A stretch of 64,000 bases of DNA, taken from the NCBI GenBank assembly GCA_020725865.1, contig DYEC01000012.1:1-64000 (forward strand), read 5' to 3'. The translations under genes and the position numbers were made by a program. The stretch comes from Anaerolinea sp. (GTDB lineage: Bacteria > Chloroflexota > Anaerolineae > Anaerolineales > Anaerolineaceae). This document shows positions 1-64,000 of this stretch, one piece after another (within the stretch, counting starts at the first letter, position 1; each line of letters begins with the position of its first letter). A model generated the notes under the pieces. That model ran no database searches and was not told the DNA's origin. It saw only the letters and a list, made by a program, of their open reading frames with translations.

Positions 1-56
1 GGGAGCGTGTCTCAATGGCATTGAGAAGGTCGAGGGTTCGAATCCCTCTGGGTCCA
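1..56 (+). tRNA. tRNA, 3' part only (class II, probably tRNA-Leu)
   Basis: The window opens inside a tRNA. Visible are a long variable arm (TCTCAAT/ATTGAGA stem around GGC), a T arm (GAGGG, loop TTCGAAT, CCCTC at 32-48) and the 3' acceptor strand TGGGTCC followed by discriminator A at 56. The long variable arm makes it class II (Leu or Ser). Discriminator A favours Leu because bacterial tRNA-Ser normally has G there. The anticodon lies outside the window. CCA is not fully encoded (CC then T). Confidence 0.8.
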
Positions 57-92
57 CCTTGGTAACAAAGCGGCGTTTTTATAAGCGTCCGC

Positions 93-121
93 TTGTCATT
101 TACAAAAAATAATACTATAGC
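93..121 (+). promoter_or_regulatory. sigma70-type promoter for the leuS T-box transcript
   Basis: TTGTCA at 93-98 and TATAGC at 116-121 are separated by 17 bp. The predicted transcription start, near 128, falls just before the first T-box stem, which supports the assignment. The match is partial (5/6 and 4/6), so this is a prediction. Confidence 0.55.
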
Positions 122-127
122 AGGAGT

Positions 128-364
128 AGTAGACCATCTACCAGCGAGTCGGGGCGGAGAGGTGTGAGCCCGGCAATGTGCCCGTAGAGCACTGGGGTTG
201 AACTCGCCTGCTGCCTGTCAGGCAGGTAGTGATGGTGAAAGCAACGATCTTAGCCGTCACCGGGTTTCGCCCGTTATTGCGAGCTAAAGCGGCCTGGACT
301 ATTCAGGCAAGCAGGGTGGTACCGCGGAGAAGTTCCTTCGTCCCTGACCGGACGGAGGTTTTTT
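128..364 (+). promoter_or_regulatory. T-box leader, leucine-specific (CTC specifier), upstream of leuS
   Basis: The hallmark T-box sequence AGGGTGGTACCGCG lies at 313-326. It is followed by a terminator hairpin CCTTCGTCC/GGACGGAGG (335-358) with a T run to 364. Stem I closes with CAGCG (142-146) against TGCTG (209-213), and the 3' side reads GAA-CTC-G at 200-206. That is the canonical place for a specifier triplet followed by a purine, and CTC is a leucine codon. Uncharged tRNA-Leu should pair with CTC and with the TGGT bulge, stabilise the antiterminator and let transcription reach leuS. The element type is certain; the exact stem I fold is inferred by eye. Confidence 0.93.
335..364 (+). terminator. 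T-box terminator hairpin
   Basis: A nine-pair stem CCTTCGTCC/GGACGGAGG (one G-T pair) is followed by TTTTTT. Its 5' arm overlaps the sequence after the T-box motif, so it cannot coexist with the antiterminator. It is the off state of the leucine T-box. Confidence 0.85.
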
Positions 365-380
365 GTTATAAGGAGGCTTG

Positions 381-2840
381 ATGTCAAAGAATATTATTCC
401 TGTCTATAATCCATCGGAGATTGAACCTAAATGGCAAAAACGTTGGGAGAAAGACGGTTTATATCATTCAGACATTGATGAAACAAAACCTAAGCATTAT
501 GCCCTGACAATGCTCCCTTATCCCTCGGGAGACTTGCACATTGGCCACTGGTACGCCATGACGCCCTCAGACGCACGGGCGCGTTTTATGCGTATGCGGG
601 GATACAATGTTCTTTTTCCGATGGGATTTGATGCCTTTGGCTTGCCGGCTGAAAATGCGGCGATCAAACACAATATTCACCCAAAGGTTTGGACGTATCG
701 CAATATTGAGCGTATGCGGCAGCAGTTAAGAAGTATGGGGGCGATGTTTGATTGGCGCCGTGAGGCAATCTCATCTGATCCGGAATATTATCGCTGGACG
801 CAATGGTTCTTTATCAAGTTATTTAAGCACGATCTGGCATACCGTAAAAAGTCGCCGGTGGATTGGTGCCCGACCTGTAACACTACGTTGGCTCGCGAGC
901 AAGTATGGGGTGAAGACCGCCACTGCGAACGTTGTGGCACTCCGGTGATTAAAAGAGACTTGGAGCAGTGGTTTTTCCGGACAACACGCTATGCAGAAGA
1001 ATTGCTGTGTTATGAAACGATTGATTGGCCGGAGCGGGTGCGTGTTTCACAGACAAACTGGATTGGAAGATCAGAAGGCGCAACGGTATTTTTCCATACC
1101 GAACATGGGGATGAATTAGAAATCTTTACGACACGTCCGGATACGCTTTGGGGAGCTACATTCATGGTGTTGGCACCTGAACACCCGCTGGTCAGTAAGC
1201 TAACGACCCCTGAACAAAGAAAAGCAGTTGAAGCTTACATTGAGCAAGCAGTACGACAAACTGATGTTCAGAGAGAAGCAACAGATAAGGAAAAAACGGG
1301 TGTGTTCACCGGCGGTTATGCGATTAACCCAGTTAACGATGAACGTATTCCTGTCTGGATTGCCGATTATGTACTGATGACCTACGGTACTGGGGCAATT
1401 ATGGCGGTGCCAGCACACGACCAGAGGGATTTTGAATTTGCCCGCAAGTTCGGTTTGGAAGTGCGCCCTGTTATACAACCGGTTGATATGCCAGAGTTGC
1501 GCGGCGATGAAATGACGAAGGCGGTGCCTGAGTATGGCATGATGATTAACTCGGGTTCTTTGACAGGAACGCCGGGGAATCAAGCTTTTGAAAAAACGAT
1601 TGAGTTTCTGGAAAGCAAGAAAATCGGTCATCGTTCAGTCAATTATCGCCTGCGCGATTGGCTGATTTCCCGCCAGCGTTACTGGGGAGCGCCAATCCCG
1701 ATTGTTTACTGCCAGCAATGCGGTGCAGTTCCAGTCCCCGAAGAACAACTTCCGGTGTTATTACCCGATGATGTTGAGTGGAGACCAACCGGTGAGAGTC
1801 CGCTGAAATTGCATCCAACCTGGCGGTTTACAACCTGTCCGCAATGTAATGGACCAGCAGAGCGCGAAACCGATACGATGGATACTTTTATGTGTTCGTC
1901 CTGGTATCACCTGCGTTACCTGAGCCCCAAATACGATCGGGGACCATTTGACCCGCGTGAGTATGATTACTGGATGCCGGTAGATACTTACACCGGTGGG
2001 ATTGAACATGCCAACATGCACCTGATTTATACACGTTTCTTCCATAAGGCATGTCGGGATATGGGCATTACCAAAGGCCCGGAGCCTATGCTCCAATTGC
2101 GCAATCAGGGCATTGTGCTGGGCGAGGACTCAGAAAAGATGTCCAAGAGTCGAGGGAATGTTGTTTCTCCGGATGATTTAGTACAGGCTTATGGGGCTGA
2201 TACTGTTCGGGCTTATTTGATGTTTTTCGCGCGCTGGGAGTTGGGTGGTCCCTGGAATAGTTCTGGAATCGAAGGTACCAGCCGGTGGTTGCGTCGTGTC
2301 TGGACAATTTTTCTGGAAGAACCAGAAGTGCAGGGCAAGGCAACTTCTGATGTTTTGCGCAACCTGCGGCGTAAAGTGCATCAAACCCTGCGCTCAGTGA
2401 CGAGAGATTTTGAAAAGTTTGAATTCAACACCATTGTATCTGCATTAATGGAGCTGTTGAACGAGGTGAGCAAAGCCAAGCAGGCAGGCGCATGGGGAAC
2501 GACCGAATGGAATGAAGCAACCGATATTTATCTGCGAATGTTGGCGCCAGTTGCACCCCATATTAGCGAAGAGATATGGCATCAGTTGGGCAAACCGTAT
2601 TCAATTCATACGCAATCTTGGCCAGAATTTGATGCAGAAGCTGCCCGAGAGGAGGAGGTAGTTTTGGTAGTTCAGGTCAACGGCAAATTGCGCGATCGGA
2701 TTACAGTGCCAGCCAATATCAGCGAGGAGGATGCGAAAAAGATCGCACTTGCCAGTGAAAATGTCAGGCGCTTTATGGAAGATAAACAACCCAGGCAAGT
2801 CATTGTTGTTCCGAAGAAACTGGTGAATATTGTATTGTAG
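381..2840 (+). CDS. leuS: Leucyl-tRNA synthetase
   Basis: Class I aminoacyl-tRNA synthetase that charges tRNA-Leu in the cytoplasm (819 aa, normal for bacterial LeuRS). The HIGH signature is at residues 53-56 and KMSKS at 586-590. Between them are two zinc-knuckle-like Cys pairs (CPTC, CERC), the CP1 editing insertion with its TTRPDTLWGAT and AVPAHDQRD segments, and a second Cys pair cluster. The C-terminal region has the anticodon-binding helical domain and a final VNGKLRD segment. The ATG at 381 is chosen because AGGAGG (371-376) sits 4 nt upstream. An in-frame TTG at 378 is too close to that site. Expression should be induced by leucine starvation through the T-box. Confidence 0.98.
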   Translation: MSKNIIPVYNPSEIEPKWQKRWEKDGLYHSDIDETKPKHYALTMLPYPSGDLHIGHWYAMTPSDARARFMRMRGYNVLFPMGFDAFGLPAENAAIKHNIHPKVWTYRNIERMRQQLRSMGAMFDWRREAISSDPEYYRWTQWFFIKLFKHDLAYRKKSPVDWCPTCNTTLAREQVWGEDRHCERCGTPVIKRDLEQWFFRTTRYAEELLCYETIDWPERVRVSQTNWIGRSEGATVFFHTEHGDELEIFTTRPDTLWGATFMVLAPEHPLVSKLTTPEQRKAVEAYIEQAVRQTDVQREATDKEKTGVFTGGYAINPVNDERIPVWIADYVLMTYGTGAIMAVPAHDQRDFEFARKFGLEVRPVIQPVDMPELRGDEMTKAVPEYGMMINSGSLTGTPGNQAFEKTIEFLESKKIGHRSVNYRLRDWLISRQRYWGAPIPIVYCQQCGAVPVPEEQLPVLLPDDVEWRPTGESPLKLHPTWRFTTCPQCNGPAERETDTMDTFMCSSWYHLRYLSPKYDRGPFDPREYDYWMPVDTYTGGIEHANMHLIYTRFFHKACRDMGITKGPEPMLQLRNQGIVLGEDSEKMSKSRGNVVSPDDLVQAYGADTVRAYLMFFARWELGGPWNSSGIEGTSRWLRRVWTIFLEEPEVQGKATSDVLRNLRRKVHQTLRSVTRDFEKFEFNTIVSALMELLNEVSKAKQAGAWGTTEWNEATDIYLRMLAPVAPHISEEIWHQLGKPYSIHTQSWPEFDAEAAREEEVVLVVQVNGKLRDRITVPANISEEDAKKIALASENVRRFMEDKQPRQVIVVPKKLVNIVL

Positions 2841-2892
2841 AACTTCTTGTAAAGAATAATGCCGCTCTGCTTGATCGCTGGGCTGTTTTTTT

Positions 2893-3918
2893 TTACTCTT
2901 CTGAAAATAAACATGGATCAGGGTAGGGCTTGTCATTCCTTCTTCCGCACCAAGCTTTTTTATCCGTTAACAAGGTGCCTTGGAATTGTGTCTGGTCCTG
3001 TGAGAGTTTCCAGGTGAAGGCTTTCGTCACTCTCTGCCAGGGTTGTCCAATTTCGCCTTTAGCAATTTCTCCATCGTTTTCGAGCCAGCCGTTGAGCAGG
3101 ATGAGTTCCCCATAAGCATTATAGAAGAAACCCAAAAGGGTATCATTCTGCCGAAAAAGGGACAATGTAGTCTCAGCAACTCGATTCAAATATGGATCTT
3201 GAATTACCCAGACGCCATTCCAGCCCGTTGCTGTTGACGAATCTGATGCAACGACAGAGATTGCGACCCAAATATACGGATCAATCCTTTTTCCATTTTC
3301 TCGAACCATAGACCAGTAACTTACATAGTTGCCGGGCTGATCGGGTGCTCTGAAGAGCAGTGCCAGATCAACTGTCTCTCCCGGCTCAATTTTGAATAGC
3401 TTAGGGCTCCAGGAGCCGATCCGCGGCTGCGGAGTATTTGTTGTTGGCATGAAGTAAGGTTCTACAAGTGTGGGCGCGGATAGCGAATCTCCTCCATAAT
3501 AAGCCAGACTTACATCATCTTCCCAATTACATTCGCCACCATTCGTGATGCGCCAACTCTTTACGAAAATTTCTCCTGTCTTAAATATCGTGCCGTCCGG
3601 CACCGTCACATCTTCTACCAGTATTAATTTGTCGCAGGCGGAGATAGGGAGTAACTCAATATTCAATGCTGTGGGTGTTGGCAAAGGTGTTACTGCTGGT
3701 TTTGTGGAGGTGGGTGAAAAGCGAACGGGAGTGTTAGTTGCCAGGATGATTTCTGGGGTTATCGCACGGGGTGTAATTGGAGGGAGCGTTAGCATTTCTG
3801 ATGGCCATAACTGGTCGGTTGAACGAAAGTTTAATCCGCAAGCTGAAACAAGCAAAGAACCTGTGGCTATAAAACACAACAAGGAGAACTTAAGACGTAA
3901 GAGAATTTTTGGGGACAT
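2893..3918 (-). CDS. Lipoprotein with NBR1-type Ig-like domain
   Basis: A 341-aa secreted lipoprotein. The N-terminus has a basic start, a hydrophobic stretch and lipobox LVSAC with the lipidated Cys at residue 27. A Thr/Pro-rich linker (about 40-90) follows, then a beta-rich domain (about 105-215) containing WRITNGGECNW, the pattern of the Ig-like domain first seen in NBR1. A C-terminal beta domain of unknown function follows. The open frame continues upstream to 4356, but the signal peptide fixes the start at ATG 3918. It is transcribed away from the GNAT gene, and its stop lies within a T-rich stretch close behind leuS. The function is unknown; such proteins in Chloroflexota are surface-exposed. 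Confidence 0.85.
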   Translation of the reverse strand: MSPKILLRLKFSLLCFIATGSLLVSACGLNFRSTDQLWPSEMLTLPPITPRAITPEIILATNTPVRFSPTSTKPAVTPLPTPTALNIELLPISACDKLILVEDVTVPDGTIFKTGEIFVKSWRITNGGECNWEDDVSLAYYGGDSLSAPTLVEPYFMPTTNTPQPRIGSWSPKLFKIEPGETVDLALLFRAPDQPGNYVSYWSMVRENGKRIDPYIWVAISVVASDSSTATGWNGVWVIQDPYLNRVAETTLSLFRQNDTLLGFFYNAYGELILLNGWLENDGEIAKGEIGQPWQRVTKAFTWKLSQDQTQFQGTLLTDKKAWCGRRNDKPYPDPCLFSEE

Positions 3919-4004
3919 ATGAGGTGTTTTTTGCAACAGATGTGTTAGACTGGTTATCAAATTGATAAAATTGTACTTCAAACTGAGGAATGAGGTGTTT
4001 TTCC

Positions 4005-4424
4005 ATGACCCCCAAAATTCGCCTGATGACCATTGAAGATTATTCGTCTGTCTTAAAGCTCTGGCAACAATTGCCGGGAATTGGTTTGAGTTCTGCTGAT
4101 TCCAAAGAAGCGATTGCGCAATTTCTCGATTACAACCCAGCAACTTGTTTCGTCCTAGAAGAGGATCAACAAATTGTTGGAACGGTTTTGGGTGGCTTTG
4201 ATGGACGGAGAGGGTATATTTATCACATGGCGGTAGCAGTGTCTCATCGCCGACAAGGCTGGGGAAAGAAGTTAATTGAAATTTGCATGAGTAAGTTAAA
4301 GCAACGGGGAGCAGAAAAGAGCCATCTATTTGTCTATGCAGAAAACCTGCCTGCACGTAAGTTTTGGGAACGATGCGGTTGGATTCAGCGAGACGAATTG
4401 ATTATCATGTCAAAGGATAACTAA
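4005..4424 (+). CDS. GNAT-family N-acetyltransferase
   Basis: A 139-aa single-domain acetyltransferase. The acetyl-CoA pyrophosphate loop is seen as RRQGWGKKL, preceded by the beta4 segment YIYHMAVAV and followed by the typical C-terminal ENLPARKFWERCGW. The substrate cannot be told; a RimI-like or small-molecule acetyltransferase is possible. ATG 4005 is preferred over the in-frame ATG at 3990 because GAGGTG (3992-3997) lies 7 nt before it. The stop is 6 nt before cydD, so the gene may be cotranscribed with cydDC. Confidence 0.9.
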   Translation: MTPKIRLMTIEDYSSVLKLWQQLPGIGLSSADSKEAIAQFLDYNPATCFVLEEDQQIVGTVLGGFDGRRGYIYHMAVAVSHRRQGWGKKLIEICMSKLKQRGAEKSHLFVYAENLPARKFWERCGWIQRDELIIMSKDN

Positions 4425-4430
4425 CCTTCC

Positions 4431-6167
4431 ATGTTTTTGAACTCGCGTTTACTCGACCTGTTGAGAAAATCACAATCTGTGTTTGTTGGGGCAATTATTA
4501 GTGGCCTTATAGGTGGTTTACTTACCATTCTTCAGGCTCGCTTGTTGAGCATTCTGATTGGTGATGTGTTCCTCAAAAATGCAAAGCTGTATGACCTGAC
4601 AGGCTTATTCATCGCACTTCTGGTCATAATCCTGGTAAGGTCTGGGCTTGTCTGGTTGATGGATGTTTTTACTGGTAGAGTTGCCACTGATGTAAAGCAC
4701 AGGGTGCGCGAGGAGTTAATTCAAAAAATCTGGTCGCTTGGACCGGCTTACGCATGGGGGGAAAGTAGTGCAGAGCTGACTACTACGGTTACAGAGGGAG
4801 TGGAGGCACTTGATGCTTACTTTCGTCAATATCTTCCGCAGCTCGTTTTTGCAGTTGCAATTCCGCTGACAATTCTTTTGATCGTTTTTCCGCTTGACTG
4901 GCTGACCGGAATCGTTTTTCTGGTTACTGCCCCACTGATACCAGTGTTTATGCGGCTGATTGGGAGTATTTCGGAGGCACTGACGCGCAGACAATGGGAT
5001 GCTTTGCGCCGAATGAGTGTTTTTTTTCTGGATTCGATTCAGGGCATCATGACTCTCAAGACGCTGCGGCAAAGCAGACAACAGGTGCAGCGGATTCGGG
5101 ATGTCAGTGAAAAGTATCGGGCAACCACATTCTCCGTCCTTAAAGTTACGTTTCTTTCTGCGCTGATATTAGAATGGGTTGGGACGATCAGTATTGCGGT
5201 TGTTGCGGTTGAAATCGGCTTGCGACTTTTATATGGACGGATGGTCTTTGAGGATGCGTTTTTTATTCTCCTAATTGCGCCAGAATTTTATTTACCCTTG
5301 AGATTACTTGGACAGCGGTTTCATGCCGGAATTGGTGGCTTTTCAACTGCAAAACGGATATTTTTGGTGATGGATCAACCGGTTACCAACTCCGTTTGTC
5401 AATCAAGCAACACGGATTTTGGTATTCCTTCTGAATTTAATTTACGCTTTGATCATGTTTCCTATCGTTATCCTTCCAGAGTTGAGGATGCAGTAAAGGA
5501 TATATCGCTGGAATTTAAATCTGGACAGATTTGTGCTGTCGTAGGCACAAGCGGCGCAGGAAAAAGCACACTGGCAAACCTGCTTTTACGTTTCTGTGAT
5601 CCATATGGGGGAAAGATTTTCTTGAATGATCTGGCAATCAACGAAATTCCGCTGGAGGTTTGGCGTTCATGGGTTGCATGGGTGCCGCAGCAGCCATATT
5701 TGTTCCAGGGGACGATCGCTAGCAATATTTGTCTGGGGTGTAAAAGTGTGTCGGAGGAAGATTTGATTCGTGCTACTAATCTAGCAGGTTTGGGCGGATG
5801 GATAGCTGGATTGCCTGCTGGTTATCAAACCTTGATTGGTGAGCGTGGGATTGGACTAAGCCGTGGACAAGCTCAATGCGTTTCTCTTGCCCGTGCGTTC
5901 CTTAAAAATTCCCCGCTTCTTGTGATGGATGAACCAACAGCCTCTCTTGATCCAGAATTAGATTTGCTTTTAGAGAAAGCTGTACTGGAGCTTTGTTGTC
6001 AGAAAACAGTGTTTCTCATTGCGCATCGTCTGGAAACCATCACAAATGCAAATATTATTTATGTGATGGAAAAAGGAAAGGTTGTGGATTCTGGAACTCA
6101 TTACGAGCTTGCACGAACCAGCATATCGTATATGCGCCTTTTGGAAAGCTATGGAGTAGTGATATGA
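4431..6167 (+). CDS. cydD: Thiol reductant ABC exporter, CydD subunit
   Basis: A 578-aa half-transporter: six-helix membrane domain (about 1-320) followed by an ATPase domain. Walker A reads GTSGAGKST, the signature is LSRGQ (LSGGQ in most ABC proteins; CydD proteins are often non-canonical here), and Walker B is LLVMDEPTASLD. CydDC heterodimers export glutathione and cysteine to the periplasm and are needed to assemble cytochrome bd. The gene overlaps cydC by 4 bp (ATGA), and cytochrome bd genes lie 5 kb downstream. There is no strong ribosome-binding site at 4431, which suggests translational coupling to the GNAT gene. Confidence 0.9.
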   Translation: MFLNSRLLDLLRKSQSVFVGAIISGLIGGLLTILQARLLSILIGDVFLKNAKLYDLTGLFIALLVIILVRSGLVWLMDVFTGRVATDVKHRVREELIQKIWSLGPAYAWGESSAELTTTVTEGVEALDAYFRQYLPQLVFAVAIPLTILLIVFPLDWLTGIVFLVTAPLIPVFMRLIGSISEALTRRQWDALRRMSVFFLDSIQGIMTLKTLRQSRQQVQRIRDVSEKYRATTFSVLKVTFLSALILEWVGTISIAVVAVEIGLRLLYGRMVFEDAFFILLIAPEFYLPLRLLGQRFHAGIGGFSTAKRIFLVMDQPVTNSVCQSSNTDFGIPSEFNLRFDHVSYRYPSRVEDAVKDISLEFKSGQICAVVGTSGAGKSTLANLLLRFCDPYGGKIFLNDLAINEIPLEVWRSWVAWVPQQPYLFQGTIASNICLGCKSVSEEDLIRATNLAGLGGWIAGLPAGYQTLIGERGIGLSRGQAQCVSLARAFLKNSPLLVMDEPTASLDPELDLLLEKAVLELCCQKTVFLIAHRLETITNANIIYVMEKGKVVDSGTHYELARTSISYMRLLESYGVVI

Positions 6168-7894
6168 GGATTGTTTATCGCTTGCTTGCTTTCCTGTATG
6201 GTTTTTGGGGGTTGATGCTCTTATCCGTTTTGCTGGGTGTGGCGACAACAGGCAGTGCAATAGGATTACTGGGTACATCCGCCTATCTGATTGCTCAGGC
6301 GGCTTTGCAACCTTCCATCGCTGTTCTACAGGTGGCAATCGTGGGTGTAAGGTTTTTTGGTATTACGCGCGGGGCTTTTCGCTATTTGGAGCGTCTGGTA
6401 TCTCACAATGTCAATTTTCGATTGTTGTCGCAATTGCGAGTTTTCGTTTATCAAGGTTTGGAGCGTCTTGCACCTGCAGGCATGCCGTCATCTCATTCTG
6501 GTGATTTACTGAGCAAACTGGTAGCTGATATTGAAACGTTGGAAAATTTTTACCTACGGGCGGTTGCTCCACCTCTGGTTGCAATAATTGCTTCAATAGG
6601 CGTTTGTATTTTTGTTGGGTTGTATGATGCGGCTTTTGGGTTTGTTGTTGGCGGCGGGCTTTTCATCAGTGGATTGGCAATTCCTTGGGTAGCGTATCAA
6701 ATCAGTTTACATGCAGGGCGCAAGTGGATACAAAGTCGGGCTGGGCTGTTTGTCAATTTGATCGAGGGCATTCAGGGGATGGGCGATTTGCTTGTTTTTG
6801 AAGGAAAAGATGCCCACATGAGTGCAACTTACCAACTTTCCCGTTTTATTCAAAAATCACAGATGCAGTTCACTGTTGCAACGGGCGCAGTTAATGCATT
6901 GAGCGTTTTGTTGCCCGGCTTGACGCTGCTTATAGTGATGATAGTTGCTATTCCAGCGGTGGAGAGCGGAGTCTTAAGCGGGGTCAGCCTGGCGGTATTG
7001 ACGCTGGTTGTGTTGGCTTCCTTCGAGGTGATCACTCCCTTGGGTTCTGCTGCGCAATTTCTTGAAAGCAGTCTTGAGGCAGGTGGGCGTGTTTTTTCGA
7101 TTGTGCAAGGACAGCCAGAGGATATAAATCCTGTGGTTCAGCTTACTTTGCCCTTGACTGCAGATATATCGGTTAGGGATTTGTCATTCCGATATTCGTC
7201 AGGAGGTGAATTCGCCCTGCGAGGTGTTAGCTTTGAACTTCCTGTGGGCAAAAGACTGGGAATTGTCGGTCCTAGTGGTGCAGGCAAAACAACTATTCTC
7301 AACCTGCTATTGCGTTTTTGGGACTATGAAGCGGGCTCTATATTGCTGGGCGGTCATGAATTGCGAGACTATGATTCTGAAGATGTACGACGTCTGATGG
7401 GTGTAATTTTGCAAGAAAATTATCTGTTTAATGGGACAGTGAGACAAAACCTTACCCTGGCAAAGCCAGAGACAACCGATGATGAACTGCTTTCCACACT
7501 TAATATGGTCGGGCTTGGGAGGTGGTTGAGTGCTTTACCTGCTGGTCTGGATACTTGGATTGGTGAGCGTGGAGCCCAGATGAGTGGGGGTGAACGTCAG
7601 CGGTTAGCACTTGCCCGGCTGATTCTTCTGGATGCTCCTATTTGGTTACTGGACGAACCTACCGAACATCTGGATATGGCTACCGCTCGTGACCTGACGA
7701 ACCAGTTGTTTGAAGTCTTAGGAAGGCGAAGTGTTATTTGGGTTACCCATCGCCTGCTTGGGCTAGAGGCTTTGGACGAAATTCTGGTATTGAAACAAGG
7801 TGAGGTCATCGAACGCGGAAACGATTCGGAATTGCGGGCTTTGAACGGATTGTACGCTCGGATGTGGCGCTTGCAACGCCGCATGTTGATTTAG
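6164..7894 (+). CDS. cydC: Thiol reductant ABC exporter, CydC subunit
   Basis: A 576-aa ABC half-transporter, partner of CydD. A membrane domain (about 1-310) precedes an ATPase with Walker A GPSGAGKTT, canonical signature MSGGERQR and Walker B IWLLDEPTEHLD. The open frame extends upstream to 5993, but ATG 6164 overlaps the cydD stop as ATGA and begins directly with the first hydrophobic helix, so it is the likely start. The paired asymmetric sites (non-canonical signature in CydD, canonical in CydC) fit a heterodimeric exporter. Confidence 0.9.
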   Translation: MRIVYRLLAFLYGFWGLMLLSVLLGVATTGSAIGLLGTSAYLIAQAALQPSIAVLQVAIVGVRFFGITRGAFRYLERLVSHNVNFRLLSQLRVFVYQGLERLAPAGMPSSHSGDLLSKLVADIETLENFYLRAVAPPLVAIIASIGVCIFVGLYDAAFGFVVGGGLFISGLAIPWVAYQISLHAGRKWIQSRAGLFVNLIEGIQGMGDLLVFEGKDAHMSATYQLSRFIQKSQMQFTVATGAVNALSVLLPGLTLLIVMIVAIPAVESGVLSGVSLAVLTLVVLASFEVITPLGSAAQFLESSLEAGGRVFSIVQGQPEDINPVVQLTLPLTADISVRDLSFRYSSGGEFALRGVSFELPVGKRLGIVGPSGAGKTTILNLLLRFWDYEAGSILLGGHELRDYDSEDVRRLMGVILQENYLFNGTVRQNLTLAKPETTDDELLSTLNMVGLGRWLSALPAGLDTWIGERGAQMSGGERQRLALARLILLDAPIWLLDEPTEHLDMATARDLTNQLFEVLGRRSVIWVTHRLLGLEALDEILVLKQGEVIERGNDSELRALNGLYARMWRLQRRMLI

Positions 7895-7987
7895 TGGGGA
7901 ACTATCTTCTTTTACATTACGTCTAATTTCTGAACAGGTTATTGCTTCGCCAAATTATCAGGAATTGCCAGTAAATTGGAGGCTGAC

Positions 7988-10390
7988 ATGAAAAAGTTTT
8001 TGATCGCTTCCATGTCGAGTATATTGTTGCTTTTATTTGTTTTTACACCGGTGTTTGCGGATGGCATTATTATCCCTGATCCACCTATCTGTCCACCAGA
8101 AGGATGCTCCCCGATTATTCCCAGACCTTTGTCACAGGTTTCAATTAAATACCATCATGTGAAGGTTCAGATTGACCGTCAGATAGCAACTACAAATGTA
8201 GATCAGGTTTTTTATAATCCGAATGAGTACTCTGTTGAGGGAATGTATGTCTTCCCGTTGCCGGCTGATGCAGTTGTGAGTAAATTTATGCTTTGGGTGG
8301 ATGGTGAACCTATAACCGGCAAAGTGCTAGATGCCAGCGAAGCGCGTGAGTATTATGAGCGGGTCGTGCAACAGTCACGAGATCCAGCCTTGCTGGAATA
8401 TATTGGACGAGGCGCAGTACAGGCACGGATTTTCCCGATTCCTCCAAGGGGTGAACGGCGCATTGCATTGGAATATCAACAAGTGCTCACTGCTGAAAAC
8501 GGTCTGGTTCGATATATTTACCCGCTGAACACAGAAAAATTTTCTGCTATGCCATTGGAAAGCGTAACCATCAGTGTCGAAATTAAAAGCGATTTGCCCG
8601 TACGAGCAGTTTATTCTTCCAGCCATACTGTGTCAATTGACAGGGAAAGTGACAATTTGGTCAGGGCAAGTTATGAAGCCAATCAGGTTCGTCCGGACAC
8701 TGATTTTGTTCTTTATTACTCGGTTGGTGAAAACGAAGCGTTCCACCTTTTTTCATTCCGTGATCCGAAAGATGTGACTGATTCGGATGGTTTCTTCATG
8801 ATATTGCTGGCACCATCTACAGACGGCAACAGGCAAGTTGTTGGAAAGGATATCCTGCTTGTCCTGGATCGCTCAGGCAGCATGGAGGGTGAGAAATTTA
8901 GTCAGGCAAAAACCGCGTTGCGTTATATCTTAAGCCACCTGAATGAGGAGGACCGTTTTTATCTTCTGGCTTTCAGTTCTGGGGTTGAGGCTTATTCTAA
9001 AGGATTGCGCCCAGCAAGCGAGTCCAAACAGGCAATTTCTTGGGTGGACCGTTTGAGTGCTAGTGGTTCAACTGATATTAATCGTGCCTTGCTGGAAACG
9101 CTTTCTGTCGTTAATCCCGAGCGTCCTGCTTATCTGATCTTCCTGACAGATGGTTTGCCGACCGAAGGCGTCACGGATAGTGAGAAGATCATCGCCAATG
9201 TTGCCAGATCAATTCCTGAAAATGTACGCTTGTTTACATTTGGGGTGGGATACGATGTAGACACGTTTCTCTTGGATACATTGGCGCAAGAGAATCATGG
9301 TTTGAGCACTTATGTAAAACCTGAAGAGGCAATGGATGAAATTCTGTCGGGTTTTTATGGCCGAATCAGCGATCCTGTTTTGACTGATCTGGACATTAAT
9401 TTTGGTAATCTTTCCACCTATGATGTTTATCCAATGCCGTTGCCTGATTTGTTTGCCGGAAGTCAGGTAGTTATTGTCGGGCGGTACAGATCAGGAGGAG
9501 TCACAGATATTTCTGTGAAGGGTATGGTAAATGGCGAACTGAGATTATTCCGCTATGCTGGACAAGCGTTTGCTACCGATAGTAGAGGAATAGGAGAGGC
9601 TATGACAATGCTACCTCGATTGTGGGCGACGCGTAAAATCGGATATTTGTTGAGAAAAATTCGTTTGGATGGACCTGATAAAGAAACAATAGACCAGATT
9701 ATCAAGTTGAGCATTCGTTATGGGATTATCACACCATACACTTCTTATCTGGTCACTGAGCCTAAGCCTTTGGGCGCCGAGATGCAAGACCAGATTTCGC
9801 GCCAGACCTATGAACAGTTGCAGATGATGCCCTCTGCATCACCGTCTGGACAGGCTGCGGTTGAGAAAGCAGCAGAACAGGGGACTATGACACAGGCTGA
9901 GGTCCCGCTACCTGTACCAGAGCAGGCCGGCCAAATGGTGCGTACCATTGGTTCAAAAACTTTTGTCTATCAGAACGGCATCTGGGTGGATACCGGTTAT
10001 GATCCACAAATCATGAAGCCGCGCCCGATCCCGTTTCTCTCAACTGACTACTTTGCTTTTGCCCAGTCTCGCTCTGAGGTGGCGGCAGCTTTATCGCTTG
10101 GTGAACGGGTGATTGTAGTGATAGATGGAGTCGCATATCAAATCATCGAACCGGATGCTCAGGTGGAAAAGGTAGAATTGCCGGAAGCGATTCAACAAAC
10201 TACCGTTCCATCTGTTGTTCAGGAGGTACAACAGTCAGCGGTACCATCCTTAACAATTGTGCCTACGGGATCTCCACAAGGCGCCAGCGATGGAAGCTCT
10301 GGATCATCTAGTGTTCCCGTTTTGTGCATGGGGAGCATTTTGTCCATTGGGATGGTTGTTCTGACTGTGTGCGTTCGTGTGAAATGCTAA
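7988..10390 (+). CDS. VIT and von Willebrand factor A domain protein, exported
   Basis: An 800-aa surface protein. It has a Sec signal peptide (cleavage likely after VFA, about residue 28), then a VIT domain (about 45-170, with the LPADAVVSKF and YEYxxERR-type region typical of inter-alpha-trypsin inhibitor heavy chains). A vWA domain (about 290-460) follows, with an intact MIDAS motif DRSGS and a downstream DGLPTEG. A low-complexity region and a C-terminal hydrophobic helix ending in basic residues anchor it to the membrane. GGAGG at 7978-7982 precedes ATG 7988. It probably binds protein ligands through a metal ion. Its position between cydDC and cydAB is not explained by any known role. Confidence 0.9.
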   Translation: MKKFLIASMSSILLLLFVFTPVFADGIIIPDPPICPPEGCSPIIPRPLSQVSIKYHHVKVQIDRQIATTNVDQVFYNPNEYSVEGMYVFPLPADAVVSKFMLWVDGEPITGKVLDASEAREYYERVVQQSRDPALLEYIGRGAVQARIFPIPPRGERRIALEYQQVLTAENGLVRYIYPLNTEKFSAMPLESVTISVEIKSDLPVRAVYSSSHTVSIDRESDNLVRASYEANQVRPDTDFVLYYSVGENEAFHLFSFRDPKDVTDSDGFFMILLAPSTDGNRQVVGKDILLVLDRSGSMEGEKFSQAKTALRYILSHLNEEDRFYLLAFSSGVEAYSKGLRPASESKQAISWVDRLSASGSTDINRALLETLSVVNPERPAYLIFLTDGLPTEGVTDSEKIIANVARSIPENVRLFTFGVGYDVDTFLLDTLAQENHGLSTYVKPEEAMDEILSGFYGRISDPVLTDLDINFGNLSTYDVYPMPLPDLFAGSQVVIVGRYRSGGVTDISVKGMVNGELRLFRYAGQAFATDSRGIGEAMTMLPRLWATRKIGYLLRKIRLDGPDKETIDQIIKLSIRYGIITPYTSYLVTEPKPLGAEMQDQISRQTYEQLQMMPSASPSGQAAVEKAAEQGTMTQAEVPLPVPEQAGQMVRTIGSKTFVYQNGIWVDTGYDPQIMKPRPIPFLSTDYFAFAQSRSEVAAALSLGERVIVVIDGVAYQIIEPDAQVEKVELPEAIQQTTVPSVVQEVQQSAVPSLTIVPTGSPQGASDGSSGSSSVPVLCMGSILSIGMVVLTVCVRVKC

Positions 10391-10433
10391 TTGGCTTAAC
10401 CCAAGAGAACATTTTCTACCCGGAAGGAGTTTA

Positions 10434-11285
10434 TTATGGAAATTGGATAGTGATGAGACGAGGATTGTCACTCAAGTCGTGGATACAGTGGATTGTAGCT
10501 TTCGGAAGCAAGGATGAAGCCAAAGCGAGCGAACTTTCTTTCTGAGAACTTTCAATTTCAAGCAGAATCAACCCTCCGGGTTTAATCCATAGCTGAATGC
10601 TTTGAAGCAACCGGCGAATGAGTTGCAAACCATCCTCGCCGCCATCCAATGCAAGGATGGGTTCATGTTTTGCCACCGGCAGGTTAAGCAGCGTCTGGGT
10701 TGGGATATAGGGCAGGTTGGCACAAATCAAATCAAAAGTGCAGTGCAGAGATGAGAGTAAGTCGGTTTGAACCAGATGGACATGGCTTTCGACATGATGG
10801 AGGGAGACATTTTGCTTTGCTAGTTGCAATGCTGGAAACGAAATATCAGAGGCAATAACGGATAATTCTGGCGTGTGATATGCCAACGTGATACCGATGC
10901 AGCCACTGCCACAGCCAACGTCAGCCACTTTTCTGCGTTTAGGATTCAGCTGAAGCCATCTTAAGGCAGTCTCTACCATTAACTCGGTTTCGGGTCTGGG
11001 AATAAGCACCGCAGGCGAAATAAAAAACCTTAGACCAAAGAATTCCCATTGAGCTAGCAAGTAAGGCAAAGGCTCCCTGTTAATCAAGCGGTTTAGGAGC
11101 TGGTCAAGATGGGCAAAAAGCGATGGGGGTATTTGTTCTTCCGGGTGTGCCAGTATCCAGGTACGCGGTTTTTTTAAGACATGCGATAGAAGCACCTGAG
11201 CTTCAAGGGCTGGTGTCTCGCAGACACCGTGGAGCCGCTCTTTTGCCATCTGTAACCATGAGCCAATTTCATTCTCGGGTCTCAT
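10434..11285 (-). CDS. prmC: Release factor glutamine N5-methyltransferase
   Basis: A 283-aa SAM-dependent methyltransferase that methylates the GGQ glutamine of peptide release factors. The SAM-binding segment reads [11 protein letters not shown], and the catalytic motif normally written NPPY appears as NLPY (in CANLPYIPT). An N-terminal helical domain precedes it, as in the family. The open frame extends to 11360, but ATG 11285 gives the expected start and overlaps the 3' end of prfA by 17 bp. The prfA-prmC order is the classical one: substrate and modifying enzyme in one operon. Confidence 0.93.
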
Positions 11286-12351
11286 CGAATTCGCCGGCTG
11301 CCAGACGCTCTGTCTCATCCTGCAAGGCAAGTTCTTCAATGAACATATCCAGGTCACCATTCATAACGGCGGAGAGGTTGTAAGAAGAAAGGTTAATACG
11401 GTGATCCGTTACGCGCGATTGGGGGTAATTGTAGGTGCGGATTTTTTCAGCGCGCTCACCGCTTCCCACTTGCGATCGTCTGGCATTTTCCAATTCGCGC
11501 TGTCGTTTTTCCATCTCCATTTCGTATAGGCGAGCACGCAGGATGCTCATAGCACGTAAGCGGTTCTGTAGTTGTGAGCGTTCATCCTGACATGCCACAA
11601 CGATGCCAGTGGGAATATGGGTAATGCGCACCGCGGTAGAATTCTTTTGTACATTTTGGCCGCCTGCACCAGCAGAACGGTAGACATCCATTTTGATATC
11701 CGAATCGGGAATATGGATGTCCACATCTTCGACTTCTGCAAGTACTGCAACAGTTGCAGTTGAGGTGTGGATTCGCCCTGAGGATTCTGTTACGGGAATT
11801 CGTTGAACCCGATGTACCCCTGATTCCCACTTTAGTTTTGAATATGCACCTTTTCCGCTGATGGAGAATATAATCTCTTTGAAACCGCCAATGCCGGTTT
11901 CGTTTTGCGAAAGCACTTCAACTTTCCAGCCTTTCTGCTCGGCATAGGCAGTATACATGCGAAATAAATCAGCGGCGAAAAGCGCTGCCTCTTCGCCACC
12001 CGTTCCAGCGCGTATTTCCATGATGACATTCTTGTCATCGCGTGGGTCCTTTGGAAGCAAAAGACTTTTGAGCTGTTTTTCCAGCCTTAAGAGTTGTGGT
12101 TCAAGCTCTTCTAATTCGAGGGAGGCGAGTTGCTTCATCTCAGAATCTTCAGTGTCTTGTAACGAGCGGGCTTCTTCAATACGTGTAAGCGTCGTTCGAT
12201 ACTGCTGAGCAGTCTCAATAATTGGTTCAAGCTCTGCACGTTCTTTTGAGAGTTCTACAACCTTCTGATAGTCAGAAGCATTTTCTTCCAGCAGGTGGTT
12301 GATTTCATTGTATCTTTTCTCAATAGCAGATATTTTTTCTAGCATATGCAT
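11269..12351 (-). CDS. prfA: Peptide chain release factor 1
   Basis: RF1 reads UAA and UAG stop codons. The protein is 360 aa, the usual length. The anticodon-like tripeptide is PVT ([10 protein letters not shown]), matching the RF1 PxT pattern and not the RF2 SPF pattern. The catalytic GGQ is in [14 protein letters not shown] 12351 is chosen because GGAG (12360-12357) lies 5 nt upstream; a second in-frame ATG is at 12345. It is transcribed with prmC and divergently from cydA. Confidence 0.97.
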
Positions 12352-12466
12352 CAATTCTCCAAGCAGATAATTATACCAGCTTGATGGGGCTATCTTACCT
12401 AGGGCTGACAGATTTTGATAGGTAGTAAAAGTGGGAAGCGATAACAGAAGTGTTACAATGGACACA

Positions 12467-12496
12467 TTGACTGTTGCTTATAATGATAAAATTATA
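12467..12496 (+). promoter_or_regulatory. possible promoter for cydAB
   Basis: TTGACT at 12467-12472 is followed after 18 bp by ATTATA at 12491-12496, in the 211-bp divergent prfA-cydA spacer. A second AT-rich TATAAT at 12479 has no suitably spaced -35. This is a weak call; no obvious FNR or other regulator box was seen. Confidence 0.3.
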
Positions 12497-12562
12497 TACA
12501 GATATTGGTGTGTGCTTATATGTTCCAGATTGAAGTGTTGTAATAAAGTAGTGGAGGTTTTT

Positions 12563-13942
12563 ATGAATGCTGCGTTATTAGCTCAGTGGCAGTTTGGGGT
12601 TACCTCAGTGTACCATTTCTTTTTTGTACCGTTGACGTTGGGTTTATCGGTATTAGTTGCGATTATGGAAACCATATACGTGCGAACAGGACAGGATGTG
12701 TATAAAAGAATGGCAAAATTTTGGGGGAAGTTATTTGTGATCAATTATGCCATGGGAGTGGTAACCGGCATTGTCATGGAATTTCAATTTGGCATGAATT
12801 GGTCGAACTATTCTCGCTTTGTGGGTGACATATTTGGTGCCCCCCTGGCAATTGAGGCGTTACTGGCATTTTTCCTTGAGTCAACGTTTTTAGGGCTGTG
12901 GATATTTGGCTGGGAAAAGTTGTCAAAGCCGGTTCACGCTTTGACAATCTGGATGGTGGCATTCGGCTCAAATATCTCCGCTTTGTGGATTCTGATTGCG
13001 AATTCATTCATGCAACAACCCGTTGGATATGAGATTGTCGGCGGACGGGCTGTGATGACGGACTTTTTTGCCTTGTTGACTAATCCCAATATTTGGGTGC
13101 AATTTCCTCATACGGTATTTTCTGGGTTTGTTACTGCCGCCTTCTTTGTGATGGGCATCAGCGCCTATCATCTGGTTCGCCGCCATGAAGAAGATCTTTT
13201 TGGAAAGTCATTTCGGATGGCAAATGTTTTTGGCATGATTGCAATTACCTTGGTGATCTTTGTTGGACATAGTCAGGCGCAGCATGTGATTAGGATGCAG
13301 CCTATGAAAATGGCAGCGGCTGAAGCGCTTTGGGAAAGTGAGGACCCGGCCTCACTCTCGTTATTCACGATTGCCGATGAGGAACGGCTTCAGGATGTCT
13401 TTTCCATTCGTGTTCCTCGATTGTTGAGTTTACTGGCTTATAATCGCCTGGAGGGCGAAGTGAAGGGTGTCCGCAATTTACAAGCGGAATATGAAGCAAA
13501 ATATGGACCAGGGCGTTATGTTCCCTCCGTATTTATTACATACTGGTCTTTTCGCATTATGGTGGGGTTGGGATTCTTAATGTTCTTCATATCCGCTTTC
13601 CTTTTATACCGTGTGGTACGAAGACGTCCACTTTTCCAATGGCGTTACGCCGGCTTGTTTCCCTTTGTTATTGCTTTGCCCTACATTTCCAATACAACGG
13701 GCTGGCTCTTAACTGAAATGGGTCGGCAGCCCTGGGTTGTTTTTGGCTTAATGAAAACCGCCGACGCAATTTCTCCTACCGTTTCTGCAGGCATGGTGCT
13801 TACGTCTCTGATCACTTTTACCATCATCTATGGCGTTTTGATGATTGCCGATATTTATCTTTTGGTCAGGTATGCAAAAGCCGGTCCAGAATCCGCCGAG
13901 GCAAGTGCAACCCATTCCGCCAGCGAAGTGGCATATTGGTAA
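12563..13942 (+). CDS. cydA: Cytochrome bd-type quinol oxidase subunit I
   Basis: A 459-aa polytopic membrane protein. It carries the quinol site and hemes of the bd terminal oxidase, which reduces O2 to water without proton pumping. Family signatures visible: the N-terminal heme-ligand region VYHFFFVPLTLG, the GRQPW motif, and FRIMVGLGF, which contains the expected axial methionine. The region between helices 6 and 7 is short, so this is the short Q-loop form. GGAGG (12553-12557) precedes ATG 12563; the open frame upstream to 12431 has no such site. It is followed after 14 bp by cydB. Confidence 0.95.
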   Translation: MNAALLAQWQFGVTSVYHFFFVPLTLGLSVLVAIMETIYVRTGQDVYKRMAKFWGKLFVINYAMGVVTGIVMEFQFGMNWSNYSRFVGDIFGAPLAIEALLAFFLESTFLGLWIFGWEKLSKPVHALTIWMVAFGSNISALWILIANSFMQQPVGYEIVGGRAVMTDFFALLTNPNIWVQFPHTVFSGFVTAAFFVMGISAYHLVRRHEEDLFGKSFRMANVFGMIAITLVIFVGHSQAQHVIRMQPMKMAAAEALWESEDPASLSLFTIADEERLQDVFSIRVPRLLSLLAYNRLEGEVKGVRNLQAEYEAKYGPGRYVPSVFITYWSFRIMVGLGFLMFFISAFLLYRVVRRRPLFQWRYAGLFPFVIALPYISNTTGWLLTEMGRQPWVVFGLMKTADAISPTVSAGMVLTSLITFTIIYGVLMIADIYLLVRYAKAGPESAEASATHSASEVAYW

Positions 13943-13956
13943 AACGGGAGGTCCTG

Positions 13957-14973
13957 ATGGAGCTTAATTCCCTTTGGTTTGCTTTGATCGCTGTTTTGTA
14001 TATTGGATATTTTGTCCTGGAAGGATTCGATTTTGGCGTTGGTATCTTGTTACCATTTTTGGGCAAAAATGATGTCCAAAGGCGCGTGATTATTAACACA
14101 ATTGGTCCGCACTGGGATGGCAACGAGGTATGGTTGATCACCGCTGGTGGTGCGACTTTTGCAGCCTTTCCGCACTGGTATGCGACGCTCTTTAGTGGTT
14201 TTTACTTTCCATTGTTGTTAATACTGGTCGCGCTGATTTTACGCGGCGTTGCATTTGAGTTTCGCAGTAAAGATGAAAATCCCTTGTGGCGCAGTTTCTG
14301 GGATTGGGCGATTTTTGGAGGCAGCTTTGTTCCTGCACTGCTTTGGGGTGTTGCCTTTGCGAATTTCATTCGTGGCGTGCCGATTGACTCCAGCATGAAC
14401 TACGTGGGTGGTTTTTGGAATCTTCTCAATCCTTATGCGTTGCTTGGGGGGGTGGTATCGCTTTTGGGATTTGTTTTGCACGGAGCTATTTTCCTTACTT
14501 TGAAGACAGATAATATCCTTCTTGAGCGCACTCGTCTTGCAGCCAGACGCGTTTGGCCACCCGTTTTAATATTAGTGATTGCTTTTGTGATTTTCACTTA
14601 CTTCCAGACAGATATTTTGTCCAGACCCGGCGTTATACCCGGTTTGATGCCAGTTGTTGCTGTTTTGGCTCTACTGGCTTGTGGTTGGTTTATATATCAA
14701 AAGCGGAATGGTTGGGCGTTCTTTATGAATAGTCTTGCCATCGTATTCTCCGCCTTGACTATTTTTCTGGCATTGTATCCGCGCGTGTTAGTTTCCAGCC
14801 TGAAGCCCGAGTGGAGTCTAACCATAGCGAATAGTGCCTCAGGTCCTGCGACCTTGAAAGTCATGTCCATTGTAGCCTTGATTTTTGTTCCGGTTCTTCT
14901 CGCTTATCAGGGATGGTCTTATTGGGTTTTTCGAAATCGAGTTTCGGAGAAGAAAGAGTCGCTGGAGTACTGA
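13957..14973 (+). CDS. cydB: Cytochrome bd-type quinol oxidase subunit II
   Basis: A 338-aa integral membrane partner of CydA. The N-terminal YFVLEGFDFGVGILLP segment is the CydB hallmark, and about eight to nine hydrophobic helices follow. GGGAGG (13946-13951) lies 5 nt before ATG 13957, just behind the cydA stop. There is no small CydX-like ORF between cydB and the next gene. Confidence 0.95.
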   Translation: MELNSLWFALIAVLYIGYFVLEGFDFGVGILLPFLGKNDVQRRVIINTIGPHWDGNEVWLITAGGATFAAFPHWYATLFSGFYFPLLLILVALILRGVAFEFRSKDENPLWRSFWDWAIFGGSFVPALLWGVAFANFIRGVPIDSSMNYVGGFWNLLNPYALLGGVVSLLGFVLHGAIFLTLKTDNILLERTRLAARRVWPPVLILVIAFVIFTYFQTDILSRPGVIPGLMPVVAVLALLACGWFIYQKRNGWAFFMNSLAIVFSALTIFLALYPRVLVSSLKPEWSLTIANSASGPATLKVMSIVALIFVPVLLAYQGWSYWVFRNRVSEKKESLEY

Positions 14974-15046
14974 GTGAAACCTAGGAGGGATGTTTAAAGT
15001 TGCATTTTCAATACCCCAATCCCATTTTGCATTAGGAGAAGTCACA

Positions 15047-15469
15047 ATGTGCAAATGCTGTGAAAAGAAAGTGATTAAGACGGATCAGGCTCCAAAGGCA
15101 ATTGGGCCTTATTCGGTTGGAGTGCAAGGAGGGCATCTGATATTTACTGCCGGACAGTTAGGATTGGATCCGCTGAGCAATGCAATTGTTGAGGGCGGAA
15201 TAGAAGCCGAGACTCGGCAGGCATTGATCAACATTTCAAATATTCTGAAAGCTGCGGGTTCTGACATGTCACTGGTGGTCAAAACGACGGTGTTTTTACG
15301 TGATATCAATGATTTTGCAAAAATGAATGAAATCTATGCCACTTTCTTTACCGAGAATCCTCCAGCTCGTTCGGCGGTACAGGTGGCTGCCTTGCCCAGA
15401 AACGCTGCAGTTGAAATAGAAGCGGTTGCTATTATTCCTTGTAATTGTAATGCTGATGACTGTCATTAG
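15047..15469 (+). CDS. ridA: RidA-family (YjgF/YER057c/UK114) protein with Cys-rich ends
   Basis: A 140-aa protein. RidA enzymes hydrolyse reactive enamine/imine intermediates from PLP enzymes. The core is intact: IGPYSVGVQ near the start, the substrate-binding arginine in PPARSAV, and VEIEAVA at the end. Unusual are a cysteine-rich N-terminus (Cys 2, 4 and 5) and a cysteine-rich C-terminus (Cys 132, 134, 139, His 140) absent from typical 125-130-aa members. AGGAG (15034-15038) supports ATG 15047 over an upstream in-frame ATG at 14990. Confidence 0.9.
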   Translation: MCKCCEKKVIKTDQAPKAIGPYSVGVQGGHLIFTAGQLGLDPLSNAIVEGGIEAETRQALINISNILKAAGSDMSLVVKTTVFLRDINDFAKMNEIYATFFTENPPARSAVQVAALPRNAAVEIEAVAIIPCNCNADDCH

Positions 15470-15581
15470 TATAATCGCCGGTTGGTACTGGTGTGATGCT
15501 GGATGTAAGTGATTGGGATCACTCCTCCCAACATGCCAAAAGAATAAACTTCTTAACCAGACAAAGGGATACGTTTGATAA

Positions 15582-16583
15582 ATGCCTCTCGTCTCGATCA
15601 TTGTTCCGTGTTACAATGAGCAGGGCACAATTCAGCTTTTACTAGATGCCATCTCTCAGCAAACCTTTCAACAATCGGAAATTGAAGTGATTATCGTGGA
15701 TGGCATGTCCACAGATAGAACGCGGCAAGTAATTGCTGAATATCAGGAGGAGCATCCCAATTTGGTGGTAAGAGTGCTGGATAATCATCAGCGGACGATA
15801 CCCTCTGCTCTGAATCTTGGGTTAGACGCAGCCAGAGGGCAGTATATTATCCGACTGGATGCTCACTCAATACCAGCGCGGGATTATGTTGAGCGCTGCG
15901 TCATGGATTTACAGGCTGGTTTGGGTGACAATGTAGGGGGCATGTGGCTGATTCGACCGGGGGGGAAGGGCTGGATAGCAGCTTCAATTGCCGCCGCGGC
16001 AGCACACCCACTAGGTGTTGGCGATGCCTATTATCGTCATACGCCCAAAACCGGTTCGGTGGATACTGTGCCATTTGGCGCTTTCCGCCGGGATTTGATA
16101 GACAGAATTGGAAAATTCAATGAGAACCTGATCGCAAATGAAGATTACGAATTTAACACTCGCATTCGTAAGGCTGGGGGACAGGTGTGGATGGATGCTC
16201 AAATTCGTTCAATATATTTTGCGCGTGCTACATTGGGCGGATTGGCGCGCCAGTATTGGCGTTATGGCTTTTATAAATTTCACATGTTGCGGCGCTTTCC
16301 GGAGACACTTCGCTGGCGGCAGGCTCTGCCGCCGCTGTTTGTGATGGGATTGTTGTTGGGGTTGGTGTTGTCGCTATTTTGGGGTTTTGTCCGATTCATT
16401 CTGGTGGTCATTTTGGGTGTGTATTTCCTTGTATTGGTGGGGGGCGCTCTACCGGTCACCTTTCGACTACGGGACCTTCGTGCATTGCTTGGGATACCTC
16501 TGGCAATTGCGTGTATGCATCTATGCTGGGGAGCGGGTTTTTTATGGAGCATGATAAGTTCGTTTTGGCGAGATAAACGATAG
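15582..16583 (+). CDS. Family 2 glycosyltransferase, ExoA-like
   Basis: A 333-aa membrane-bound glycosyltransferase. It has a GT-A fold: N-terminal SIIVPCYNE, a DGMSTDRT nucleotide-binding segment, an acidic DAHS metal site (usually DxD/DADS) and an ANEDYEFNTRIR acceptor-side motif near residue 185. Three C-terminal transmembrane helices (about 245-330) follow. It resembles ExoA of succinoglycan synthesis, which adds a sugar to a lipid-linked oligosaccharide. It is the first gene of a five-gene same-strand envelope cluster and is followed after 2 bp by the sugar-phosphate transferase. Confidence 0.88.
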   Translation: MPLVSIIVPCYNEQGTIQLLLDAISQQTFQQSEIEVIIVDGMSTDRTRQVIAEYQEEHPNLVVRVLDNHQRTIPSALNLGLDAARGQYIIRLDAHSIPARDYVERCVMDLQAGLGDNVGGMWLIRPGGKGWIAASIAAAAAHPLGVGDAYYRHTPKTGSVDTVPFGAFRRDLIDRIGKFNENLIANEDYEFNTRIRKAGGQVWMDAQIRSIYFARATLGGLARQYWRYGFYKFHMLRRFPETLRWRQALPPLFVMGLLLGLVLSLFWGFVRFILVVILGVYFLVLVGGALPVTFRLRDLRALLGIPLAIACMHLCWGAGFLWSMISSFWRDKR

Positions 16584-16585
16584 TA

Positions 16586-18013
16586 ATGGATTCTTATCAA
16601 ATTATTCGAAAACCATTTCAACTGCGTTTGCGAACAGGAGAACGACGCCTAATTTTGGTAACAGGGGATTTTATGGCGTCTGTTTTGGCTTTGCTTGTAG
16701 CTTTGTATTTTTGGGCTCAGAAGGATGCATGGCTGGATTTTTCCTTTGACTTTTTACGCGAGCGCCCTGACATCTGGTTTTATTTCCTGCCGTTTGCCTG
16801 GATGTTGTTATTGGTTGAATTGTATGACATCAGGCGTGCCAGCCGGCTATCTGAAACATTGCGTGGGATTGGTATTGCGGTTGCTATTGGACTGGGAGTG
16901 TATTTTTTTGTGTTCTTTCTGTCTCCGCCGAACTCTTTGCCCAGGCGCGGTTTTCTGGTTTTTGTGTTGGCAACTTCTATTCTCACGCTTATGTGGCGCT
17001 TTTTATATATTCGCATTTTTACTGCGCCATTGTTTATGAGGCGGGCTTTGATTGTAGGGGCGGGACGCGCCGGTTCTACTTTAGCAAAAGTGATCAAGGG
17101 GATTTGGCCGCCCCCATTTTTTGTGATTGGGTTGATTGATGATGATCCACAAAAGTTGAACACAGAGATTGAGGGGTTTCCGGTTCTGGGGGGCAGCGAC
17201 CGTTTACTGCAAATCATTGAGGACCAACAAGTCAGCGACCTGATCTTTGCCATATCAGGTGAAATGGGATCAAAAATGTTTGAGGCGCTGGTCACGGCAG
17301 AAGAGCAAGGTATCGAGATCACAACAATGCCAGTTTTATATGAGGATATTCTTGGTCGAGTGCCGGTTTTCTTGCTTCAGTCCGATTGGATATTACGCTC
17401 TTTTGTAGATGAAGCACATACAGGAAGTTTTTATGAAATTACCAAGCGCTTGATGGATATTCTGGGGGGATTGATGATGGGGTTTATTTTGTTGATCCTG
17501 TTACCATTGATCGCACTGGCGATTCTTTTAGATGATGGTTTACCGATTTTTTATACACAGGAGCGAATGGGAAAGTCTGGGAAACCATACAAAATTATTA
17601 AGTTTCGGACGATGCACAAGGATGCGGAAAGTGATGGAATTGCTCGTCCAGCGAAAGAAAACGATGAGCGCGTTACCCGGGTGGGACGCCTGTTAAGAAA
17701 AAGTCACCTGGACGAATTTCCTCAATTTCTCAACGTTTTGCGAGGCGAAATGAGTCTAGTCGGTCCACGCGCAGAAAGACCCGAAATAGTAGAAGAGCTT
17801 CAAGCGCAAATCCCCTTTTATCGAGCCAGATTGCTGGTGCGTCCCGGTGTTACAGGTTGGGCACAGATTAATTTTGGGTATGCTTCAACGGTGGCTGCCA
17901 ATGGGATTAAACTGGAGTATGATTTGTACTATATCAAGCATCGTAACTTGCTGTTGGATTTCACAATACTATTAAGAACAATTGGGGCGGTGGTCGGCTT
18001 TCGAGGTCAATGA
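16586..18013 (+). CDS. Exopolysaccharide polyprenyl glycosylphosphotransferase
   Basis: A 475-aa polyprenol-phosphate sugar-1-phosphate transferase (WbaP/WcaJ type) that loads the first sugar onto undecaprenyl phosphate. It has four N-terminal helices, a CoA-binding-like Rossmann region with VGAGRAG (about 155-165), one more helix, and the C-terminal catalytic domain. That domain shows IIKFRTMHKDAES, KSHLDEFPQFLNVL, SLVGPRAERPE and PGVTGWAQIN. It overlaps the next gene as ATGA at 18010. It should start assembly of the polysaccharide extended by the neighbouring glycosyltransferase. Confidence 0.93.
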   Translation: MDSYQIIRKPFQLRLRTGERRLILVTGDFMASVLALLVALYFWAQKDAWLDFSFDFLRERPDIWFYFLPFAWMLLLVELYDIRRASRLSETLRGIGIAVAIGLGVYFFVFFLSPPNSLPRRGFLVFVLATSILTLMWRFLYIRIFTAPLFMRRALIVGAGRAGSTLAKVIKGIWPPPFFVIGLIDDDPQKLNTEIEGFPVLGGSDRLLQIIEDQQVSDLIFAISGEMGSKMFEALVTAEEQGIEITTMPVLYEDILGRVPVFLLQSDWILRSFVDEAHTGSFYEITKRLMDILGGLMMGFILLILLPLIALAILLDDGLPIFYTQERMGKSGKPYKIIKFRTMHKDAESDGIARPAKENDERVTRVGRLLRKSHLDEFPQFLNVLRGEMSLVGPRAERPEIVEELQAQIPFYRARLLVRPGVTGWAQINFGYASTVAANGIKLEYDLYYIKHRNLLLDFTILLRTIGAVVGFRGQ

Positions 18014-19908
18014 GTATGAAAGGAAAGGCGCATATTTCCAACCGGTATGTTTTGCTGGGGGATATTTTATTGATTGCTGTTTCGATTTTTGGCAGCTATG
18101 TATTGCGTTTAGAACTTGGAGCGGCGTTCTTGCAATATCTTCCATCCGCTTACTGGATGTTGGCTGTGTCGTTACTTGTTAAGCCTTTAATTTATCACTA
18201 CTTTGGCTTATACCGCCGCATCTGGCAGTATGCCAGTATCCATGAACTGAAGCTAATTGTGGCTGCGGTCAGTACCGCCTCTGTTTTTGTTTCCCTGATT
18301 CTCGTAAGTTTGTTCACGCTGGGTGCGTTTAACGGTTTTCCGCGTTCAGTATTAATTATCGACTGGTTATTATCCGTCTTGCTGGTGGGCGGATTAAGGT
18401 TCGCCATGCGTCTGCTGGCTGAGAATGCGGCTGCTGCTTCAGCTATTGCTTTCAGCCGCCCTGTCAAGAAGGGATTGATCGTTGGTGCTGGTGATGCTGG
18501 AGCATTGGTTGTTCGCGAACTCCAGAAAAACCCCCAATTGGGTTTGGTTCCAGTAGGATTTTTGGATGATAATCCAGATAAACAACGCCAGCAGCTTTAC
18601 GGAATACCGGTGGTTGGTATGATTTCGGATCTGGGGCGCATCTTACAAAACATGAGGGTGGATGAGGTTATTATTGCAATTCCGAGTGCTCCGGGACGTG
18701 TGGTGCGCCAGGTTGCTGAGGTATGCCGCCAGAAAGGTGTTCCATTTCGTACGATGCCAGGATTATATGAACTTTTGGGGGGAAAGGTTAGTATCAATCG
18801 CTTAAGGGAAGTGGATATTACAGACCTGTTGCGTCGCGAACCTGTGCGTGTACATGATGATCTGGTTGGTGCTGCTTTGGGTGGGCAAGTTGTTCTGGTC
18901 AGCGGTGCTGGTGGTTCGATTGGACGCGAGTTATGCCGCCAGATTGCGCGCTGGGGCCCTTCGGAATTAATTCTGCTTGGACATGGCGAGAACAGTATTT
19001 TTGAAACGGTGATGGAGTTAAGGGAGAGTTTCCCTTCTCAACAAATGCATCCGGTGATTGCTGATGTCCGCGATTTGTCCCGCCTGCAAATTGTATTTGA
19101 ACGTTATAGACCCTCTGTGGTTTTTCATGCTGCTGCGCACAAACATGTTCCTATGATGGAAATCAATGTCGAAGAGGCTGTCACAAATAATATCTGGGGT
19201 ACCCTTAACATTGTAAAGGTATCCAGCATTCATGATGTGGAGCGCCTCGTGATGATTTCAACCGATAAAGCGGTCCGCCCGGTGAATGTGATGGGTGCAA
19301 CTAAGCGCATTGCCGAACAAATTGTTCTAGACGCGGCTGATCATACGGGCAAGGCTTACTGTGTTGTTCGCTTTGGAAATGTTTTGGGGAGCCGTGGCAG
19401 TGTTGTGCCGTTGTTTAAGCGTCAAATTGCTCGTGGTGGACCGGTAACAATAACCCATCCGGATATGCGGCGGTATTTTATGACGATTCCGGAGGCGGTG
19501 TATCTTGTTTTGCAGGCGGCTGGCATGGGTAAAGGGGGAGAGACGTTTGTTTTGAATATGGGCCAGCAAATTCGAATTCTAGATCTGGCTGAAGACCTGA
19601 TCAGATTATCAGGTCTTGAACCAGGACGCGATATAGAAATTGTCTTTACGGGTGTTCGCCCAGGAGAAAAGCTCAGCGAAGACCTCTGGGATGAGGGGCA
19701 ATCCATCGCTCCCACAACACACCCGGATATCTACCAAGTTGAAGAACAGCAGCTTCTTCGCGGTCAAATGCTTTACACGACCGTGCAAGAACTCTACCGG
19801 TTGGCTCAAGAAGGAGATCCTCAGTCTATTGTGGAGTTACTGGACACTTTGATACCCGAATCGGCAGTACGCAGTACACCACCCCCTGAAATGATGTCCA
19901 TTGACTAA
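18010..19908 (+). CDS. CapD/WbpM-like nucleoside-diphosphate-sugar dehydratase/epimerase
   Basis: A 632-aa membrane protein. Four N-terminal helices come first, then a first Rossmann unit (VGAGDAG, about 157), then an extended SDR domain starting at VSGAGGSIG (about 298). The catalytic region reads STDKAVRPVNVMGATK: the usual YxxxK tyrosine is replaced by Met, as in the UDP-GlcNAc 4,6-dehydratases WbpM/PglF. It probably makes a 4-keto-6-deoxy sugar precursor for the polysaccharide started by the upstream transferase. It starts as ATGA over the previous stop and ends as TAATG over the next start, so the cluster is tightly coupled. Confidence 0.92.
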   Translation: MSMKGKAHISNRYVLLGDILLIAVSIFGSYVLRLELGAAFLQYLPSAYWMLAVSLLVKPLIYHYFGLYRRIWQYASIHELKLIVAAVSTASVFVSLILVSLFTLGAFNGFPRSVLIIDWLLSVLLVGGLRFAMRLLAENAAAASAIAFSRPVKKGLIVGAGDAGALVVRELQKNPQLGLVPVGFLDDNPDKQRQQLYGIPVVGMISDLGRILQNMRVDEVIIAIPSAPGRVVRQVAEVCRQKGVPFRTMPGLYELLGGKVSINRLREVDITDLLRREPVRVHDDLVGAALGGQVVLVSGAGGSIGRELCRQIARWGPSELILLGHGENSIFETVMELRESFPSQQMHPVIADVRDLSRLQIVFERYRPSVVFHAAAHKHVPMMEINVEEAVTNNIWGTLNIVKVSSIHDVERLVMISTDKAVRPVNVMGATKRIAEQIVLDAADHTGKAYCVVRFGNVLGSRGSVVPLFKRQIARGGPVTITHPDMRRYFMTIPEAVYLVLQAAGMGKGGETFVLNMGQQIRILDLAEDLIRLSGLEPGRDIEIVFTGVRPGEKLSEDLWDEGQSIAPTTHPDIYQVEEQQLLRGQMLYTTVQELYRLAQEGDPQSIVELLDTLIPESAVRSTPPPEMMSID

Positions 19909-20906
19909 TGACAATTTTGTCAAAACCGGAATGGGATTGTTATATTCAGCTACACCCGGAAGCTCATTTACTGCAGAATGGGGAGTGGGGCGAGCTGAAG
20001 GTGGGTTTTGGCTGGGATGTTGCTCGAGTGAAGAGCGAATTGGGTGCTGGCGCTCAAATCCTTTTTCGCAGGCTGCCTGGCGGATTAAGTTTCGGCTATA
20101 TCCCGAAAGGTCCAATTGGTACTGGCTGGGATAATTTATGGTATGAGGTTGATCGACTTTGCATTCAAAAACGATCAGTTTTTCTCAAGGTAGAGCCAGA
20201 TGCATGGGAACCTGTCTCATCAGAGATAAAAGCCGAACTGCCAGGGTTTATTCCTGGTATCAGTGTTCAACCCCGTCGAACTCTATTGATCAGTCTGGAA
20301 GGCGGTGAGGAAGACTGGCTAATGCGAATGGGGCAGAAAACCCGCTATAATATTCGTTTGGCACAAAAAAAGGGGGTTCGGGTTGAGCAATCTGATGATG
20401 TTGAGGATTTCTATCAGCTAATGAAACAAACAGGTGAGCGAGATAATTTTGGGGTACACAGCCGCGAATACTATCAGCGCGCTTTTGAGTTGTTTGTGAA
20501 AAAGGAACAATGTGTACTTCTCTTTGCCCGATATGAAAAAAAACTTTTGGCGGCATTGATGGCGTTTGCTTCTGGTTCGAGAGCCTGGTATTTTTATGGT
20601 GCCTCCGGTGACCTGGAGCGGCAACGGATGCCCGCATATCTTCTTCAGTGGGAAGCGATGCGTTGGGCAGCCAGAAGAGGGTGTTTGAGTTATGACCTAT
20701 GGGGGGTTCCGGATTATGATGAGGATGAGTTGGAAAGCCAGTTTACCAGACGTTCGGATGGGTTATGGGGAGTATACCGTTTTAAGCGCGGTTTTGGGGG
20801 CGAGTTATTGCGTTCGGTTGGCGCGTGGGACCGGGTTTACAAGCCTGGGTTATATCGCTTTTATCTGTGGTGGCTGAAGCGAACCGGACGTTTGTCCGGT
20901 GGCTAG
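19908..20906 (+). CDS. FemAB-like aminoacyl/acyl transferase, copy 1
   Basis: A 332-aa protein with two GNAT-like halves of the FemX/FemAB type. Recognisable parts are HPEAHLLQNGEWGEL at the start, KTRYNIRLAQKKGV in the middle and YLLQWEAMRWAARRG...YDLWGVPD near the end. FemAB proteins transfer amino acids from aminoacyl-tRNA to peptidoglycan interpeptides, and related proteins occur in exopolysaccharide loci. In this setting it may modify the polysaccharide or its protein carrier. It begins inside the TAATG shared with the previous gene. Confidence 0.85.
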   Translation: MTILSKPEWDCYIQLHPEAHLLQNGEWGELKVGFGWDVARVKSELGAGAQILFRRLPGGLSFGYIPKGPIGTGWDNLWYEVDRLCIQKRSVFLKVEPDAWEPVSSEIKAELPGFIPGISVQPRRTLLISLEGGEEDWLMRMGQKTRYNIRLAQKKGVRVEQSDDVEDFYQLMKQTGERDNFGVHSREYYQRAFELFVKKEQCVLLFARYEKKLLAALMAFASGSRAWYFYGASGDLERQRMPAYLLQWEAMRWAARRGCLSYDLWGVPDYDEDELESQFTRRSDGLWGVYRFKRGFGGELLRSVGAWDRVYKPGLYRFYLWWLKRTGRLSGG

Positions 20907-20981
20907 GCTTGGTATCTGTGTGGGCTGAAATTGCCTTTGGATTGAGTTAATTATGTTTCGGTGGATTGGAATCAAAAGATA

Positions 20982-22085
20982 ATGTTCGATGGAGCGACGT
21001 GGGATCAACTCATAGCCCAGTTTCCTGAGGCACACTTTTTACAAACGTGGGAGTGGGGATTGGTTAAGCAGACTGTTGGCTGGGAAGCTTTGCCGCATGT
21101 TTGGCAAGATGAAACAGGGCAATTAAGGGGAGCCGCTCTGGTCTTACGACGTAGTCTCAGGATTCGAGGGATAGATACAGGTGCATGTGTTCTGTATGTG
21201 CCACGTGGACCTCTCTTGAATTGGGGAGATTCGTTCTGGCGCAGGAAGATTTTGAGTGATTTGCAAAATCTTGCTCACAGGATGGGTGCGATTTTTATTA
21301 AGATTGACCCTGAGGTAATTACTGGCAGAGGTGTTCCCGGAACGCTGTCCTTTACTGAAGAACCAGTGGGCAAGGAAGTAACCCAAGATCTAAGCGAGAT
21401 GGGTTGGATTTTTTCTCGCGAACAGATTCAATTCGCGAATACCATTTGGATTGATCTCACAGAGCCTGAAGAAGTCCGGTTAGTTCGTATGAAACAGAAA
21501 ACGCGCTATAACCTGCGGCTGGCTCAGCGTAAAGGTGTAATTATCCGGGAGGGTGGCCAAAACGATATACCGCTTCTTTATAAGATGTACGCCGAGACTT
21601 CTATACGAGATGGGTTTGTGATTCGCCCCGAGTCTTATTATCAGTTAGTGTGGCAAACTTTTCTTGAAGGAGGAAAAGCCTCCATCCTAATTGCAGAAAT
21701 TGAAGGTGAGGCAGCGGCAGCGATCGTGATGTTTCATTTTGCAGGAAAGGCGTGGTTTTTTTATGGTATGTCGCGCAATCTTCACCGGGAAAAGATGCCG
21801 GGCTATTTATTACAATGGGAAGCCATGCGGACTGCCAAACGGTTGGGGTGTAGTATCTATGACATGTGGGGAGCGCCAACCGAGTTTTCACCGGATGACC
21901 CGCTGTGGAATGTTTACCGCTTTAAAGAGGGGTTTGGCGGTGAAATAATTCATACAATTGGCGCATGGGATTTTCCGGTGCGTTCTCGGCTATACCGTTT
22001 TTACACGCAAACATTACCACATGTTCTAAACCTTATGCGGCAGAGAGGAAGAATCAGGGTAAAACAACAAGTGGAGGCTTTTTAA
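20982..22085 (+). CDS. FemAB-like aminoacyl/acyl transferase, copy 2
   Basis: A 367-aa paralogue of the preceding gene sharing the same landmarks: FPEAHFLQTWEWG, KTRYNLRLAQRKGV, YLLQWEAMRTAKRLG and YDMWGAP. Two successive FemAB proteins suggest two sequential additions, as FemA and FemB do in staphylococci, but the products here are unknown. The start is uncertain: a GTG at 20961 is in frame, while ATG 20982 aligns better with copy 1. No clear ribosome-binding site precedes either. The gene ends 10 bp from the convergent kinase gene. Confidence 0.82.
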   Translation: MFDGATWDQLIAQFPEAHFLQTWEWGLVKQTVGWEALPHVWQDETGQLRGAALVLRRSLRIRGIDTGACVLYVPRGPLLNWGDSFWRRKILSDLQNLAHRMGAIFIKIDPEVITGRGVPGTLSFTEEPVGKEVTQDLSEMGWIFSREQIQFANTIWIDLTEPEEVRLVRMKQKTRYNLRLAQRKGVIIREGGQNDIPLLYKMYAETSIRDGFVIRPESYYQLVWQTFLEGGKASILIAEIEGEAAAAIVMFHFAGKAWFFYGMSRNLHREKMPGYLLQWEAMRTAKRLGCSIYDMWGAPTEFSPDDPLWNVYRFKEGFGGEIIHTIGAWDFPVRSRLYRFYTQTLPHVLNLMRQRGRIRVKQQVEAF

Positions 22086-22094
22086 CCTCAGAGG

Positions 22095-24230
22095 TTAAGG
22101 CTTAACCGGTGGCCGCCAAACCGGGTTGAAATCTAAAGCTGGATCGGTAGTAAGACGGGTTAATTTACCTCCTGATACCAGCATATAGTAAATATCGCTA
22201 TTATTGTTGTCCTTGTGCTCAAAAAGAAGCCATTTATCATCAAATGAGAAAACAGGGTCGTAATTATATTGGATGTCCGATAGCTTAACTTCTGGTAAGC
22301 TGACACCGCCGAGTTGTTTTGAGACTAAATAAGCATGATTTCCAAGTATAAAAACAATCAATTTTCCGTTGTGAGCCCAAGTGGGCATATAGGTAAGGCC
22401 ACTATTAAAATTGGCAAACTCACGTGGATTTGACCCATCTGCATTCATGGTCCAGACCTGATAATTGCCAAGCCGGGTAGTTTCAAAAGCAATTTTTGTG
22501 CTATCTGCGGACCAGGCAGGGCGGCGGTCATGGCTTGTTGGACTCGAAAGCCTACTGACAGAGTTATCGGCAAGATTGTAAAGATAGATATGCGGAATTC
22601 CATCGCGCAATGATGTAAAGGCTATGGTATTTCCATCCGGAGACCACGCCGGGTCATAGTCACCACCTGGAACTGTGATCAATGGATTGAGTCCACTGCC
22701 ATCTGCGTTGACCACAAACAACCCCGAACCTTTATAGGTTTCACTTTTTTCCGTGCAGGGTGATGTAAAAACCAGCCGCATTCCATCCGGTGACCAGTCA
22801 GGTTGACAGGCGCCGTCCGGGAAATTGGTCAATTGTTGCTCGTCACTGCCATCCAAACTTAATAAATAGATTTGAGGGATGCCACTTTTATTCGATGCAT
22901 AAGCGATTTGACCCGCCCCGCTCCCGACCGGAGTAGCAGCCGGGGTAAAAGTCTGTGTTGGTTCGGTGGTAAGGGTTAGGGTTGGTGCTGGGGTGGGTGT
23001 GTCTTGTGAGGGAGGTTGAGCGTCTGTTGTTTTCTCGGTTACCGGTGGGTTGGTGGGGGAAAGGACAAGTGCCGATGTTGGGGTTTTTGATGATAGGGAG
23101 ATCAGATTATTACCAAGCAAAACAAAGCCCGCCACCAGACAAATACCTGTCACCAAGATTCCACCAAGTGCTAATAGAATGGCGGTTGGTTTTTTGGTTG
23201 CTTGGGGTCGAGAGGGAAGCGGAGCCGCGCCAACCTGATATGGCGGAACGGGAGTCTGGGCTGGTTGGTTTACTGATTCGGTGGGCTGAACGAATGGACT
23301 GGTGACAGGTTTGGGTTTGGAGGGTGGTGCTTCAACGGATGGGGTATGAGATGGTTGGGTGGTTACTTGATAACCGGGTTTTGCAGCAGCGGTTTTGGTG
23401 TTTTCCAGCGGTTTTGTTTGGAATGCTGAACTAGCTTCAATTAGAGCATTTTTAAATTCTTCCGCGCTTGCGAAGCGATCATCTGGCTGAATTGCCATTG
23501 CTTTTTCGATTACCTGAGCCGTTAACGCGGAAACATCCGGGCAATGTTGGCGCACAGGGGTAAGGGTTGCCTGTCCTACTGCCCGAGCCAGACCATCTTC
23601 GGGGACATGCCCGGTGAGCGCCGTGTATAATGTAGCACCCAGGGAATAGATATCCGATAGAGGTACGGTACCCTGACCGTATTGCTCGGGAGGTGCAAAG
23701 CCAGGGGTAAGTGCTTGAGCGCCTGTTGTGGTAGCCTGCCCAGCCTGACTGTATTTTGCCAAGCCAAAATCCACCAAGAATATTTGACCATTAGGAGTTA
23801 TTTTAATGTTTCCAGGTTTAATGTCCCTATGGACAATAGGAGGGTGCCTGGAGTGCAGGTATGACAGCGCATCGCAGATAGTTATACCAATTGTTAGCAC
23901 GGACTGTTCAGGTAATTTTTTTTGTCGTTCGAGTAATTGGCGCAAATCCTCGCCCTCAATGTAATCCATGACAAGATATTGCCTGTTATCCGGCATTACG
24001 AAGTGATCGGTCACTCTCGGCAGGTTGGGGTGTCGAAGCCCAGCCAGCATAGTCGCTTCGCGTTTGAATTGTCGGGAGGATTCCTCTGTTGAGAAAAGGT
24101 TTTCCTTGATTGCGACCCGAACACCAAGACTTTCATCGATAGCATCATAAATAGCACCCATTCCCCCATGCGCAATAACCCGCTCAATTCTGTAGCGATT
24201 GTTCAGTAAAAATCCCGCATCAAGTGTCAT
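22095..24230 (-). CDS. Membrane Ser/Thr protein kinase with PD40/TolB-like sensor domain
   Basis: A 711-aa receptor kinase. The N-terminal Hanks-type kinase (about 10-270) has glycine loop HGGMGAIYDA, catalytic Lys in VAIKENLF, HRDIKPGN and DFGLAK, all intact. A Pro/Thr-rich juxtamembrane stretch leads to one transmembrane helix (about 350-375) and a Thr/Pro linker. Outside the cell is a beta-propeller of PD40 repeats, seen as repeated WSPDG motifs. ATG 24230 is preferred to the upstream TTG at 24242. It lies 25 bp behind its paralogue on the same strand. It presumably senses an envelope or extracellular ligand. Confidence 0.93.
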   Translation of the reverse strand: MTLDAGFLLNNRYRIERVIAHGGMGAIYDAIDESLGVRVAIKENLFSTEESSRQFKREATMLAGLRHPNLPRVTDHFVMPDNRQYLVMDYIEGEDLRQLLERQKKLPEQSVLTIGITICDALSYLHSRHPPIVHRDIKPGNIKITPNGQIFLVDFGLAKYSQAGQATTTGAQALTPGFAPPEQYGQGTVPLSDIYSLGATLYTALTGHVPEDGLARAVGQATLTPVRQHCPDVSALTAQVIEKAMAIQPDDRFASAEEFKNALIEASSAFQTKPLENTKTAAAKPGYQVTTQPSHTPSVEAPPSKPKPVTSPFVQPTESVNQPAQTPVPPYQVGAAPLPSRPQATKKPTAILLALGGILVTGICLVAGFVLLGNNLISLSSKTPTSALVLSPTNPPVTEKTTDAQPPSQDTPTPAPTLTLTTEPTQTFTPAATPVGSGAGQIAYASNKSGIPQIYLLSLDGSDEQQLTNFPDGACQPDWSPDGMRLVFTSPCTEKSETYKGSGLFVVNADGSGLNPLITVPGGDYDPAWSPDGNTIAFTSLRDGIPHIYLYNLADNSVSRLSSPTSHDRRPAWSADSTKIAFETTRLGNYQVWTMNADGSNPREFANFNSGLTYMPTWAHNGKLIVFILGNHAYLVSKQLGGVSLPEVKLSDIQYNYDPVFSFDDKWLLFEHKDNNNSDIYYMLVSGGKLTRLTTDPALDFNPVWRPPVKP

Positions 24231-24255
24231 TACCCACCCCAATTAAGATTTTCTA

Positions 24256-26358
24256 TTATTTGATCAACGGTCGCCAAACAGGGTTGAAATCTATTGCGGG
24301 GTCCGTGGTCAAACGAAGCAGATTATCGCCGTTAATATCCATTCGATAAATGTCGTGGTTATTTCCATCTGGCCAGCCCTCAAATATGATCCACTGCATG
24401 TCGGGTGACAGGCGCGCCTGTGCAACAGGACCAGGGTCTACTTTGCCAGCGGGTGGAATACGAAATTCTTTGCCGGTTCCGCGATCTTCGTAACTGGTCT
24501 TTAATAGCCACGGTAAAAACAGGTCGATTTTTGTTCGACCAAAGAGGATAAATTTTCCATCGGATGACCAGTCTGGCCAAAAATCATTGACATCCCCGCT
24601 ACTGCTAAATTGTTCAATCGTTTGACCGTTATCTGAAATAAGCCAGATGTGATAGTAATAGGTGGCTTTGCGTGCAACTGCTAGTAATTTGTAGGTAGGG
24701 CTCCAGGCAGGATGCATATCCGGATAGCGGCTATCAGAAAGTTCCGCCAGAGTGCCATCCTCGAAGTTATACACAAAAATGTGTGCCACTTGATTGCGTG
24801 AAGATGTGAATGCAATTCGTTTCCCATCTGGTGACCAGGCTGGGTCATAGTCTCCGCCTGTGCTGACCGGCAATAGAGTGGTGGATTGGGATTCGGTGTC
24901 CAAAACATAGATTTTTGCGTCCGGGTAGCTATTGTTTTTAGGGTTACATGGTGAGATGAAAGCCAATTTTTTACCATCCGGTGACCAGTTGGGCTGGCAC
25001 GCTCCTTCAGGAACGTTGGTGAGTTGGCGTTGATTGCTGCCATCAGCATTCATGATATGGATTTGAAAATTTCCCGTGCGCTTTGAAACGAAAGCAACTT
25101 CCCCCGTTCCTCCACCCACCTGACCGGCTACAACGGGTATTGTGGCAGTGAGGGTGGGCATGATTGGCGTTGATGTATTCATAGGGGTAGTCGTTATAGC
25201 GTCAAAAGGTGTTGGCTCTAAAGTTGCAGTTTCTGAGACAGCTATAACTTCCTGAGTTGAGGTGGAAACAACCGTTGGGGAGGCTACGGTAGGAGTAAAG
25301 AAAAGATGATATATGGTAGCCGAAAAATTTGGCCAATAGATTGCGGCTCCAACAGCTAAAGTTAAGAGGGCGAGAATAAGAATTGGCGCGAATATTCTGC
25401 GCGGTCTTGTGTGATTAGGTTGTTTTGAATACCCGACTGGAGAGAACTCTTCCTCTAACTCACCGTCGGTGTGTCTGCTACTATGGGATTCGGAGTCCTG
25501 CGGTGGAGGGCTGATCCGATAACGCGGTGCTGTAAGTTGCTCTAGACGATGACCGCTGACTTCAATTAGGGCTTTCTTGAATTCTTCAGCGGTTTGGTAT
25601 CGCTCCTCCGGCTCTATAGCGAGCGATTTCTCTATTACAGCAGCTAACCGGCGTTCGATCTTTGGTTGAAGCTGGCGAATACTGGTCAGCTCTGCTTTTC
25701 CGGTAGCTCTTGCCAGACCATCTTCAGGGATAATGCCGGTCAACGCAGCGTAAAGCGTGGCACCTAGTGAATACACATCCGTACGGGCATCTGTTCTTGC
25801 CGTTCCGTATTGTTCGGGTGGGGAGTAACCTGGCGTCATTGCGCGGGCGCCGGTTGTTGTTGCCTGACTCCCTCGCATGACTTTTGCAAGGCCAAAATCC
25901 ACCAAGGCTATTTCGCCTTCCGGAGTGATTTTAATATTGCCGGGTTTTATGTCTCTGTGAATGATTGGCGGTGTACGACTGTGGAGGTAGGATAGAGCTT
26001 CACAGATGGCGACGCCGATCAGAATGACTTCTTGTTCAGGGACCGTGTTCACCCGCTCAATCCTTTGCCGCAGGTCCTCTCCATCAATGTAATCCATGAC
26101 AAGATATTGCCCTTGTCCTGGGATAGAGAAGTAGTCAGCTACTCGAGGCAAATTAGGATGCCGAAGACCAGCCAGGATGGCAGCTTCGCGCTTGAATTGT
26201 CGGGAGTAATCTTCGCTCAGGAATAAGTTTTCTTTTACTGCAACAGAAATTTCGAGATGCTCATCTATGGCGCGGTAAACAGCCCCCATCCCACCCTGTC
26301 CAAGGATGGATATAATACGATATCGCTCATTCAGAAGCGTTCCAGGCGTTAATGCCAT
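24256..26358 (-). CDS. Membrane Ser/Thr protein kinase with PD40/TolB-like sensor domain, paralogue
   Basis: A 700-aa protein with the same architecture as the next gene: Hanks kinase (glycine loop GQGGMGAVYRA, VAVKENLF, HRDIKPGN, DFGLAK), juxtamembrane segment, a transmembrane helix near 335-355, a Thr-rich linker and an extracytoplasmic PD40 propeller with five or so WSPDG-type repeats. It is the first of the pair in transcription order. The kinase halves are much more alike than the linkers, as expected after tandem duplication and sensor divergence. Confidence 0.93.
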   Translation of the reverse strand: MALTPGTLLNERYRIISILGQGGMGAVYRAIDEHLEISVAVKENLFLSEDYSRQFKREAAILAGLRHPNLPRVADYFSIPGQGQYLVMDYIDGEDLRQRIERVNTVPEQEVILIGVAICEALSYLHSRTPPIIHRDIKPGNIKITPEGEIALVDFGLAKVMRGSQATTTGARAMTPGYSPPEQYGTARTDARTDVYSLGATLYAALTGIIPEDGLARATGKAELTSIRQLQPKIERRLAAVIEKSLAIEPEERYQTAEEFKKALIEVSGHRLEQLTAPRYRISPPPQDSESHSSRHTDGELEEEFSPVGYSKQPNHTRPRRIFAPILILALLTLAVGAAIYWPNFSATIYHLFFTPTVASPTVVSTSTQEVIAVSETATLEPTPFDAITTTPMNTSTPIMPTLTATIPVVAGQVGGGTGEVAFVSKRTGNFQIHIMNADGSNQRQLTNVPEGACQPNWSPDGKKLAFISPCNPKNNSYPDAKIYVLDTESQSTTLLPVSTGGDYDPAWSPDGKRIAFTSSRNQVAHIFVYNFEDGTLAELSDSRYPDMHPAWSPTYKLLAVARKATYYYHIWLISDNGQTIEQFSSSGDVNDFWPDWSSDGKFILFGRTKIDLFLPWLLKTSYEDRGTGKEFRIPPAGKVDPGPVAQARLSPDMQWIIFEGWPDGNNHDIYRMDINGDNLLRLTTDPAIDFNPVWRPLIK

Positions 26359-26439
26359 CTTGTGGAAATCTTTCCTTAATCAAACATTCTAATTTTAACC
26401 CAACTTGAAGGTTATGCAAAACGAAAAACGTTAAAGACA

Positions 26440-26448
26440 TGCTATAAT
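26440..26448 (+). promoter_or_regulatory. extended -10 promoter
   Basis: TGC-TATAAT (TG at 26440-26441, TATAAT at 26443-26448) is a perfect -10 with the extended TGn motif and no recognisable -35. It lies 44 bp before the start of the Thr/Pro-rich membrane protein, within the 133-bp divergent spacer that also serves the kinase genes on the other strand. Confidence 0.55.
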
Positions 26449-26491
26449 CCCAACAGCTTTCAAAATTGTTAATACCCGAGATCATTTCAGG

Positions 26492-27502
26492 ATGAACCTG
26501 GATATTCATACTGGAATTGTAACTGCATTTTGGCTTTCTTTGGTTGGGGTGCTTATCAGCCTGATATTGGGGGTACGGTTTATTCGCGCGGGGCGGCGAC
26601 TGTTGTATTTTCGAAAAAGACGCGAATTAATTGTACAGGGATGGCGTTTGTTGTTGACAGCAATTGGGCTGGGAATGGCTGCTTTGTTTCTCGATCGTTA
26701 TGCAGAACCAACCGTTTACCAGTTTTTTCCTCCATCACCCACTATTACTGCTACACCGACCATTACCCTTACACCAACAATCTCGCTTACTCCCACCATT
26801 TCGTTAACACCGACAATTACCGATACGCCTGCTGTGACCAACACTCCACAGGTTCCTGTACTGATCGAAACGCAATTCACCAGCCTGGTTACTCCAAATC
26901 CAGATTCGGTTTTTAGTCCATTGCAGTTTTCTCTTAAGATTGAAGATGTTCAACCTGTAAATCCTGCCACTGAGTTTTCAAACCCAATTGTAGGAATTTA
27001 TGGAACTTTTGGATATAACAACATGCTACCAGGGTCACAATGGACGGCTTTGTGGTATCGAGTAGATGATGGCGCATTAGTTTGTTACGAAACCAAACCT
27101 TGGGATGGCAGCACAGGTGGTTATGGGTATACAGAATGTTTTCCGTCATCTGATCAGTGGTTGCCCGGTGAGTATGAAGTTCAGATCTTTGTGGGAAAAA
27201 TGTGGATTGTGAGTGGGCGTTTTACAGTCACTGGGCGACCCCCAAAGCCTAGTGCAACACCCATTCCGACCCGCACACCCACAGCGACTTTTACGGCATC
27301 TCCCAGCCGGACACTCACACTCTCGCCGACACCTGAACCGCCAACCTTGACGCCTTCTCCTCGTCCAAGTCTGACGCCAAGTTTTACTCTGCAACCGACC
27401 AACACGCCCTCACCAACACGTACCGCTTTACCTTCTCCGACTCCCACACAAACCTTCACCCGCCGCCCAACGGATACCCGCTGGCCAACACCGACTTATT
27501 AA
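26492..27502 (+). CDS. Thr/Pro-rich membrane-anchored protein of unknown function
   Basis: A 336-aa protein. Two N-terminal hydrophobic segments (about 12-30 and 50-67) flank a basic cytoplasmic loop. The first linker is a near-perfect octapeptide-like repeat of TPTI(T/S)L units (about 85-115). A globular beta-rich domain (about 125-250, with WTALWYRVDD and CYETKPWDG) is followed by a long Ser/Thr/Pro tail to the end. The fold is not recognised. The layout resembles a surface domain held away from the membrane by stiff linkers, possibly glycosylated. It is divergent from the kinase pair and convergent with psuG (13-bp gap). Confidence 0.8.
   Translation: MNLDIHTGIVTAFWLSLVGVLISLILGVRFIRAGRRLLYFRKRRELIVQGWRLLLTAIGLGMAALFLDRYAEPTVYQFFPPSPTITATPTITLTPTISLTPTISLTPTITDTPAVTNTPQVPVLIETQFTSLVTPNPDSVFSPLQFSLKIEDVQPVNPATEFSNPIVGIYGTFGYNNMLPGSQWTALWYRVDDGALVCYETKPWDGSTGGYGYTECFPSSDQWLPGEYEVQIFVGKMWIVSGRFTVTGRPPKPSATPIPTRTPTATFTASPSRTLTLSPTPEPPTLTPSPRPSLTPSFTLQPTNTPSPTRTALPSPTPTQTFTRRPTDTRWPTPTY
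26748..26832 (+). repeat. degenerate tandem repeat coding for TPTI-type units
   Basis: Four successive 24-nt units of the form ACACC(A/G)AC(C/A)AT(T/C)... encode the repeated TPTI-x-L linker. The DNA copies differ at many third positions, so selection acts on the protein sequence, not on recent DNA duplication. This is not a CRISPR array, as there are no spacers. Confidence 0.7.
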
Positions 27503-27515
27503 GTGAGTGTGGAGG

Positions 27516-28451
27516 TCAAATCTCTGGATTCTTAACCAGGATCATTGCTCTGGCGATATAGGCAGCAACACGGGCATTATTTCTCAACAAAGCAAGATTG
27601 GCGCGCAGGCTGGACCCACCGCTCAGTTCGCTGACACGTGCCAGCAAAAACGGTGTCACTGCTGCCCCGGTGATATGTTGTTCATGCGCTTCCCGATTAG
27701 CTTGTTCAATAATGCCCTCTATCTCTTTACGTGGCAGAGCAACGTCGGATGGAGGTGGAACTACCACCAAAATCGCAGATTGCAACCCTATTTCCCAATG
27801 CGCTCTGGCAATTTGAGCAACTTCCTGCGGGGTTTGCACAGCTACGTTAACGGGTAAGCCGCTTTCGCGGGAATAAAAAGCAGGGAACTCATCCGTTTGA
27901 TAACCTATTACCGGTATTCCCATAGTTTCCAGGTATTCCAAAGTAGCAGGAAGGTCCAGAATGGATTTGGCACCCGCACACACAACAATGAGTGGATTCC
28001 TGCTGAGTTCCGGAAGATCTGCGGAGACATCAAAGGGCGCGTTTCTGTGCACTCCACCGATTCCACCGGTAGCAAAGACGCGGATACCCACGGTATGAGC
28101 ACAGATGAGCGTTCCGGCGACTGTAGTTCCGCCTCGTTCCTGTCGTGCCAGAGCAATGCCGAAATCACGACGACTGATTTTGCGCGACGGTTTGCTGGTA
28201 TCTCCAAGGTCTTCTAGTTCAGATGAAGTCAAACCAACATGGACTTTGCCGTTCAGGATACCAATTGTGGCTGGAATTGCCCCTTGCTGGCGAACTTCCT
28301 GTTCCAGCGATTGGGATAATTGGATGTTTTGCGGGTGTGGTAAACCGTGGGTTAGCACAGCTGTTTCTAAAGCGACAATGGGTTGATTCTGACGAAGTGC
28401 CATGGATACTTCTTGACTGAGGTGAAAATAGGGAGGTAGTCTTTTAATCAT
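27516..28451 (-). CDS. psuG: Pseudouridine-5'-phosphate glycosidase
   Basis: A 311-aa enzyme cleaving pseudouridine 5'-phosphate to uracil and ribose 5-phosphate (or the reverse) in pseudouridine salvage. Signatures include ALETAVLTHGLPHP near the start, the SRRDFG segment, TTVAGTLICAHTVGIRVFATGGIGGVHR and the C-terminal TPFLLARV. GGAG lies 8 nt before ATG 28451. No pseudouridine kinase (psuK) is adjacent. It is divergent from the flippase-like gene. Confidence 0.94.
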   Translation of the reverse strand: MIKRLPPYFHLSQEVSMALRQNQPIVALETAVLTHGLPHPQNIQLSQSLEQEVRQQGAIPATIGILNGKVHVGLTSSELEDLGDTSKPSRKISRRDFGIALARQERGGTTVAGTLICAHTVGIRVFATGGIGGVHRNAPFDVSADLPELSRNPLIVVCAGAKSILDLPATLEYLETMGIPVIGYQTDEFPAFYSRESGLPVNVAVQTPQEVAQIARAHWEIGLQSAILVVVPPPSDVALPRKEIEGIIEQANREAHEQHITGAAVTPFLLARVSELSGGSSLRANLALLRNNARVAAYIARAMILVKNPEI

Positions 28452-28464
28452 AATCGAGTCTCCA

Positions 28465-28493
28465 ATGTCATTTGTGAAATCTCGGGTTATAAT
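28465..28493 (+). promoter_or_regulatory. sigma70-type promoter for the flippase-like gene
   Basis: ATGTCA (28465-28470) and a perfect TATAAT (28488-28493) are separated by 17 bp in the psuG/flippase divergent spacer. The predicted transcription start is about 25 nt before the coding start at 28526. Confidence 0.5.
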
Positions 28494-28525
28494 CTTGGGA
28501 CAATTTTATCAGGAATATACTCGTG

Positions 28526-29515
28526 ATGGATTATTCTGTTCGCTCAATTTTACGTAGAATGCTCCCTGGCATATTTCTGGGTTTTTTGGTTTTGTTGGCG
28601 GTTAGTTTTGTCGGTGACCTCCGACAGGTGGCGGAAACCGTGCGCAACTTTGACTGGCATTTGTATCCTTTTGCCTTATTGTTCACTCTGGTCAATTACA
28701 CATTGAGGTTTTACAAATGGCATTACTATCTTGGGCAGATTGGTGCAAAAGGGATTGAATGGCAGGAAAGTTTGCGCCTTTTTGTTGGCGGATTCCCATT
28801 AGCAGTTACTCCTGGTAAGGTTGGAGAGGCGCTTAAGGCAGTGTGGCTCAACCAACGTAGTGGTGTATCTGTAGAGCGCGGTGTGTCAGTGGTGGTGGCA
28901 GAGCGTTTAAGTGATGGATTGGCAGTGCTTCTGCTTTCTGTGTTTGGGGTGGTCTCTTATCCCCAATACTGGACGGTATTTTTAACTATTCTGATATTTG
29001 GTTTATCCTTTATTGTAATCACACAATTCCGCCCACTGGCGATATGGTTTTGGGACATTGGGGAAAAAATTCCTGGGGTTTCCAAATTTGTCCACAATCT
29101 GCGAGAATTTTATGAGGGCAGTTCAGTTTTATTCAAGCCGTTGCCTGCCCTGATTGCTGTTGGGTTAGGCACAATTTCCTGGCTATGGGAAGGGGTGGGG
29201 TTTTATCTGATTTTGATAGGGTTGGGATTGAAACCTGGAATTCAGCTTGCGGCGTCGGCGATTTTTATTCTTGCTTTTTCTACAATTGTCGGTGCCGTAT
29301 CGGCGCTTCCGGGAGGATTGGGGGCGGCAGAGGCATCTATTGCAGGGATGCTGGCCCTTGTCGTAGGCTTGAACGCAACCCTCGCTGCGGCAGCAACGTT
29401 ATTAATTCGACTGGCAACACTGTGGTTTGGCGTTGGTTTGGGGTTGGTAGTCTGGTTAAGATATCCATATTTGTTGGGACTGGGAAGAGAGTATGTCACG
29501 GGGACTAAAGGTTGA
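28526..29515 (+). CDS. Lysylphosphatidylglycerol synthase TM-like (flippase-like) membrane protein
   Basis: A 329-aa polytopic protein with about eight hydrophobic helices. The pattern is that of the UPF0104/AglD-like transmembrane family related to the MprF flippase half: N-terminal RxMLPGIFLGFLVLL, central GGFPLAVTPGKVGEALKAVWL, and late SALPGGLGAAEASI. Members are thought to move lipid-linked substrates, but no specific substrate can be named. ATG 28526 and GTG 28523 are both possible; AGGAAT (28511-28516) suits either. The 3' end overlaps the PHP gene by 23 bp. Confidence 0.88.
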   Translation: MDYSVRSILRRMLPGIFLGFLVLLAVSFVGDLRQVAETVRNFDWHLYPFALLFTLVNYTLRFYKWHYYLGQIGAKGIEWQESLRLFVGGFPLAVTPGKVGEALKAVWLNQRSGVSVERGVSVVVAERLSDGLAVLLLSVFGVVSYPQYWTVFLTILIFGLSFIVITQFRPLAIWFWDIGEKIPGVSKFVHNLREFYEGSSVLFKPLPALIAVGLGTISWLWEGVGFYLILIGLGLKPGIQLAASAIFILAFSTIVGAVSALPGGLGAAEASIAGMLALVVGLNATLAAAATLLIRLATLWFGVGLGLVVWLRYPYLLGLGREYVTGTKG

Positions 29516-30188
29516 TTTTCATTGTCACACACGTTTTTCCCCCGATAGCCTGAATAGTATTCCGGAGCTTTTGGCGATGGCTTCTCGTCGTGGGGTTGAC
29601 CGGTTAGCAATTACCGACCACAATACGATACGCGGGGCGCTGATTGCCAAATCACTTGACCCACTACGTGTGATTGTGGGTGAAGAGATCAAGACGACCG
29701 CAGGGGAGTTGCTGGCATTTTTTGTGCAGGAAGAAGTGCCACAAGGGCTATCACCGATGGAGACAATCCGCCTATTGAAAGAACAAGGAGCTTTTATCAG
29801 TGTGTCTCACCCGTTTGATATTTATCGTTCTGGTTGGCGTTTGACCGATCTGATGGAGATCGTACCATACATAGATGCAATTGAGGTTTTCAATGCACGA
29901 TGTTACCTGGGGGGTTATAATCAAAGAGCTTTGAAATTTTCTCTGCAAAACGGGATTCCTGGCACGGCTGGTTCTGATGCCCATTTGTTGACGGAAGTTG
30001 GGAGAGCAATTGTGAGATTGCCAGAATTTTCCAGTGCGGAAGATTTGCGGTATGTGATTAGGCAAGGGCAGTTTGAGGCCACCTTATCACCATTTTTGGT
30101 GCATTTGGGATCTGGTTTGATCAGTATTGGTAAGAAGATAACAGATCTGTTCTTGCGGTTTGGGGATCGCCGGGCGGCAAATCCTTGA
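29493..30188 (+). CDS. PHP-domain metal-dependent phosphoesterase
   Basis: A 231-aa protein of the polymerase-and-histidinol-phosphatase family. Metal ligands are seen in order: DFHCHTRFSPDS (residues 8-19), ITDHNT (about 40), a glutamate in GEEIKTT, SVSHPF (about 103) and AGSDAHLL (about 160). Stand-alone PHP proteins hydrolyse phosphate esters such as 3',5'-nucleoside bisphosphate or short RNA; the substrate here is unknown. Its start lies within the end of the flippase-like gene, so the two are likely cotranscribed. Confidence 0.9.
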   Translation: MSRGLKVDFHCHTRFSPDSLNSIPELLAMASRRGVDRLAITDHNTIRGALIAKSLDPLRVIVGEEIKTTAGELLAFFVQEEVPQGLSPMETIRLLKEQGAFISVSHPFDIYRSGWRLTDLMEIVPYIDAIEVFNARCYLGGYNQRALKFSLQNGIPGTAGSDAHLLTEVGRAIVRLPEFSSAEDLRYVIRQGQFEATLSPFLVHLGSGLISIGKKITDLFLRFGDRRAANP

Positions 30189-30221
30189 CGAAAAGGAAGG
30201 TTGCGATACAATTACATTAAC

Positions 30222-30305
30222 GGGGCGGTGGCGGAACAGGCAGACGCGACGGACTTAAAATCCGTTGGCCGTGAGGCCGTGTGGGTTCGACCCCCACCCG
30301 CCCTA
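30222..30305 (+). tRNA. tRNA-Leu (anticodon UAA)
   Basis: An 84-nt class II tRNA. Acceptor GGGGCGG pairs with CCGCCCT (G-T at the first pair). The anticodon arm is ACGGA-CTTAAAA-TCCGT with anticodon TAA, the long variable arm is GGCC/GGCC-type, the T arm is GTGGG-TTCGACC-CCCAC and the discriminator is A. CCA is not encoded. Confidence 0.95.
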
Positions 30306-30309
30306 CACC

Positions 30310-30343
30310 AAACCTGAGGCGAAAAGCTTGAGGTTTTGTTTTT
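30310..30343 (+). terminator. rho-independent terminator after tRNA-Leu
   Basis: The stem AAACCT-G-AGGC / GCTT-G-AGGTTT has a GAAAA loop and one G-G mismatch, and runs into TTTTGTTTTT. It starts 5 nt after the tRNA and lies between it and the convergent end of the aro operon. Confidence 0.75.
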
Positions 30344-30361
30344 AAAATTTTGCCCGGTTTA

Positions 30362-30808
30362 TCATGAGGCTTGTTGACCGAATATATTCACCAGGGCGTG
30401 AAGCGCAAGAGCGTAGGAATACCACCCAAAACCCGAGATTGTGCCTACGCAAACCGGGGCAATCAGTGAACGATTACGAAATTCCTCACGCGCTTGTGTG
30501 TTTGAGAGATGTACCTCAATAACCGGGATGTCCAGTGCTGCGATCGTATCTCGTAGGGCGACTGAGGTATGCGTGTAGCCAGCAGGATTAAAGACAACCC
30601 CTTTTGCCGATTGACCAGCTCGTTGCAGGACGTCGATCAATTCTCCTTCATAATTAGATTGCTTACATTCAACTTTTAGCCCTATAGAATTACCCAGTTC
30701 GATCAATCGCTGGTTAATCTCATCCAGGGAAAGATGTCCATAAATATCAGGTTCCCGTTTTCCGAGCAGGTTAAGATTGGGTCCATGTAGGACCAGTATC
30801 GGGATCAT
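30362..30808 (-). CDS. aroQ: Type II 3-dehydroquinate dehydratase
   Basis: A 148-aa enzyme of the dodecameric type II family, catalysing 3-dehydroquinate to 3-dehydroshikimate. The N-terminal LHGPNLNLLGKREPDIYG carries the catalytic-lid region, NPAGYTHTSVALRD the substrate loop, and EVHLSNTQAREEFR the conserved His. It is the last gene of the aromatic operon and starts inside the aroKB stop (ATGA). Confidence 0.96.
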   Translation of the reverse strand: MIPILVLHGPNLNLLGKREPDIYGHLSLDEINQRLIELGNSIGLKVECKQSNYEGELIDVLQRAGQSAKGVVFNPAGYTHTSVALRDTIAALDIPVIEVHLSNTQAREEFRNRSLIAPVCVGTISGFGWYSYALALHALVNIFGQQAS

Positions 30809-32394
30809 ATGAATATCTCCTCTATTGGAAGTTCATCCACGGCGAGATTTACACCCGTCTTAATCTGTCCAATATCAACAGGTAAGGCAAAGTTAATTCT
30901 GCCGCCTTTTTTCTTTTTGTCCACTTGCATAAAAGGTAAAAAGTCATCTTTTTTCATCTGCGCAGGTAAAGAAATTGGCAGTTTCCACGCTTTCAAGGGG
31001 ATCGCAATCATATTTGCGAGACCTTTTCGGGCGATGCCGAGTTTCTCTGCCAGACGGGTTTCGGCAACCATGCCAATCGAGACCGCTTCGCCATGCTTAA
31101 GTTGGTAGTTCGAGGCACGTTCAATAGCGTGTCCGATAGTGTGTCCGAAGTTTAATGCTGCCCGGATGCCTTGCTCGTAAGGGTCTTCCTGCACGTAGCG
31201 AATTTTGGTTGCCATTGCTTTAGATATTAATTTATTCCAAGCTGGTGTGTCGAGAAGAATATTTTTATTTGCAATTTTTATGCATTCCTCAAACAGGGTT
31301 GGGTTTGAGATGATCCCATGTTTAATAACCTCTGCCATGCCATTACGCAACTCGTCCTCGGGCAGAGTGCTCAGCACGAGTGGGTCAGCCAGAATCATGC
31401 TGGGTGGGTGAAATGCACCGACAAGGTTCTTTCCAGCGGGTAAGTCAATGGCAGTCTTTCCCCCGATACTGGCATCTGCCATGCCCAGCAAAGATGTTGG
31501 GATGGCTATCCAGCGGATTCCCCTCAGAAATGTAGCTGCAGCAAAGCCCGCCAGATCGGTCACAACCCCGCCGCCCAGCGCAATGATTGTGCTACCGCGC
31601 TCCAATCCTGCTTTCAGGAATTCCTCCCAAAGAAAGATCGTCATCTGGATAGTTTTTGATTGTTCCCCAGCAGGGATTGTCACTGTTGTCACCTGGTAGC
31701 CAGCCTGTTCAATGATTTTACAAACACGGAGGAGATAGAGCTTTCCTACATTCTCATCACTAACCAGCGTAACAGGCGACTTAAAGTTGCGTACTTGCAT
31801 ATCGTTTCCTAGCCGGGATAAACTCCCTGTCTGAACGCGAATATCATAGCCGCTGTTCATTCCAGTAACCCGAAATGCTCCGCCGGCAATCTCAATCTGC
31901 CAGACAATTTCTTCAGGTGTCAGATGAGTGGTATCAATTTGTAAATCAAAAGAGGTGTAGTGTTCTTGACGCTCAGTTAGGAGCCGCTTTAGACGCTGTT
32001 CCATGTCTGTGCTATTCCCAAGCAAGGGGCGATGGATGGTGTCGTATTGGAGTCTTTGCAATAGTGTCGCTTCGCTTGCATGAAGGCAAATGACTATACC
32101 TCGATTTTCAACAAAGGAGCGGTTTTCAGATCTGAGAAGCGCTCCACCGCCAAGAGCAATCACTATTCTTGATTCCTGACAGGCTTTTTTTAGGATCTCG
32201 GTTTCATATTGGCGAAAACGATTTTCACCGGCTTGTGAAAAGATTTCCGGAATCCGCTTTCCGGTTTCTTTTTCTATCTCCTCATCTAGGTCGAGGAACT
32301 TTAAATTGAGTGTCTTAGCCAGCAAACGGGCGACAGTGCTTTTTCCGCTTCCGGGTGGTCCATAGATGAAGAACTGGTCATTCGAATAGATCAT
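30805..32394 (-). CDS. aroKB: Bifunctional shikimate kinase / 3-dehydroquinate synthase
   Basis: A 529-aa fusion. Residues about 1-165 are shikimate kinase: Walker A GPPGSGKST near residue 13, DLDEEIEKETG for shikimate binding, and the ALGGGALL segment. From about 175 to the end it is 3-dehydroquinate synthase: GGGVVTDLAGFAA, the SLLGMADASIGGKTAID core, NLVGAFHPP and the metal-binding FGHTIGHAIE. The two activities are steps five and two of the shikimate pathway. A similar AroK-AroB order is known in Thermotoga. It overlaps aroC and aroQ by 4 bp each. Confidence 0.95.
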   Translation of the reverse strand: MIYSNDQFFIYGPPGSGKSTVARLLAKTLNLKFLDLDEEIEKETGKRIPEIFSQAGENRFRQYETEILKKACQESRIVIALGGGALLRSENRSFVENRGIVICLHASEATLLQRLQYDTIHRPLLGNSTDMEQRLKRLLTERQEHYTSFDLQIDTTHLTPEEIVWQIEIAGGAFRVTGMNSGYDIRVQTGSLSRLGNDMQVRNFKSPVTLVSDENVGKLYLLRVCKIIEQAGYQVTTVTIPAGEQSKTIQMTIFLWEEFLKAGLERGSTIIALGGGVVTDLAGFAAATFLRGIRWIAIPTSLLGMADASIGGKTAIDLPAGKNLVGAFHPPSMILADPLVLSTLPEDELRNGMAEVIKHGIISNPTLFEECIKIANKNILLDTPAWNKLISKAMATKIRYVQEDPYEQGIRAALNFGHTIGHAIERASNYQLKHGEAVSIGMVAETRLAEKLGIARKGLANMIAIPLKAWKLPISLPAQMKKDDFLPFMQVDKKKKGGRINFALPVDIGQIKTGVNLAVDELPIEEIFI

Positions 32395-33575
32395 ACGGTT
32401 TTACTTTCGCTCCAGAAAATGTGTTCATCACCGGAAAGTTTAAGGTCGTTTAGTCTTGCTTTTCGTAGTAGTTGATAGCGTGTATGCAAATCGGCCAGAG
32501 TGTCACCGCCGAGCTTTTCGAGCAATGCATCAGCTAAAACGAAAGCCAACATTGCTTCGACGATAACAACTGCGCGGGGTACCGGGCAGAAGTCAGAGCG
32601 TTCATATTTTGTGGTTGTCTCAATGCCAGTTAATAAATCTACAGACCGCTGGGGCGAGAGTGTGGTAGGAATAGGCTTCATTGCTGCTCGCACAATAATT
32701 GGAGAACCATTGCTTACGCCGCCTTCTATGCCACCGGAACGATTGCGAAGTCTGATAAGTTCATCTCCTTCCAGCGCAACTAGATCATGGCAGACGGTAC
32801 CTTTCAAACGTGAGTTTTCAAAAGCTGGTCCAATTTCGACACCTTTGATCGCCGGAATGCTGAGGATGGCCGCAGCAATCCGTGCATCGAGACGGCGGTC
32901 CCAGTGGACATAAGACCCCAATCCGGGCGGCACGTTCAAGGCAGCCGCTTCGATAATACCGCCCAGAGTATCTTTTTCTTGCATAATCTGGCGGATTGCC
33001 TGTTGCATTATTTGTGTTGCGTTTGGGTCGGGACAATGGATGTCGTTTTGGAGAGCAAGCCTGATGCGATCCTCCAGTGAAATATCTTCGAGTGAAGCAT
33101 TGATCTCACCGATGGCAGTAACATAACCGCCGATTTGAATTGAGAATTGCGCAAGGAATTGGCGGCAAACGGCGCCAATTGCAACTCTCGCGGCTGTTTC
33201 ACGAGCTGAAGCGCGTTCCAGAACGGGTCGCAGGTCATTAAACCCGTACTTGATTGCACCGGCTAGGTCAGCATGACCTGGACGTGGAATAGTTGAAGGA
33301 GGAATCGAGCGGTCTTTCCAACGTTCATGATCCAGGTTCTTAATCATGATAGCCAGCGGAGAGCCGATAGTTTTTCCTTCCATCACCCCGCTCAAGATTA
33401 CTGCCTGATCGTGTTCAATTTTCATACGCGCGCCAGCCCCAAGACCTTCTTGGCGGCGTGCCAAGTCTTGGTTAATCATTTGTTCTGTAAGCGGTAAACC
33501 AGCAGGCAAACCTTCCAGAATGGTAACCATTGCAGGGCCATGAGACTCACCGGCTGTTAAGAATCGTAGTGTCAT
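32391..33575 (-). CDS. aroC: Chorismate synthase
   Basis: A 394-aa FMN-dependent enzyme converting EPSP to chorismate, the last common step. Signatures are GESHGPA at the start, RPGHADLAG...DLRPVLERASARETAARVA in the middle, and the late RSGGIEGGVSNGSPI region. ATG 33575 is chosen over an in-frame ATG at 33587 because GGAAGGA directly precedes it and the resulting N-terminus MTLRFLTAGESHG is typical. It overlaps the aminotransferase stop as ATGA. Confidence 0.97.
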   Translation of the reverse strand: MTLRFLTAGESHGPAMVTILEGLPAGLPLTEQMINQDLARRQEGLGAGARMKIEHDQAVILSGVMEGKTIGSPLAIMIKNLDHERWKDRSIPPSTIPRPGHADLAGAIKYGFNDLRPVLERASARETAARVAIGAVCRQFLAQFSIQIGGYVTAIGEINASLEDISLEDRIRLALQNDIHCPDPNATQIMQQAIRQIMQEKDTLGGIIEAAALNVPPGLGSYVHWDRRLDARIAAAILSIPAIKGVEIGPAFENSRLKGTVCHDLVALEGDELIRLRNRSGGIEGGVSNGSPIIVRAAMKPIPTTLSPQRSVDLLTGIETTTKYERSDFCPVPRAVVIVEAMLAFVLADALLEKLGGDTLADLHTRYQLLRKARLNDLKLSGDEHIFWSESKTV

Positions 33576-34738
33576 TTTTCCTTCCATTTGCTTAAGCGAT
33601 CCATGGCTTCTGACAGTTTCTCAGTGGGAGAAGTCAGAGCGATACGGAAGTAACCTTCGCCAAATTGTCCAAATAAAGTGCCCGGAGTCAGGCTGACGCG
33701 CGCTTTCTCAAGAACATCTTCAACGAACTTTAGCGAAGTCCACCCTGCTGGCACAGAACACCAGACGTAAATCGTGGCGGGTGAACTCCATGCAGATAAA
33801 TTCAAAGCCTTTAATGCCTTAAGAACAACGTTTCGGCGCTGGTTATATATTTCATTACGCGCTTTCAGCCAAGACTCAGGTGTGGAGAGAGCTTGTGCTG
33901 CTCCATCCAGAATAGGGCGAAAGTGTCCACTATCCAGATTGGTTTTTAACTTTATTAAGGGCTTGATAATTTCAGTGTTTCCTACAATTACTCCTGTTCG
34001 CCATCCTGCCATGTTGTGAGATTTGGAGAGACTGTTAAATTCAACGGCGCACTCTATTGCGCCTTCAATTTGTAGAATGGATGGCGCCTGATAATCCTCG
34101 AAGCAAACCTGAGAATAGGATGCATCATGACAAAGGATGAGTTGATAATCTAGGCAGAATTGTACAGCTTGTTTTAAAAAATCCAATGGTGCGGTCGCAG
34201 TAGTGGGGTTGTTTGGGTAGTTTAACCAAAGCATTTTTGCCCGCTTTAACACTTCTTTAGGGATGGAGGTCAAATCGGGCAGGAAGGCGTTTTGCGGATG
34301 CAGGGCGAAGTAATAAGGCTTTGCACCTGCAAAAAGCGCACCACGCGCATAGGTCATGTAGCCAGGGTCTGGAACAAGTACAGTATCGCCGGGATTAGCC
34401 CAAGCCATCGTCAAATTAAAGATACCCTCTTTGGAACCAATCAATGGGAGAATATTCTTATTCTCATCCAGCAACACACCAAAGCGATCTCTATACATCT
34501 CAGCCCAAGCCTGCCTGAGCTTTGCCGTTCCGTTGTGTGGCTGATAGCCGTGATGATTCGGCTGTCTGGCGGACGAGCAAAGAACATTAATCACTTCAGG
34601 TGGTGGCGGCAAATCGGGCGACCCAATATCCAACCTGATAACATCGCCGCTTTGTGCTTGAATTGCAGCGATTTTGGTTTCCAATTCGGCAAAGAAATTG
34701 GTTGGGAGACGGTCAATGCGGGTGGATTGTCGTTTCAT
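33572..34738 (-). CDS. Class I/II PLP aminotransferase in the aromatic operon
   Basis: A 388-aa fold-type I aminotransferase. The PLP-binding lysine is in SLSKSHNMAGWR, the pyridine-interacting Asp region is CHDASYSQVCF, and the N-terminus has DIGSPDLPPP. It is close to the LL-diaminopimelate/aspartate-type aminotransferases. Lodged between aroE and aroC, it most likely transaminates phenylpyruvate, hydroxyphenylpyruvate or prephenate, but specificity cannot be read from sequence. Its start overlaps aroE by 26 bp. Confidence 0.9.
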   Translation of the reverse strand: MKRQSTRIDRLPTNFFAELETKIAAIQAQSGDVIRLDIGSPDLPPPPEVINVLCSSARQPNHHGYQPHNGTAKLRQAWAEMYRDRFGVLLDENKNILPLIGSKEGIFNLTMAWANPGDTVLVPDPGYMTYARGALFAGAKPYYFALHPQNAFLPDLTSIPKEVLKRAKMLWLNYPNNPTTATAPLDFLKQAVQFCLDYQLILCHDASYSQVCFEDYQAPSILQIEGAIECAVEFNSLSKSHNMAGWRTGVIVGNTEIIKPLIKLKTNLDSGHFRPILDGAAQALSTPESWLKARNEIYNQRRNVVLKALKALNLSAWSSPATIYVWCSVPAGWTSLKFVEDVLEKARVSLTPGTLFGQFGEGYFRIALTSPTEKLSEAMDRLSKWKEK

Positions 34739-35663
34739 AGGTCTCAGAGTTCTTTTGTTCAGGGTTAAACTGTTTCATAGCAAGTTGAAAAGCCTGCCTC
34801 ATGATTGCCCGTGGTGCCATGTATCCAGTCCATCGTTCAAATGCCAACGCTGCTTGTTCAATTAACATACCGCCTCCACTTCTGGCAGGCAGACCTTGCA
34901 GACGCGCAGATCGCATCAATGCAGTCTCAACGGGATTGTAAATTAAGTCATAAATGACAGACTTTTCGGGGAGCGGCAAGCCGAGGGGCCAGGGGGATAA
35001 TCTAATGTTGGGCCACATCCCAACAGGAGTTGTGTTAATAACGGCAGTTATGTCCTGCAGTTCAATCGTTCTTATCTCTGATATGCGTATAGCGTTTATA
35101 TTCTGTTTATCACTAATCTTATTGTGCCACTGGTTGACAATATTTTGAGCTTGTTCCAAATTTCTTGCTGCGATGATTATGTTCCAGCCCTCTTGAAGCA
35201 AACCGTACACAACCGAGCGAGCAGATCCGCCACCGCCGATAACCAGCGCTTGTGCTGGGATCGTCGTCTTCTGCCCGAAAGCGGATACAAATGCCTTGAA
35301 ATCTGTCAGAAAACCCTTAATGTCTGTGTTATCTCCAATAACTTGGCCGTCTCTCTGAAACAGGGTGTTCACTGCACCAACCTGACGAGCCTGTGGAGTG
35401 GCTGCATCTACCAATTCGAACATCAAGGCTTTATAAGGAATTGTGACATTCAGCCCGTGTATTATTCCTTCTCTGAGCTGTTGAAATAGCCTCTTGATTT
35501 CTGAGATCTTCTCTTCTGTGGGTTGGATTTCATAACAGGTATAAGTTCCCTTTAGGTTAAGGAACTCCAATGCCGCATGGTGGATTTGCGGGGATATAGA
35601 ATGCCCAAGCGGATAACCAATCAGACCAAACTTAAAGGGTTGAGGTGGTAATTTAGCTTTCAT
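34713..35663 (-). CDS. aroE: Shikimate dehydrogenase
   Basis: A 316-aa NADP-dependent enzyme reducing 3-dehydroshikimate to shikimate. The shikimate-binding serines are in GYPLGHSISPQIHH, the catalytic lysine in NVTIPYKALM, and a partner Asp in GDNTDIKGF. The nucleotide-binding loop is VIGGGGSARSVVYGL, and the C-terminal GGGMLIEQAALAFERWTG is intact. It is slightly longer than the common 270-290 aa. It follows aroA by 3 bp. Confidence 0.95.
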   Translation of the reverse strand: MKAKLPPQPFKFGLIGYPLGHSISPQIHHAALEFLNLKGTYTCYEIQPTEEKISEIKRLFQQLREGIIHGLNVTIPYKALMFELVDAATPQARQVGAVNTLFQRDGQVIGDNTDIKGFLTDFKAFVSAFGQKTTIPAQALVIGGGGSARSVVYGLLQEGWNIIIAARNLEQAQNIVNQWHNKISDKQNINAIRISEIRTIELQDITAVINTTPVGMWPNIRLSPWPLGLPLPEKSVIYDLIYNPVETALMRSARLQGLPARSGGGMLIEQAALAFERWTGYMAPRAIMRQAFQLAMKQFNPEQKNSETYETTIHPH

Positions 35664-35666
35664 TGG

Positions 35667-36998
35667 CTAATCCAAAACATCTGCACCTAAAGATTGCAGG
35701 ATGGATAAAAAATCTGGAAAGGATTCCGAAATGATTTGGACATCTTGAACAGTGATTGGCTTTTTGCTTGCCAACCCCATTACCATCATAGACATCGCCA
35801 AGCGATGATCCGCGTAAGGTTGAACTATTCCGTTTCCCGGTACATTACCGTTTGATTCGATGATAAAGCCATCTGGATTTTCGTGAATCACGATACCAAC
35901 TTTTTTGAATTCACGGCATAAGTCACCGATACGGTCAGATTCCTTATAGCGAAGTTCCTCAGCCCCTGTGACGGTGGTGACACCGTGTGCGAAGGCTGCT
36001 GCTACCGCGAAAATTGGGAATTCATCAATCATGCTTACAACTCTCTCGCCAGAGACGTCAATACCCTTCAAGGGGCTATGACGGACTTCGATATTACCAA
36101 CTGGTTCACCGGAAAGGGTTTGAACATTATGGATTTGGATGTTGGCACCCATTTCTAACAATGCATCCAACAATCCTGTTCGGGTAGGATTTAGTCCGAC
36201 GTTTTGGATAAGGATATGTGAACCTGGAACAATGAGTGAAGCTACAATGAGAAATGCTGCAGCAGAAAAATCTCCGGGAATGACCGCATGGATCGGTTCA
36301 AGCGCCTCATTGGGGGGCGGCGTGATTCTTACAGAATGGGCCCTGCCAGAAAATTTCTGTTCAATTTTTACACCCATTGCGCTGAGCAATCTCTCGCTAT
36401 GATCGCGAGATAGGAGTGGTTCACTTACAACAGAGGGAGCGGAAGCTGCCAAGGATGCCAAAAGTAAACAGGTTTTCACTTGAGCGCTGGCAACGGGCAA
36501 ATTGTAATGTAGAGGTGTCAGGAGCATACCGACGGGGCGTCCTTCCAATCGCAATGGTGCGCCTCCTTCAGCACTGGCAGTAATTGCTACCCCCATTTGT
36601 TGCAGGGGTTGAACAACACGTAGCATTGGACGTCTTCTCAGTCCATCTGAACCATCCAGCACGGCTGGAACGCCACTCGCTGCCAGCGCGCCAGTTAATA
36701 TGCGCATTGTCGTTGCAGAATTACCACAGTGAATTGTGTTTTTAGGTGTCTGAAAGCCTCGTATTCCGTTGCCTTTTATCCGCAGTGTGGTTCCTGTTAG
36801 TGAGTATGGTATTCCAAGCAGACTCAATGCGTGCAACATTGCATTGGTGACGCCTGAAACAAGGAAGTTTTCTACCAGGCTTTCACCTTTTGCTAGAGCA
36901 GCAAAAAGTGCCGCTCGGTGTGAAATGGATTTATCTCCAGGTATGGTAATGGTACCGCGCAATGGTTTGCCAGGCTTGACTGTAGAATTCATAAGCAT
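35667..36998 (-). CDS. aroA: EPSP synthase (3-phosphoshikimate 1-carboxyvinyltransferase)
   Basis: A 443-aa enzyme joining shikimate 3-phosphate and PEP. The N-terminal GDKSISHRAALFAALA contains the PEP/S3P-binding lysine and serine. The PEP loop reads GNSATTMR, with Ala95 where most sensitive enzymes have Gly (GNAGTAMR in E. coli). Further motifs are SDGLRRRPM, DEFPIFAVAAAFA and RYKESDRI. The Ala substitution is the feature known from class II glyphosate-insensitive enzymes such as CP4. A second in-frame ATG is at 36992. Confidence 0.96.
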   Translation of the reverse strand: MLMNSTVKPGKPLRGTITIPGDKSISHRAALFAALAKGESLVENFLVSGVTNAMLHALSLLGIPYSLTGTTLRIKGNGIRGFQTPKNTIHCGNSATTMRILTGALAASGVPAVLDGSDGLRRRPMLRVVQPLQQMGVAITASAEGGAPLRLEGRPVGMLLTPLHYNLPVASAQVKTCLLLASLAASAPSVVSEPLLSRDHSERLLSAMGVKIEQKFSGRAHSVRITPPPNEALEPIHAVIPGDFSAAAFLIVASLIVPGSHILIQNVGLNPTRTGLLDALLEMGANIQIHNVQTLSGEPVGNIEVRHSPLKGIDVSGERVVSMIDEFPIFAVAAAFAHGVTTVTGAEELRYKESDRIGDLCREFKKVGIVIHENPDGFIIESNGNVPGNGIVQPYADHRLAMSMMVMGLASKKPITVQDVQIISESFPDFLSILQSLGADVLD

Positions 36999-37008
36999 AA
37001 GTCTACTT

Positions 37009-37881
37009 TCAGGTGGTATATTGTAAAAGCTCTTTTTGGTGGTTCGCGCCGCTCAATAGCTTTTGGTTTAAGCCATCAGCGTTTTCTGTTTGCAATAATG
37101 TTTCCAGAACATCAAGCTGGCTGCGGAAGTGTGCCAGCGCTTGAAGGATGTTTTGTTTGTTGGTCAGCAAAATGTCCAGCATGATGGACGATGGCGTAGC
37201 TGCAATTCTTGTCATGCTTCGAAAACCTGGTCCGATCAGTATTGCGGCTTCGCTGGGAGTGGCTGCTGCTAATGCATTTGATATCAGATAAGGCATATGG
37301 CTGGTTGCGGCAGTCCATGTATCGTGTGTTTCTGCGCTCATCCAGATATCTTGAGCGCCGATAATGCGTAAAAGCTGCTGAGCCATTCTGATGGCGCGTG
37401 TGGTTGTGCGTGCTAAAGGCGTCAGAACAAATGCTGCGTTTTTGAAAAGCGTTGCTTCAGCAGCTTCCAAAGTTCCTTTTTCTTTCCCGCAGATGGGATG
37501 TCCTCCAATGGGGTCAAATCGCTCTGGCAATTGATTCAATGCATGAACGATTTGAGCTTTTGTGGAGCCTGTATCCAGTATCATTGCATTTCCGGGATGC
37601 AGAGATGGCAGTTGATACAGTATTTGTAAGATGGTGCGCACGGGTGTAGCCAGAATGATGAGCTCTGCTTCTGGCAATACATTTTCTGCTTTTGTGTCCG
37701 CTTCATCAACGATTCGCATTTCTCTAACCCGATGGATAGTTGCCTGATCAATATCACAACCGATGAGCTTTTTACATGAGCCGTGTAGCGCCATGGCTAA
37801 TGAGCCTCCAATCAAACCTAAGCCTACGATTGCGATGGTTGTTTCTGAAATTGGCTTAAAAAACCCATCTTCCTCTGTCAT
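37009..37881 (-). CDS. tyrA: Prephenate/arogenate dehydrogenase
   Basis: A 290-aa NAD(P)-dependent dehydrogenase giving hydroxyphenylpyruvate or tyrosine. The N-terminal Rossmann motif is [31 protein letters not shown] carries the catalytic histidine, and the helical C-terminal dimer domain lacks any ACT extension. Absence of an ACT domain fits regulation at the operon level by the leader. It overlaps aroF as ATGA. Confidence 0.95.
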
Positions 37882-38954
37882 TCTACCCTCTGCGAAAGCG
37901 GGATTTGAATCTGAGTAGCAGAAGTTTGGGGTGTAGCTAGATCACGCCCGATTGCTTGAGCGATTGCTTTGATTTGAGCGACCAATTCTGCAAATCGTTC
38001 AGGCTTTAGGCTTTGCGCACCATCCGAGAGAGCCTGTTCTGGGTTATGATGAACTTCTACAATCAAACCATCTGCGCCGGCGGCAATTGCTGCTCTGGCA
38101 ATAGCTGTTACATATTGCCAATGTCCTGTACTATGGCTGGGGTCCAAGATGACTGGCAAATGAGAAAGAGATTTCAATACGGGGATGGCGTTAATGTCAG
38201 TGGTGTTTCTTGTTGAGGTTTCAAAGGTGCGGATGCCGCGTTCGCACAAAATAACCCGCCGGTTGCCATGTGAAAGAATATATTCGGCAGCCATAAGTAA
38301 TTCCTCAATAGTGGCACTGATACCGCGTTTAAGCAGAACGGGTTTCTGGCTTTCTCCTGCTGCGTGTAGGAGGGTGAAATTTTGCATGTTGCGGGCACCA
38401 ATTTGCAAAACATCTGCATAATGAGCAACCAACGGAACCTGTTCCGGAGCCATTACTTCTGTTACCACCGGCAAGCCTGTGATTTCACGGACTTCAGCGA
38501 GCACCTCCAGGGCTACTTCGCCTAAACCCTGAAAGCTGTATGGAGAAGTGCGAGGTTTGTAAGCTCCACCGCGTAGCGCATGGGCGCCGGCTTCTTTGAC
38601 CGCCTGGGCTATTTCGAGAGTTTGGTTACGGCTTTCTACGGAACAGGGTCCTGCGATGATAACGATTCCCTGCCCGCCAATAGAAACTCCGTCTAGGGGA
38701 AAAACTGTATCCTGAGGACTAAATTCGCGGGAGGCAAGTTTATACGGACGGGAAATAGGGACGATCCGATCAACTCCTGGCATTCTGATAAACAAATCCT
38801 GGTATTGCAGAGCGACTTTTCCCTCCCCGATGGCACCAATAACTACCCTCTCTTCACCTTGGGAAAGGTGTGCTCCAAGTCCGACTGAGGCAATCCGGTC
38901 TATCACCTGATCAACTTCTTCGGGTTTGGCATCTGTTTTCATGATGATTAACAT
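37878..38954 (-). CDS. aroF: 3-deoxy-7-phosphoheptulonate (DAHP) synthase, type I-beta
   Basis: A 358-aa enzyme committing PEP and erythrose 4-phosphate to the pathway. An N-terminal ferredoxin-like regulatory domain (about 1-70, [18 protein letters not shown]) resembles the Thermotoga enzyme, in which it mediates Tyr/Phe feedback inhibition. The TIM-barrel catalytic part has [44 protein letters not shown] and [10 protein letters not shown]. Its start overlaps aroH by 7 bp. Confidence 0.96.
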
Positions 38955-39343
38955 TTAGGAACCTCCTTTTTCGTTGTTGTTTGGGTAAATTCTGGGCGAA
39001 GACTTGCTGCTTCTCCGAGGTAGACGTGAGTAATTTCGTTTTGTGCTAGTTCTGTATTCCATAGCAAGAGAACGCGAATACAGCGTTTGAGGCTGTTAGG
39101 CACCGGAATTTCCTGCGCGCACATGAGTGGAACCAAATCCCAGCCCATTTGTCGAGCGGCCTGTGCCGGGAAAGCCGTTTTCAGGTCGTTAGTTACGGTA
39201 AAGAGCACGCCAGCAAGGTCAGCGGGATTCAGTGTAGGGTTTGATTTATTAATTTCATGTAAAAGTTGACGTGTAGCTGTAAGTATTTCTTCTGGCGTGT
39301 CCTGTTGGACGGTAGTAGCACCTCGAATACCACGTACAAACAT
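38948..39343 (-). CDS. aroH: Chorismate mutase, AroH class
   Basis: A 131-aa trimeric-type mutase converting chorismate to prephenate. The active-site arginine is in RGIRGATTV at the N-terminus, with VLFTVTNDL and the C-terminal arginine region [10 protein letters not shown] also typical. ATG 39343 is preferred over an ORF start at 39358 because GAGG lies 6 nt upstream and the N-terminus then matches the family. It is the first structural gene of the aromatic operon, 17 nt downstream of the attenuator stem. Confidence 0.95.
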
Positions 39344-39356
39344 AGTTAACCTCTGC

Positions 39357-39392
39357 AAATAAAAAACTGCGGTGCCGTTGTGGCACCGCAGT
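39357..39392 (-). terminator. attenuator terminator of the aro operon
   Basis: On the minus strand, a perfect 11-bp stem ACTGCGGTGCC / GGCACCGCAGT (39392-39382 and 39376-39366) closes a 5-nt loop ACAAC. It is followed at once by TTTTTTATTT. It lies between the leader ORF and aroH, so it acts inside the transcript rather than at an operon end. It is the off-state hairpin of the attenuator. Confidence 0.92.
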
Positions 39393-39477
39393 CTGAATAA
39401 GTCCTAAAATCCAAATCCCGCTAAACACCACAAACGGCAAAGGTGAAGATTTTGCCGTAAAAGTAATAATAGCGGGA
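39373..39477 (-). promoter_or_regulatory. alternative pairing segments (antiterminator) of the aro attenuator
   Basis: Segment 1, ACGGCAAA (39458-39451), pairs perfectly with TTTGCCGT (39441-39434). Segment 2, TGCCGTTTGTGG (39439-39428), instead pairs with segment 3, CCACAACGGCA (39383-39373), over 11 bp with one bulged T. Segment 3 covers the terminator loop and part of both arms, so 2:3 pairing excludes the terminator. An outer pair TCCCGCTA (39477-39470) with TAGCGGGA (39423-39416) surrounds the 1:2 hairpin. A ribosome stalled at Tyr/Phe codons would mask segment 1 and free segment 2. Confidence 0.85.
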
Positions 39478-39501
39478 AAAGAAGCGTGCGCTAAGTTTCA
39501 T
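39421..39501 (-). CDS. aro operon leader peptide, Phe/Tyr-rich
   Basis: A 26-codon ORF that translation tracks miss because of its size. Five Phe (7, 8, 14, 19, 21) and four Tyr (11, 12, 13, 15) codons occur among 26, with the run FFSRYYYFY at 7-15 and no Trp. The stop TAG lies 29 nt before the terminator stem. The ATG at 39501 is only 10 nt downstream of the predicted -10 box and has no Shine-Dalgarno sequence, so it would sit within a few nt of the transcript 5' end (leaderless translation). Position, composition and the overlapping pairing segments make this the sensor of a Phe/Tyr attenuator. Confidence 0.9.
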   Translation of the reverse strand: MKLSARFFSRYYYFYGKIFTFAVCGV

Positions 39502-39511
39502 TGTTGGGTTT

Positions 39512-39540
39512 AGTTTAACAAAGTCCTGAATAAATGTCAA
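39512..39540 (-). promoter_or_regulatory. sigma70-type promoter of the aromatic operon
   Basis: A perfect -35, TTGACA (39540-39535), is followed after exactly 17 bp by TAAACT (39517-39512). A TGn extended -10 lies directly before the hexamer. The predicted start of transcription is near 39505, just ahead of the leader ATG. Confidence 0.75.
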
Positions 39541-40297
39541 TAGGATTTTCCCGAAATTCATGAAGACTTTTGTCCAGAACTCAGGCTTTTCATGGCGTTT
39601 GAGATTTTAATTTTTGTTGGGTTTTTTTATCACTTTCCAACCCATGGGGGATTGGTCCAATAAGATAATCAATTTAGAGTTGTAGAACAGTGAAGAAATA
39701 AAAGAATGTTCTCCAAGGCGAGAGCTCCTCTAAATAATCCCCCTCGGCGACCATTTTACCCCCTAACCTCTGTATACAATTAATGAGTCTGGCGTTTTTT
39801 ACATCATTACCAGTGGTTGGTGTGCTGGTGTGCTTTATCCGATTTGCCTACCCCGTTTATTGAAACTGAGGATGTAGTGGCAACCCTATACTCTGATTCG
39901 GACCTACGGAAATCAGCCGACGGCGCCACTCATCACATGTCTGATTTCCTAACCAGAATTGTGGTTTTGTCTCAAAATGATGCAGGTATGTTAATGAGCG
40001 CGGTTGGATCACTGAAATTGTGTCAGGTGGCGGATCCTGCTAAAACAACCCGCTTTAAGTTTCCCAAAGCGATTCTGCGTCGGCTTGGTTTTTCAATGCC
40101 GGAGCAAGTTTTTACTTTCTAAATCAATTGAATTTGTACCTCATCCCGATAATTCTTAATTCTTTGTTCTTGCCCAAGTTTTGCAGAGCCTTTTAGTTTA
40201 CATATCATAACCCGAGAGCAAAACCTGTAAAAGATAATCGCCGTCAGCTTCCATACTGGCGGCGAATAGAATAACACATAACATTGACTCCCCTGAG
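39541..40297. other. gene-poor stretch upstream of the aro promoter
   Basis: About 750 bp with no gene that can be supported. A TTG-started frame at 39817-40122 (+) encodes 101 aa with no recognised motif, no ribosome-binding site and a stop close upstream. It could be a decayed gene. The first half is AT-rich with poly-T and poly-A runs. No long repeats, tRNA or terminator structures were seen apart from the flanking promoter and tRNA. Confidence 0.5.
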
Positions 40298-40369
40298 TGA
40301 GTGCGGGGAGGCTCGAACTCCCAGCCAATGGCTTAAAAGGCCACTGCTCTACCATTGAGCTACGCACCC
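40298..40369 (-). tRNA. tRNA-Lys (anticodon UUU)
   Basis: A 72-nt tRNA. Acceptor GGGTGCG pairs with CGCACTC (one G-T), the D arm is GCTC/GAGC, the anticodon arm is GTGGC-CTTTTAA-GCCAT with anticodon TTT, the T arm is GGGAG-TTCGAGC-CTCCC, and the discriminator is A. CCA is not encoded. Confidence 0.95.
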
Positions 40370-40520
40370 GTAAAGTGGTTAGATTTTATCATGTCTGTCT
40401 TTTCGCGTCAACGTTAATCTTATGAGAGTGTTGAAAAGGTCATTTTTGGCGTATATCTACATGATTTGAACGGGGGAGACGTCCAAGAAATACAAGCCTG
40501 GATTGAGCCGATGTCGATGA

Positions 40521-40646
40521 GGTTGGCGCCCAAGTCCTGAGGTCAGTGATGATGCCGACGCATTCAAACGCGCCGCTGATCAAGGTGGGCTGGGTCAACA
40601 GGTCTGCAAGAGCCATGTTGTTTGCAATAGTGCAGGTGTTCTTTGA
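40521..40646 (+). pseudogene. decayed transposase fragment
   Basis: In the frame starting at 40521 the translation reads SPEVSDDADAFKRAADQGGLGQQVCKSHVV in pieces, then meets TGA at 40644. The DDADAFK...QVCKSHV pattern is reminiscent of the catalytic core of DDE transposases seen in Chloroflexota insertion sequences. The flanks are frameshifted and full of stops, and no terminal inverted repeats or full-length gene remain. The surrounding 40370-40815 interval holds nothing else recognisable. The family assignment is from memory of the motif and is tentative. Confidence 0.45.
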
Positions 40647-40815
40647 ACGCTATGCACAAGCGCCGCTGTCGAAGGAAGGCCAGTCAGCCAGCATTGCTTA
40701 TCGGATGTGCAATCTCCATGCGCAGCTGTGAGCGAGAACAGTTTGCCCTCAATTTGCAGAACAGTCACGATTGAGAATACAGTATAATAACGGTCAGTCT
40801 AATCCCGGAGCTCTA

Positions 40816-42846
40816 ATGATATTTCAGAAGTCGCTTAAAAAACGTGCTGAAAAACTTTTCCCGTTGATTATCCTTGTGCTTGCTTCTGCTGTTGCTTACC
40901 TGCCACAGGCTGGTAGGCTAGGTTATTATCGGGATGACTGGAATTTAATTTACGCGGGGATGACGCAGGGGGCAACAAAGTTTATTGATATCTATTCGGT
41001 TGATCGCCCCTTTATCGGTTATCTATTTAGCTGGGTGTTCTATCCCCTATTTGGGAATGCAGCATTACCTTGGATTATCTCTGCCTATTTGATTCGTCTG
41101 GCGGGGGCGCTGACAGCATACTGGTTGTTGTCCCTTCTATTTCCCCGCCAAAAGCTAGCAGGTTTATTTTCGGCATCTCTATTTATCATTTTTCCAGGAT
41201 TTTTACAACAGCCGAATGCAATTCAGTATCAGCCCCATCTACTCAATTTGACTCTGGCTTTGCTTTCAATTGCACTAAGTGTGCGTGCCTTCGTATCAGA
41301 TATTCGTCCATTGCATCGCTTGATACTGATTATTTCCGCCTTTTTATTGGGTCTGGTTTCTCTATTTATGATGGAATATTACATCGGATTGGAAGGAGTA
41401 CGCCTGATCCTGCTCTGGTATATCAGTCGGGATAGTACTTCTCTAATACAAAGGATACGCGCGACGCTCAAGCGCTGGATTCCTTACGCTTTTGCAACAA
41501 GTGTATTTCTCGTCTGGCGAATTCTTATTTTCCATCCACAGCGAACGGGTACCGATGTTGGAAAAATTTTTTCCGGGATTGTAGCTTCTCCTGCATATAA
41601 GATACTGACCGTTTTGTCTGAGTTATTAAAAGATTTTATTGAAATTTCTTTCATGAGTTGGGCTGTCCCTCCTTATCAACTTGTTTCTGCTGCGCGGCTG
41701 CGCGATTTTGGGACGGCCCTATTATTGGGTGGACTGACGGTAGGTTTGATAGCCCTGCTTGTATGGTGGTTTATCAGAAACCATGATGTAGATAGCTGTT
41801 TGGTTTCTTCAGAAACAATGGACATACTGTGGTTAGGTGTAGCCTGGGTGCTGATTACTTCAATACCGATTATTATGGCAGGACGGGAAGTAACTTTTGG
41901 CGCCAGTTTGGATCGTTTTAGCTTCCCCGGCTCTCTGGGCGCCGTGATGATTTTGGTCTCTTTCCTCTTCACTCTCAATAGCAGGCATTTTCGATGGGGT
42001 GTCTTTGGTGCAATTGGTATTCTGGCAATGATGACACAAGTGATTAACACCACAAATTACGCCAATCAAGCAGAAACTGTGCGAAAGTTTTGGTGGCAGC
42101 TTTCCTGGCGGGTGCCTCAATTGGAACGTCAGACGGTTCTTGTTGCCTACATTGCAAGTGTACCCATTGAAGAGGATTACGAGATTTGGGGACCGGCAAA
42201 TATGATCTATTATCCAGAGCCTGGCCCATTAGGCGTGCAGTCCGAGGTGTTGACTCGAGTTGCAGTTCAAGATATACAAATGGGTTCAGCTTCGAAGCGT
42301 ATTATGCGCACAATTGAGGTTGAAAGGGATTATGTCAATACGTTGGTGCTGACAATGCCAACTACGTCTTCCTGTCTGCACGTTATAGATGGTCAACGAA
42401 TAGAGCTTTCTGAAAGTGAAGATTACCGGATTCAATTAGTTGCTCCTTTTTCTAATCTCACCCGTATTCGCACTGAAGACAAACCACATATTCCACCAGA
42501 AACTGTCTTTGGGCCAGAGCCCGAACATGATTGGTGTTATTACTATGAGCAAGCTTCGCTGGAGCGACAGCGGGAAAACTGGGCGGCGGTTGCTGCACTT
42601 GCAAATCGGGTGCGCGAACTAGGTCTGCGTCCCAGAGATCGAGTGGAATGGTTGCCTTTTCTTTATGGTCTTGTTTACACACGACAATATGACGCGGCGA
42701 ATAGTTTAATCCCCGTCATACAAGAAAGCTCTTTTATTCGCTTTCAGGTATGTCAAACATTACAGAAAAGTCCATCATCTAATAACCTGGCTATTGTAGA
42801 AGGAAATGCCTACCTGTTACAATCGCTGTGTGGACAGAGGGAGTAA
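40816..42846 (+). CDS. Large polytopic membrane protein, possibly a GT-C-type glycosyltransferase
   Basis: A 676-aa protein. About eleven to twelve hydrophobic helices fill residues 15-430, followed by a soluble C-terminal part of about 240 aa. Just after the first helix is GYYRDDWNLIY, an acidic pair in the first outer loop as in GT-C glycosyltransferases that use lipid-linked sugars. No family can be named with confidence. GGAG (40807-40810) precedes ATG 40816 by 5 nt; the open frame to 40771 starts at TTG without a site. It lies after the transposase relic and before a UbiA-like gene. Confidence 0.75.
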   Translation: MIFQKSLKKRAEKLFPLIILVLASAVAYLPQAGRLGYYRDDWNLIYAGMTQGATKFIDIYSVDRPFIGYLFSWVFYPLFGNAALPWIISAYLIRLAGALTAYWLLSLLFPRQKLAGLFSASLFIIFPGFLQQPNAIQYQPHLLNLTLALLSIALSVRAFVSDIRPLHRLILIISAFLLGLVSLFMMEYYIGLEGVRLILLWYISRDSTSLIQRIRATLKRWIPYAFATSVFLVWRILIFHPQRTGTDVGKIFSGIVASPAYKILTVLSELLKDFIEISFMSWAVPPYQLVSAARLRDFGTALLLGGLTVGLIALLVWWFIRNHDVDSCLVSSETMDILWLGVAWVLITSIPIIMAGREVTFGASLDRFSFPGSLGAVMILVSFLFTLNSRHFRWGVFGAIGILAMMTQVINTTNYANQAETVRKFWWQLSWRVPQLERQTVLVAYIASVPIEEDYEIWGPANMIYYPEPGPLGVQSEVLTRVAVQDIQMGSASKRIMRTIEVERDYVNTLVLTMPTTSSCLHVIDGQRIELSESEDYRIQLVAPFSNLTRIRTEDKPHIPPETVFGPEPEHDWCYYYEQASLERQRENWAAVAALANRVRELGLRPRDRVEWLPFLYGLVYTRQYDAANSLIPVIQESSFIRFQVCQTLQKSPSSNNLAIVEGNAYLLQSLCGQRE

Positions 42847-42857
42847 TTCTTGTTCTG

Positions 42858-42866
42858 TGCTAGAAT
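42858..42866 (+). promoter_or_regulatory. possible extended -10 promoter
   Basis: TGC-TAGAAT lies 16 nt before the UbiA-like start at 42882, with no -35 box. A start this close would give a very short 5' leader. Confidence 0.35.
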
Positions 42867-42881
42867 AGCCTTAAATTTCCT

Positions 42882-43763
42882 ATGAAACCTTCCTCTCTGT
42901 TCTCCGATCTCTTTCGCCTTGCAAGACCCTGGCAACTTTTGGCGGGAGTTCTTTTGTACAACGTTGGTGGTGGTATTGTACATTTTCTGGGCGGTGGCAT
43001 TGATTGGAATGTTTATATTATCGGACAGGCTTGTTTTACCCTGCTACAGTTAAGCAGTTATTATCTAAGCGCTTATTATGAAGTGCTTGTTCAACAGGAC
43101 GGGCAGGCAGTTGGCACACCTGTATTGCGCCCAATTCTCCTTCAGATTGCGATAACCATTCTAACAATAGGTGCGGTGTTAACAGTTTTGCTAACTGTTC
43201 GTGGGGTGATGACTTTGCCGGGTTTTTTTGTGTTGGGATTAGCTTTCCTGCTGGCATTTTTTTACGCTGTTCCACCATATCGGTTGACAGATTCGGGATA
43301 TGGGGAACTGGCACAGGCTGTGTTTATTGCAAACATGGCGCCCGCTTGGGCTTTCATACTTCAGACTGGTGAATTGCATCGCTTGCTGGCAATGTTGACT
43401 TTTCCCCTGACGACATTGTATCTGGCAATGGGGTTAGCGCAATCCATGCAGGGATATGCGGGTGACCTTAAAAGACGACATAAAACAATGATGGTGCGGA
43501 TGGGATGGCAGCGAGCAGTTTCATTGCATAATTTTCTCATTTTGGGTGCTTATCTGCTAATTGGTTTGGCAGCGATTCTGGGTTTACCGTGGTCTTTGAC
43601 ATGGCCGGTTTTGTTAACACTGCCGGTTGGATTATTACAACTTTGGCTTATGTACCAGATTGTAAGCGGTGCTCGCCCTCGCTGGCTTTTGTTAAGAACC
43701 GTTTCTGCCTCTCTAGTAGGTCTGATGGCGTATTTAATTTCTTTAGCTCTCTGGACGGGATAA
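42882..43763 (+). CDS. UbiA-superfamily prenyltransferase-like membrane protein
   Basis: A 293-aa protein with about eight to nine hydrophobic helices starting LARPWQLLAGVLLYNVGGG, the usual opening of UbiA/MenA prenyltransferases. The first Asp-rich motif (normally NDxxDxxxD) is degenerate here: SSYYLSAYYEVLVQQD. The second appears as DLKRRHKTMMVRMG. It may prenylate a quinone precursor, but the altered first motif leaves activity and substrate uncertain. It ends 5 bp before moeA. Confidence 0.72.
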   Translation: MKPSSLFSDLFRLARPWQLLAGVLLYNVGGGIVHFLGGGIDWNVYIIGQACFTLLQLSSYYLSAYYEVLVQQDGQAVGTPVLRPILLQIAITILTIGAVLTVLLTVRGVMTLPGFFVLGLAFLLAFFYAVPPYRLTDSGYGELAQAVFIANMAPAWAFILQTGELHRLLAMLTFPLTTLYLAMGLAQSMQGYAGDLKRRHKTMMVRMGWQRAVSLHNFLILGAYLLIGLAAILGLPWSLTWPVLLTLPVGLLQLWLMYQIVSGARPRWLLLRTVSASLVGLMAYLISLALWTG

Positions 43764-43768
43764 AAGCG

Positions 43769-45001
43769 ATGCCGGAATTTCTTGAGTTATTATCGCCTGG
43801 CAAAGCGCTGGACGTTCTTTTGACGCACTTGCCGCCTGTAAATCTGGGATCCGAATTGGTTGATTTGATTGATGCGTTGGGGCGAGTGACTGCAAAACCG
43901 GTGATCGCGGTCGAGTCGCTACCGGCTTTTCCGCGTAGCACAGTGGACGGGTATGCGGTTCGAGCGCGTGATACCTTCGGCGCCAGCGACACACTCCCAG
44001 CTTATTTGAATGTAGTGGCAGAAGTTCCAATGGGGAAAAAAGCGGATTTTTCCTTAGGACCTGCCCAGGCGGCCTTGATCCATACTGGAGGGATGTTACC
44101 AGAGCAGGCGGATGCCGTGGTGATGCTGGAACATACACAAGTTGCCCGAGCAGGCGAGATTGAAGTACAGAAGGCCGTTGCGGTGGGTGAGAATATCCTT
44201 CAGGTGGGGGAGGATATTCAAGCTGGACAGGAAGCATTGCCAGCAGGAAAACGTCTACGGGCGGCGGATATTGGCAGTTTAGCTGCATTGGGTATTGTTC
44301 AGGTTCATGTAGTGGTTCCGCCTCGGGTGGGTATTTTATCCAGCGGCGATGAAGTTGTACCACCAACAACAATACCTGAACCTGGACAGGTGCGGGATAT
44401 TAACAGTTACTCGCTTGCGGCTTTGGTTCGGGAAAGTGGGGGGCAGCCATCACTATATGGGATTTTACCCGATCGAGCCGAGGTTCTTAAAGCCTCCATT
44501 CAACGCGCCCTGGATGAAAATGATATGGTGGTAATTACCGCGGGTTCCTCTGCCAGTACCCGAGACTTAACCGCCGAAGTGATTAATGAATTGGGTAAAC
44601 CTGGTGTCCTGGTGCACGGCGTTAATGTGCGTCCCGGAAAACCCACTATCCTGGCGGTTTGTGGTGGAAAGGCAATCGTTGGCTTGCCGGGTAACCCTGT
44701 CAGTGCATTGGTCATTGCACACCTGTTTGTAAAACCTCTCATTGAGCGATTATTAGGGATAAAAGAGAGTTACAAATTTACGGTGCTGGCTCAGTTAACG
44801 GTAAATCTTGCATCTCAGGCTGGACGTGAGGACTGGGTACCAGCCCGGCTGATTCCGTCAGAGAATGGGTATTTAGCTGAGCCTATTTTCTATAAAAGTA
44901 ATCTAATTTTCACGCTCGCAAAAGCGCACGGATTGATTCACATTCCCGCGCCCGCGACAGGTCTGGCAGCAGGTGAACTTGTGTGGGTTCATTTAGTTTG
45001 A
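43769..45001 (+). CDS. moeA: Molybdopterin molybdenumtransferase MoeA
   Basis: A 410-aa enzyme inserting molybdate into adenylylated molybdopterin. The N-terminal region has ALGRVTAKPV and PAFPRSTVDGYAVRA. The MogA-like domain has ILSSGDEVV, VRDINSYSL and VITAGSSASTRD (usually GGVS), followed by GLPGNPVSALV. A C-terminal beta domain completes it. ATG 43769 is chosen as the family-typical N-terminus; the open frame extends back into the UbiA-like gene. A second, larger moeA follows 1 kb downstream. Confidence 0.94.
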   Translation: MPEFLELLSPGKALDVLLTHLPPVNLGSELVDLIDALGRVTAKPVIAVESLPAFPRSTVDGYAVRARDTFGASDTLPAYLNVVAEVPMGKKADFSLGPAQAALIHTGGMLPEQADAVVMLEHTQVARAGEIEVQKAVAVGENILQVGEDIQAGQEALPAGKRLRAADIGSLAALGIVQVHVVVPPRVGILSSGDEVVPPTTIPEPGQVRDINSYSLAALVRESGGQPSLYGILPDRAEVLKASIQRALDENDMVVITAGSSASTRDLTAEVINELGKPGVLVHGVNVRPGKPTILAVCGGKAIVGLPGNPVSALVIAHLFVKPLIERLLGIKESYKFTVLAQLTVNLASQAGREDWVPARLIPSENGYLAEPIFYKSNLIFTLAKAHGLIHIPAPATGLAAGELVWVHLV

Positions 45002-45011
45002 GGAGAAAGCA

Positions 45012-46040
45012 ATGAGACAATTTGGATTATTCTTGCTGGCTGTCGTTTTGCTTGTGGGTTGTAACAATCAACCCACGGCCGACCCAATGCTGATTTATAC
45101 CCAAGCTGCCCAGACGGTTCAAGCGCAGATGACACAAATTGCAGCGCTAACGCCACCAACTTCAACTGCAACTGTGACAATGACCCCAGTTCCAACGGCA
45201 ACTGTCACACAAACCCCAACAAACACCACTGTACCTACCGAGCCCTGGACTTTTGTCAAAGATAGAGTAATTGCGCCCATTTTGCTTTACAGTCATGTCA
45301 GTGATAATCTGGATGACAATCCGTATTATCAGTGGGAAGGCGATATGGATGTCACCAGCCTGCAGTTTGAGCAGGAAATTGCCGCTTTGAAGGCGATGGG
45401 GTACCAGACAATTACTGTGTCTCAACTTGCAAGGGCAATTCGTGAAGGGGCCGAATTACCACCTCACCCAGTGATCATTACTTTTGATGGTGGCACAGTG
45501 GGAATTTATCGGAAAGCTTTTCCCATTTTGAAAAAATATGGCTTTGTTGGAACAGTCTTTATGACGGTCACAAATGTCAATGGGAATGGGACTTTGTCAG
45601 CCAGCCAGCTTAAAGAAATGGCGCAGGCTGGTTGGGAAATTGGCAGTAAAGGGTGGTGGGGGAATAACTTAACTGCCGATTACTCTGTGCTATCGGATGA
45701 AATTTCCGGTTCTCGTCTTAGACTGCAGGAGCTTTTGGGAGTTCCGGTGGTGACGTTTTCATATCCATATGGAGCGGCTGATGACATGGTCATCACCCGC
45801 GTTGCAGAGTGGGGATACACAAGCGCAGTTGGGCTGTTTCGCAGTTCTGAACATACACTGGGCTCAATCTATTATCTGGCGCGCTATGAAATTCGTAAAA
45901 ACTTGCCATTGACAGATTTTATTGCAATGCTACCCTGGCAAGGTGGCGGGACCCCTTTGCCCGAGGAGGTTTTATTTCTGGGAACACCAACGCCCGAATC
46001 CTTACCAGATAGTGTGTCAGCACCAACTGCACAGCCATAA
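45012..46040 (+). CDS. Polysaccharide-deacetylase-like lipoprotein, catalytic motif degenerate
   Basis: A 342-aa lipoprotein with lipobox LLVGC (Cys 17). A Thr/Pro-rich linker (about 40-75) leads into a NodB-like barrel: ILLYSHVSD, HPVIITFDGGTVGIYRKAFPILKKYGFVGTVFMT and TFSYPYGAAD. The metal-binding set is broken: TFDDG is TFDGG, and the HS/TxxH motif is replaced by SKGWWGNN with no histidine. It probably binds rather than deacetylates glycans. It is sandwiched between two moeA genes with short gaps (10 and 25 bp). Confidence 0.87.
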   Translation: MRQFGLFLLAVVLLVGCNNQPTADPMLIYTQAAQTVQAQMTQIAALTPPTSTATVTMTPVPTATVTQTPTNTTVPTEPWTFVKDRVIAPILLYSHVSDNLDDNPYYQWEGDMDVTSLQFEQEIAALKAMGYQTITVSQLARAIREGAELPPHPVIITFDGGTVGIYRKAFPILKKYGFVGTVFMTVTNVNGNGTLSASQLKEMAQAGWEIGSKGWWGNNLTADYSVLSDEISGSRLRLQELLGVPVVTFSYPYGAADDMVITRVAEWGYTSAVGLFRSSEHTLGSIYYLARYEIRKNLPLTDFIAMLPWQGGGTPLPEEVLFLGTPTPESLPDSVSAPTAQP

Positions 46041-46065
46041 ATCATTGTCTGGAGGTAATACTCCC

Positions 46066-48051
46066 ATGTCGATTTACTTGCAAGATATTCCTCTAGGAGA
46101 AGCCCAGATACGTTTTCACACTGCACTTGAAAAGGCAGGACTGCGGAGGATTCTAGGGGTGGAGGAAATACCCGTTGATGAACACGCACAAGGGCGCATT
46201 CTGGCAGAGCCTGTTTGGGCACGAATTTCCTCACCTCATTACCACGCTTCAGCAATGGATGGTTTTGCTTTGCGTGCCGAAGAGATTGCCGGTGCAATGC
46301 CCACTAACCCAATTGTTTTGAAAGTTGGAACTCAGGCGGTCTATGTGGATACTGGTGATCCATTGCCCGATTGGGCAAACGCGGTTATTCCTGTCGAACA
46401 GATTGAGGCTTTGGATGAAACAATGCAGCTGTCTATGGACTTTAGACATCCTTATGCCATTCGCCTTCGAACTGTTTTGCCTCCATGGAGTCATGTACGA
46501 CCGCTTGGTGAAGATATTGTAGCTGGTCAACTTGTTCTCCCTGCCGGTCGAAAAATTCAGGCGGTGGACCTGGGTGCTATTGCGGCTTCAGGCCATGTCT
46601 CCATAAAAGTTGCTCGCAAACCGCGTGTCGCGATCATTCCTACAGGTACTGAACTGGTGCCAATTGGTCAGGAAGTAAAACCAGGGGATATTATTGAATA
46701 TAACTCAATTGTGCTTGCGGCTCAGGTGAATGAATGGGGAGGGGTTGCTACACGATTTCCAATAACAATCGATGACTTAGATGAAATAAAGAAACAGGTA
46801 CAGTTAGCTGCTGATAAGCATGACTTGATTCTCCTAAATGCCGGTTCGTCTGCAGGTTCAGAAGATTTTTCAGCCAGGGTTGTGGAAGAATTGGGGGAAC
46901 TTTTAGTTCATGGAGTTGCTGTTCGTCCTGGTCATCCGGTCATTTTGGGTTTGATTCGGGTAACAGGTACTAAAAAGGAACGTTTTGTACCTGTGATTGG
47001 TGTGCCAGGCTATCCTGTTTCTGCTGCTTTGACCGGAGAGATTTTTGTTCAACCGTTGATTGCTTTATGGCTTGGATGTCCTGCGATAAACGAGCCCGTA
47101 TCTGTCGAGGCGACAATTACACGAAAGGTAACTTCACCCGCTGGCGATGATGATTATTTGCGTGTGGTGGTAGGACGTGTGGGTGACCGTTTGCTAGCGG
47201 CACCTTTGTCACGCGGTGCAGGGGTAATTACATCCCTTGTCAGAGCGGATGGGATTACTGTTTTACCACGCGGGGTTCAGGGATTAGAGCCGGGAGCGAA
47301 AGTTCGAGTCAGGTTATATCGCTCACCGGATGAATTGGAGCGAACAATCTTTGCCATCGGTTCACATGATTTGACACTTGACTTGCTTGCCCAGTTTCTG
47401 GCAGGTCGTCAGCGGCGTTTGGTTTCAGCTAATGTTGGCAGTCAGGGAGGATTGGTTGCAATACGGCGCGGAGAAGCACATCTGGCAGGTTGCCATTTAT
47501 TGGATCCTGAAACGGGAGAATATAATGTCAGCGCGATTCGCCAATATCTGCCGGATGTTTCGATTCAACTGATAACCTGGGTTGGACGGGTACAGGGGCT
47601 TATTGTGCGCAAGGGGAATCCGTGTTCAATTCGCACATTGGAAGATTTGGCACGGCCTGATGTTCGATTTGTCAACCGCCAGCGGGGTGCAGGAACGCGT
47701 GTATTATTAGATTATCACCTCGAGCGATTGGGAATATCACCTTCCTCTGTCAACGGGTACGAGCAGGAGGAATACACACATCTTGCCGTTGCAGCGGCGA
47801 TTGCATCAGGTCGGGCGGATTGTGGTTTGGGTATCGAGGCTGCTGCTTTGGCACTGGAGCTTGATTTTGTTCCACTATTTCAAGAGCGCTATGACCTTGT
47901 GATACCCGTCCAATTCATTAAGGGAGATTTGCTTGTGCCACTATTTGACTTAATGCAGGATAATATTTTTCGTCAGGCAGTGGCTGCCTTGCCTGGTTAC
48001 GATGTTTCTCAAATGGGAAACATTGTACTAAATAGTGCAGAATTATCTTAA
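46066..48051 (+). CDS. MoeA fused to a C-terminal periplasmic-binding-like domain
   Basis: A 661-aa protein. Residues about 1-420 are a MoeA-type molybdenumtransferase (SPHYHASAMDGFALRA, IIPTGTELV, LLNAGSSAGSEDF, IGVPGYPVSAA). Residues about 450-650 form a type II substrate-binding-like domain (GSHDLTLDLLAQFL, VRFVNRQRGAGTRVLLD, ADCGLGIEAAA), as in the ModE/LysR-associated PBP fold. The fused domain may sense molybdate or tungstate and deliver it to the active site. Fusions of this kind occur in archaea and some Chloroflexota. GGAGG precedes ATG 46066. Confidence 0.92.
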   Translation: MSIYLQDIPLGEAQIRFHTALEKAGLRRILGVEEIPVDEHAQGRILAEPVWARISSPHYHASAMDGFALRAEEIAGAMPTNPIVLKVGTQAVYVDTGDPLPDWANAVIPVEQIEALDETMQLSMDFRHPYAIRLRTVLPPWSHVRPLGEDIVAGQLVLPAGRKIQAVDLGAIAASGHVSIKVARKPRVAIIPTGTELVPIGQEVKPGDIIEYNSIVLAAQVNEWGGVATRFPITIDDLDEIKKQVQLAADKHDLILLNAGSSAGSEDFSARVVEELGELLVHGVAVRPGHPVILGLIRVTGTKKERFVPVIGVPGYPVSAALTGEIFVQPLIALWLGCPAINEPVSVEATITRKVTSPAGDDDYLRVVVGRVGDRLLAAPLSRGAGVITSLVRADGITVLPRGVQGLEPGAKVRVRLYRSPDELERTIFAIGSHDLTLDLLAQFLAGRQRRLVSANVGSQGGLVAIRRGEAHLAGCHLLDPETGEYNVSAIRQYLPDVSIQLITWVGRVQGLIVRKGNPCSIRTLEDLARPDVRFVNRQRGAGTRVLLDYHLERLGISPSSVNGYEQEEYTHLAVAAAIASGRADCGLGIEAAALALELDFVPLFQERYDLVIPVQFIKGDLLVPLFDLMQDNIFRQAVAALPGYDVSQMGNIVLNSAELS

Positions 48052-48100
48052 GAATTGTTATTATATAGAAGAAAAATTTTATTACTGTTTGGAGGTTACG

Positions 48101-48562
48101 ATGCCAATTTCTCCTGGAATTCCCGCCCCCGATTTTACTTTAGTAGATGAAGCTGGTGTTTCTCATAAGCTTTCTGATTATCTGGGTAAACCGATTGTAT
48201 TATACTTTTACCCTAAAGATGATACCCCCGGATGCACAACCGAAGCCTGTAATTTTCGAGATGATTACAGCGCGTATGAGGAAGCTGGAGTGGTTATTTT
48301 GGGCGTCAGTCCGGATTCACCGAAATCTCACGCCAAGTTCAAAGCCAAATATCAATTGCCGTTTACACTACTGGCTGATGAAGAACATAAGGTGTGTGAA
48401 ATGTATGGGGTTTGGGGGCGCAAGAAATTTATGGGACGTGAATATGATGGCGTTTTTCGAACTACATTTTTAATTGGAGCGGATGGTATCATCAAGAAGG
48501 TTTTTGAAGACGTCAAACCGGCTGATCACAGTGCCGAAGTGCTCGCGGCTTTAAAAACGTAA
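48101..48562 (+). CDS. bcp: Thioredoxin-dependent peroxiredoxin, BCP/PrxQ type
   Basis: A 153-aa peroxidase reducing H2O2 and organic hydroperoxides. The active-site region DTPGCTTEAC holds the peroxidatic Cys45 and, five residues on, resolving Cys50, the alpha2 Cys-x4-Cys arrangement of PrxQ. YPKDDTPG and the late FRTTFLI segment are typical. GGAGG (48091-48095) lies 5 nt before ATG 48101. The open frame upstream overlaps the moeA fusion and is not used. Confidence 0.96.
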   Translation: MPISPGIPAPDFTLVDEAGVSHKLSDYLGKPIVLYFYPKDDTPGCTTEACNFRDDYSAYEEAGVVILGVSPDSPKSHAKFKAKYQLPFTLLADEEHKVCEMYGVWGRKKFMGREYDGVFRTTFLIGADGIIKKVFEDVKPADHSAEVLAALKT

Positions 48563-48613
48563 TGGATTGTTTGATAAACGACAATTGAGCAATCGAACAT
48601 AAAATAGCCTGCC

Positions 48614-48961
48614 TTATTGTAGCCGTACGATAATTTTTCCCTTTTCCCATAATTGTTCAAGCCGGTAATAACTGCGCTGATCGGGAGAGAATAGGTGAAC
48701 AACGATGTCGCCAAGGTCAATTACCAACCAGCCGCTGGCAGCCAACCCCTGCAATTTGCCGTCCAAATCGTACCTTTTGGCAGCAGCTTCTAAAACTGCC
48801 TCTGCCAGACTATCAAGCATTCGATCACTGGTGCCAGTGCAAATAATGAAATAATCTGCAAACGAAGCAATCTCATGAATATCTAGCAGCAAGATATCTT
48901 CTGCTTTTTTTTCCTCTAAAGTGGATACAAGTGTACGCCCGATTTCTAATGTTGTATTCAG
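48614..48961 (-). CDS. rsfS: Ribosome silencing factor RsfS, probable CTG start
   Basis: A 115-aa Iojap-family protein that binds uL14 and blocks subunit joining in starvation. The core is FADYFIICTGTSDRML and GWLVIDLGDIVVHLFSPDQRSYYRLEQLW. The first standard start codon in frame (TTG at 48892) would cut off the family's first helix. The frame remains open upstream through LEIGRTLVSTLEEKKAEDILL, which matches that helix, back to CTG at 48961. GAGGTG (48971-48966) lies 4 nt before CTG, and no ATG, GTG or other TTG is available. It follows thpR by 26 nt on the same strand. Confidence 0.88.
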   Translation of the reverse strand: MNTTLEIGRTLVSTLEEKKAEDILLLDIHEIASFADYFIICTGTSDRMLDSLAEAVLEAAAKRYDLDGKLQGLAASGWLVIDLGDIVVHLFSPDQRSYYRLEQLWEKGKIIVRLQ

Positions 48962-48987
48962 ATCTCACCTCGTGTTTTTTGAAGTCA

Positions 48988-49566
48988 TTATGATTTTAAG
49001 CGAACTGTGAAAATAGGTGTATAGATCCTTTGGTTTTGCACCAAATCGCTTCTATAAAGCTTAACAGAGTCCACCATGACTGTGCCCAGTTTCTCTGCTC
49101 TAATTTTATCGAGGGCTTGCCGAATCTTCTCAATATCTTGGGGCATTGCGTTATGATTGACCCTACCCAGCGTAAGATGAGGGGAAAAAGCCCGCTCTTC
49201 TGATGGGTAACCCAGCCGTCGCGTCTCCTGTTCGATCCCAGCCTGAAGTGTTTTGAGTGTATCTGGAGCTTGTATTCCCATCCACACCACACGTGGTCGT
49301 TTTGGATTGGGGAACACTCCCAAATTGCCAATCTGAAACTCGAATCTCTGGTGTCGAGTGATTTCCGCCTGAAGGACACGGGTCAACAGGTCTAGATTGG
49401 ATGGAGAGACATTTCCCAAAAACTTGAGTGTCAGGTGAATGTTGCTGGCGGGCACCCACCGAACAGCATTTCCAATTTCCCGGCTTAATTGATCAATTAT
49501 CGTTCCCAAGGTTTCCTGCACATCAGGAGGGATTTCAATGGCAATAAAGGTTCGTATAGCGTTCAT
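48988..49566 (-). CDS. thpR: RNA 2',3'-cyclic phosphodiesterase (2H family)
   Basis: A 192-aa enzyme of the 2H phosphoesterase family (LigT/ThpR). It opens 2',3'-cyclic phosphates on RNA and has nick-joining activity in vitro. Both HxTx motifs are present: HLTLKFLG near residue 44 and HLTLGRVNH near 128. The N-terminus RTFIAIEIPPDV is typical. It is the promoter-proximal gene of a thpR-rsfS pair. Confidence 0.94.
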   Translation of the reverse strand: MNAIRTFIAIEIPPDVQETLGTIIDQLSREIGNAVRWVPASNIHLTLKFLGNVSPSNLDLLTRVLQAEITRHQRFEFQIGNLGVFPNPKRPRVVWMGIQAPDTLKTLQAGIEQETRRLGYPSEERAFSPHLTLGRVNHNAMPQDIEKIRQALDKIRAEKLGTVMVDSVKLYRSDLVQNQRIYTPIFTVRLKS

Positions 49567-50033
49567 AAGGGGTCTGGATTTTCAGATATTACAAGTGTTT
49601 GTAAGGTTATTGTTTCTGCCTTTACATGTTTTCCGAATTGGCAATAAATCTTAAGGTCTTTCTTGAGTATTGGTATGGAATCCAGTAGATTAGTGATGAT
49701 CCTGTGAACGACTTACTGGAAGAGTATTTCAAATTAAAGTAGTGCTCCTTTCAAAAAAATCCCTTGACAATCCTACACAACCGTCAGAATTTGTGGTATA
49801 AAACAATTACCCTGCTGTGTGCGTGATGTTGCACGACCGGTTTTGGGCCAACACCCACACTTAGGGTTCCTGTGTCTGCGGTTGTGACGCGATAGGCTTC
49901 GGCCAAGGCGGAACAGTCGAGTCGGAACCCATCCTGCGAAAGCAGGTTCAAAACTACGCAACACACGGCATGGCGGGGGCTTTTGTTAAACATAATAGAA
50001 ATTTTAGTTAACACTTGCTATCATACTTTGTAT
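49567..50033. other. intergenic region of unknown content
   Basis: About 470 bp without a gene that can be firmly called. A minus-strand frame at 49784-50014 translates to a 76-aa protein-like sequence with no family recognised. The same stretch can form a CCTGC/GCAGG hairpin and has GGGTTCC and GGAACCC arms 60 nt apart (49866-49932), so a structured RNA or a dispersed repeat is also possible. The left part near 49600-49770 is AT-rich and probably holds the thpR promoter. Confidence 0.4.
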
Positions 50034-50076
50034 AGGCACATCCCCTCTCTTACTCAAATTGAGAGGGGATGTGCCT
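50034..50076. terminator. perfect 16-bp inverted repeat at the end of the liv operon
   Basis: AGGCACATCCCCTCTC (50034-50049) and its exact complement (50061-50076) flank an 11-nt loop. It lies 19 bp after the last minus-strand gene of the liv operon. No T run follows on either strand, so it may protect the 3' end or act as an imperfect terminator. Confidence 0.6.
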
Positions 50077-50094
50077 GCTCTATTAGATTATTAC

Positions 50095-50448
50095 TTATTG
50101 AACCATTTGAACACGAACATCCCCTTGATCAAGTCGAAGAACCAGATACAGGGATAAAAGCAACCCAAGAACACATGTAATTGCGTAGGTTGCGTTAAAT
50201 TGACCGTCCTTGGAGATCGAATTTGCAAAGAACATCATCAGGCGGATGATAACATTCATTCCTTGCAAAAATATTGCAAAAGTCAAAGCCAGTGATCTGC
50301 CTCGCCACAAGTAAACGCCTACGCCAATGAAAAAGGCAATAACGACTGCAATTACTGGAAGGCCTCCAAGCAGAGTTTCAGGTGGATAAAGCAAGATGGC
50401 AATGATGGGTAAGACGAAGAAGAGCAAAATGCGCTTGTTAGTTGTCAT
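50095..50448 (-). CDS. Small membrane protein of unknown function, end of liv operon
   Basis: A 117-aa protein with four predicted transmembrane segments (about 8-25, 27-48, 52-72, 85-105) and a charged C-terminus. No family is recognised. It lies 17 bp after livF on the same strand with no terminator between, so it is cotranscribed with the amino acid transporter. A role in that transporter or an unrelated passenger role are equally possible. Confidence 0.75.
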   Translation of the reverse strand: MTTNKRILLFFVLPIIAILLYPPETLLGGLPVIAVVIAFFIGVGVYLWRGRSLALTFAIFLQGMNVIIRLMMFFANSISKDGQFNATYAITCVLGLLLSLYLVLRLDQGDVRVQMVQ

Positions 50449-50465
50449 GATTGTCCTCTCCGTGT

Positions 50466-51179
50466 TTAATGTCTTCCACCCAAGTAGGCTTCGATTACCT
50501 GAGGGTTTTCGAGTAATTTGTAACCTTCGTCTTCCATAATGACGTTACCCGTTTCAAGAACGTAAGCCCGGTCAGCAATTGACAGTGCCATCTGAGCGTT
50601 TTGCTCAACCAGCAGGATGCTGGTACCTTGCTGATTGATTTCCTGGATGATCTCAAAAATTTGCTCAACCAGCACAGGTGCCAAGCCCATGGAAGGTTCA
50701 TCCAGCAGCAGCAACTTGGGACGGGTCATTAAGCCTCTGGCAATTGCCAGCATTTGCTGCTCTCCGCCGGAAAGCGTGCCTCCTAATTGATTACGACGTT
50801 CGCTCAGACGCGGAAAACGCTTAAAAACCGTTTCCATATCTTTTCGAATTTGTTCCTGATCATTGTGGATGAAGGCGCCAATTTCCAGGTTTTCCATTAC
50901 TGTAAGGGTTGCAAAGATTTTGCGACCTTCAGGAACCTGCGCGATGCCCATGCGCACAATATCTGGTGCAGGGGCACGGGTAATGTCTTTTCCTTCAAAA
51001 ATGATTTTGCCATGCCGTGCGCGCAAAAGTCCTGAAATTGTGTTTAGAGTGGTGGACTTTCCTGCTCCGTTAGCACCGATCAGAGCAACAATCTCACCTT
51101 TATCCAGGTGGAAATTAATCCCTTTTAGCGCCTTGATAGCGCCATAGTAAACGTGAAGGTCTTGTACTTCGAGCATCAT
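50466..51179 (-). CDS. livF: Branched-chain amino acid ABC transporter ATPase LivF
   Basis: A 237-aa ATPase. Walker A is GANGAGKST, the signature LSGGEQQ, Walker B LLLLDEPSMGLAP, and the His switch lies in LLVEQNAQMAL. It pairs with LivG to energise uptake through LivHM at the inner face of the membrane. It overlaps livG by 4 bp (ATGA). Confidence 0.94.
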   Translation of the reverse strand: MMLEVQDLHVYYGAIKALKGINFHLDKGEIVALIGANGAGKSTTLNTISGLLRARHGKIIFEGKDITRAPAPDIVRMGIAQVPEGRKIFATLTVMENLEIGAFIHNDQEQIRKDMETVFKRFPRLSERRNQLGGTLSGGEQQMLAIARGLMTRPKLLLLDEPSMGLAPVLVEQIFEIIQEINQQGTSILLVEQNAQMALSIADRAYVLETGNVIMEDEGYKLLENPQVIEAYLGGRH

Positions 51180-52012
51180 TGTGTTTTCTTCCGTCGGAAT
51201 TTTTCAGATAGAGCAGAAGCTCCAGGTCCCAGATAAGCTTCAATCACACGCGGGTCCGATTGAATTTCGCGTGGTGTTCCTCTGGCAATCACTTCTCCAA
51301 AATCCATCACCGTGATCGTTTCGCAAATTCCCATCACTACTCGCATTTGATGTTCAATCAACAGGATGGTGAGGTTGAACCGTTCGCGGATAAAGTGGAT
51401 CAAGTCCATTAATTCTACTGTTTCAGCGGGGTTCATGCCAGCGGCTGGTTCATCCAGCAACAATAGTTGTGGTTCGGCTGCCAATGCGCGGGCAATCTCC
51501 AGACGGCGCTGTTCTCCATAGGGAAGATTTTTAGCAATTTCACCTTGGCGGTCTTCCAGTCCAAAAACTGCCAGAAATTCTTGCGCCTGTTCGGTCAGGG
51601 CTTTTTCCTTTTCCAGAAAATGCCGGTTGTGCAGTATGGCATCTGCCATACTGTAACCGGCATGAGGATGATATGCAATACGGACGTTGTCCAGCACGGT
51701 CAGATTAGGGAACAGGCGAATATTTTGGAACGTGCGGGCAATTCCCATCTGATTAATTTCGTGAGGCTCAAGCCCAACAATATTTTGTCCCTGAAAAATG
51801 ATTTCGCCGGCGGTTGGTGCGTAGATCCCAGTAATCATATTAAATACAGTGGTTTTCCCCGCACCGTTAGGACCAATTAACCCGGTTAAGCTATGGGACT
51901 TGAGCGTCAGATCAAAGTTATTAACAGCTTTTAAACCCCCGAAGAGCTTAGACAACCCGGAAACCTGTAAGATAAAGTCATTCTGGGAGGTTGAAATGGT
52001 CTGGTTGCTCAT
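51176..52012 (-). CDS. livG: Branched-chain amino acid ABC transporter ATPase LivG
   Basis: A 278-aa ATPase, longer than LivF as usual, with the LivG-type C-terminal tail GEVIARGTPREIQSDPRVIEAYLG. Walker A is GPNGAGKTT, the signature is the LivG variant LPYGEQRR, and Walker B is LLLLDEPAAGMNP. It overlaps both neighbours by 4 bp. Confidence 0.95.
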   Translation of the reverse strand: MSNQTISTSQNDFILQVSGLSKLFGGLKAVNNFDLTLKSHSLTGLIGPNGAGKTTVFNMITGIYAPTAGEIIFQGQNIVGLEPHEINQMGIARTFQNIRLFPNLTVLDNVRIAYHPHAGYSMADAILHNRHFLEKEKALTEQAQEFLAVFGLEDRQGEIAKNLPYGEQRRLEIARALAAEPQLLLLDEPAAGMNPAETVELMDLIHFIRERFNLTILLIEHQMRVVMGICETITVMDFGEVIARGTPREIQSDPRVIEAYLGPGASALSEKFRRKKTQ

Positions 52013-53268
52013 GCCAGAACCTCCTCGTCAGTGGCGTTTTCATTGCTTTGGGTCTTCTTTCGTAGCGGCGGAAGCACTTGCCGCAAGAATGGCATTTCGT
52101 AGTTTCCAAAGAGTCCGTTTGGTTTTAACAGCATCATAATGAGAAGTAATAAAGGATAGACCACGAACCGCCAGGTCTCAAAACCTTCTGGGAGGACGAG
52201 TCGTAAAAATCCCTCCAGAACCAATGCCCAGGCGAATGATGCTGCAACCGTACCGGTAACGCTACCCAAACCTCCAAATACAACAATAATCATTGGGTCA
52301 AACGATTTAATGAAGTTAAATGTATCGGGGTGCAGGAAGCCATTGATGTGGGCATATAGACCACCAGCCAGCCCGGCAAAGAAACTGCCAATTACAAATG
52401 TAATAGTTTTGAAGTTAGCTACATCGATTCCCATTGCCTTGGCTGCAATCTCATCTTCCCGTACCGATACAATCGCCCGTCCATAGCTGGAATGCAGGAT
52501 ATTGCGGGTAACAATGACAACCAGTACAAGAAAGAAGAATACCCAAAACCATGTTGTCATTTTGGGGATCCCAATCATGCCCCGGGCACCTTTCATTTCG
52601 GCAAAGCCCAGCATTGTATCGGAATTGTCCAGCAACACTTTAACAATGACCGTAAAGCCCAATGTAGCGATACCAAAGTAATCCGAGCCTAAAGTCAGAA
52701 CAGGCAATCCAAACAGGAAGCTGATTTCCGCTGCGAACAGCCCGCCCAAAAGGACTGCCACAACAAATACGATTTGCTTACTGACCTCAGGTGGCAAGGC
52801 TTTGAGGATGGAATTGACCGGGTTTTCCAATGCTCCCCCGACAACCACTGCAAGATAAGCCAGCAGAATGACCCCAATTAGATAGAGCCCAAACGCTGAG
52901 AGGGCATCCAGACCACGCAATTTGTTGACTAGGCGTCGAATAAGCAAAATAGCAATGCCTGCCATGATGACACCTAGTAGCAAAATGGTCAAGCCTCCTG
53001 AGCTTTGAAGCTGAGTCCAACGATAGGTGACGTCTCCAGCTGAGTAAGCACCCAGGGCATAAAAACCCCATTGCCCCAATGAGAACTGTCCATTGAAGCC
53101 GTAAATGAGATTCAGCCCCAAGCTGACAATTGCCATCACCGCCCCAATACGCAGAATAGTGTACCAAAAAGTACTCAGAATCCCCACACTTACCAATATC
53201 TGGACTATAAGGAAAATCAGGACGGATCCGCCGATAAAATAAAGCGTGCTTTTGTCGATGTTTTTCAT
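52009..53268 (-). CDS. livM: Branched-chain amino acid ABC transporter permease LivM
   Basis: A 419-aa permease with about ten hydrophobic helices. LivM hallmarks are SLGLNLIYGFNGQFSLGQWGFYALGAY near the start, the EAA-like cytoplasmic loop GRAIVSVREDEIAAKAMGID, and VVFGGLGSVTGTVAAS. A loop of about 60 residues between helices makes it longer than the common 320-360 aa. ATG 53268 follows a GAGGC site; the open frame upstream overlaps livH. Confidence 0.94.
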   Translation of the reverse strand: MKNIDKSTLYFIGGSVLIFLIVQILVSVGILSTFWYTILRIGAVMAIVSLGLNLIYGFNGQFSLGQWGFYALGAYSAGDVTYRWTQLQSSGGLTILLLGVIMAGIAILLIRRLVNKLRGLDALSAFGLYLIGVILLAYLAVVVGGALENPVNSILKALPPEVSKQIVFVVAVLLGGLFAAEISFLFGLPVLTLGSDYFGIATLGFTVIVKVLLDNSDTMLGFAEMKGARGMIGIPKMTTWFWVFFFLVLVVIVTRNILHSSYGRAIVSVREDEIAAKAMGIDVANFKTITFVIGSFFAGLAGGLYAHINGFLHPDTFNFIKSFDPMIIVVFGGLGSVTGTVAASFAWALVLEGFLRLVLPEGFETWRFVVYPLLLLIMMLLKPNGLFGNYEMPFLRQVLPPLRKKTQSNENATDEEVLA

Positions 53269-53275
53269 AGCTGCC

Positions 53276-54400
53276 TCAGGCTTTTTCTCGGGATGGCTCA
53301 CCAAAAATACCGGTGGGACGGATCAGAAGCACAATGATCAAAATACTGAAGGCGATCGCATCGCGCATGGGTGTGGAGATGTAACCGGCGCTGAGTGTTT
53401 CGGCTTGCCCCATGATTAAAGCGCCAACAAATGCTCCGGGAATACTACCGATGCCACCCAAAACTGCCGCAACAAATGCTTTCAAGCCAGGGATAATTCC
53501 CATCCAGAAAAATACCTGCGGGAAGGCTGTGGCATATAACATACCTGCCGCTCCAGCCCAGGCAGCACCTATGCCAAAGGTGATTGAGATAATTGAGTCG
53601 ATATTAATCCCCATCAGACGAGCAGTAGGCTTATCGTAAGCCGTGGCGCGCATTGCCTTGCCAACACGGGTCTTTGTGACAATGTATTGAAGAAGAAGTA
53701 GCAGGAATATGGAAGTGAGGACGATGATTACAAAGATATTCGAGAAGATGATGTTGCCCTCGGGAACTCCTTCGCCCTCAACTAACTTACCGAACCCTTG
53801 CCGACCCAGCGTCCATGTAACAACATCAAATGGGCGTTTGTAGGGAGTAAAGTTTGGCGAGAAAACAAACTTTAGAGCGCCAAAGTATTCAAGAAAGAAT
53901 GAAACGCCAATTGCAGTAATGAGCGCAGAAATACGAGGAGCATCTCGCAAGGGTTTATAGGCGACACGTTCAATGACGAATGCCAGAAGAGCACACAGTG
54001 TCATAGAAAGTAATATCACAGTGATTGAGCCAATTGCCCGGGCAACAAAGGGTGACATGCCGGGTGACAGCTTTGCCACCCAATCGTGCAATTGAAAGCG
54101 ACTGATAGCGTAAAAGCTGATAAAAGCACCTACCATAAAAACATCGCCATGTGCGAAATTGATCAGGCGCACAATACCGTAGACCATCGTATAGCCAAGC
54201 GCAATCAGTGCGTACACGAAGCCTAGCTGCAGGCCGTTGACCAGTTGTTGCAAGAATACGGTGGGGTTCTTAATCGCGTTGACTGCCAGCAGGTAGAGCA
54301 CTGCCAAGGCTACCAGGGCGATTAAAGCCTTTCCAATGATTTTTGTCTGAACGATTTTTTGTGTCAAGGATAATCTGGGTGCTACTATCGAAGATCTCAT
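53276..54400 (-). CDS. livH: Branched-chain amino acid ABC transporter permease LivH
   Basis: A 374-aa permease. After an extra N-terminal helix (about 23-42), the LivH start QLVNGLQLGFVYALIALGYTMVYGI is clear. It is followed by NFAHGDVFMVGAF, the cytoplasmic loop TRVGKAMRATAYDKPTARLMGI and AAVLGGIGSIPGAFVGA. At 374 aa it exceeds the usual 290-310 because of the N-terminal helix and an inserted outer loop. It is 7 bp before livM. Confidence 0.93.
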   Translation of the reverse strand: MRSSIVAPRLSLTQKIVQTKIIGKALIALVALAVLYLLAVNAIKNPTVFLQQLVNGLQLGFVYALIALGYTMVYGIVRLINFAHGDVFMVGAFISFYAISRFQLHDWVAKLSPGMSPFVARAIGSITVILLSMTLCALLAFVIERVAYKPLRDAPRISALITAIGVSFFLEYFGALKFVFSPNFTPYKRPFDVVTWTLGRQGFGKLVEGEGVPEGNIIFSNIFVIIVLTSIFLLLLLQYIVTKTRVGKAMRATAYDKPTARLMGINIDSIISITFGIGAAWAGAAGMLYATAFPQVFFWMGIIPGLKAFVAAVLGGIGSIPGAFVGALIMGQAETLSAGYISTPMRDAIAFSILIIVLLIRPTGIFGEPSREKA

Positions 54401-54431
54401 GAAATCAACCTAGGAGTGGATTATTGCAGGA

Positions 54432-54462
54432 AAAGGGGCGGCCTAAAACAGACCGCCCCTTT
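54432..54462 (-). terminator. intercistronic stem-loop between livK and livH
   Basis: AAAGGGGCGG and CCGCCCCTTT (10 bp) flank an 11-nt loop in the 75-bp gap between livK and livH. There is no T run. Such structures behind binding-protein genes typically reduce downstream transcription or stabilise the upstream mRNA, giving more binding protein than permease. Confidence 0.6.
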
Positions 54463-54475
54463 GATCGTGCTTGAA

Positions 54476-55609
54476 TTACGGCGCAACCGACTCGATAAAG
54501 CTGACTTTGCCATCTTTCACCTGCAGCACTGCCGCAGATTTGATGGGGTTGTGATACTGGTCAAATTTGATTGTGCCGGAAACAGCTTCAAAGGTGCCGG
54601 AAGCAATTGCATCCTTCACTTTCGCCGGGTCATCTGCGCCAGCTTTTTCAATCGCAGCAATCAGAATATTAGTGGCGTCATATGCCAGGGTTGCCAACGC
54701 ATCAGGTACACTGCCGTACTTCGCCTGATACTTCTTTACCCATTCCTGAACGATCGGGCGGGTATCCTCTGGTGAATAGTGGTTGGAGAAGTAACCACCG
54801 TCGGCAGCTTTCAAATCTAAGTCCGAAGAGTCCCAACCATCGCCGCCCATTAATACTGCTGTAACGCCTTTTTCCTTTGCCTGAGCAGCGACCAGGTTGA
54901 CGATATTGTAGTAGTCGGGAAGCCACAGGACTTCAGCTTTGCTGTCTGCCACTTTGGTCAGGATGGCTGAGAAGTCGGTATCCTGAGAGGTGTAGGTTTC
55001 TTTGCCAACAACTTGCCCGCCCATCTCTGTCCAGGCTTTTTCAAAAGCTTCGGCAAGACCACGGACGTAATCATTGCCCTGATCCAGCATAATGAAAGCG
55101 GTCTTATAACCCTTGCCCATAGCGAATTTTGCCATCACAGCGCCCTGGAAGGGGTCAATAAAGCAGGCGCGGAACACGTAGTCCTTAGCCGTTCCATCTG
55201 CTTTCAGGGTAACAGTCGGATTGGTGGAAGTCGGGCTGATCATGACCACACCCTTTTCCTGGGCGATTTCGGAAACTGGGATGGAAGCCTTGGAGCAGGT
55301 CTCACCGACAATGTAGTGTACCTTATCCTGATCAATGACTTTGTTGGCGGCGTTCACGGCCGGGTCGGGGGTGCACTGACTGTCCTCAACAATTGCTTCA
55401 AGTTTGCGTCCAAGCACACCACCCTTAGCGTTCCATTCTTCCATTGCCAGCAAACCGCCATCGCGGGTGGAGGCGCCAAAGGTTGGTACTGGGCCGCTTA
55501 GAGGAGCTAGATGGGCAATTTTAATTGGTCCAGTGGCAGCGGCGGGCGTACAGGCTGCTAATGCAATTGCAAACAAAAGAACGACTGATACAACAATACG
55601 ACTTTTCAT
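54476..55609 (-). CDS. livK: Branched-chain amino acid ABC transporter substrate-binding lipoprotein
   Basis: A 377-aa type I periplasmic-binding protein. Lipobox ALAAC (Cys 20) tethers it to the membrane. The mature part begins IKIAHLAPLSGPVPTFGAS, the LivJ/LivK opening, with GETCSKASIPVSEIAQEKGVVMISPTSTNP in the first lobe and YDATNILIAAIEKAGADDP in the second. Ligand is probably Leu/Ile/Val, but related proteins bind other amino acids or amides. AGGAG precedes ATG 55609. Confidence 0.94.
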   Translation of the reverse strand: MKSRIVVSVVLLFAIALAACTPAAATGPIKIAHLAPLSGPVPTFGASTRDGGLLAMEEWNAKGGVLGRKLEAIVEDSQCTPDPAVNAANKVIDQDKVHYIVGETCSKASIPVSEIAQEKGVVMISPTSTNPTVTLKADGTAKDYVFRACFIDPFQGAVMAKFAMGKGYKTAFIMLDQGNDYVRGLAEAFEKAWTEMGGQVVGKETYTSQDTDFSAILTKVADSKAEVLWLPDYYNIVNLVAAQAKEKGVTAVLMGGDGWDSSDLDLKAADGGYFSNHYSPEDTRPIVQEWVKKYQAKYGSVPDALATLAYDATNILIAAIEKAGADDPAKVKDAIASGTFEAVSGTIKFDQYHNPIKSAAVLQVKDGKVSFIESVAP

Positions 55610-55876
55610 TCTACATCTCCTTGTTTTGGCGAAAAATTTTTGTTTTATAATGTGCTGTCTTTCAGTAAAAGATAACGTTATTACCGGCTCTCACCTCCTT
55701 GTTTATATTTTCGTTTGCTGCTCTCTGACTAAGAGTGCAGATTTCCCGAATAGCCCATTATTTGTCTGGAGAATTGCGGAAGTTTTGCCAACTATGGGAA
55801 AAAGCTTTTTTTGTTATCGCATCGCTGCCTGCGTATCAAGGATAAAAAGCCTGTCTGTACATAAGATAACACAGTA
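55610..55876 (-). promoter_or_regulatory. long 5' leader of the liv operon
   Basis: About 265 nt separate the predicted transcription start from livK. No ORF of note is present, but there is an orphan strong Shine-Dalgarno-like AAGGAGGTGA without a start codon at the right distance. A 10-bp palindrome ATAACGTTAT (55672-55681) could be an operator. No known riboswitch or T-box motif was recognised. Confidence 0.4.
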
Positions 55877-55882
55877 TAGTAC

Positions 55883-55911
55883 ATGATATATTTTTTGTGC
55901 TGCTTTGTCAA
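55883..55911 (-). promoter_or_regulatory. sigma70-type promoter of the liv operon
   Basis: A perfect TTGACA (55911-55906) and TATCAT (55888-55883) are separated by 17 bp on the minus strand. It is the strongest promoter-like sequence in the 520-bp divergent interval. The rest of that interval up to 56131 holds the promoter for the opposite gene and nothing else recognisable. Confidence 0.7.
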
Positions 55912-56055
55912 TGGTTAAGCGGGGATTAATTTAGGTAACAAAGGATTATTCCGTGAATATTTTCTCAAATACTATTTGCTTTTCCATGTGATATTTGTCA
56001 CTTCATCTTGTGACTTTCTTAATGAAGTTGTTACATTTTTGGGATTGTTCAGCTA

Positions 56056-56064
56056 TGCTATAAG
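56056..56064 (+). promoter_or_regulatory. extended -10 promoter for the class V aminotransferase
   Basis: TGC-TATAAG at 56056-56064 has the TGn extension. No good -35 is at 17 bp. The predicted transcript would have a leader of about 60 nt. Confidence 0.45.
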
Positions 56065-56130
56065 CAGATGAATACACTTGTGGGGTTTCGTCATAAAAAC
56101 TAGATCAATTCAAACAGGAGAAAATAGCTC

Positions 56131-57246
56131 ATGCGGGAAAAAACGCTGAAACTGATGATCCCGGGTCCCATTCAACCGGATCAGGCTGTTTTGCAGGCAA
56201 TGTCAAGGCCGGTCCCACCACATTATGGGACTGAATTCACAAATTACTATAATGATACACTCGAGTTGTTACGCAAGGTATTCAATACGCAAGGAACAAT
56301 ATTCCTGATGGTAGGTACGGGTTCCGTAGCTCTGGATTCCTGTATTGGGAGCGCATTCTCCAATGGTGAAAAAGTTCTGGTGGGTACAAATGGATTTTTT
56401 GGAGAGCGGTTGAAGGCAATTGCTGTCAGCAACGGATTAGATGTGGTATCGGTGTCTGCTGAGTGGGGTGAACCTTTGTGCGCGGCAGATTTTGATCGGG
56501 CTTTTTCAAAAAATCCTGATGCCACTGGAGCACTCGTTGTTCATCTTGAGACCTCTACTGCAATCGCCAACCCTGTGCAAGAAATTGGACCGATTGTCAG
56601 GCAACATGGCGGAGTTTTCGTTGTGGATGCAGTATCTTCTCTGGGCGGGTTACCGTTTCAAATGGATGACTGGTGCATTGATCTATGTGCTTCAGCTTCG
56701 CAGAAATGTCTTGGCGCGCCGCCAGGATTAGCGCCACTGGCAGTCGGAGAACGTGGCTGGGAATATATTGACCGTAATCCACAAAAGAATCATGGTTGGT
56801 ATACCGATTTAAGGATATGGCGTCAGTATGCAACTGAGTGGGCAGACTGGCATCCATTTCCTGTCACAATGGCAACAAACAATGTGATGGCATTGCACAC
56901 CAGCTTAGAGCAGTTGTTGGAAGAGGGGATTCCTCAACGGTTGGAACACTATCGCCAATTGGCTTTGCGGCTGCGTAGCGGGCTACGACGTATTGGAATG
57001 TTGCCGTTTACACCGGACAACCTGATGGTCCCGGTTTTAACAGCGGCATACGGGCCGCCAGGAGTGCCAACCAGTAAAATCGTAGATTACATGGCAGAGC
57101 AACGTGGAATTAAAATCTCTGGTGGTTTAGGAAGTTTGAAGGATAAGATCTTTCGCGTTGGTCATATGTCTCCAGTTCTACAAATAGAGGATATTGATCA
57201 GGTAATTGAAGCTTTGGAAGCGTTTCGTTCGCATGCTGGCAATTAA
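56131..57246 (+). CDS. Class V PLP aminotransferase (alanine-glyoxylate/serine-pyruvate type)
   Basis: A 371-aa fold-type I enzyme. It opens with MIPGPIQPDQAVLQAM, the start typical of the alanine-glyoxylate transaminase group. VVDAVSSLGGLPFQMDDW carries the PLP-ring aspartate, and SASQKCLGAPPGLAPL the Schiff-base lysine. Likely substrates are serine, alanine and glyoxylate; phosphonate or purine-catabolic variants share this pattern and cannot be excluded. GGAG precedes ATG 56131. It is monocistronic, with a terminator behind it. Confidence 0.9.
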   Translation: MREKTLKLMIPGPIQPDQAVLQAMSRPVPPHYGTEFTNYYNDTLELLRKVFNTQGTIFLMVGTGSVALDSCIGSAFSNGEKVLVGTNGFFGERLKAIAVSNGLDVVSVSAEWGEPLCAADFDRAFSKNPDATGALVVHLETSTAIANPVQEIGPIVRQHGGVFVVDAVSSLGGLPFQMDDWCIDLCASASQKCLGAPPGLAPLAVGERGWEYIDRNPQKNHGWYTDLRIWRQYATEWADWHPFPVTMATNNVMALHTSLEQLLEEGIPQRLEHYRQLALRLRSGLRRIGMLPFTPDNLMVPVLTAAYGPPGVPTSKIVDYMAEQRGIKISGGLGSLKDKIFRVGHMSPVLQIEDIDQVIEALEAFRSHAGN

Positions 57247-57261
57247 CCCGCAGGTTTCCTT

Positions 57262-57289
57262 CCGGAAATCGTGATTTTCCCGTTTTTTT
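57262..57289 (+). terminator. rho-independent terminator
   Basis: CGGAAA/TTTTCCCG with one bulge is followed by TTTTTTT, just after the class V aminotransferase. Confidence 0.5.
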
Positions 57290-57303
57290 GTAGCCCTATA
57301 GAT

Positions 57304-57332
57304 TTGATTTTTATGGGGTGGTGGCATATAAT
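57304..57332 (+). promoter_or_regulatory. sigma70-type promoter for the UgpC/MalK-like ATPase
   Basis: TTGATT (57304-57309) and perfect TATAAT (57327-57332) are separated by 17 bp, about 33 bp before the coding start. This gives the ATPase its own transcription unit. Confidence 0.7.
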
Positions 57333-57365
57333 AATATCACTATACTCATTCCGGAAGGAGGACAT

Positions 57366-58484
57366 ATGGCTAGCGTAACTTATCGTCACGTTTGGAAGAA
57401 GTTTGGGGATTTTGTTGCATTGCATGATTTAGATATTGAGATTGCTGATAAAGAATTTCTGGTATTGGTTGGGCCTTCAGGATGTGGAAAGACCACTGCA
57501 CTTCGTTGCCTTGCAGGGCTAGAAGAAGTGACCCAGGGGCAGGTTTTGATTGGCGATACCGTTGTCAATGATGTTGCGCCGAAGGACCGCGATATAGCAA
57601 TGGTATTTCAGTCATATGCCCTCTATCCGCACATGACCGTGTTTGATAATATGGCTTTTGGGCTGAAGCTGCGCAAAGTGCCCAAGGCTGAAATCAAGCG
57701 TCGGGTTGAGGAGGCTGCCCAAACGTTGGGCATTGAGCACTTGCTTAAACGCAAACCACGCGAACTTTCCGGTGGTCAGCGCCAGCGTGTGGCGGTTGGG
57801 CGTGCGATTGTTCGGGAGCCAAAGGTATTCCTGTTTGATGAGCCACTTTCTAACCTGGATGCGAAATTAAGAGTGCAAACCCGCGCTGAGATCAGCAAGC
57901 TTCATCAGCGTTTACAAACCACCTTTATTTACGTGACACATGATCAGGTGGAAGCAATGACCATGGCGACCCGCATCGCAGTGATGAACAAAGGAATTTT
58001 GCAACAATTGGACACGCCGCAGAATCTGTATGACAAGCCAGATAATCTATTTGTGGCTGGCTTCATTGGTTCACCGGCGATGAATTTCTCAGATGCGCAT
58101 TTACGCAGGGATAACGGCGGGTTGTATGTAGTCGCAGATGATAATAGTTTCACTGTGCGCATCCCAGAGGAACGGGTTCCAGTCTATATGCCGCATGCTG
58201 GGAAGAAGGTGATTTTTGGGATTCGCCCTGAAGACATCCACAACCCGGAGTTTGCCCCTCCTGGCATTCATGCTGCACCTGTGGAATGCAAGGTTGATGT
58301 AACTGAGTTGATGGGTAACGAAATTTTCCTCTACTTGGTTAGTGGTCGCAACAGTTTTGTTGCCCGCGTTGATCCTCGCACGCGCTTTGCAGTGGGTGAT
58401 CGTGTCCAGGTCGTGTTTAACATGGACAACTTTCATATTTTTGACCCATCGGTGGATGCGGAGAATCCCAAGGCGATTCGCTAG
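57366..58484 (+). CDS. ugpC: Carbohydrate ABC transporter ATPase, UgpC/MalK/MsmK family, orphan
   Basis: A 372-aa ATPase. Walker A is GPSGCGKTT, the signature LSGGQRQR and Walker [13 protein letters not shown]. The C-terminal regulatory domain with OB-type folds includes [11 protein letters not shown]. Such ATPases power maltose, glycerol-phosphate or other sugar importers. No permease or binding-protein gene lies beside it, so it may serve several importers in trans, as MsmK does. GGAAGGAGG (57353-57361) lies 4 nt before ATG 57366; the open frame upstream is not used. Confidence 0.94.
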
Positions 58485-58506
58485 GTTTTGTTCCTGTCAA
58501 AGGTTT

Positions 58507-58538
58507 TTTGTAGCGCAAGAGTGATCTTGCGCTACAAA
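58507..58538. terminator. perfect 14-bp inverted repeat between ugpC-like gene and gpmA
   Basis: TTTGTAGCGCAAGA and its exact complement flank a 4-nt loop GTGA, 22 bp after the ATPase stop. No T run follows on the plus strand, so termination would be inefficient or factor-dependent. Confidence 0.6.
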
Positions 58539-58574
58539 TCTGTTCTCAAGTAGCCTATACAAGGAGATAGACGA

Positions 58575-59324
58575 ATGATCAAAGTAGTTCTCTTACGACA
58601 TGGTGAAAGTGAGTGGAATAAGGAAAATCGTTTTACAGGTTGGACGGATGTTGATCTTTCTGAGAGAGGGATTGCAGAAGCAATCCAGGCGGGTAAGACA
58701 TTGAAAGAAGCTGGATATATATTTGATCTGGCGTACACGTCTGTGCTTAAGCGGGCAATTCGAACACTCTGGCTGGTACTGGATCAAATGGATTTGATGT
58801 GGATACCGGTTAAAAACTCCTGGCGTTTAAATGAGCGGCACTATGGGGCATTGCAGGGGTTGAACAAAGCAGAAATGGCGGCCAAATTTGGCGAAGAACA
58901 GGTGCATATATGGCGGCGCAGCTACGATGTTCGCCCACCAGCGCTGGAAAAGACTGATGAACGTTACCCGGGTAATGACCCCCGTTATAAAGACCTGAGC
59001 GAAGATGAATTACCGCTGACCGAGTGTCTGAAAGATACTGTGGCGCGGTTTCTGCCATACTGGCACGAGGAAATTGCGCCGACGATTCGCTCCGGAAAAC
59101 GTGTTCTGATCGCAGCTCATGGTAACAGTCTGCGGGCGTTGGTCAAATATCTAGACAATGTGCCTGATGATGAGATCGTTGGTTTGAATATTCCAACTGG
59201 CATCCCACTGGTTTATGAATTGGATGAAAATCTCAAGCCTATTCAGCATTACTACCTGGGTGATGCAGAAGCGATCCAGAAAGCTATAGAATCGGTTGCG
59301 GCACAGGGTAAAGCAAAGAAATAA
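58575..59324 (+). CDS. gpmA: 2,3-bisphosphoglycerate-dependent phosphoglycerate mutase
   Basis: A 249-aa glycolytic enzyme interconverting 3- and 2-phosphoglycerate. The phosphohistidine is His9 in [10 protein letters not shown], followed by [15 protein letters not shown] and [15 protein letters not shown]. The second catalytic His lies in [11 protein letters not shown], and the C-terminal [13 protein letters not shown] is typical. AAGGAG precedes ATG 58575. Strong terminators lie on both sides. Confidence 0.97.
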
Positions 59325-59330
59325 ATCACT

Positions 59331-59368
59331 AATTTGAGACGGAGGATAACCCTCCGTCTCAAATTTTT
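59331..59368. terminator. bidirectional rho-independent terminator
   Basis: A perfect 15-bp stem AATTTGAGACGGAGG / CCTCCGTCTCAAATT around ATAAC is followed by TTT on the plus strand. It sits between gpmA and the convergent membrane gene, whose stop codon overlaps its edge. Confidence 0.88.
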
Positions 59369-60038
59369 AGACTTTAGAAGAGCGGCGTGCCAGCCAGCGA
59401 CCGCAGACAGCGGTTATACTTCCGCCAAGTAGAGTAAATAATCCCATATACGTAAAAGCGTCTTGCCAGAATCGCATGGGAAACAAGCGGATGAGCGTAT
59501 CGGAGTAGCGAAAAATCCAGCTTTCACCTTCAAAAAAGACGCGATGAAAAGCGGTAAATAATGCATTAAAGCTGATTGCCACTGAGATGAGAATCAAGAG
59601 AATTAAGCCAACTGTCATCCACCCGCCGCGTTCCAAGGAGAGCCAGTACCCGGTGATCCATTTGCTCCGTTTTGCCAGTAAGAATAAACCGACTAGAAAG
59701 ATAAGTAGAATATACCAGACTGCCAGAATATTTTGAACCAGTATCTTAACATCCAGCATGTGCCTTAGCTCACGCTCGTTATACAATGGTGAACCATCTG
59801 CCAATCGCTGCTTGCTGAGGAACTCGATTCCGGCAGAATTAAGTAGGTACTCCAATGAAATCCCTGCCCAGTATAGACGATCTTGGATCGTGAAACCGTA
59901 AGGGTCAGGAGGAAAGGTGGGATGATTATATTCAATCTGTAAGAACAACGGGTTGAGTAGTAACCGAACCGCGGTGATAATTAGGAAAAATGGGATTAAG
60001 ATACTAATCAGCCAACTTAATATGTTTTGCCACTTCAT
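59367..60038 (-). CDS. DUF1461/TIGR01906-type integral membrane protein
   Basis: A 223-aa protein with four hydrophobic helices (about 8-28, 100-122, 135-160, 190-212). The long outer loop between the first two contains YNERELRHMLDVK, the pattern remembered for the DUF1461 (TIGR01906) family. No function is known. Its start overlaps the upstream spermidine-synthase-like gene (ATGA), so the two are coupled. Confidence 0.82.
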   Translation of the reverse strand: MKWQNILSWLISILIPFFLIITAVRLLLNPLFLQIEYNHPTFPPDPYGFTIQDRLYWAGISLEYLLNSAGIEFLSKQRLADGSPLYNERELRHMLDVKILVQNILAVWYILLIFLVGLFLLAKRSKWITGYWLSLERGGWMTVGLILLILISVAISFNALFTAFHRVFFEGESWIFRYSDTLIRLFPMRFWQDAFTYMGLFTLLGGSITAVCGRWLARRSSKV

Positions 60039-61588
60039 TGGAGTTCCTCCAGATTGCTGTTAAGAAGAAATGATAGCACCATGTTGTTTGTCAGCCATTC
60101 AATTGGCGCCTGGTCGTCTGTAAAAATTATTCCGGGTTCAGGAGAGGGCTGCAGATTAGCAATTGTTAACTGCATTGAGTCCAGTAACAATGGGGCAACA
60201 TCCTGGCGTTGTTGAAGATAAAGGAAATTTGCCAACAAATTATCCCGATGTGTGGGTTGCACGGTAGCGAAAATAATTGAATTGAATGTATTGGGAACAT
60301 CCATCACATGGATAGTTGGAAACACGGTTAAAATCGTGCCGCCCAGCGCATCTATCAAGCGCCGATCATTGGGCGCGCGTCCAACGTTGATGACCATCAC
60401 TCCATCTTCGCTGAGATGTTCACGCACGATGGTGAAGAATTCACGCGTGGTCAGATGAGCGGGAATATATGGCGGGCGATAGGCATCTATACTGATAATC
60501 TGATAACATCGTGTGCTGTGCTCAAGTCCCCAACGTCCATCCTGAACAAGCACATTGAGATTGGGTTCTGTCATATTAAAGAAACGTTGCCCAACTTCAA
60601 CGATTTTGGGATCAATTTCAAATCCATCAATGGGGATTGGCCCATAGATCAGGGTTGCTTGACGGGCAGCCGTACCAGCAGCTAGCCCGACAATGGCAAT
60701 GCTTTTTATATTATTCGGGTCATAGGGCGGATCGTTAAAAAATGGACTAACTGAAACCTGTTCCCAAGGACCGTAATAATTCACCTGTTGGGGATGATAG
60801 ATAGAGTGCACCCCTTGTCCTTCATTTAGACGCAACAAGCGGTAACCATTTTGCTCCAAAACTTGAATATAGTTGTAAGCCGACTCGGTTTCATAAATTT
60901 GCCCTGGGGTGTTTTTAGCACCTCCCGGCAAGCCCCATACTGTGATAATTGGGATGAGTATCAATATAGGCGTGAGACGCGAGGCGAACTTGTACCCGCA
61001 TGTTTTGCCTAACCCAATCAATGCGACAATCAACAAAAGCGCGCTAAAAGCCAGAAAGGTACGATATGTGCCGATCAATGGAATAAGCACTAGTACTGGC
61101 AGGAATGTCCCAAGAAAAGAACCCAGAGTGGAGATGGCGTAAATTTTTCCAGCCACTTTGCCGCTATCTTCTGTGCTCGAAATTGCCAGGCGGATGGCAA
61201 AAGGAGAAGCCATACCAAGCAAAGTCATTGGAATGCTGAGCAAGATAATCACCGAAGCAAATGAGCCAGCCAGTATAGCAATATTAAGCTGGTCAAAGGC
61301 GTCCGCCGCTAGGCGTAAAACCGGTCGCGAAATTGCGGGAACGAGAGCAATTGTCAGAGAAGCGCCAACCAGGATTAGGAAGAACAGACGATAATAAGGG
61401 TATCGGTCTGATAAGCGACCCCCGAGAAAATAGCCAACTGCAAGATAGATCAGGATCAATCCGATAATACTTGCCCAAACCAGATTGCTGGTACCGAAAA
61501 CGTTGCCCAACAACCTGGATGCTGCCATTTCCAGAGCAAGTGAGGTCATTCCAGAAACGAAAACTGTTAAATACAAATAATTTCGCAT
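60035..61588 (-). CDS. Fused MFS-like membrane / spermidine-synthase-like protein
   Basis: A 517-aa protein. Residues about 1-230 form seven or so hydrophobic helices (start FVSGMTSLALEMAASRLLG, as in fused-MFS/spermidine synthases). Residues about 255-500 form a SAM-type Rossmann domain (IAIVGLAAGTAARQA, GFEIDPKIVEVG, VLVQDGRWGLEH, ISIDAYRPPYIPAHL). True SpeE enzymes have a conserved acidic pair for putrescine; its presence here is unclear, so the polyamine role is doubtful. It is divergent from the NAD(P)HX repair gene. Confidence 0.88.
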   Translation of the reverse strand: MRNYLYLTVFVSGMTSLALEMAASRLLGNVFGTSNLVWASIIGLILIYLAVGYFLGGRLSDRYPYYRLFFLILVGASLTIALVPAISRPVLRLAADAFDQLNIAILAGSFASVIILLSIPMTLLGMASPFAIRLAISSTEDSGKVAGKIYAISTLGSFLGTFLPVLVLIPLIGTYRTFLAFSALLLIVALIGLGKTCGYKFASRLTPILILIPIITVWGLPGGAKNTPGQIYETESAYNYIQVLEQNGYRLLRLNEGQGVHSIYHPQQVNYYGPWEQVSVSPFFNDPPYDPNNIKSIAIVGLAAGTAARQATLIYGPIPIDGFEIDPKIVEVGQRFFNMTEPNLNVLVQDGRWGLEHSTRCYQIISIDAYRPPYIPAHLTTREFFTIVREHLSEDGVMVINVGRAPNDRRLIDALGGTILTVFPTIHVMDVPNTFNSIIFATVQPTHRDNLLANFLYLQQRQDVAPLLLDSMQLTIANLQPSPEPGIIFTDDQAPIEWLTNNMVLSFLLNSNLEELQ

Positions 61589-61646
61589 AGACTATCCTGA
61601 AAAGTACACTTGGATGAAGTAGATTATACTTGGAATGTGGGTGTTG

Positions 61647-61652
61647 TATAAT
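61647..61652 (+). promoter_or_regulatory. possible -10 box for the NAD(P)HX repair gene
   Basis: TATAAT at 61647-61652 lies 50 bp before the coding start in the divergent spacer. The sequence 17 bp upstream (TTATAC) is a poor -35. Confidence 0.35.
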
Positions 61653-61702
61653 TCAATCCAGACAGAGTTCCAAATTAATTGATTGAATAAGAGGTGATTG
61701 GG

Positions 61703-63331
61703 ATGAAACTGGTCACGGTAGCTGAAATGCGTGCAATTGAACAGGAAGCTAACGCGCAGGGTATCACTTATGAGCGAATGATGGAGAATGCTGGTCATGG
61801 GGTTGCACAGGTTGTGCTGACGCGTTTTGGGGAAGGGGGCGGACAGTCCGTAATAGGACTGGTAGGTTCTGGTAATAACGGCGGAGATACATTGGTAGCC
61901 CTTGCTGAACTGGCACACTCTGGCTGGCAGGCGCGTTGTTACATTGTTCGCCCGCGCCCCGAAGGGGACTCACTAGTGCAACGATTGGTTCATGCTGGGG
62001 GAGAGGTAATGGACATTGAACGGGATAAAGGTCTTAAAAAACTCGATGCGTGGCTGGGAGCATCGGATGTTCTGTTGGACGGAATATTGGGAACTGGGGT
62101 ACAGTTGCCGTTGAAGCCAGAACTGGCTCGCTTGCTTGGGCATGTCAAAAATTTTCGTCCATTGCCATTTGTAGTTGCTGTTGATTGTCCTTCTGGGATG
62201 GACTGTGATTCCGGTGAAGTTGCTGAGGAAACGATACCCGCAAATGTCACTGTATGTATGGCGGCTGTAAAGATGGGAATGTTACGTTTTCCAGCTTTTG
62301 AGTGGCTGGGACAGCTAGAGGTTGCCGATATTGGTTTAAGTGACAGTTTGAAACGGTGGAAAGAAATTAACCTGGAGGTGGTGACGGGTGATCGGGTAAG
62401 GGGCTTACTTCCGAAGCGACCAGGGGATGCACATAAAGGTACATTTGGTACAGCGATGGTGATCGCCGGCTCGGTAAATTACACCGGAGCGGCTTATCTA
62501 GCTGCAAAGGCGGCTTATCGTGTAGGTGCTGGACTGGTACGGGTAGCCTTGCCAGGACCTTTGCATACCGTACTGGCAGGACAGTTACCGGAGGCTACAT
62601 GGCTGTTGTTACCGCATGAATTGGGTGTCATTGCCCGCGATGGTTGTGACTTGGTATTAGAAAATCTTGAACGCGTAACAGCATTGCTGCTTGGTCCGGG
62701 ATGGGGGCTGGAGGAGACCACTAGAGAGTTTCTCAGCAATTTATTGAGTCTGGCTGGCAACTACCCGATACGTTCAACTATTGGTTTTGTAAGCAAGGCG
62801 AAAGAAGAAAAAAAGCAGGAGAGCAAGAGGAGAAAATTACCACCGCTGGTTATTGATGCAGATGGATTAAAACTACTCAGCCGAATCCCCGATTGGGACA
62901 AATTGCTTCCAGAAGGTTCAATATTGACACCCCATCCTGGTGAGATGGGAGTGTTGACTGGTATGGGAGTACCTGAAATTCAGAAAGATCGTCTGACTCT
63001 AGCGCGCAGATACGCTGAACAATGGAAGCAGGTGGTTGTCTTGAAAGGCGCACTAAGTGTGGTTGCTGCGCCCGACGGTCGAGCTGCAGTGATACCAATT
63101 GCCACTCCGGCGCTGGCACGTGCCGGTACAGGGGATGTGCTTTCCGGAATAGTTGTTGGGTTGCTTGCTCAAGGTGTCCCAGCCTATGAGGCTGCTCTAA
63201 CAGGTGCCTGGTTGCACGCCCAGGCTGGATTGGCAGCTTCTGATTGGGTAGGGCATCCGGCTTCCGTGCTGGCTGGAGATGTATTGGAAGCAATTGCAGA
63301 TGTACTTCAGTCACTTGAAAGCAAGGAATAA
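61703..63331 (+). CDS. nnrD: Bifunctional NAD(P)H-hydrate epimerase / ADP-dependent NAD(P)H-hydrate dehydratase
   Basis: A 542-aa repair enzyme that restores hydrated NADH and NADPH. The N-terminal epimerase (about 1-215) has RMMENAGHGVAQ, GLVGSGNNGGD and DCPSGMDCDSGE. The C-terminal dehydratase (about 235-535) has HKGTFGTAMVIAGS, DADGLKLL, TPHPGEMGVL and the ATP-site GTGDVLSG. A Lys/Glu-rich insert of about 15 residues (KEEKKQESKRRK, near 365) interrupts the dehydratase before DADGLK. GAGGTG lies 6 nt before ATG 61703, which is chosen over GTG 61694. Confidence 0.96.
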   Translation: MKLVTVAEMRAIEQEANAQGITYERMMENAGHGVAQVVLTRFGEGGGQSVIGLVGSGNNGGDTLVALAELAHSGWQARCYIVRPRPEGDSLVQRLVHAGGEVMDIERDKGLKKLDAWLGASDVLLDGILGTGVQLPLKPELARLLGHVKNFRPLPFVVAVDCPSGMDCDSGEVAEETIPANVTVCMAAVKMGMLRFPAFEWLGQLEVADIGLSDSLKRWKEINLEVVTGDRVRGLLPKRPGDAHKGTFGTAMVIAGSVNYTGAAYLAAKAAYRVGAGLVRVALPGPLHTVLAGQLPEATWLLLPHELGVIARDGCDLVLENLERVTALLLGPGWGLEETTREFLSNLLSLAGNYPIRSTIGFVSKAKEEKKQESKRRKLPPLVIDADGLKLLSRIPDWDKLLPEGSILTPHPGEMGVLTGMGVPEIQKDRLTLARRYAEQWKQVVVLKGALSVVAAPDGRAAVIPIATPALARAGTGDVLSGIVVGLLAQGVPAYEAALTGAWLHAQAGLAASDWVGHPASVLAGDVLEAIADVLQSLESKE

Positions 63332-63332
63332 A

Positions 63333-63361
63333 TTGCCCCCTTCCTGGTTGGGAGAGGGCAA
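63333..63361. terminator. stem-loop after the NAD(P)HX repair gene
   Basis: TTGCCCcCTTCC / GGGAGaGGGCAA forms a 12-position stem with one mismatch and a 5-nt loop, directly behind the stop codon and between convergent genes. There is no T run. Confidence 0.45.
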
Positions 63362-63426
63362 AGAATCCTGCTACTGCGGTTTAATGTCAAAACGTTCCGC
63401 AATAAAGTGTTTTTAATCAACAAAAA

Positions 63427-63783
63427 CTACTCAGCCGCGGCTGGTTCTTCGGGTGGCTTGGGCTCAGATTTGCGACTGAGTTTCTTTTTCTGTTCTTCTA
63501 TGATGACCTGCCCACGTTGCTGAAGTTCTTCCGCTCTTTCTTTTGTCATTTTTGCGAGCTCATCAAATCGTGCACGAGCTTCTAATGCTGCAGCTTCTGC
63601 CTGTTTGTATGCTTCATCTATAGTTTCTGAAGCCTTGTCGCGTAGTTCAATGGCTTTGTCTTTAATCAAAGTGCGAGTTTGCTCGCCGGATTGTGGTGCA
63701 AGAAGCAGAGCAGCTAAGGCACCAGTTAATCCACCAACCACAAAACCAATTAAGAACGCTCCAAACTCATCTCGGTCTGACAT
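63427..63783 (-). CDS. YtxH-domain membrane protein
   Basis: A 118-aa protein. An N-terminal glycine-rich helix (FLIGFVVGGLTGALAALLLAPQSGEQTR) is the YtxH hallmark. A long charged coiled-coil-like helix follows (about 40-100) with a Pro/Glu/Ala tail. YtxH proteins are general-stress-associated envelope proteins of unclear mechanism. It lies 38 bp behind the partial gene at the window edge on the same strand and is probably its operon partner. Confidence 0.88.
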   Translation of the reverse strand: MSDRDEFGAFLIGFVVGGLTGALAALLLAPQSGEQTRTLIKDKAIELRDKASETIDEAYKQAEAAALEARARFDELAKMTKERAEELQQRGQVIIEEQKKKLSRKSEPKPPEEPAAAE

Positions 63784-63821
63784 GATAAAGTCTCCTTTCT
63801 ATAAGCCAAAATTATTTTAAC

Positions 63822-64000
63822 TCACCGCTTGCCCGGCTTCAGCAAGTCAATTAAACGCTTGAAGCCAGCCAGGTACTCGTTCAGCTTGATCACCGGTTCA
63901 ACTAGATTATCGCTTAAGAAGGTTACTGTTCCGCGTAACGTGTTTACCGTGTCATTTGTAGAATGTAAGATTGGTTTAATTTCATTTTGCAACAAGTTAA
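63822..64000 (-). CDS. C-terminal part of a DUF948-like membrane protein (runs off the window)
   Basis: Only the last 59 codons are visible; the 5' part is beyond 64000. The translation contains LLQNEIKPILHSTNDTVNTL and ends FKRLIDLLKPGKR. The alternating amphipathic helices resemble DUF948 proteins, which commonly precede ytxH genes. The assignment relies mostly on that neighbourhood. Confidence 0.65.
   Translation of the reverse strand, partial: NLLQNEIKPILHSTNDTVNTLRGTVTFLSDNLVEPVIKLNEYLAGFKRLIDLLKPGKR

Follow-up and report, generated by a model that had tools for sequence, protein, structure and literature searches.

The leader of a nine-gene aromatic operon in Anaerolinea sp. is very probably a ribosome-mediated transcription attenuator that senses Phe- and Tyr-tRNA. 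The leader and the operon lie on the minus strand of a stretch of 64,000 nucleotides (contig DYEC01000012.1, positions 1 to 64,000), which was analysed as a whole and is referred to below as the window. This reading draws on the anatomy of the leader, its conservation, its covarying helices, the modelled stalling geometry and the fit of the sensor codons in related leaders to the genes behind them.

Anatomy of the leader and its operon

The following elements were located between the promoter and the first structural gene.

39512..39540, minus strand: sigma-70-type promoter, with TTGACA at 39540-39535, a 17 nt spacer and TAAACT at 39517-39512 (10 of 12 matches)
39421..39501, minus strand: leader ORF MKLSARFFSRYYYFYGKIFTFAVCGV, 26 codons with 5 Phe and 4 Tyr and no Trp
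39457..39483, minus strand: sensor codons 7-15 (FFSRYYYFY) within the leader ORF
39477-39470 with 39423-39416, minus strand: outer helix of the MFE fold, between the sensor-codon side and a segment that includes the stop codon
39458-39451 with 39441-39434, minus strand: inner 1:2 hairpin, ACGGCAAA/TTTGCCGT, 8 pairs
39439-39426 with 39385-39373, minus strand: putative antiterminator 2:3, pairing with the 5′ arm, the loop and the start of the 3′ arm of the terminator
39392-39366, minus strand: intrinsic terminator 3:4, ACTGCGGTGCC-ACAAC-GGCACCGCAGT, 11 pairs, followed by a run of six T at 39366-39361

The promoter, the ORF with its nine Phe/Tyr codons, the perfect 11-bp terminator with its T run between the ORF and aroH (39392-39361) and the perfect 8-bp hairpin of segments 1 and 2 were all present as an earlier note on this DNA had described them. 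Its account of the 2:3 helix was partly right. The helix does overlap the arms and loop of the terminator, but it is not a clean 11-bp duplex, as the window leader, modelled with a stalled ribosome, forms 13 pairs there, two of them G-U, and leaves one U bulged. The earlier note had missed the outer helix, and also that the leader ATG (39501) falls just 10 nt past the -10 box. With this distance, and with no Shine-Dalgarno sequence seen before the window ORF, the ORF is probably leaderless. A second in-frame start exists at 39561, but it is upstream of the TTGACA/TAAACT promoter.

The window leader RNA folded at -55.9 kcal/mol (z = -7.8, 200 shuffles), and the aroH ATG at 39343 is 22 nt past the terminator stem. 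A script that scanned both window strands, treating nested starts as separate, returned 3276 ORFs of 10-60 aa from start to stop codon. Six distinct ORFs among them counted as Phe/Tyr-dense, with 5 or more Phe/Tyr in 9 codons; of these six, MKLSARFFSRYYYFYGKIFTFAVCGV alone had a strong terminator within 95 nt past its stop.

Nine genes follow the terminator, with junctions of -26 to +10 nt between them.

38948..39343, minus strand: aroH, chorismate mutase, first structural gene (TIGR01796, 145 bits, cut-off 82)
37878..38954, minus strand: aroF, DAHP synthase (TIGR01361, 396.7 bits, cut-off 267.75)
37009..37881, minus strand: tyrA-like prephenate dehydrogenase, named by resemblance (best NCBIfam matches below cut-offs)
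35667..36998, minus strand: aroA, EPSP synthase (TIGR01356, 384.7 bits, cut-off 287.25)
34713..35663, minus strand: aroE, shikimate dehydrogenase (TIGR00507, 203.8 bits, cut-off 200.2)
33572..34738, minus strand: aminotransferase, perhaps aromatic (LL-DAP aminotransferase subfamily NF006756, 478.9 bits, below the cut-off of 507)
32391..33587, minus strand: aroC, chorismate synthase (NF003793, 425.7 bits, cut-off 321)
30805..32394, minus strand: aroK-aroB fusion (TIGR01357, 378.6 bits, cut-off 305)
30362..30808, minus strand: aroQ, type II dehydroquinate dehydratase, last gene (TIGR01088, 192.4 bits, cut-off 169.85)

The aromatic role of the aminotransferase is suggested by its position in the operon, and in the fusion, the first 170 residues matched shikimate kinase models below cut-off. 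Prephenate dehydratase is encoded elsewhere in the window's genome, and trpE was not found there at the threshold used. The operon and its promoter are flanked by tRNA genes, tRNA-Leu (taa) just past the operon end (window 30222-30306, plus strand) and tRNA-Lys (ttt) upstream of the promoter (window 40297-40369, minus strand).

Conservation and distribution of the leader

The earlier note had made its reading depend on conservation of the leader ORF and the alternative stems in close relatives, and the ORF proved to be conserved. In a sample anchored on AroH and chosen independently of the leader (61 genomes, of which 32 had AroH, the window's own included), a Phe/Tyr-rich leader preceded the first gene of the aroH/aroF unit in 31 of the 32 AroH genomes. 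It was directly upstream of aroH at 27 of 30 loci, and also in G030 and G014. One of the 27 (L015) had missed the scripted filter and was counted after reading by eye. In G027 and G004 aroF precedes aroH, and the leader was found before aroF. No leader was seen in the stretches examined of G055, where aroH follows a trpS-like gene (identified by eye). Leader lengths in the carriers among the AroH genomes ranged between 20 and 37 aa.

A similar picture was obtained from titled genomes, with at least 80 AroH loci among the matches listed. Among these, the ORF was present at 39 of the 46 loci labelled Chloroflexota, 29 of the 39 leaders having a scripted terminator and two of the seven misses having less than 200 nt upstream; loci with other labels, many of them Planctomycetes, had the ORF in 1 of 34 cases. 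Among the carriers are genomes with the titles Anaerolinea thermophila, Leptolinea and Herpetosiphonaceae.

We also searched with a covariance model of the 27 leaders (R2), an approach whose counts are tied to the model and leave out divergent leaders. At E ≤0.01 and with strict filters, R2 matched 86 of 396 genomes of the class and 43 of 400 of the phylum. All 30 class loci fetched (L032-L061) had aroH or aroF on the leader strand, and 65 of the 75 weaker matches fetched had one of these genes at most 2 kb downstream. The other ten weaker matches were five leaders of a Thr/Met type, two before pheS (L065, L139), two that reach the contig end (L076, L089) and one before ABC-transporter genes (L140). 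Run at E ≤10 on the window's own genome, R2 returned five weak matches, and by eye none was a leader. A second model, R3, covered the 3′ half of the switch. Of ten R3 matches examined, three were leaders, namely the aro leader of G012 and a pair in G014, and inspection by eye discounted the remaining seven. Apart from G051:C8, the other strong R3 matches fall at the coordinates of known aro or aspartokinase leaders.

AroH was present in 108 of 201 genomes of the phylum. A model-free sample outside the class comprised 53 AroH loci from 26 families, about one per genus. The leader ORF was found at eight of these loci, namely in families f82 (4/4), f92 (1/1), f118 (1/1), f121 (1/1) and f85 (1/3), and at none of the eight loci each in f87 and f88. 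A miss says little at loci where aroH is not the first gene.

The close spacing of promoter and start codon recurred in related leaders. In 18 of the 27 leaders the best promoter match preceded the start codon by 5-12 nt (mean of 3.6 in shuffles that kept base composition only), and in 16 of the 27 a match in this range scored at least 9 of 12 (shuffles mean 0.22, maximum 2). The test was extended to 62 of the 75 leaders found by covariance model, leaving out the five Thr-type loci and those in which the match did not begin with a start codon or was preceded by less than 80 nt. Start codons are less certain in this set, in which the best match was in the 5-12 nt range for 22 leaders (shuffles mean 8.5), all 22 scoring at least 9 (shuffles mean 0.46). 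Shine-Dalgarno-like sites preceded only 2 of the 27 leaders, whereas 23 of the 27 aroH genes had one.

Covariation and duplex tests

The helices were assessed on an unfitted MAFFT alignment (A1, without L013, L016 and L021, in which aroH is internal), and on a 73-sequence alignment (A3); a further alignment (A4) comprised 21 leaders. The terminator is the most strongly covarying element of the leader, with changes on both sides at eight of nine consensus pairs. In the 73-sequence alignment, which was fitted to the 1:2 and 3:4 helices and leans towards them, 94.9% of the cells pair, a value reached in none of 500 shuffles. The distance from stop codon to terminator was 22-35 nt across the 27 leaders.

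In the outer helix, native pairing in the 27 leaders was stronger than that of swapped partners (p 6.8e-5) and of shuffles (p 1.9e-7). For the inner 1:2 stem, covariation on A1 was reached by none of 500 shuffles, and an alignment-free test on the 27 leaders was not significant (p 0.49 and 0.07).

Sequence comparison gave modest support to the 2:3 antiterminator, significant but weaker than that for the terminator and the outer helix. Across the 27 leaders, the 2:3 duplex was stronger than shuffles (Wilcoxon p 1.9e-7) and than duplexes with swapped terminators (p 0.0019). Taken singly, just 9 of the 27 duplexes had a z below -1.65, that of the window being -1.5. On A1, its covariation score was reached by 10 of 500 shuffles and its percentage paired by 20 of 500. 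On A3, where 2:3 was outside the fitted structure, covariation was 0.165 vs 0.132 and was reached by none of 500 shuffles, while the percentage paired was reached by nine of 500. When the partners on A3 were slid by +3 columns, the percentage paired was higher than for native 2:3 (86.2% vs 79.2%), but over 289 rather than 571 cells and with lower covariation.

The proposed switch

Conservation in 31 of 32 genomes, the covarying terminator and outer helix and the 2:3 tests against shuffles and swaps uphold the pheA/trp-type logic that the earlier note had read into the leader. The switch would work as pheL and trpL do in E. coli. We infer that the ORF is translated and that termination and read-through respond to charged tRNA as follows. 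Transcription would begin at the leader ATG or a few bases ahead of it, which would let a ribosome following RNA polymerase load directly on the leaderless ORF. With ample Phe-tRNA and Tyr-tRNA, the ribosome would reach the stop codon and cover segment 2, the terminator would form, and transcription would therefore end before aroH. When either is scarce, the ribosome would stall on the FFSRYYYFY codons and open the outer and inner 1:2 hairpins. The freed segment 2 could then pair with the 5′ arm and loop of the terminator before the 3′ arm is made, and RNA polymerase would read into the nine-gene operon making chorismate, prephenate and tyrosine. If no ribosome is present, the long 1:2 hairpin and the terminator would form.

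This geometry was modelled with the ribosome footprint taken as reaching 12 nt from the A-site codon. When the ribosome occupied the last sensor codon, RNA extending to the terminator loop could form the antiterminator in the model and folded at a median of -25.1 kcal/mol in the 27 leaders. When the ribosome had reached the stop codon, the antiterminator could not form and the median was -5.6 kcal/mol. The two states differed by more than 5 kcal/mol in all 27 modelled leaders.

A weakness of the proposed switch is the equilibrium preference for the terminator in the modelled stalled state. Coordinates were usable for 26 leaders (L028 was left out). Once the whole terminator was made, its probability in that state was at least 0.85 in 25 of these and 0.14 in L004. 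Since the completed terminator wins at equilibrium in nearly all leaders even when the ribosome is stalled, the outcome must be decided kinetically, as is generally accepted for attenuators of the leader-peptide class.

Leader-peptide attenuators are characterised by a short leader ORF with a run of cognate codons, an intrinsic terminator between this ORF and the first gene, and a mutually exclusive antiterminator. Counterparts of all three are predicted in the window, the last from the duplex tests. The class is further characterised by a geometry in which a stall frees segment 2 and arrival at the stop codon covers it, as the model predicts for 27 of 27 leaders, and by downstream genes that make or charge the sensed amino acid; the shikimate operon here includes a chorismate mutase gene and a prephenate dehydrogenase-like gene.

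Sensor codons and downstream genes

The 27 aro leaders contain 105 Phe and 101 Tyr, amounting to 206 of 663 residues (31%). Both amino acids were present in all 27, and nine leaders also contained Trp. Whether aro leaders with Trp codons go together with possession of trpE was checked by eye, and no convincing link emerged.

The R2 matches L065 (in G439) and L139 (in G397) were found before pheS-pheT, and their leaders have Phe and lack Tyr. The pheS genes scored 304 and 309.8 bits with TIGR00468 (cut-off 237.45); the pheT frames were cut by the locus end and scored below cut-off. After these two matches, 26 genomes were hand-picked for a pheS search, 20 of them from family f49 and six from others, and 23 of the 26 had pheS. 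Among the 17 f49 genomes with pheS, ten had a Phe-dense ORF and a terminator upstream of it; none of the six non-f49 genomes with pheS, the window's genome included, had a Phe-dense ORF there. The densest nine codons of the ten f49 pheS leaders comprised 54 Phe and 1 Tyr, whereas those of the aro leaders of the same ten genomes comprised 41 Phe and 26 Tyr. Fisher's test gave p 3e-7 for this difference, though the genomes are related and not independent. One of these aro leaders (L076, in G409) is weaker evidence, since its contig ends after the leader, which is identical to that of G439. The contrast supports, as a natural control at the level of sequence, attenuation that senses Phe- and Tyr-tRNA.

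Five R2 loci had a Thr/Met-rich short ORF, e.g. MFEQRDSWMTTTMMTTTPKRVAVASS, before aspartokinase and aspartate-semialdehyde dehydrogenase genes (L062/L145, L074/L146, L064/L147, L083/L149 and L098/L148), with a similar 3′ RNA architecture. Both gene names were confirmed by NCBIfam at L147. These leaders represent a predicted Thr/Met attenuator in Anaerolineae. At the aspartokinase loci of relatives, a Thr/Met-dense ORF was accompanied by a scripted terminator in 6 of 29 and stood alone in some others; the script detected no Thr leader before the aspartokinase of the window's genome. The 3′ halves of the Thr/Met and Phe/Tyr leaders align, which may reflect either a common origin or convergence imposed by identical pairing rules.

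Alternative explanations

A T-box, or another riboswitch for uncharged tRNA or a metabolite, could govern the terminator and leave the small ORF incidental. T-boxes do occur in relatives, where the Rfam model (RF00230) matched at gathering score before trpE at 5 of the 10 loci searched (L180, L182, L183, L184 and L190). The leader itself had no RF00230 match, and a T-box identity was rejected; cmscan at E ≤10 returned chance-level Rfam matches only, e.g. L20_leader at E 7.3. Moreover, the promoter and terminator of the window are separated by just about 150 nt, more than half of which is taken by the ORF, and the Phe/Tyr content of the leaders is kept across very different sequences and shifts with the downstream gene. 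A riboswitch is thus extremely unlikely. No Trp leader was detected for trpE, there being no Trp-run ORF (at least 4 Trp in 8 codons) at 12 trpE loci, and none by eye in 11. With T-boxes before trpE and leader peptides before the aro genes, Trp synthesis and the aro operon would use different tRNA-sensing devices in related genomes.

Alternatively, the 26-codon ORF could encode a small functional protein, with the terminator marking the unregulated end of its own gene. Such a role would agree with the conservation of the short peptide, and a trans-acting leader peptide, peTrpL, is described in the available text of PMC7298713. However, the peptides of distant leaders share mainly the aromatic run and vary outside it, the spacing between ORF and terminator is kept, and the residues track the pathway, with Thr/Met before aspartokinase, Phe before pheS and Phe plus Tyr before the aro genes. 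We consider a functional peptide very improbable. It is somewhat easier to imagine that the leader acts mainly via translation or Rho, or that it mainly senses a general slowdown of translation, as the antiterminator was not favoured at equilibrium once the terminator was complete. Against a translational or Rho-dependent role, the terminator is the strongest covarying element, and the Shine-Dalgarno-like site at aroH, present at 23 of the 27 loci, is outside the terminator in the window; a sensor of general slowdown is not expected from gene-specific sensor codons. We therefore regard this explanation as unlikely and favour attenuation by Phe- and Tyr-tRNA.

Relation to known attenuators

By sequence features, the closest analogue of the window leader appears to be AroR of Corynebacterium glutamicum, a leader with Phe-Tyr-Phe before the aroF operon at which ribosome stalling raises transcription (PMC11802643, as far as its available text goes). 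Both leaders, by description, join Phe and Tyr codons before a DAHP synthase operon. The actinobacterial AroR differs in having Phe-Tyr-Phe where the window leader has nine sensor codons, and the same review text reports that AroR responds to Phe and not to Tyr. Since AroR already joins Phe and Tyr codons before aroF, the novelty that the earlier note had claimed for a dual Phe/Tyr leader does not hold. On the other part of the claim, no published case of a leader-peptide attenuator in Chloroflexota was found in the open-access literature, in so far as its text was available. Two papers treat Chloroflexi, attenuation and leader peptides together (PMC4833913, PMC9413887), and their available text describes no such attenuator in Chloroflexota. 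The statement that known examples are mostly proteobacterial needs correction, with attenuators also reported in Actinobacteria and Firmicutes in the available parts of PMC2965389 and PMC9413887.

In E. coli, pheA and pheST are controlled by leader-peptide attenuation through charged Phe-tRNA (PMC11802643, available text). The leader-peptide mechanism is shared, and pheST has its counterpart in the Phe-rich leaders of family f49; unlike the E. coli leaders, which precede Phe-branch or synthetase genes, the window leader precedes the common pathway. The uORFC-13-1 motif of Acholeplasma is a Phe-coding uORF beside an intrinsic terminator, upstream of aroF. It differs in being known from 24 sequences of Acholeplasma and environmental origin, for which the available description states at least one Phe codon and mentions no Tyr run (PMC8632094). 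Leaderless leader-peptide ORFs, whose start codon is also the first codon of the transcript, are described in the available text for Streptomyces lividans (PMC8079986) and Sinorhizobium meliloti (PMC7298713). These belong to other phyla and are Trp, Leu, Ile, Met and Thr leaders, none of those described there being Phe/Tyr.

The present leaders would extend leader-peptide attenuation to Chloroflexota, as a broad and easily testable RNA family that is absent from Rfam, and would give Anaerolineae a predicted control point over a whole biosynthetic pathway. Together with the T-boxes at trpE, they point to two tRNA-sensing strategies in related genomes.

Variation and duplication of the leaders

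There is an even chance that the leaders represent a reusable, often leaderless attenuator chassis in Chloroflexota, in which one set of helices is kept, the sensor codons are swapped for each gene, and the whole is copied to extra aroF units and to pheA. Its variants would be Phe plus Tyr ahead of the shikimate operon, joined by Trp in some lineages, only Phe ahead of pheST, and Thr/Met ahead of aspartokinase-asd. If the leaders share descent, they would form a modular regulatory family absent from Rfam. As Phe, Phe plus Tyr and Thr/Met leaders were reached through one RNA model, the evolution of sensor specificity in attenuators becomes directly testable.

Leaders before prephenate dehydratase were found at just 1 of 30 loci, and no Phe/Tyr-dense ORF was found before the prephenate dehydratase gene of the window's genome. 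G031 has a second Phe/Tyr leader, MKNVQAYSFYFYFAAYGFISMLRAGRD, before pheA and in tandem with the aroH leader (L008:247-388). In G014, two near-identical Phe/Tyr leaders (L390; C143:35343 and 36777) each precede a DAHP-synthase-like frame, the first frame being read as DAHP synthase by eye and the second being cut by the locus end. The sequence suggests duplicated aroF units, each with its own attenuator. At L140 (G195:C16), a Phe/Tyr-rich leader precedes genes for a SsuA/TauA-like ABC transporter with matches below cut-offs, possibly an uptake system under the same Phe/Tyr control. The leaders L092, L111 and L120 lie directly before DAHP synthase genes without aroH. L111 and L120, which come from distant families, have Trp beside Phe and Tyr, and their codon content makes three-way aromatic sensing possible.
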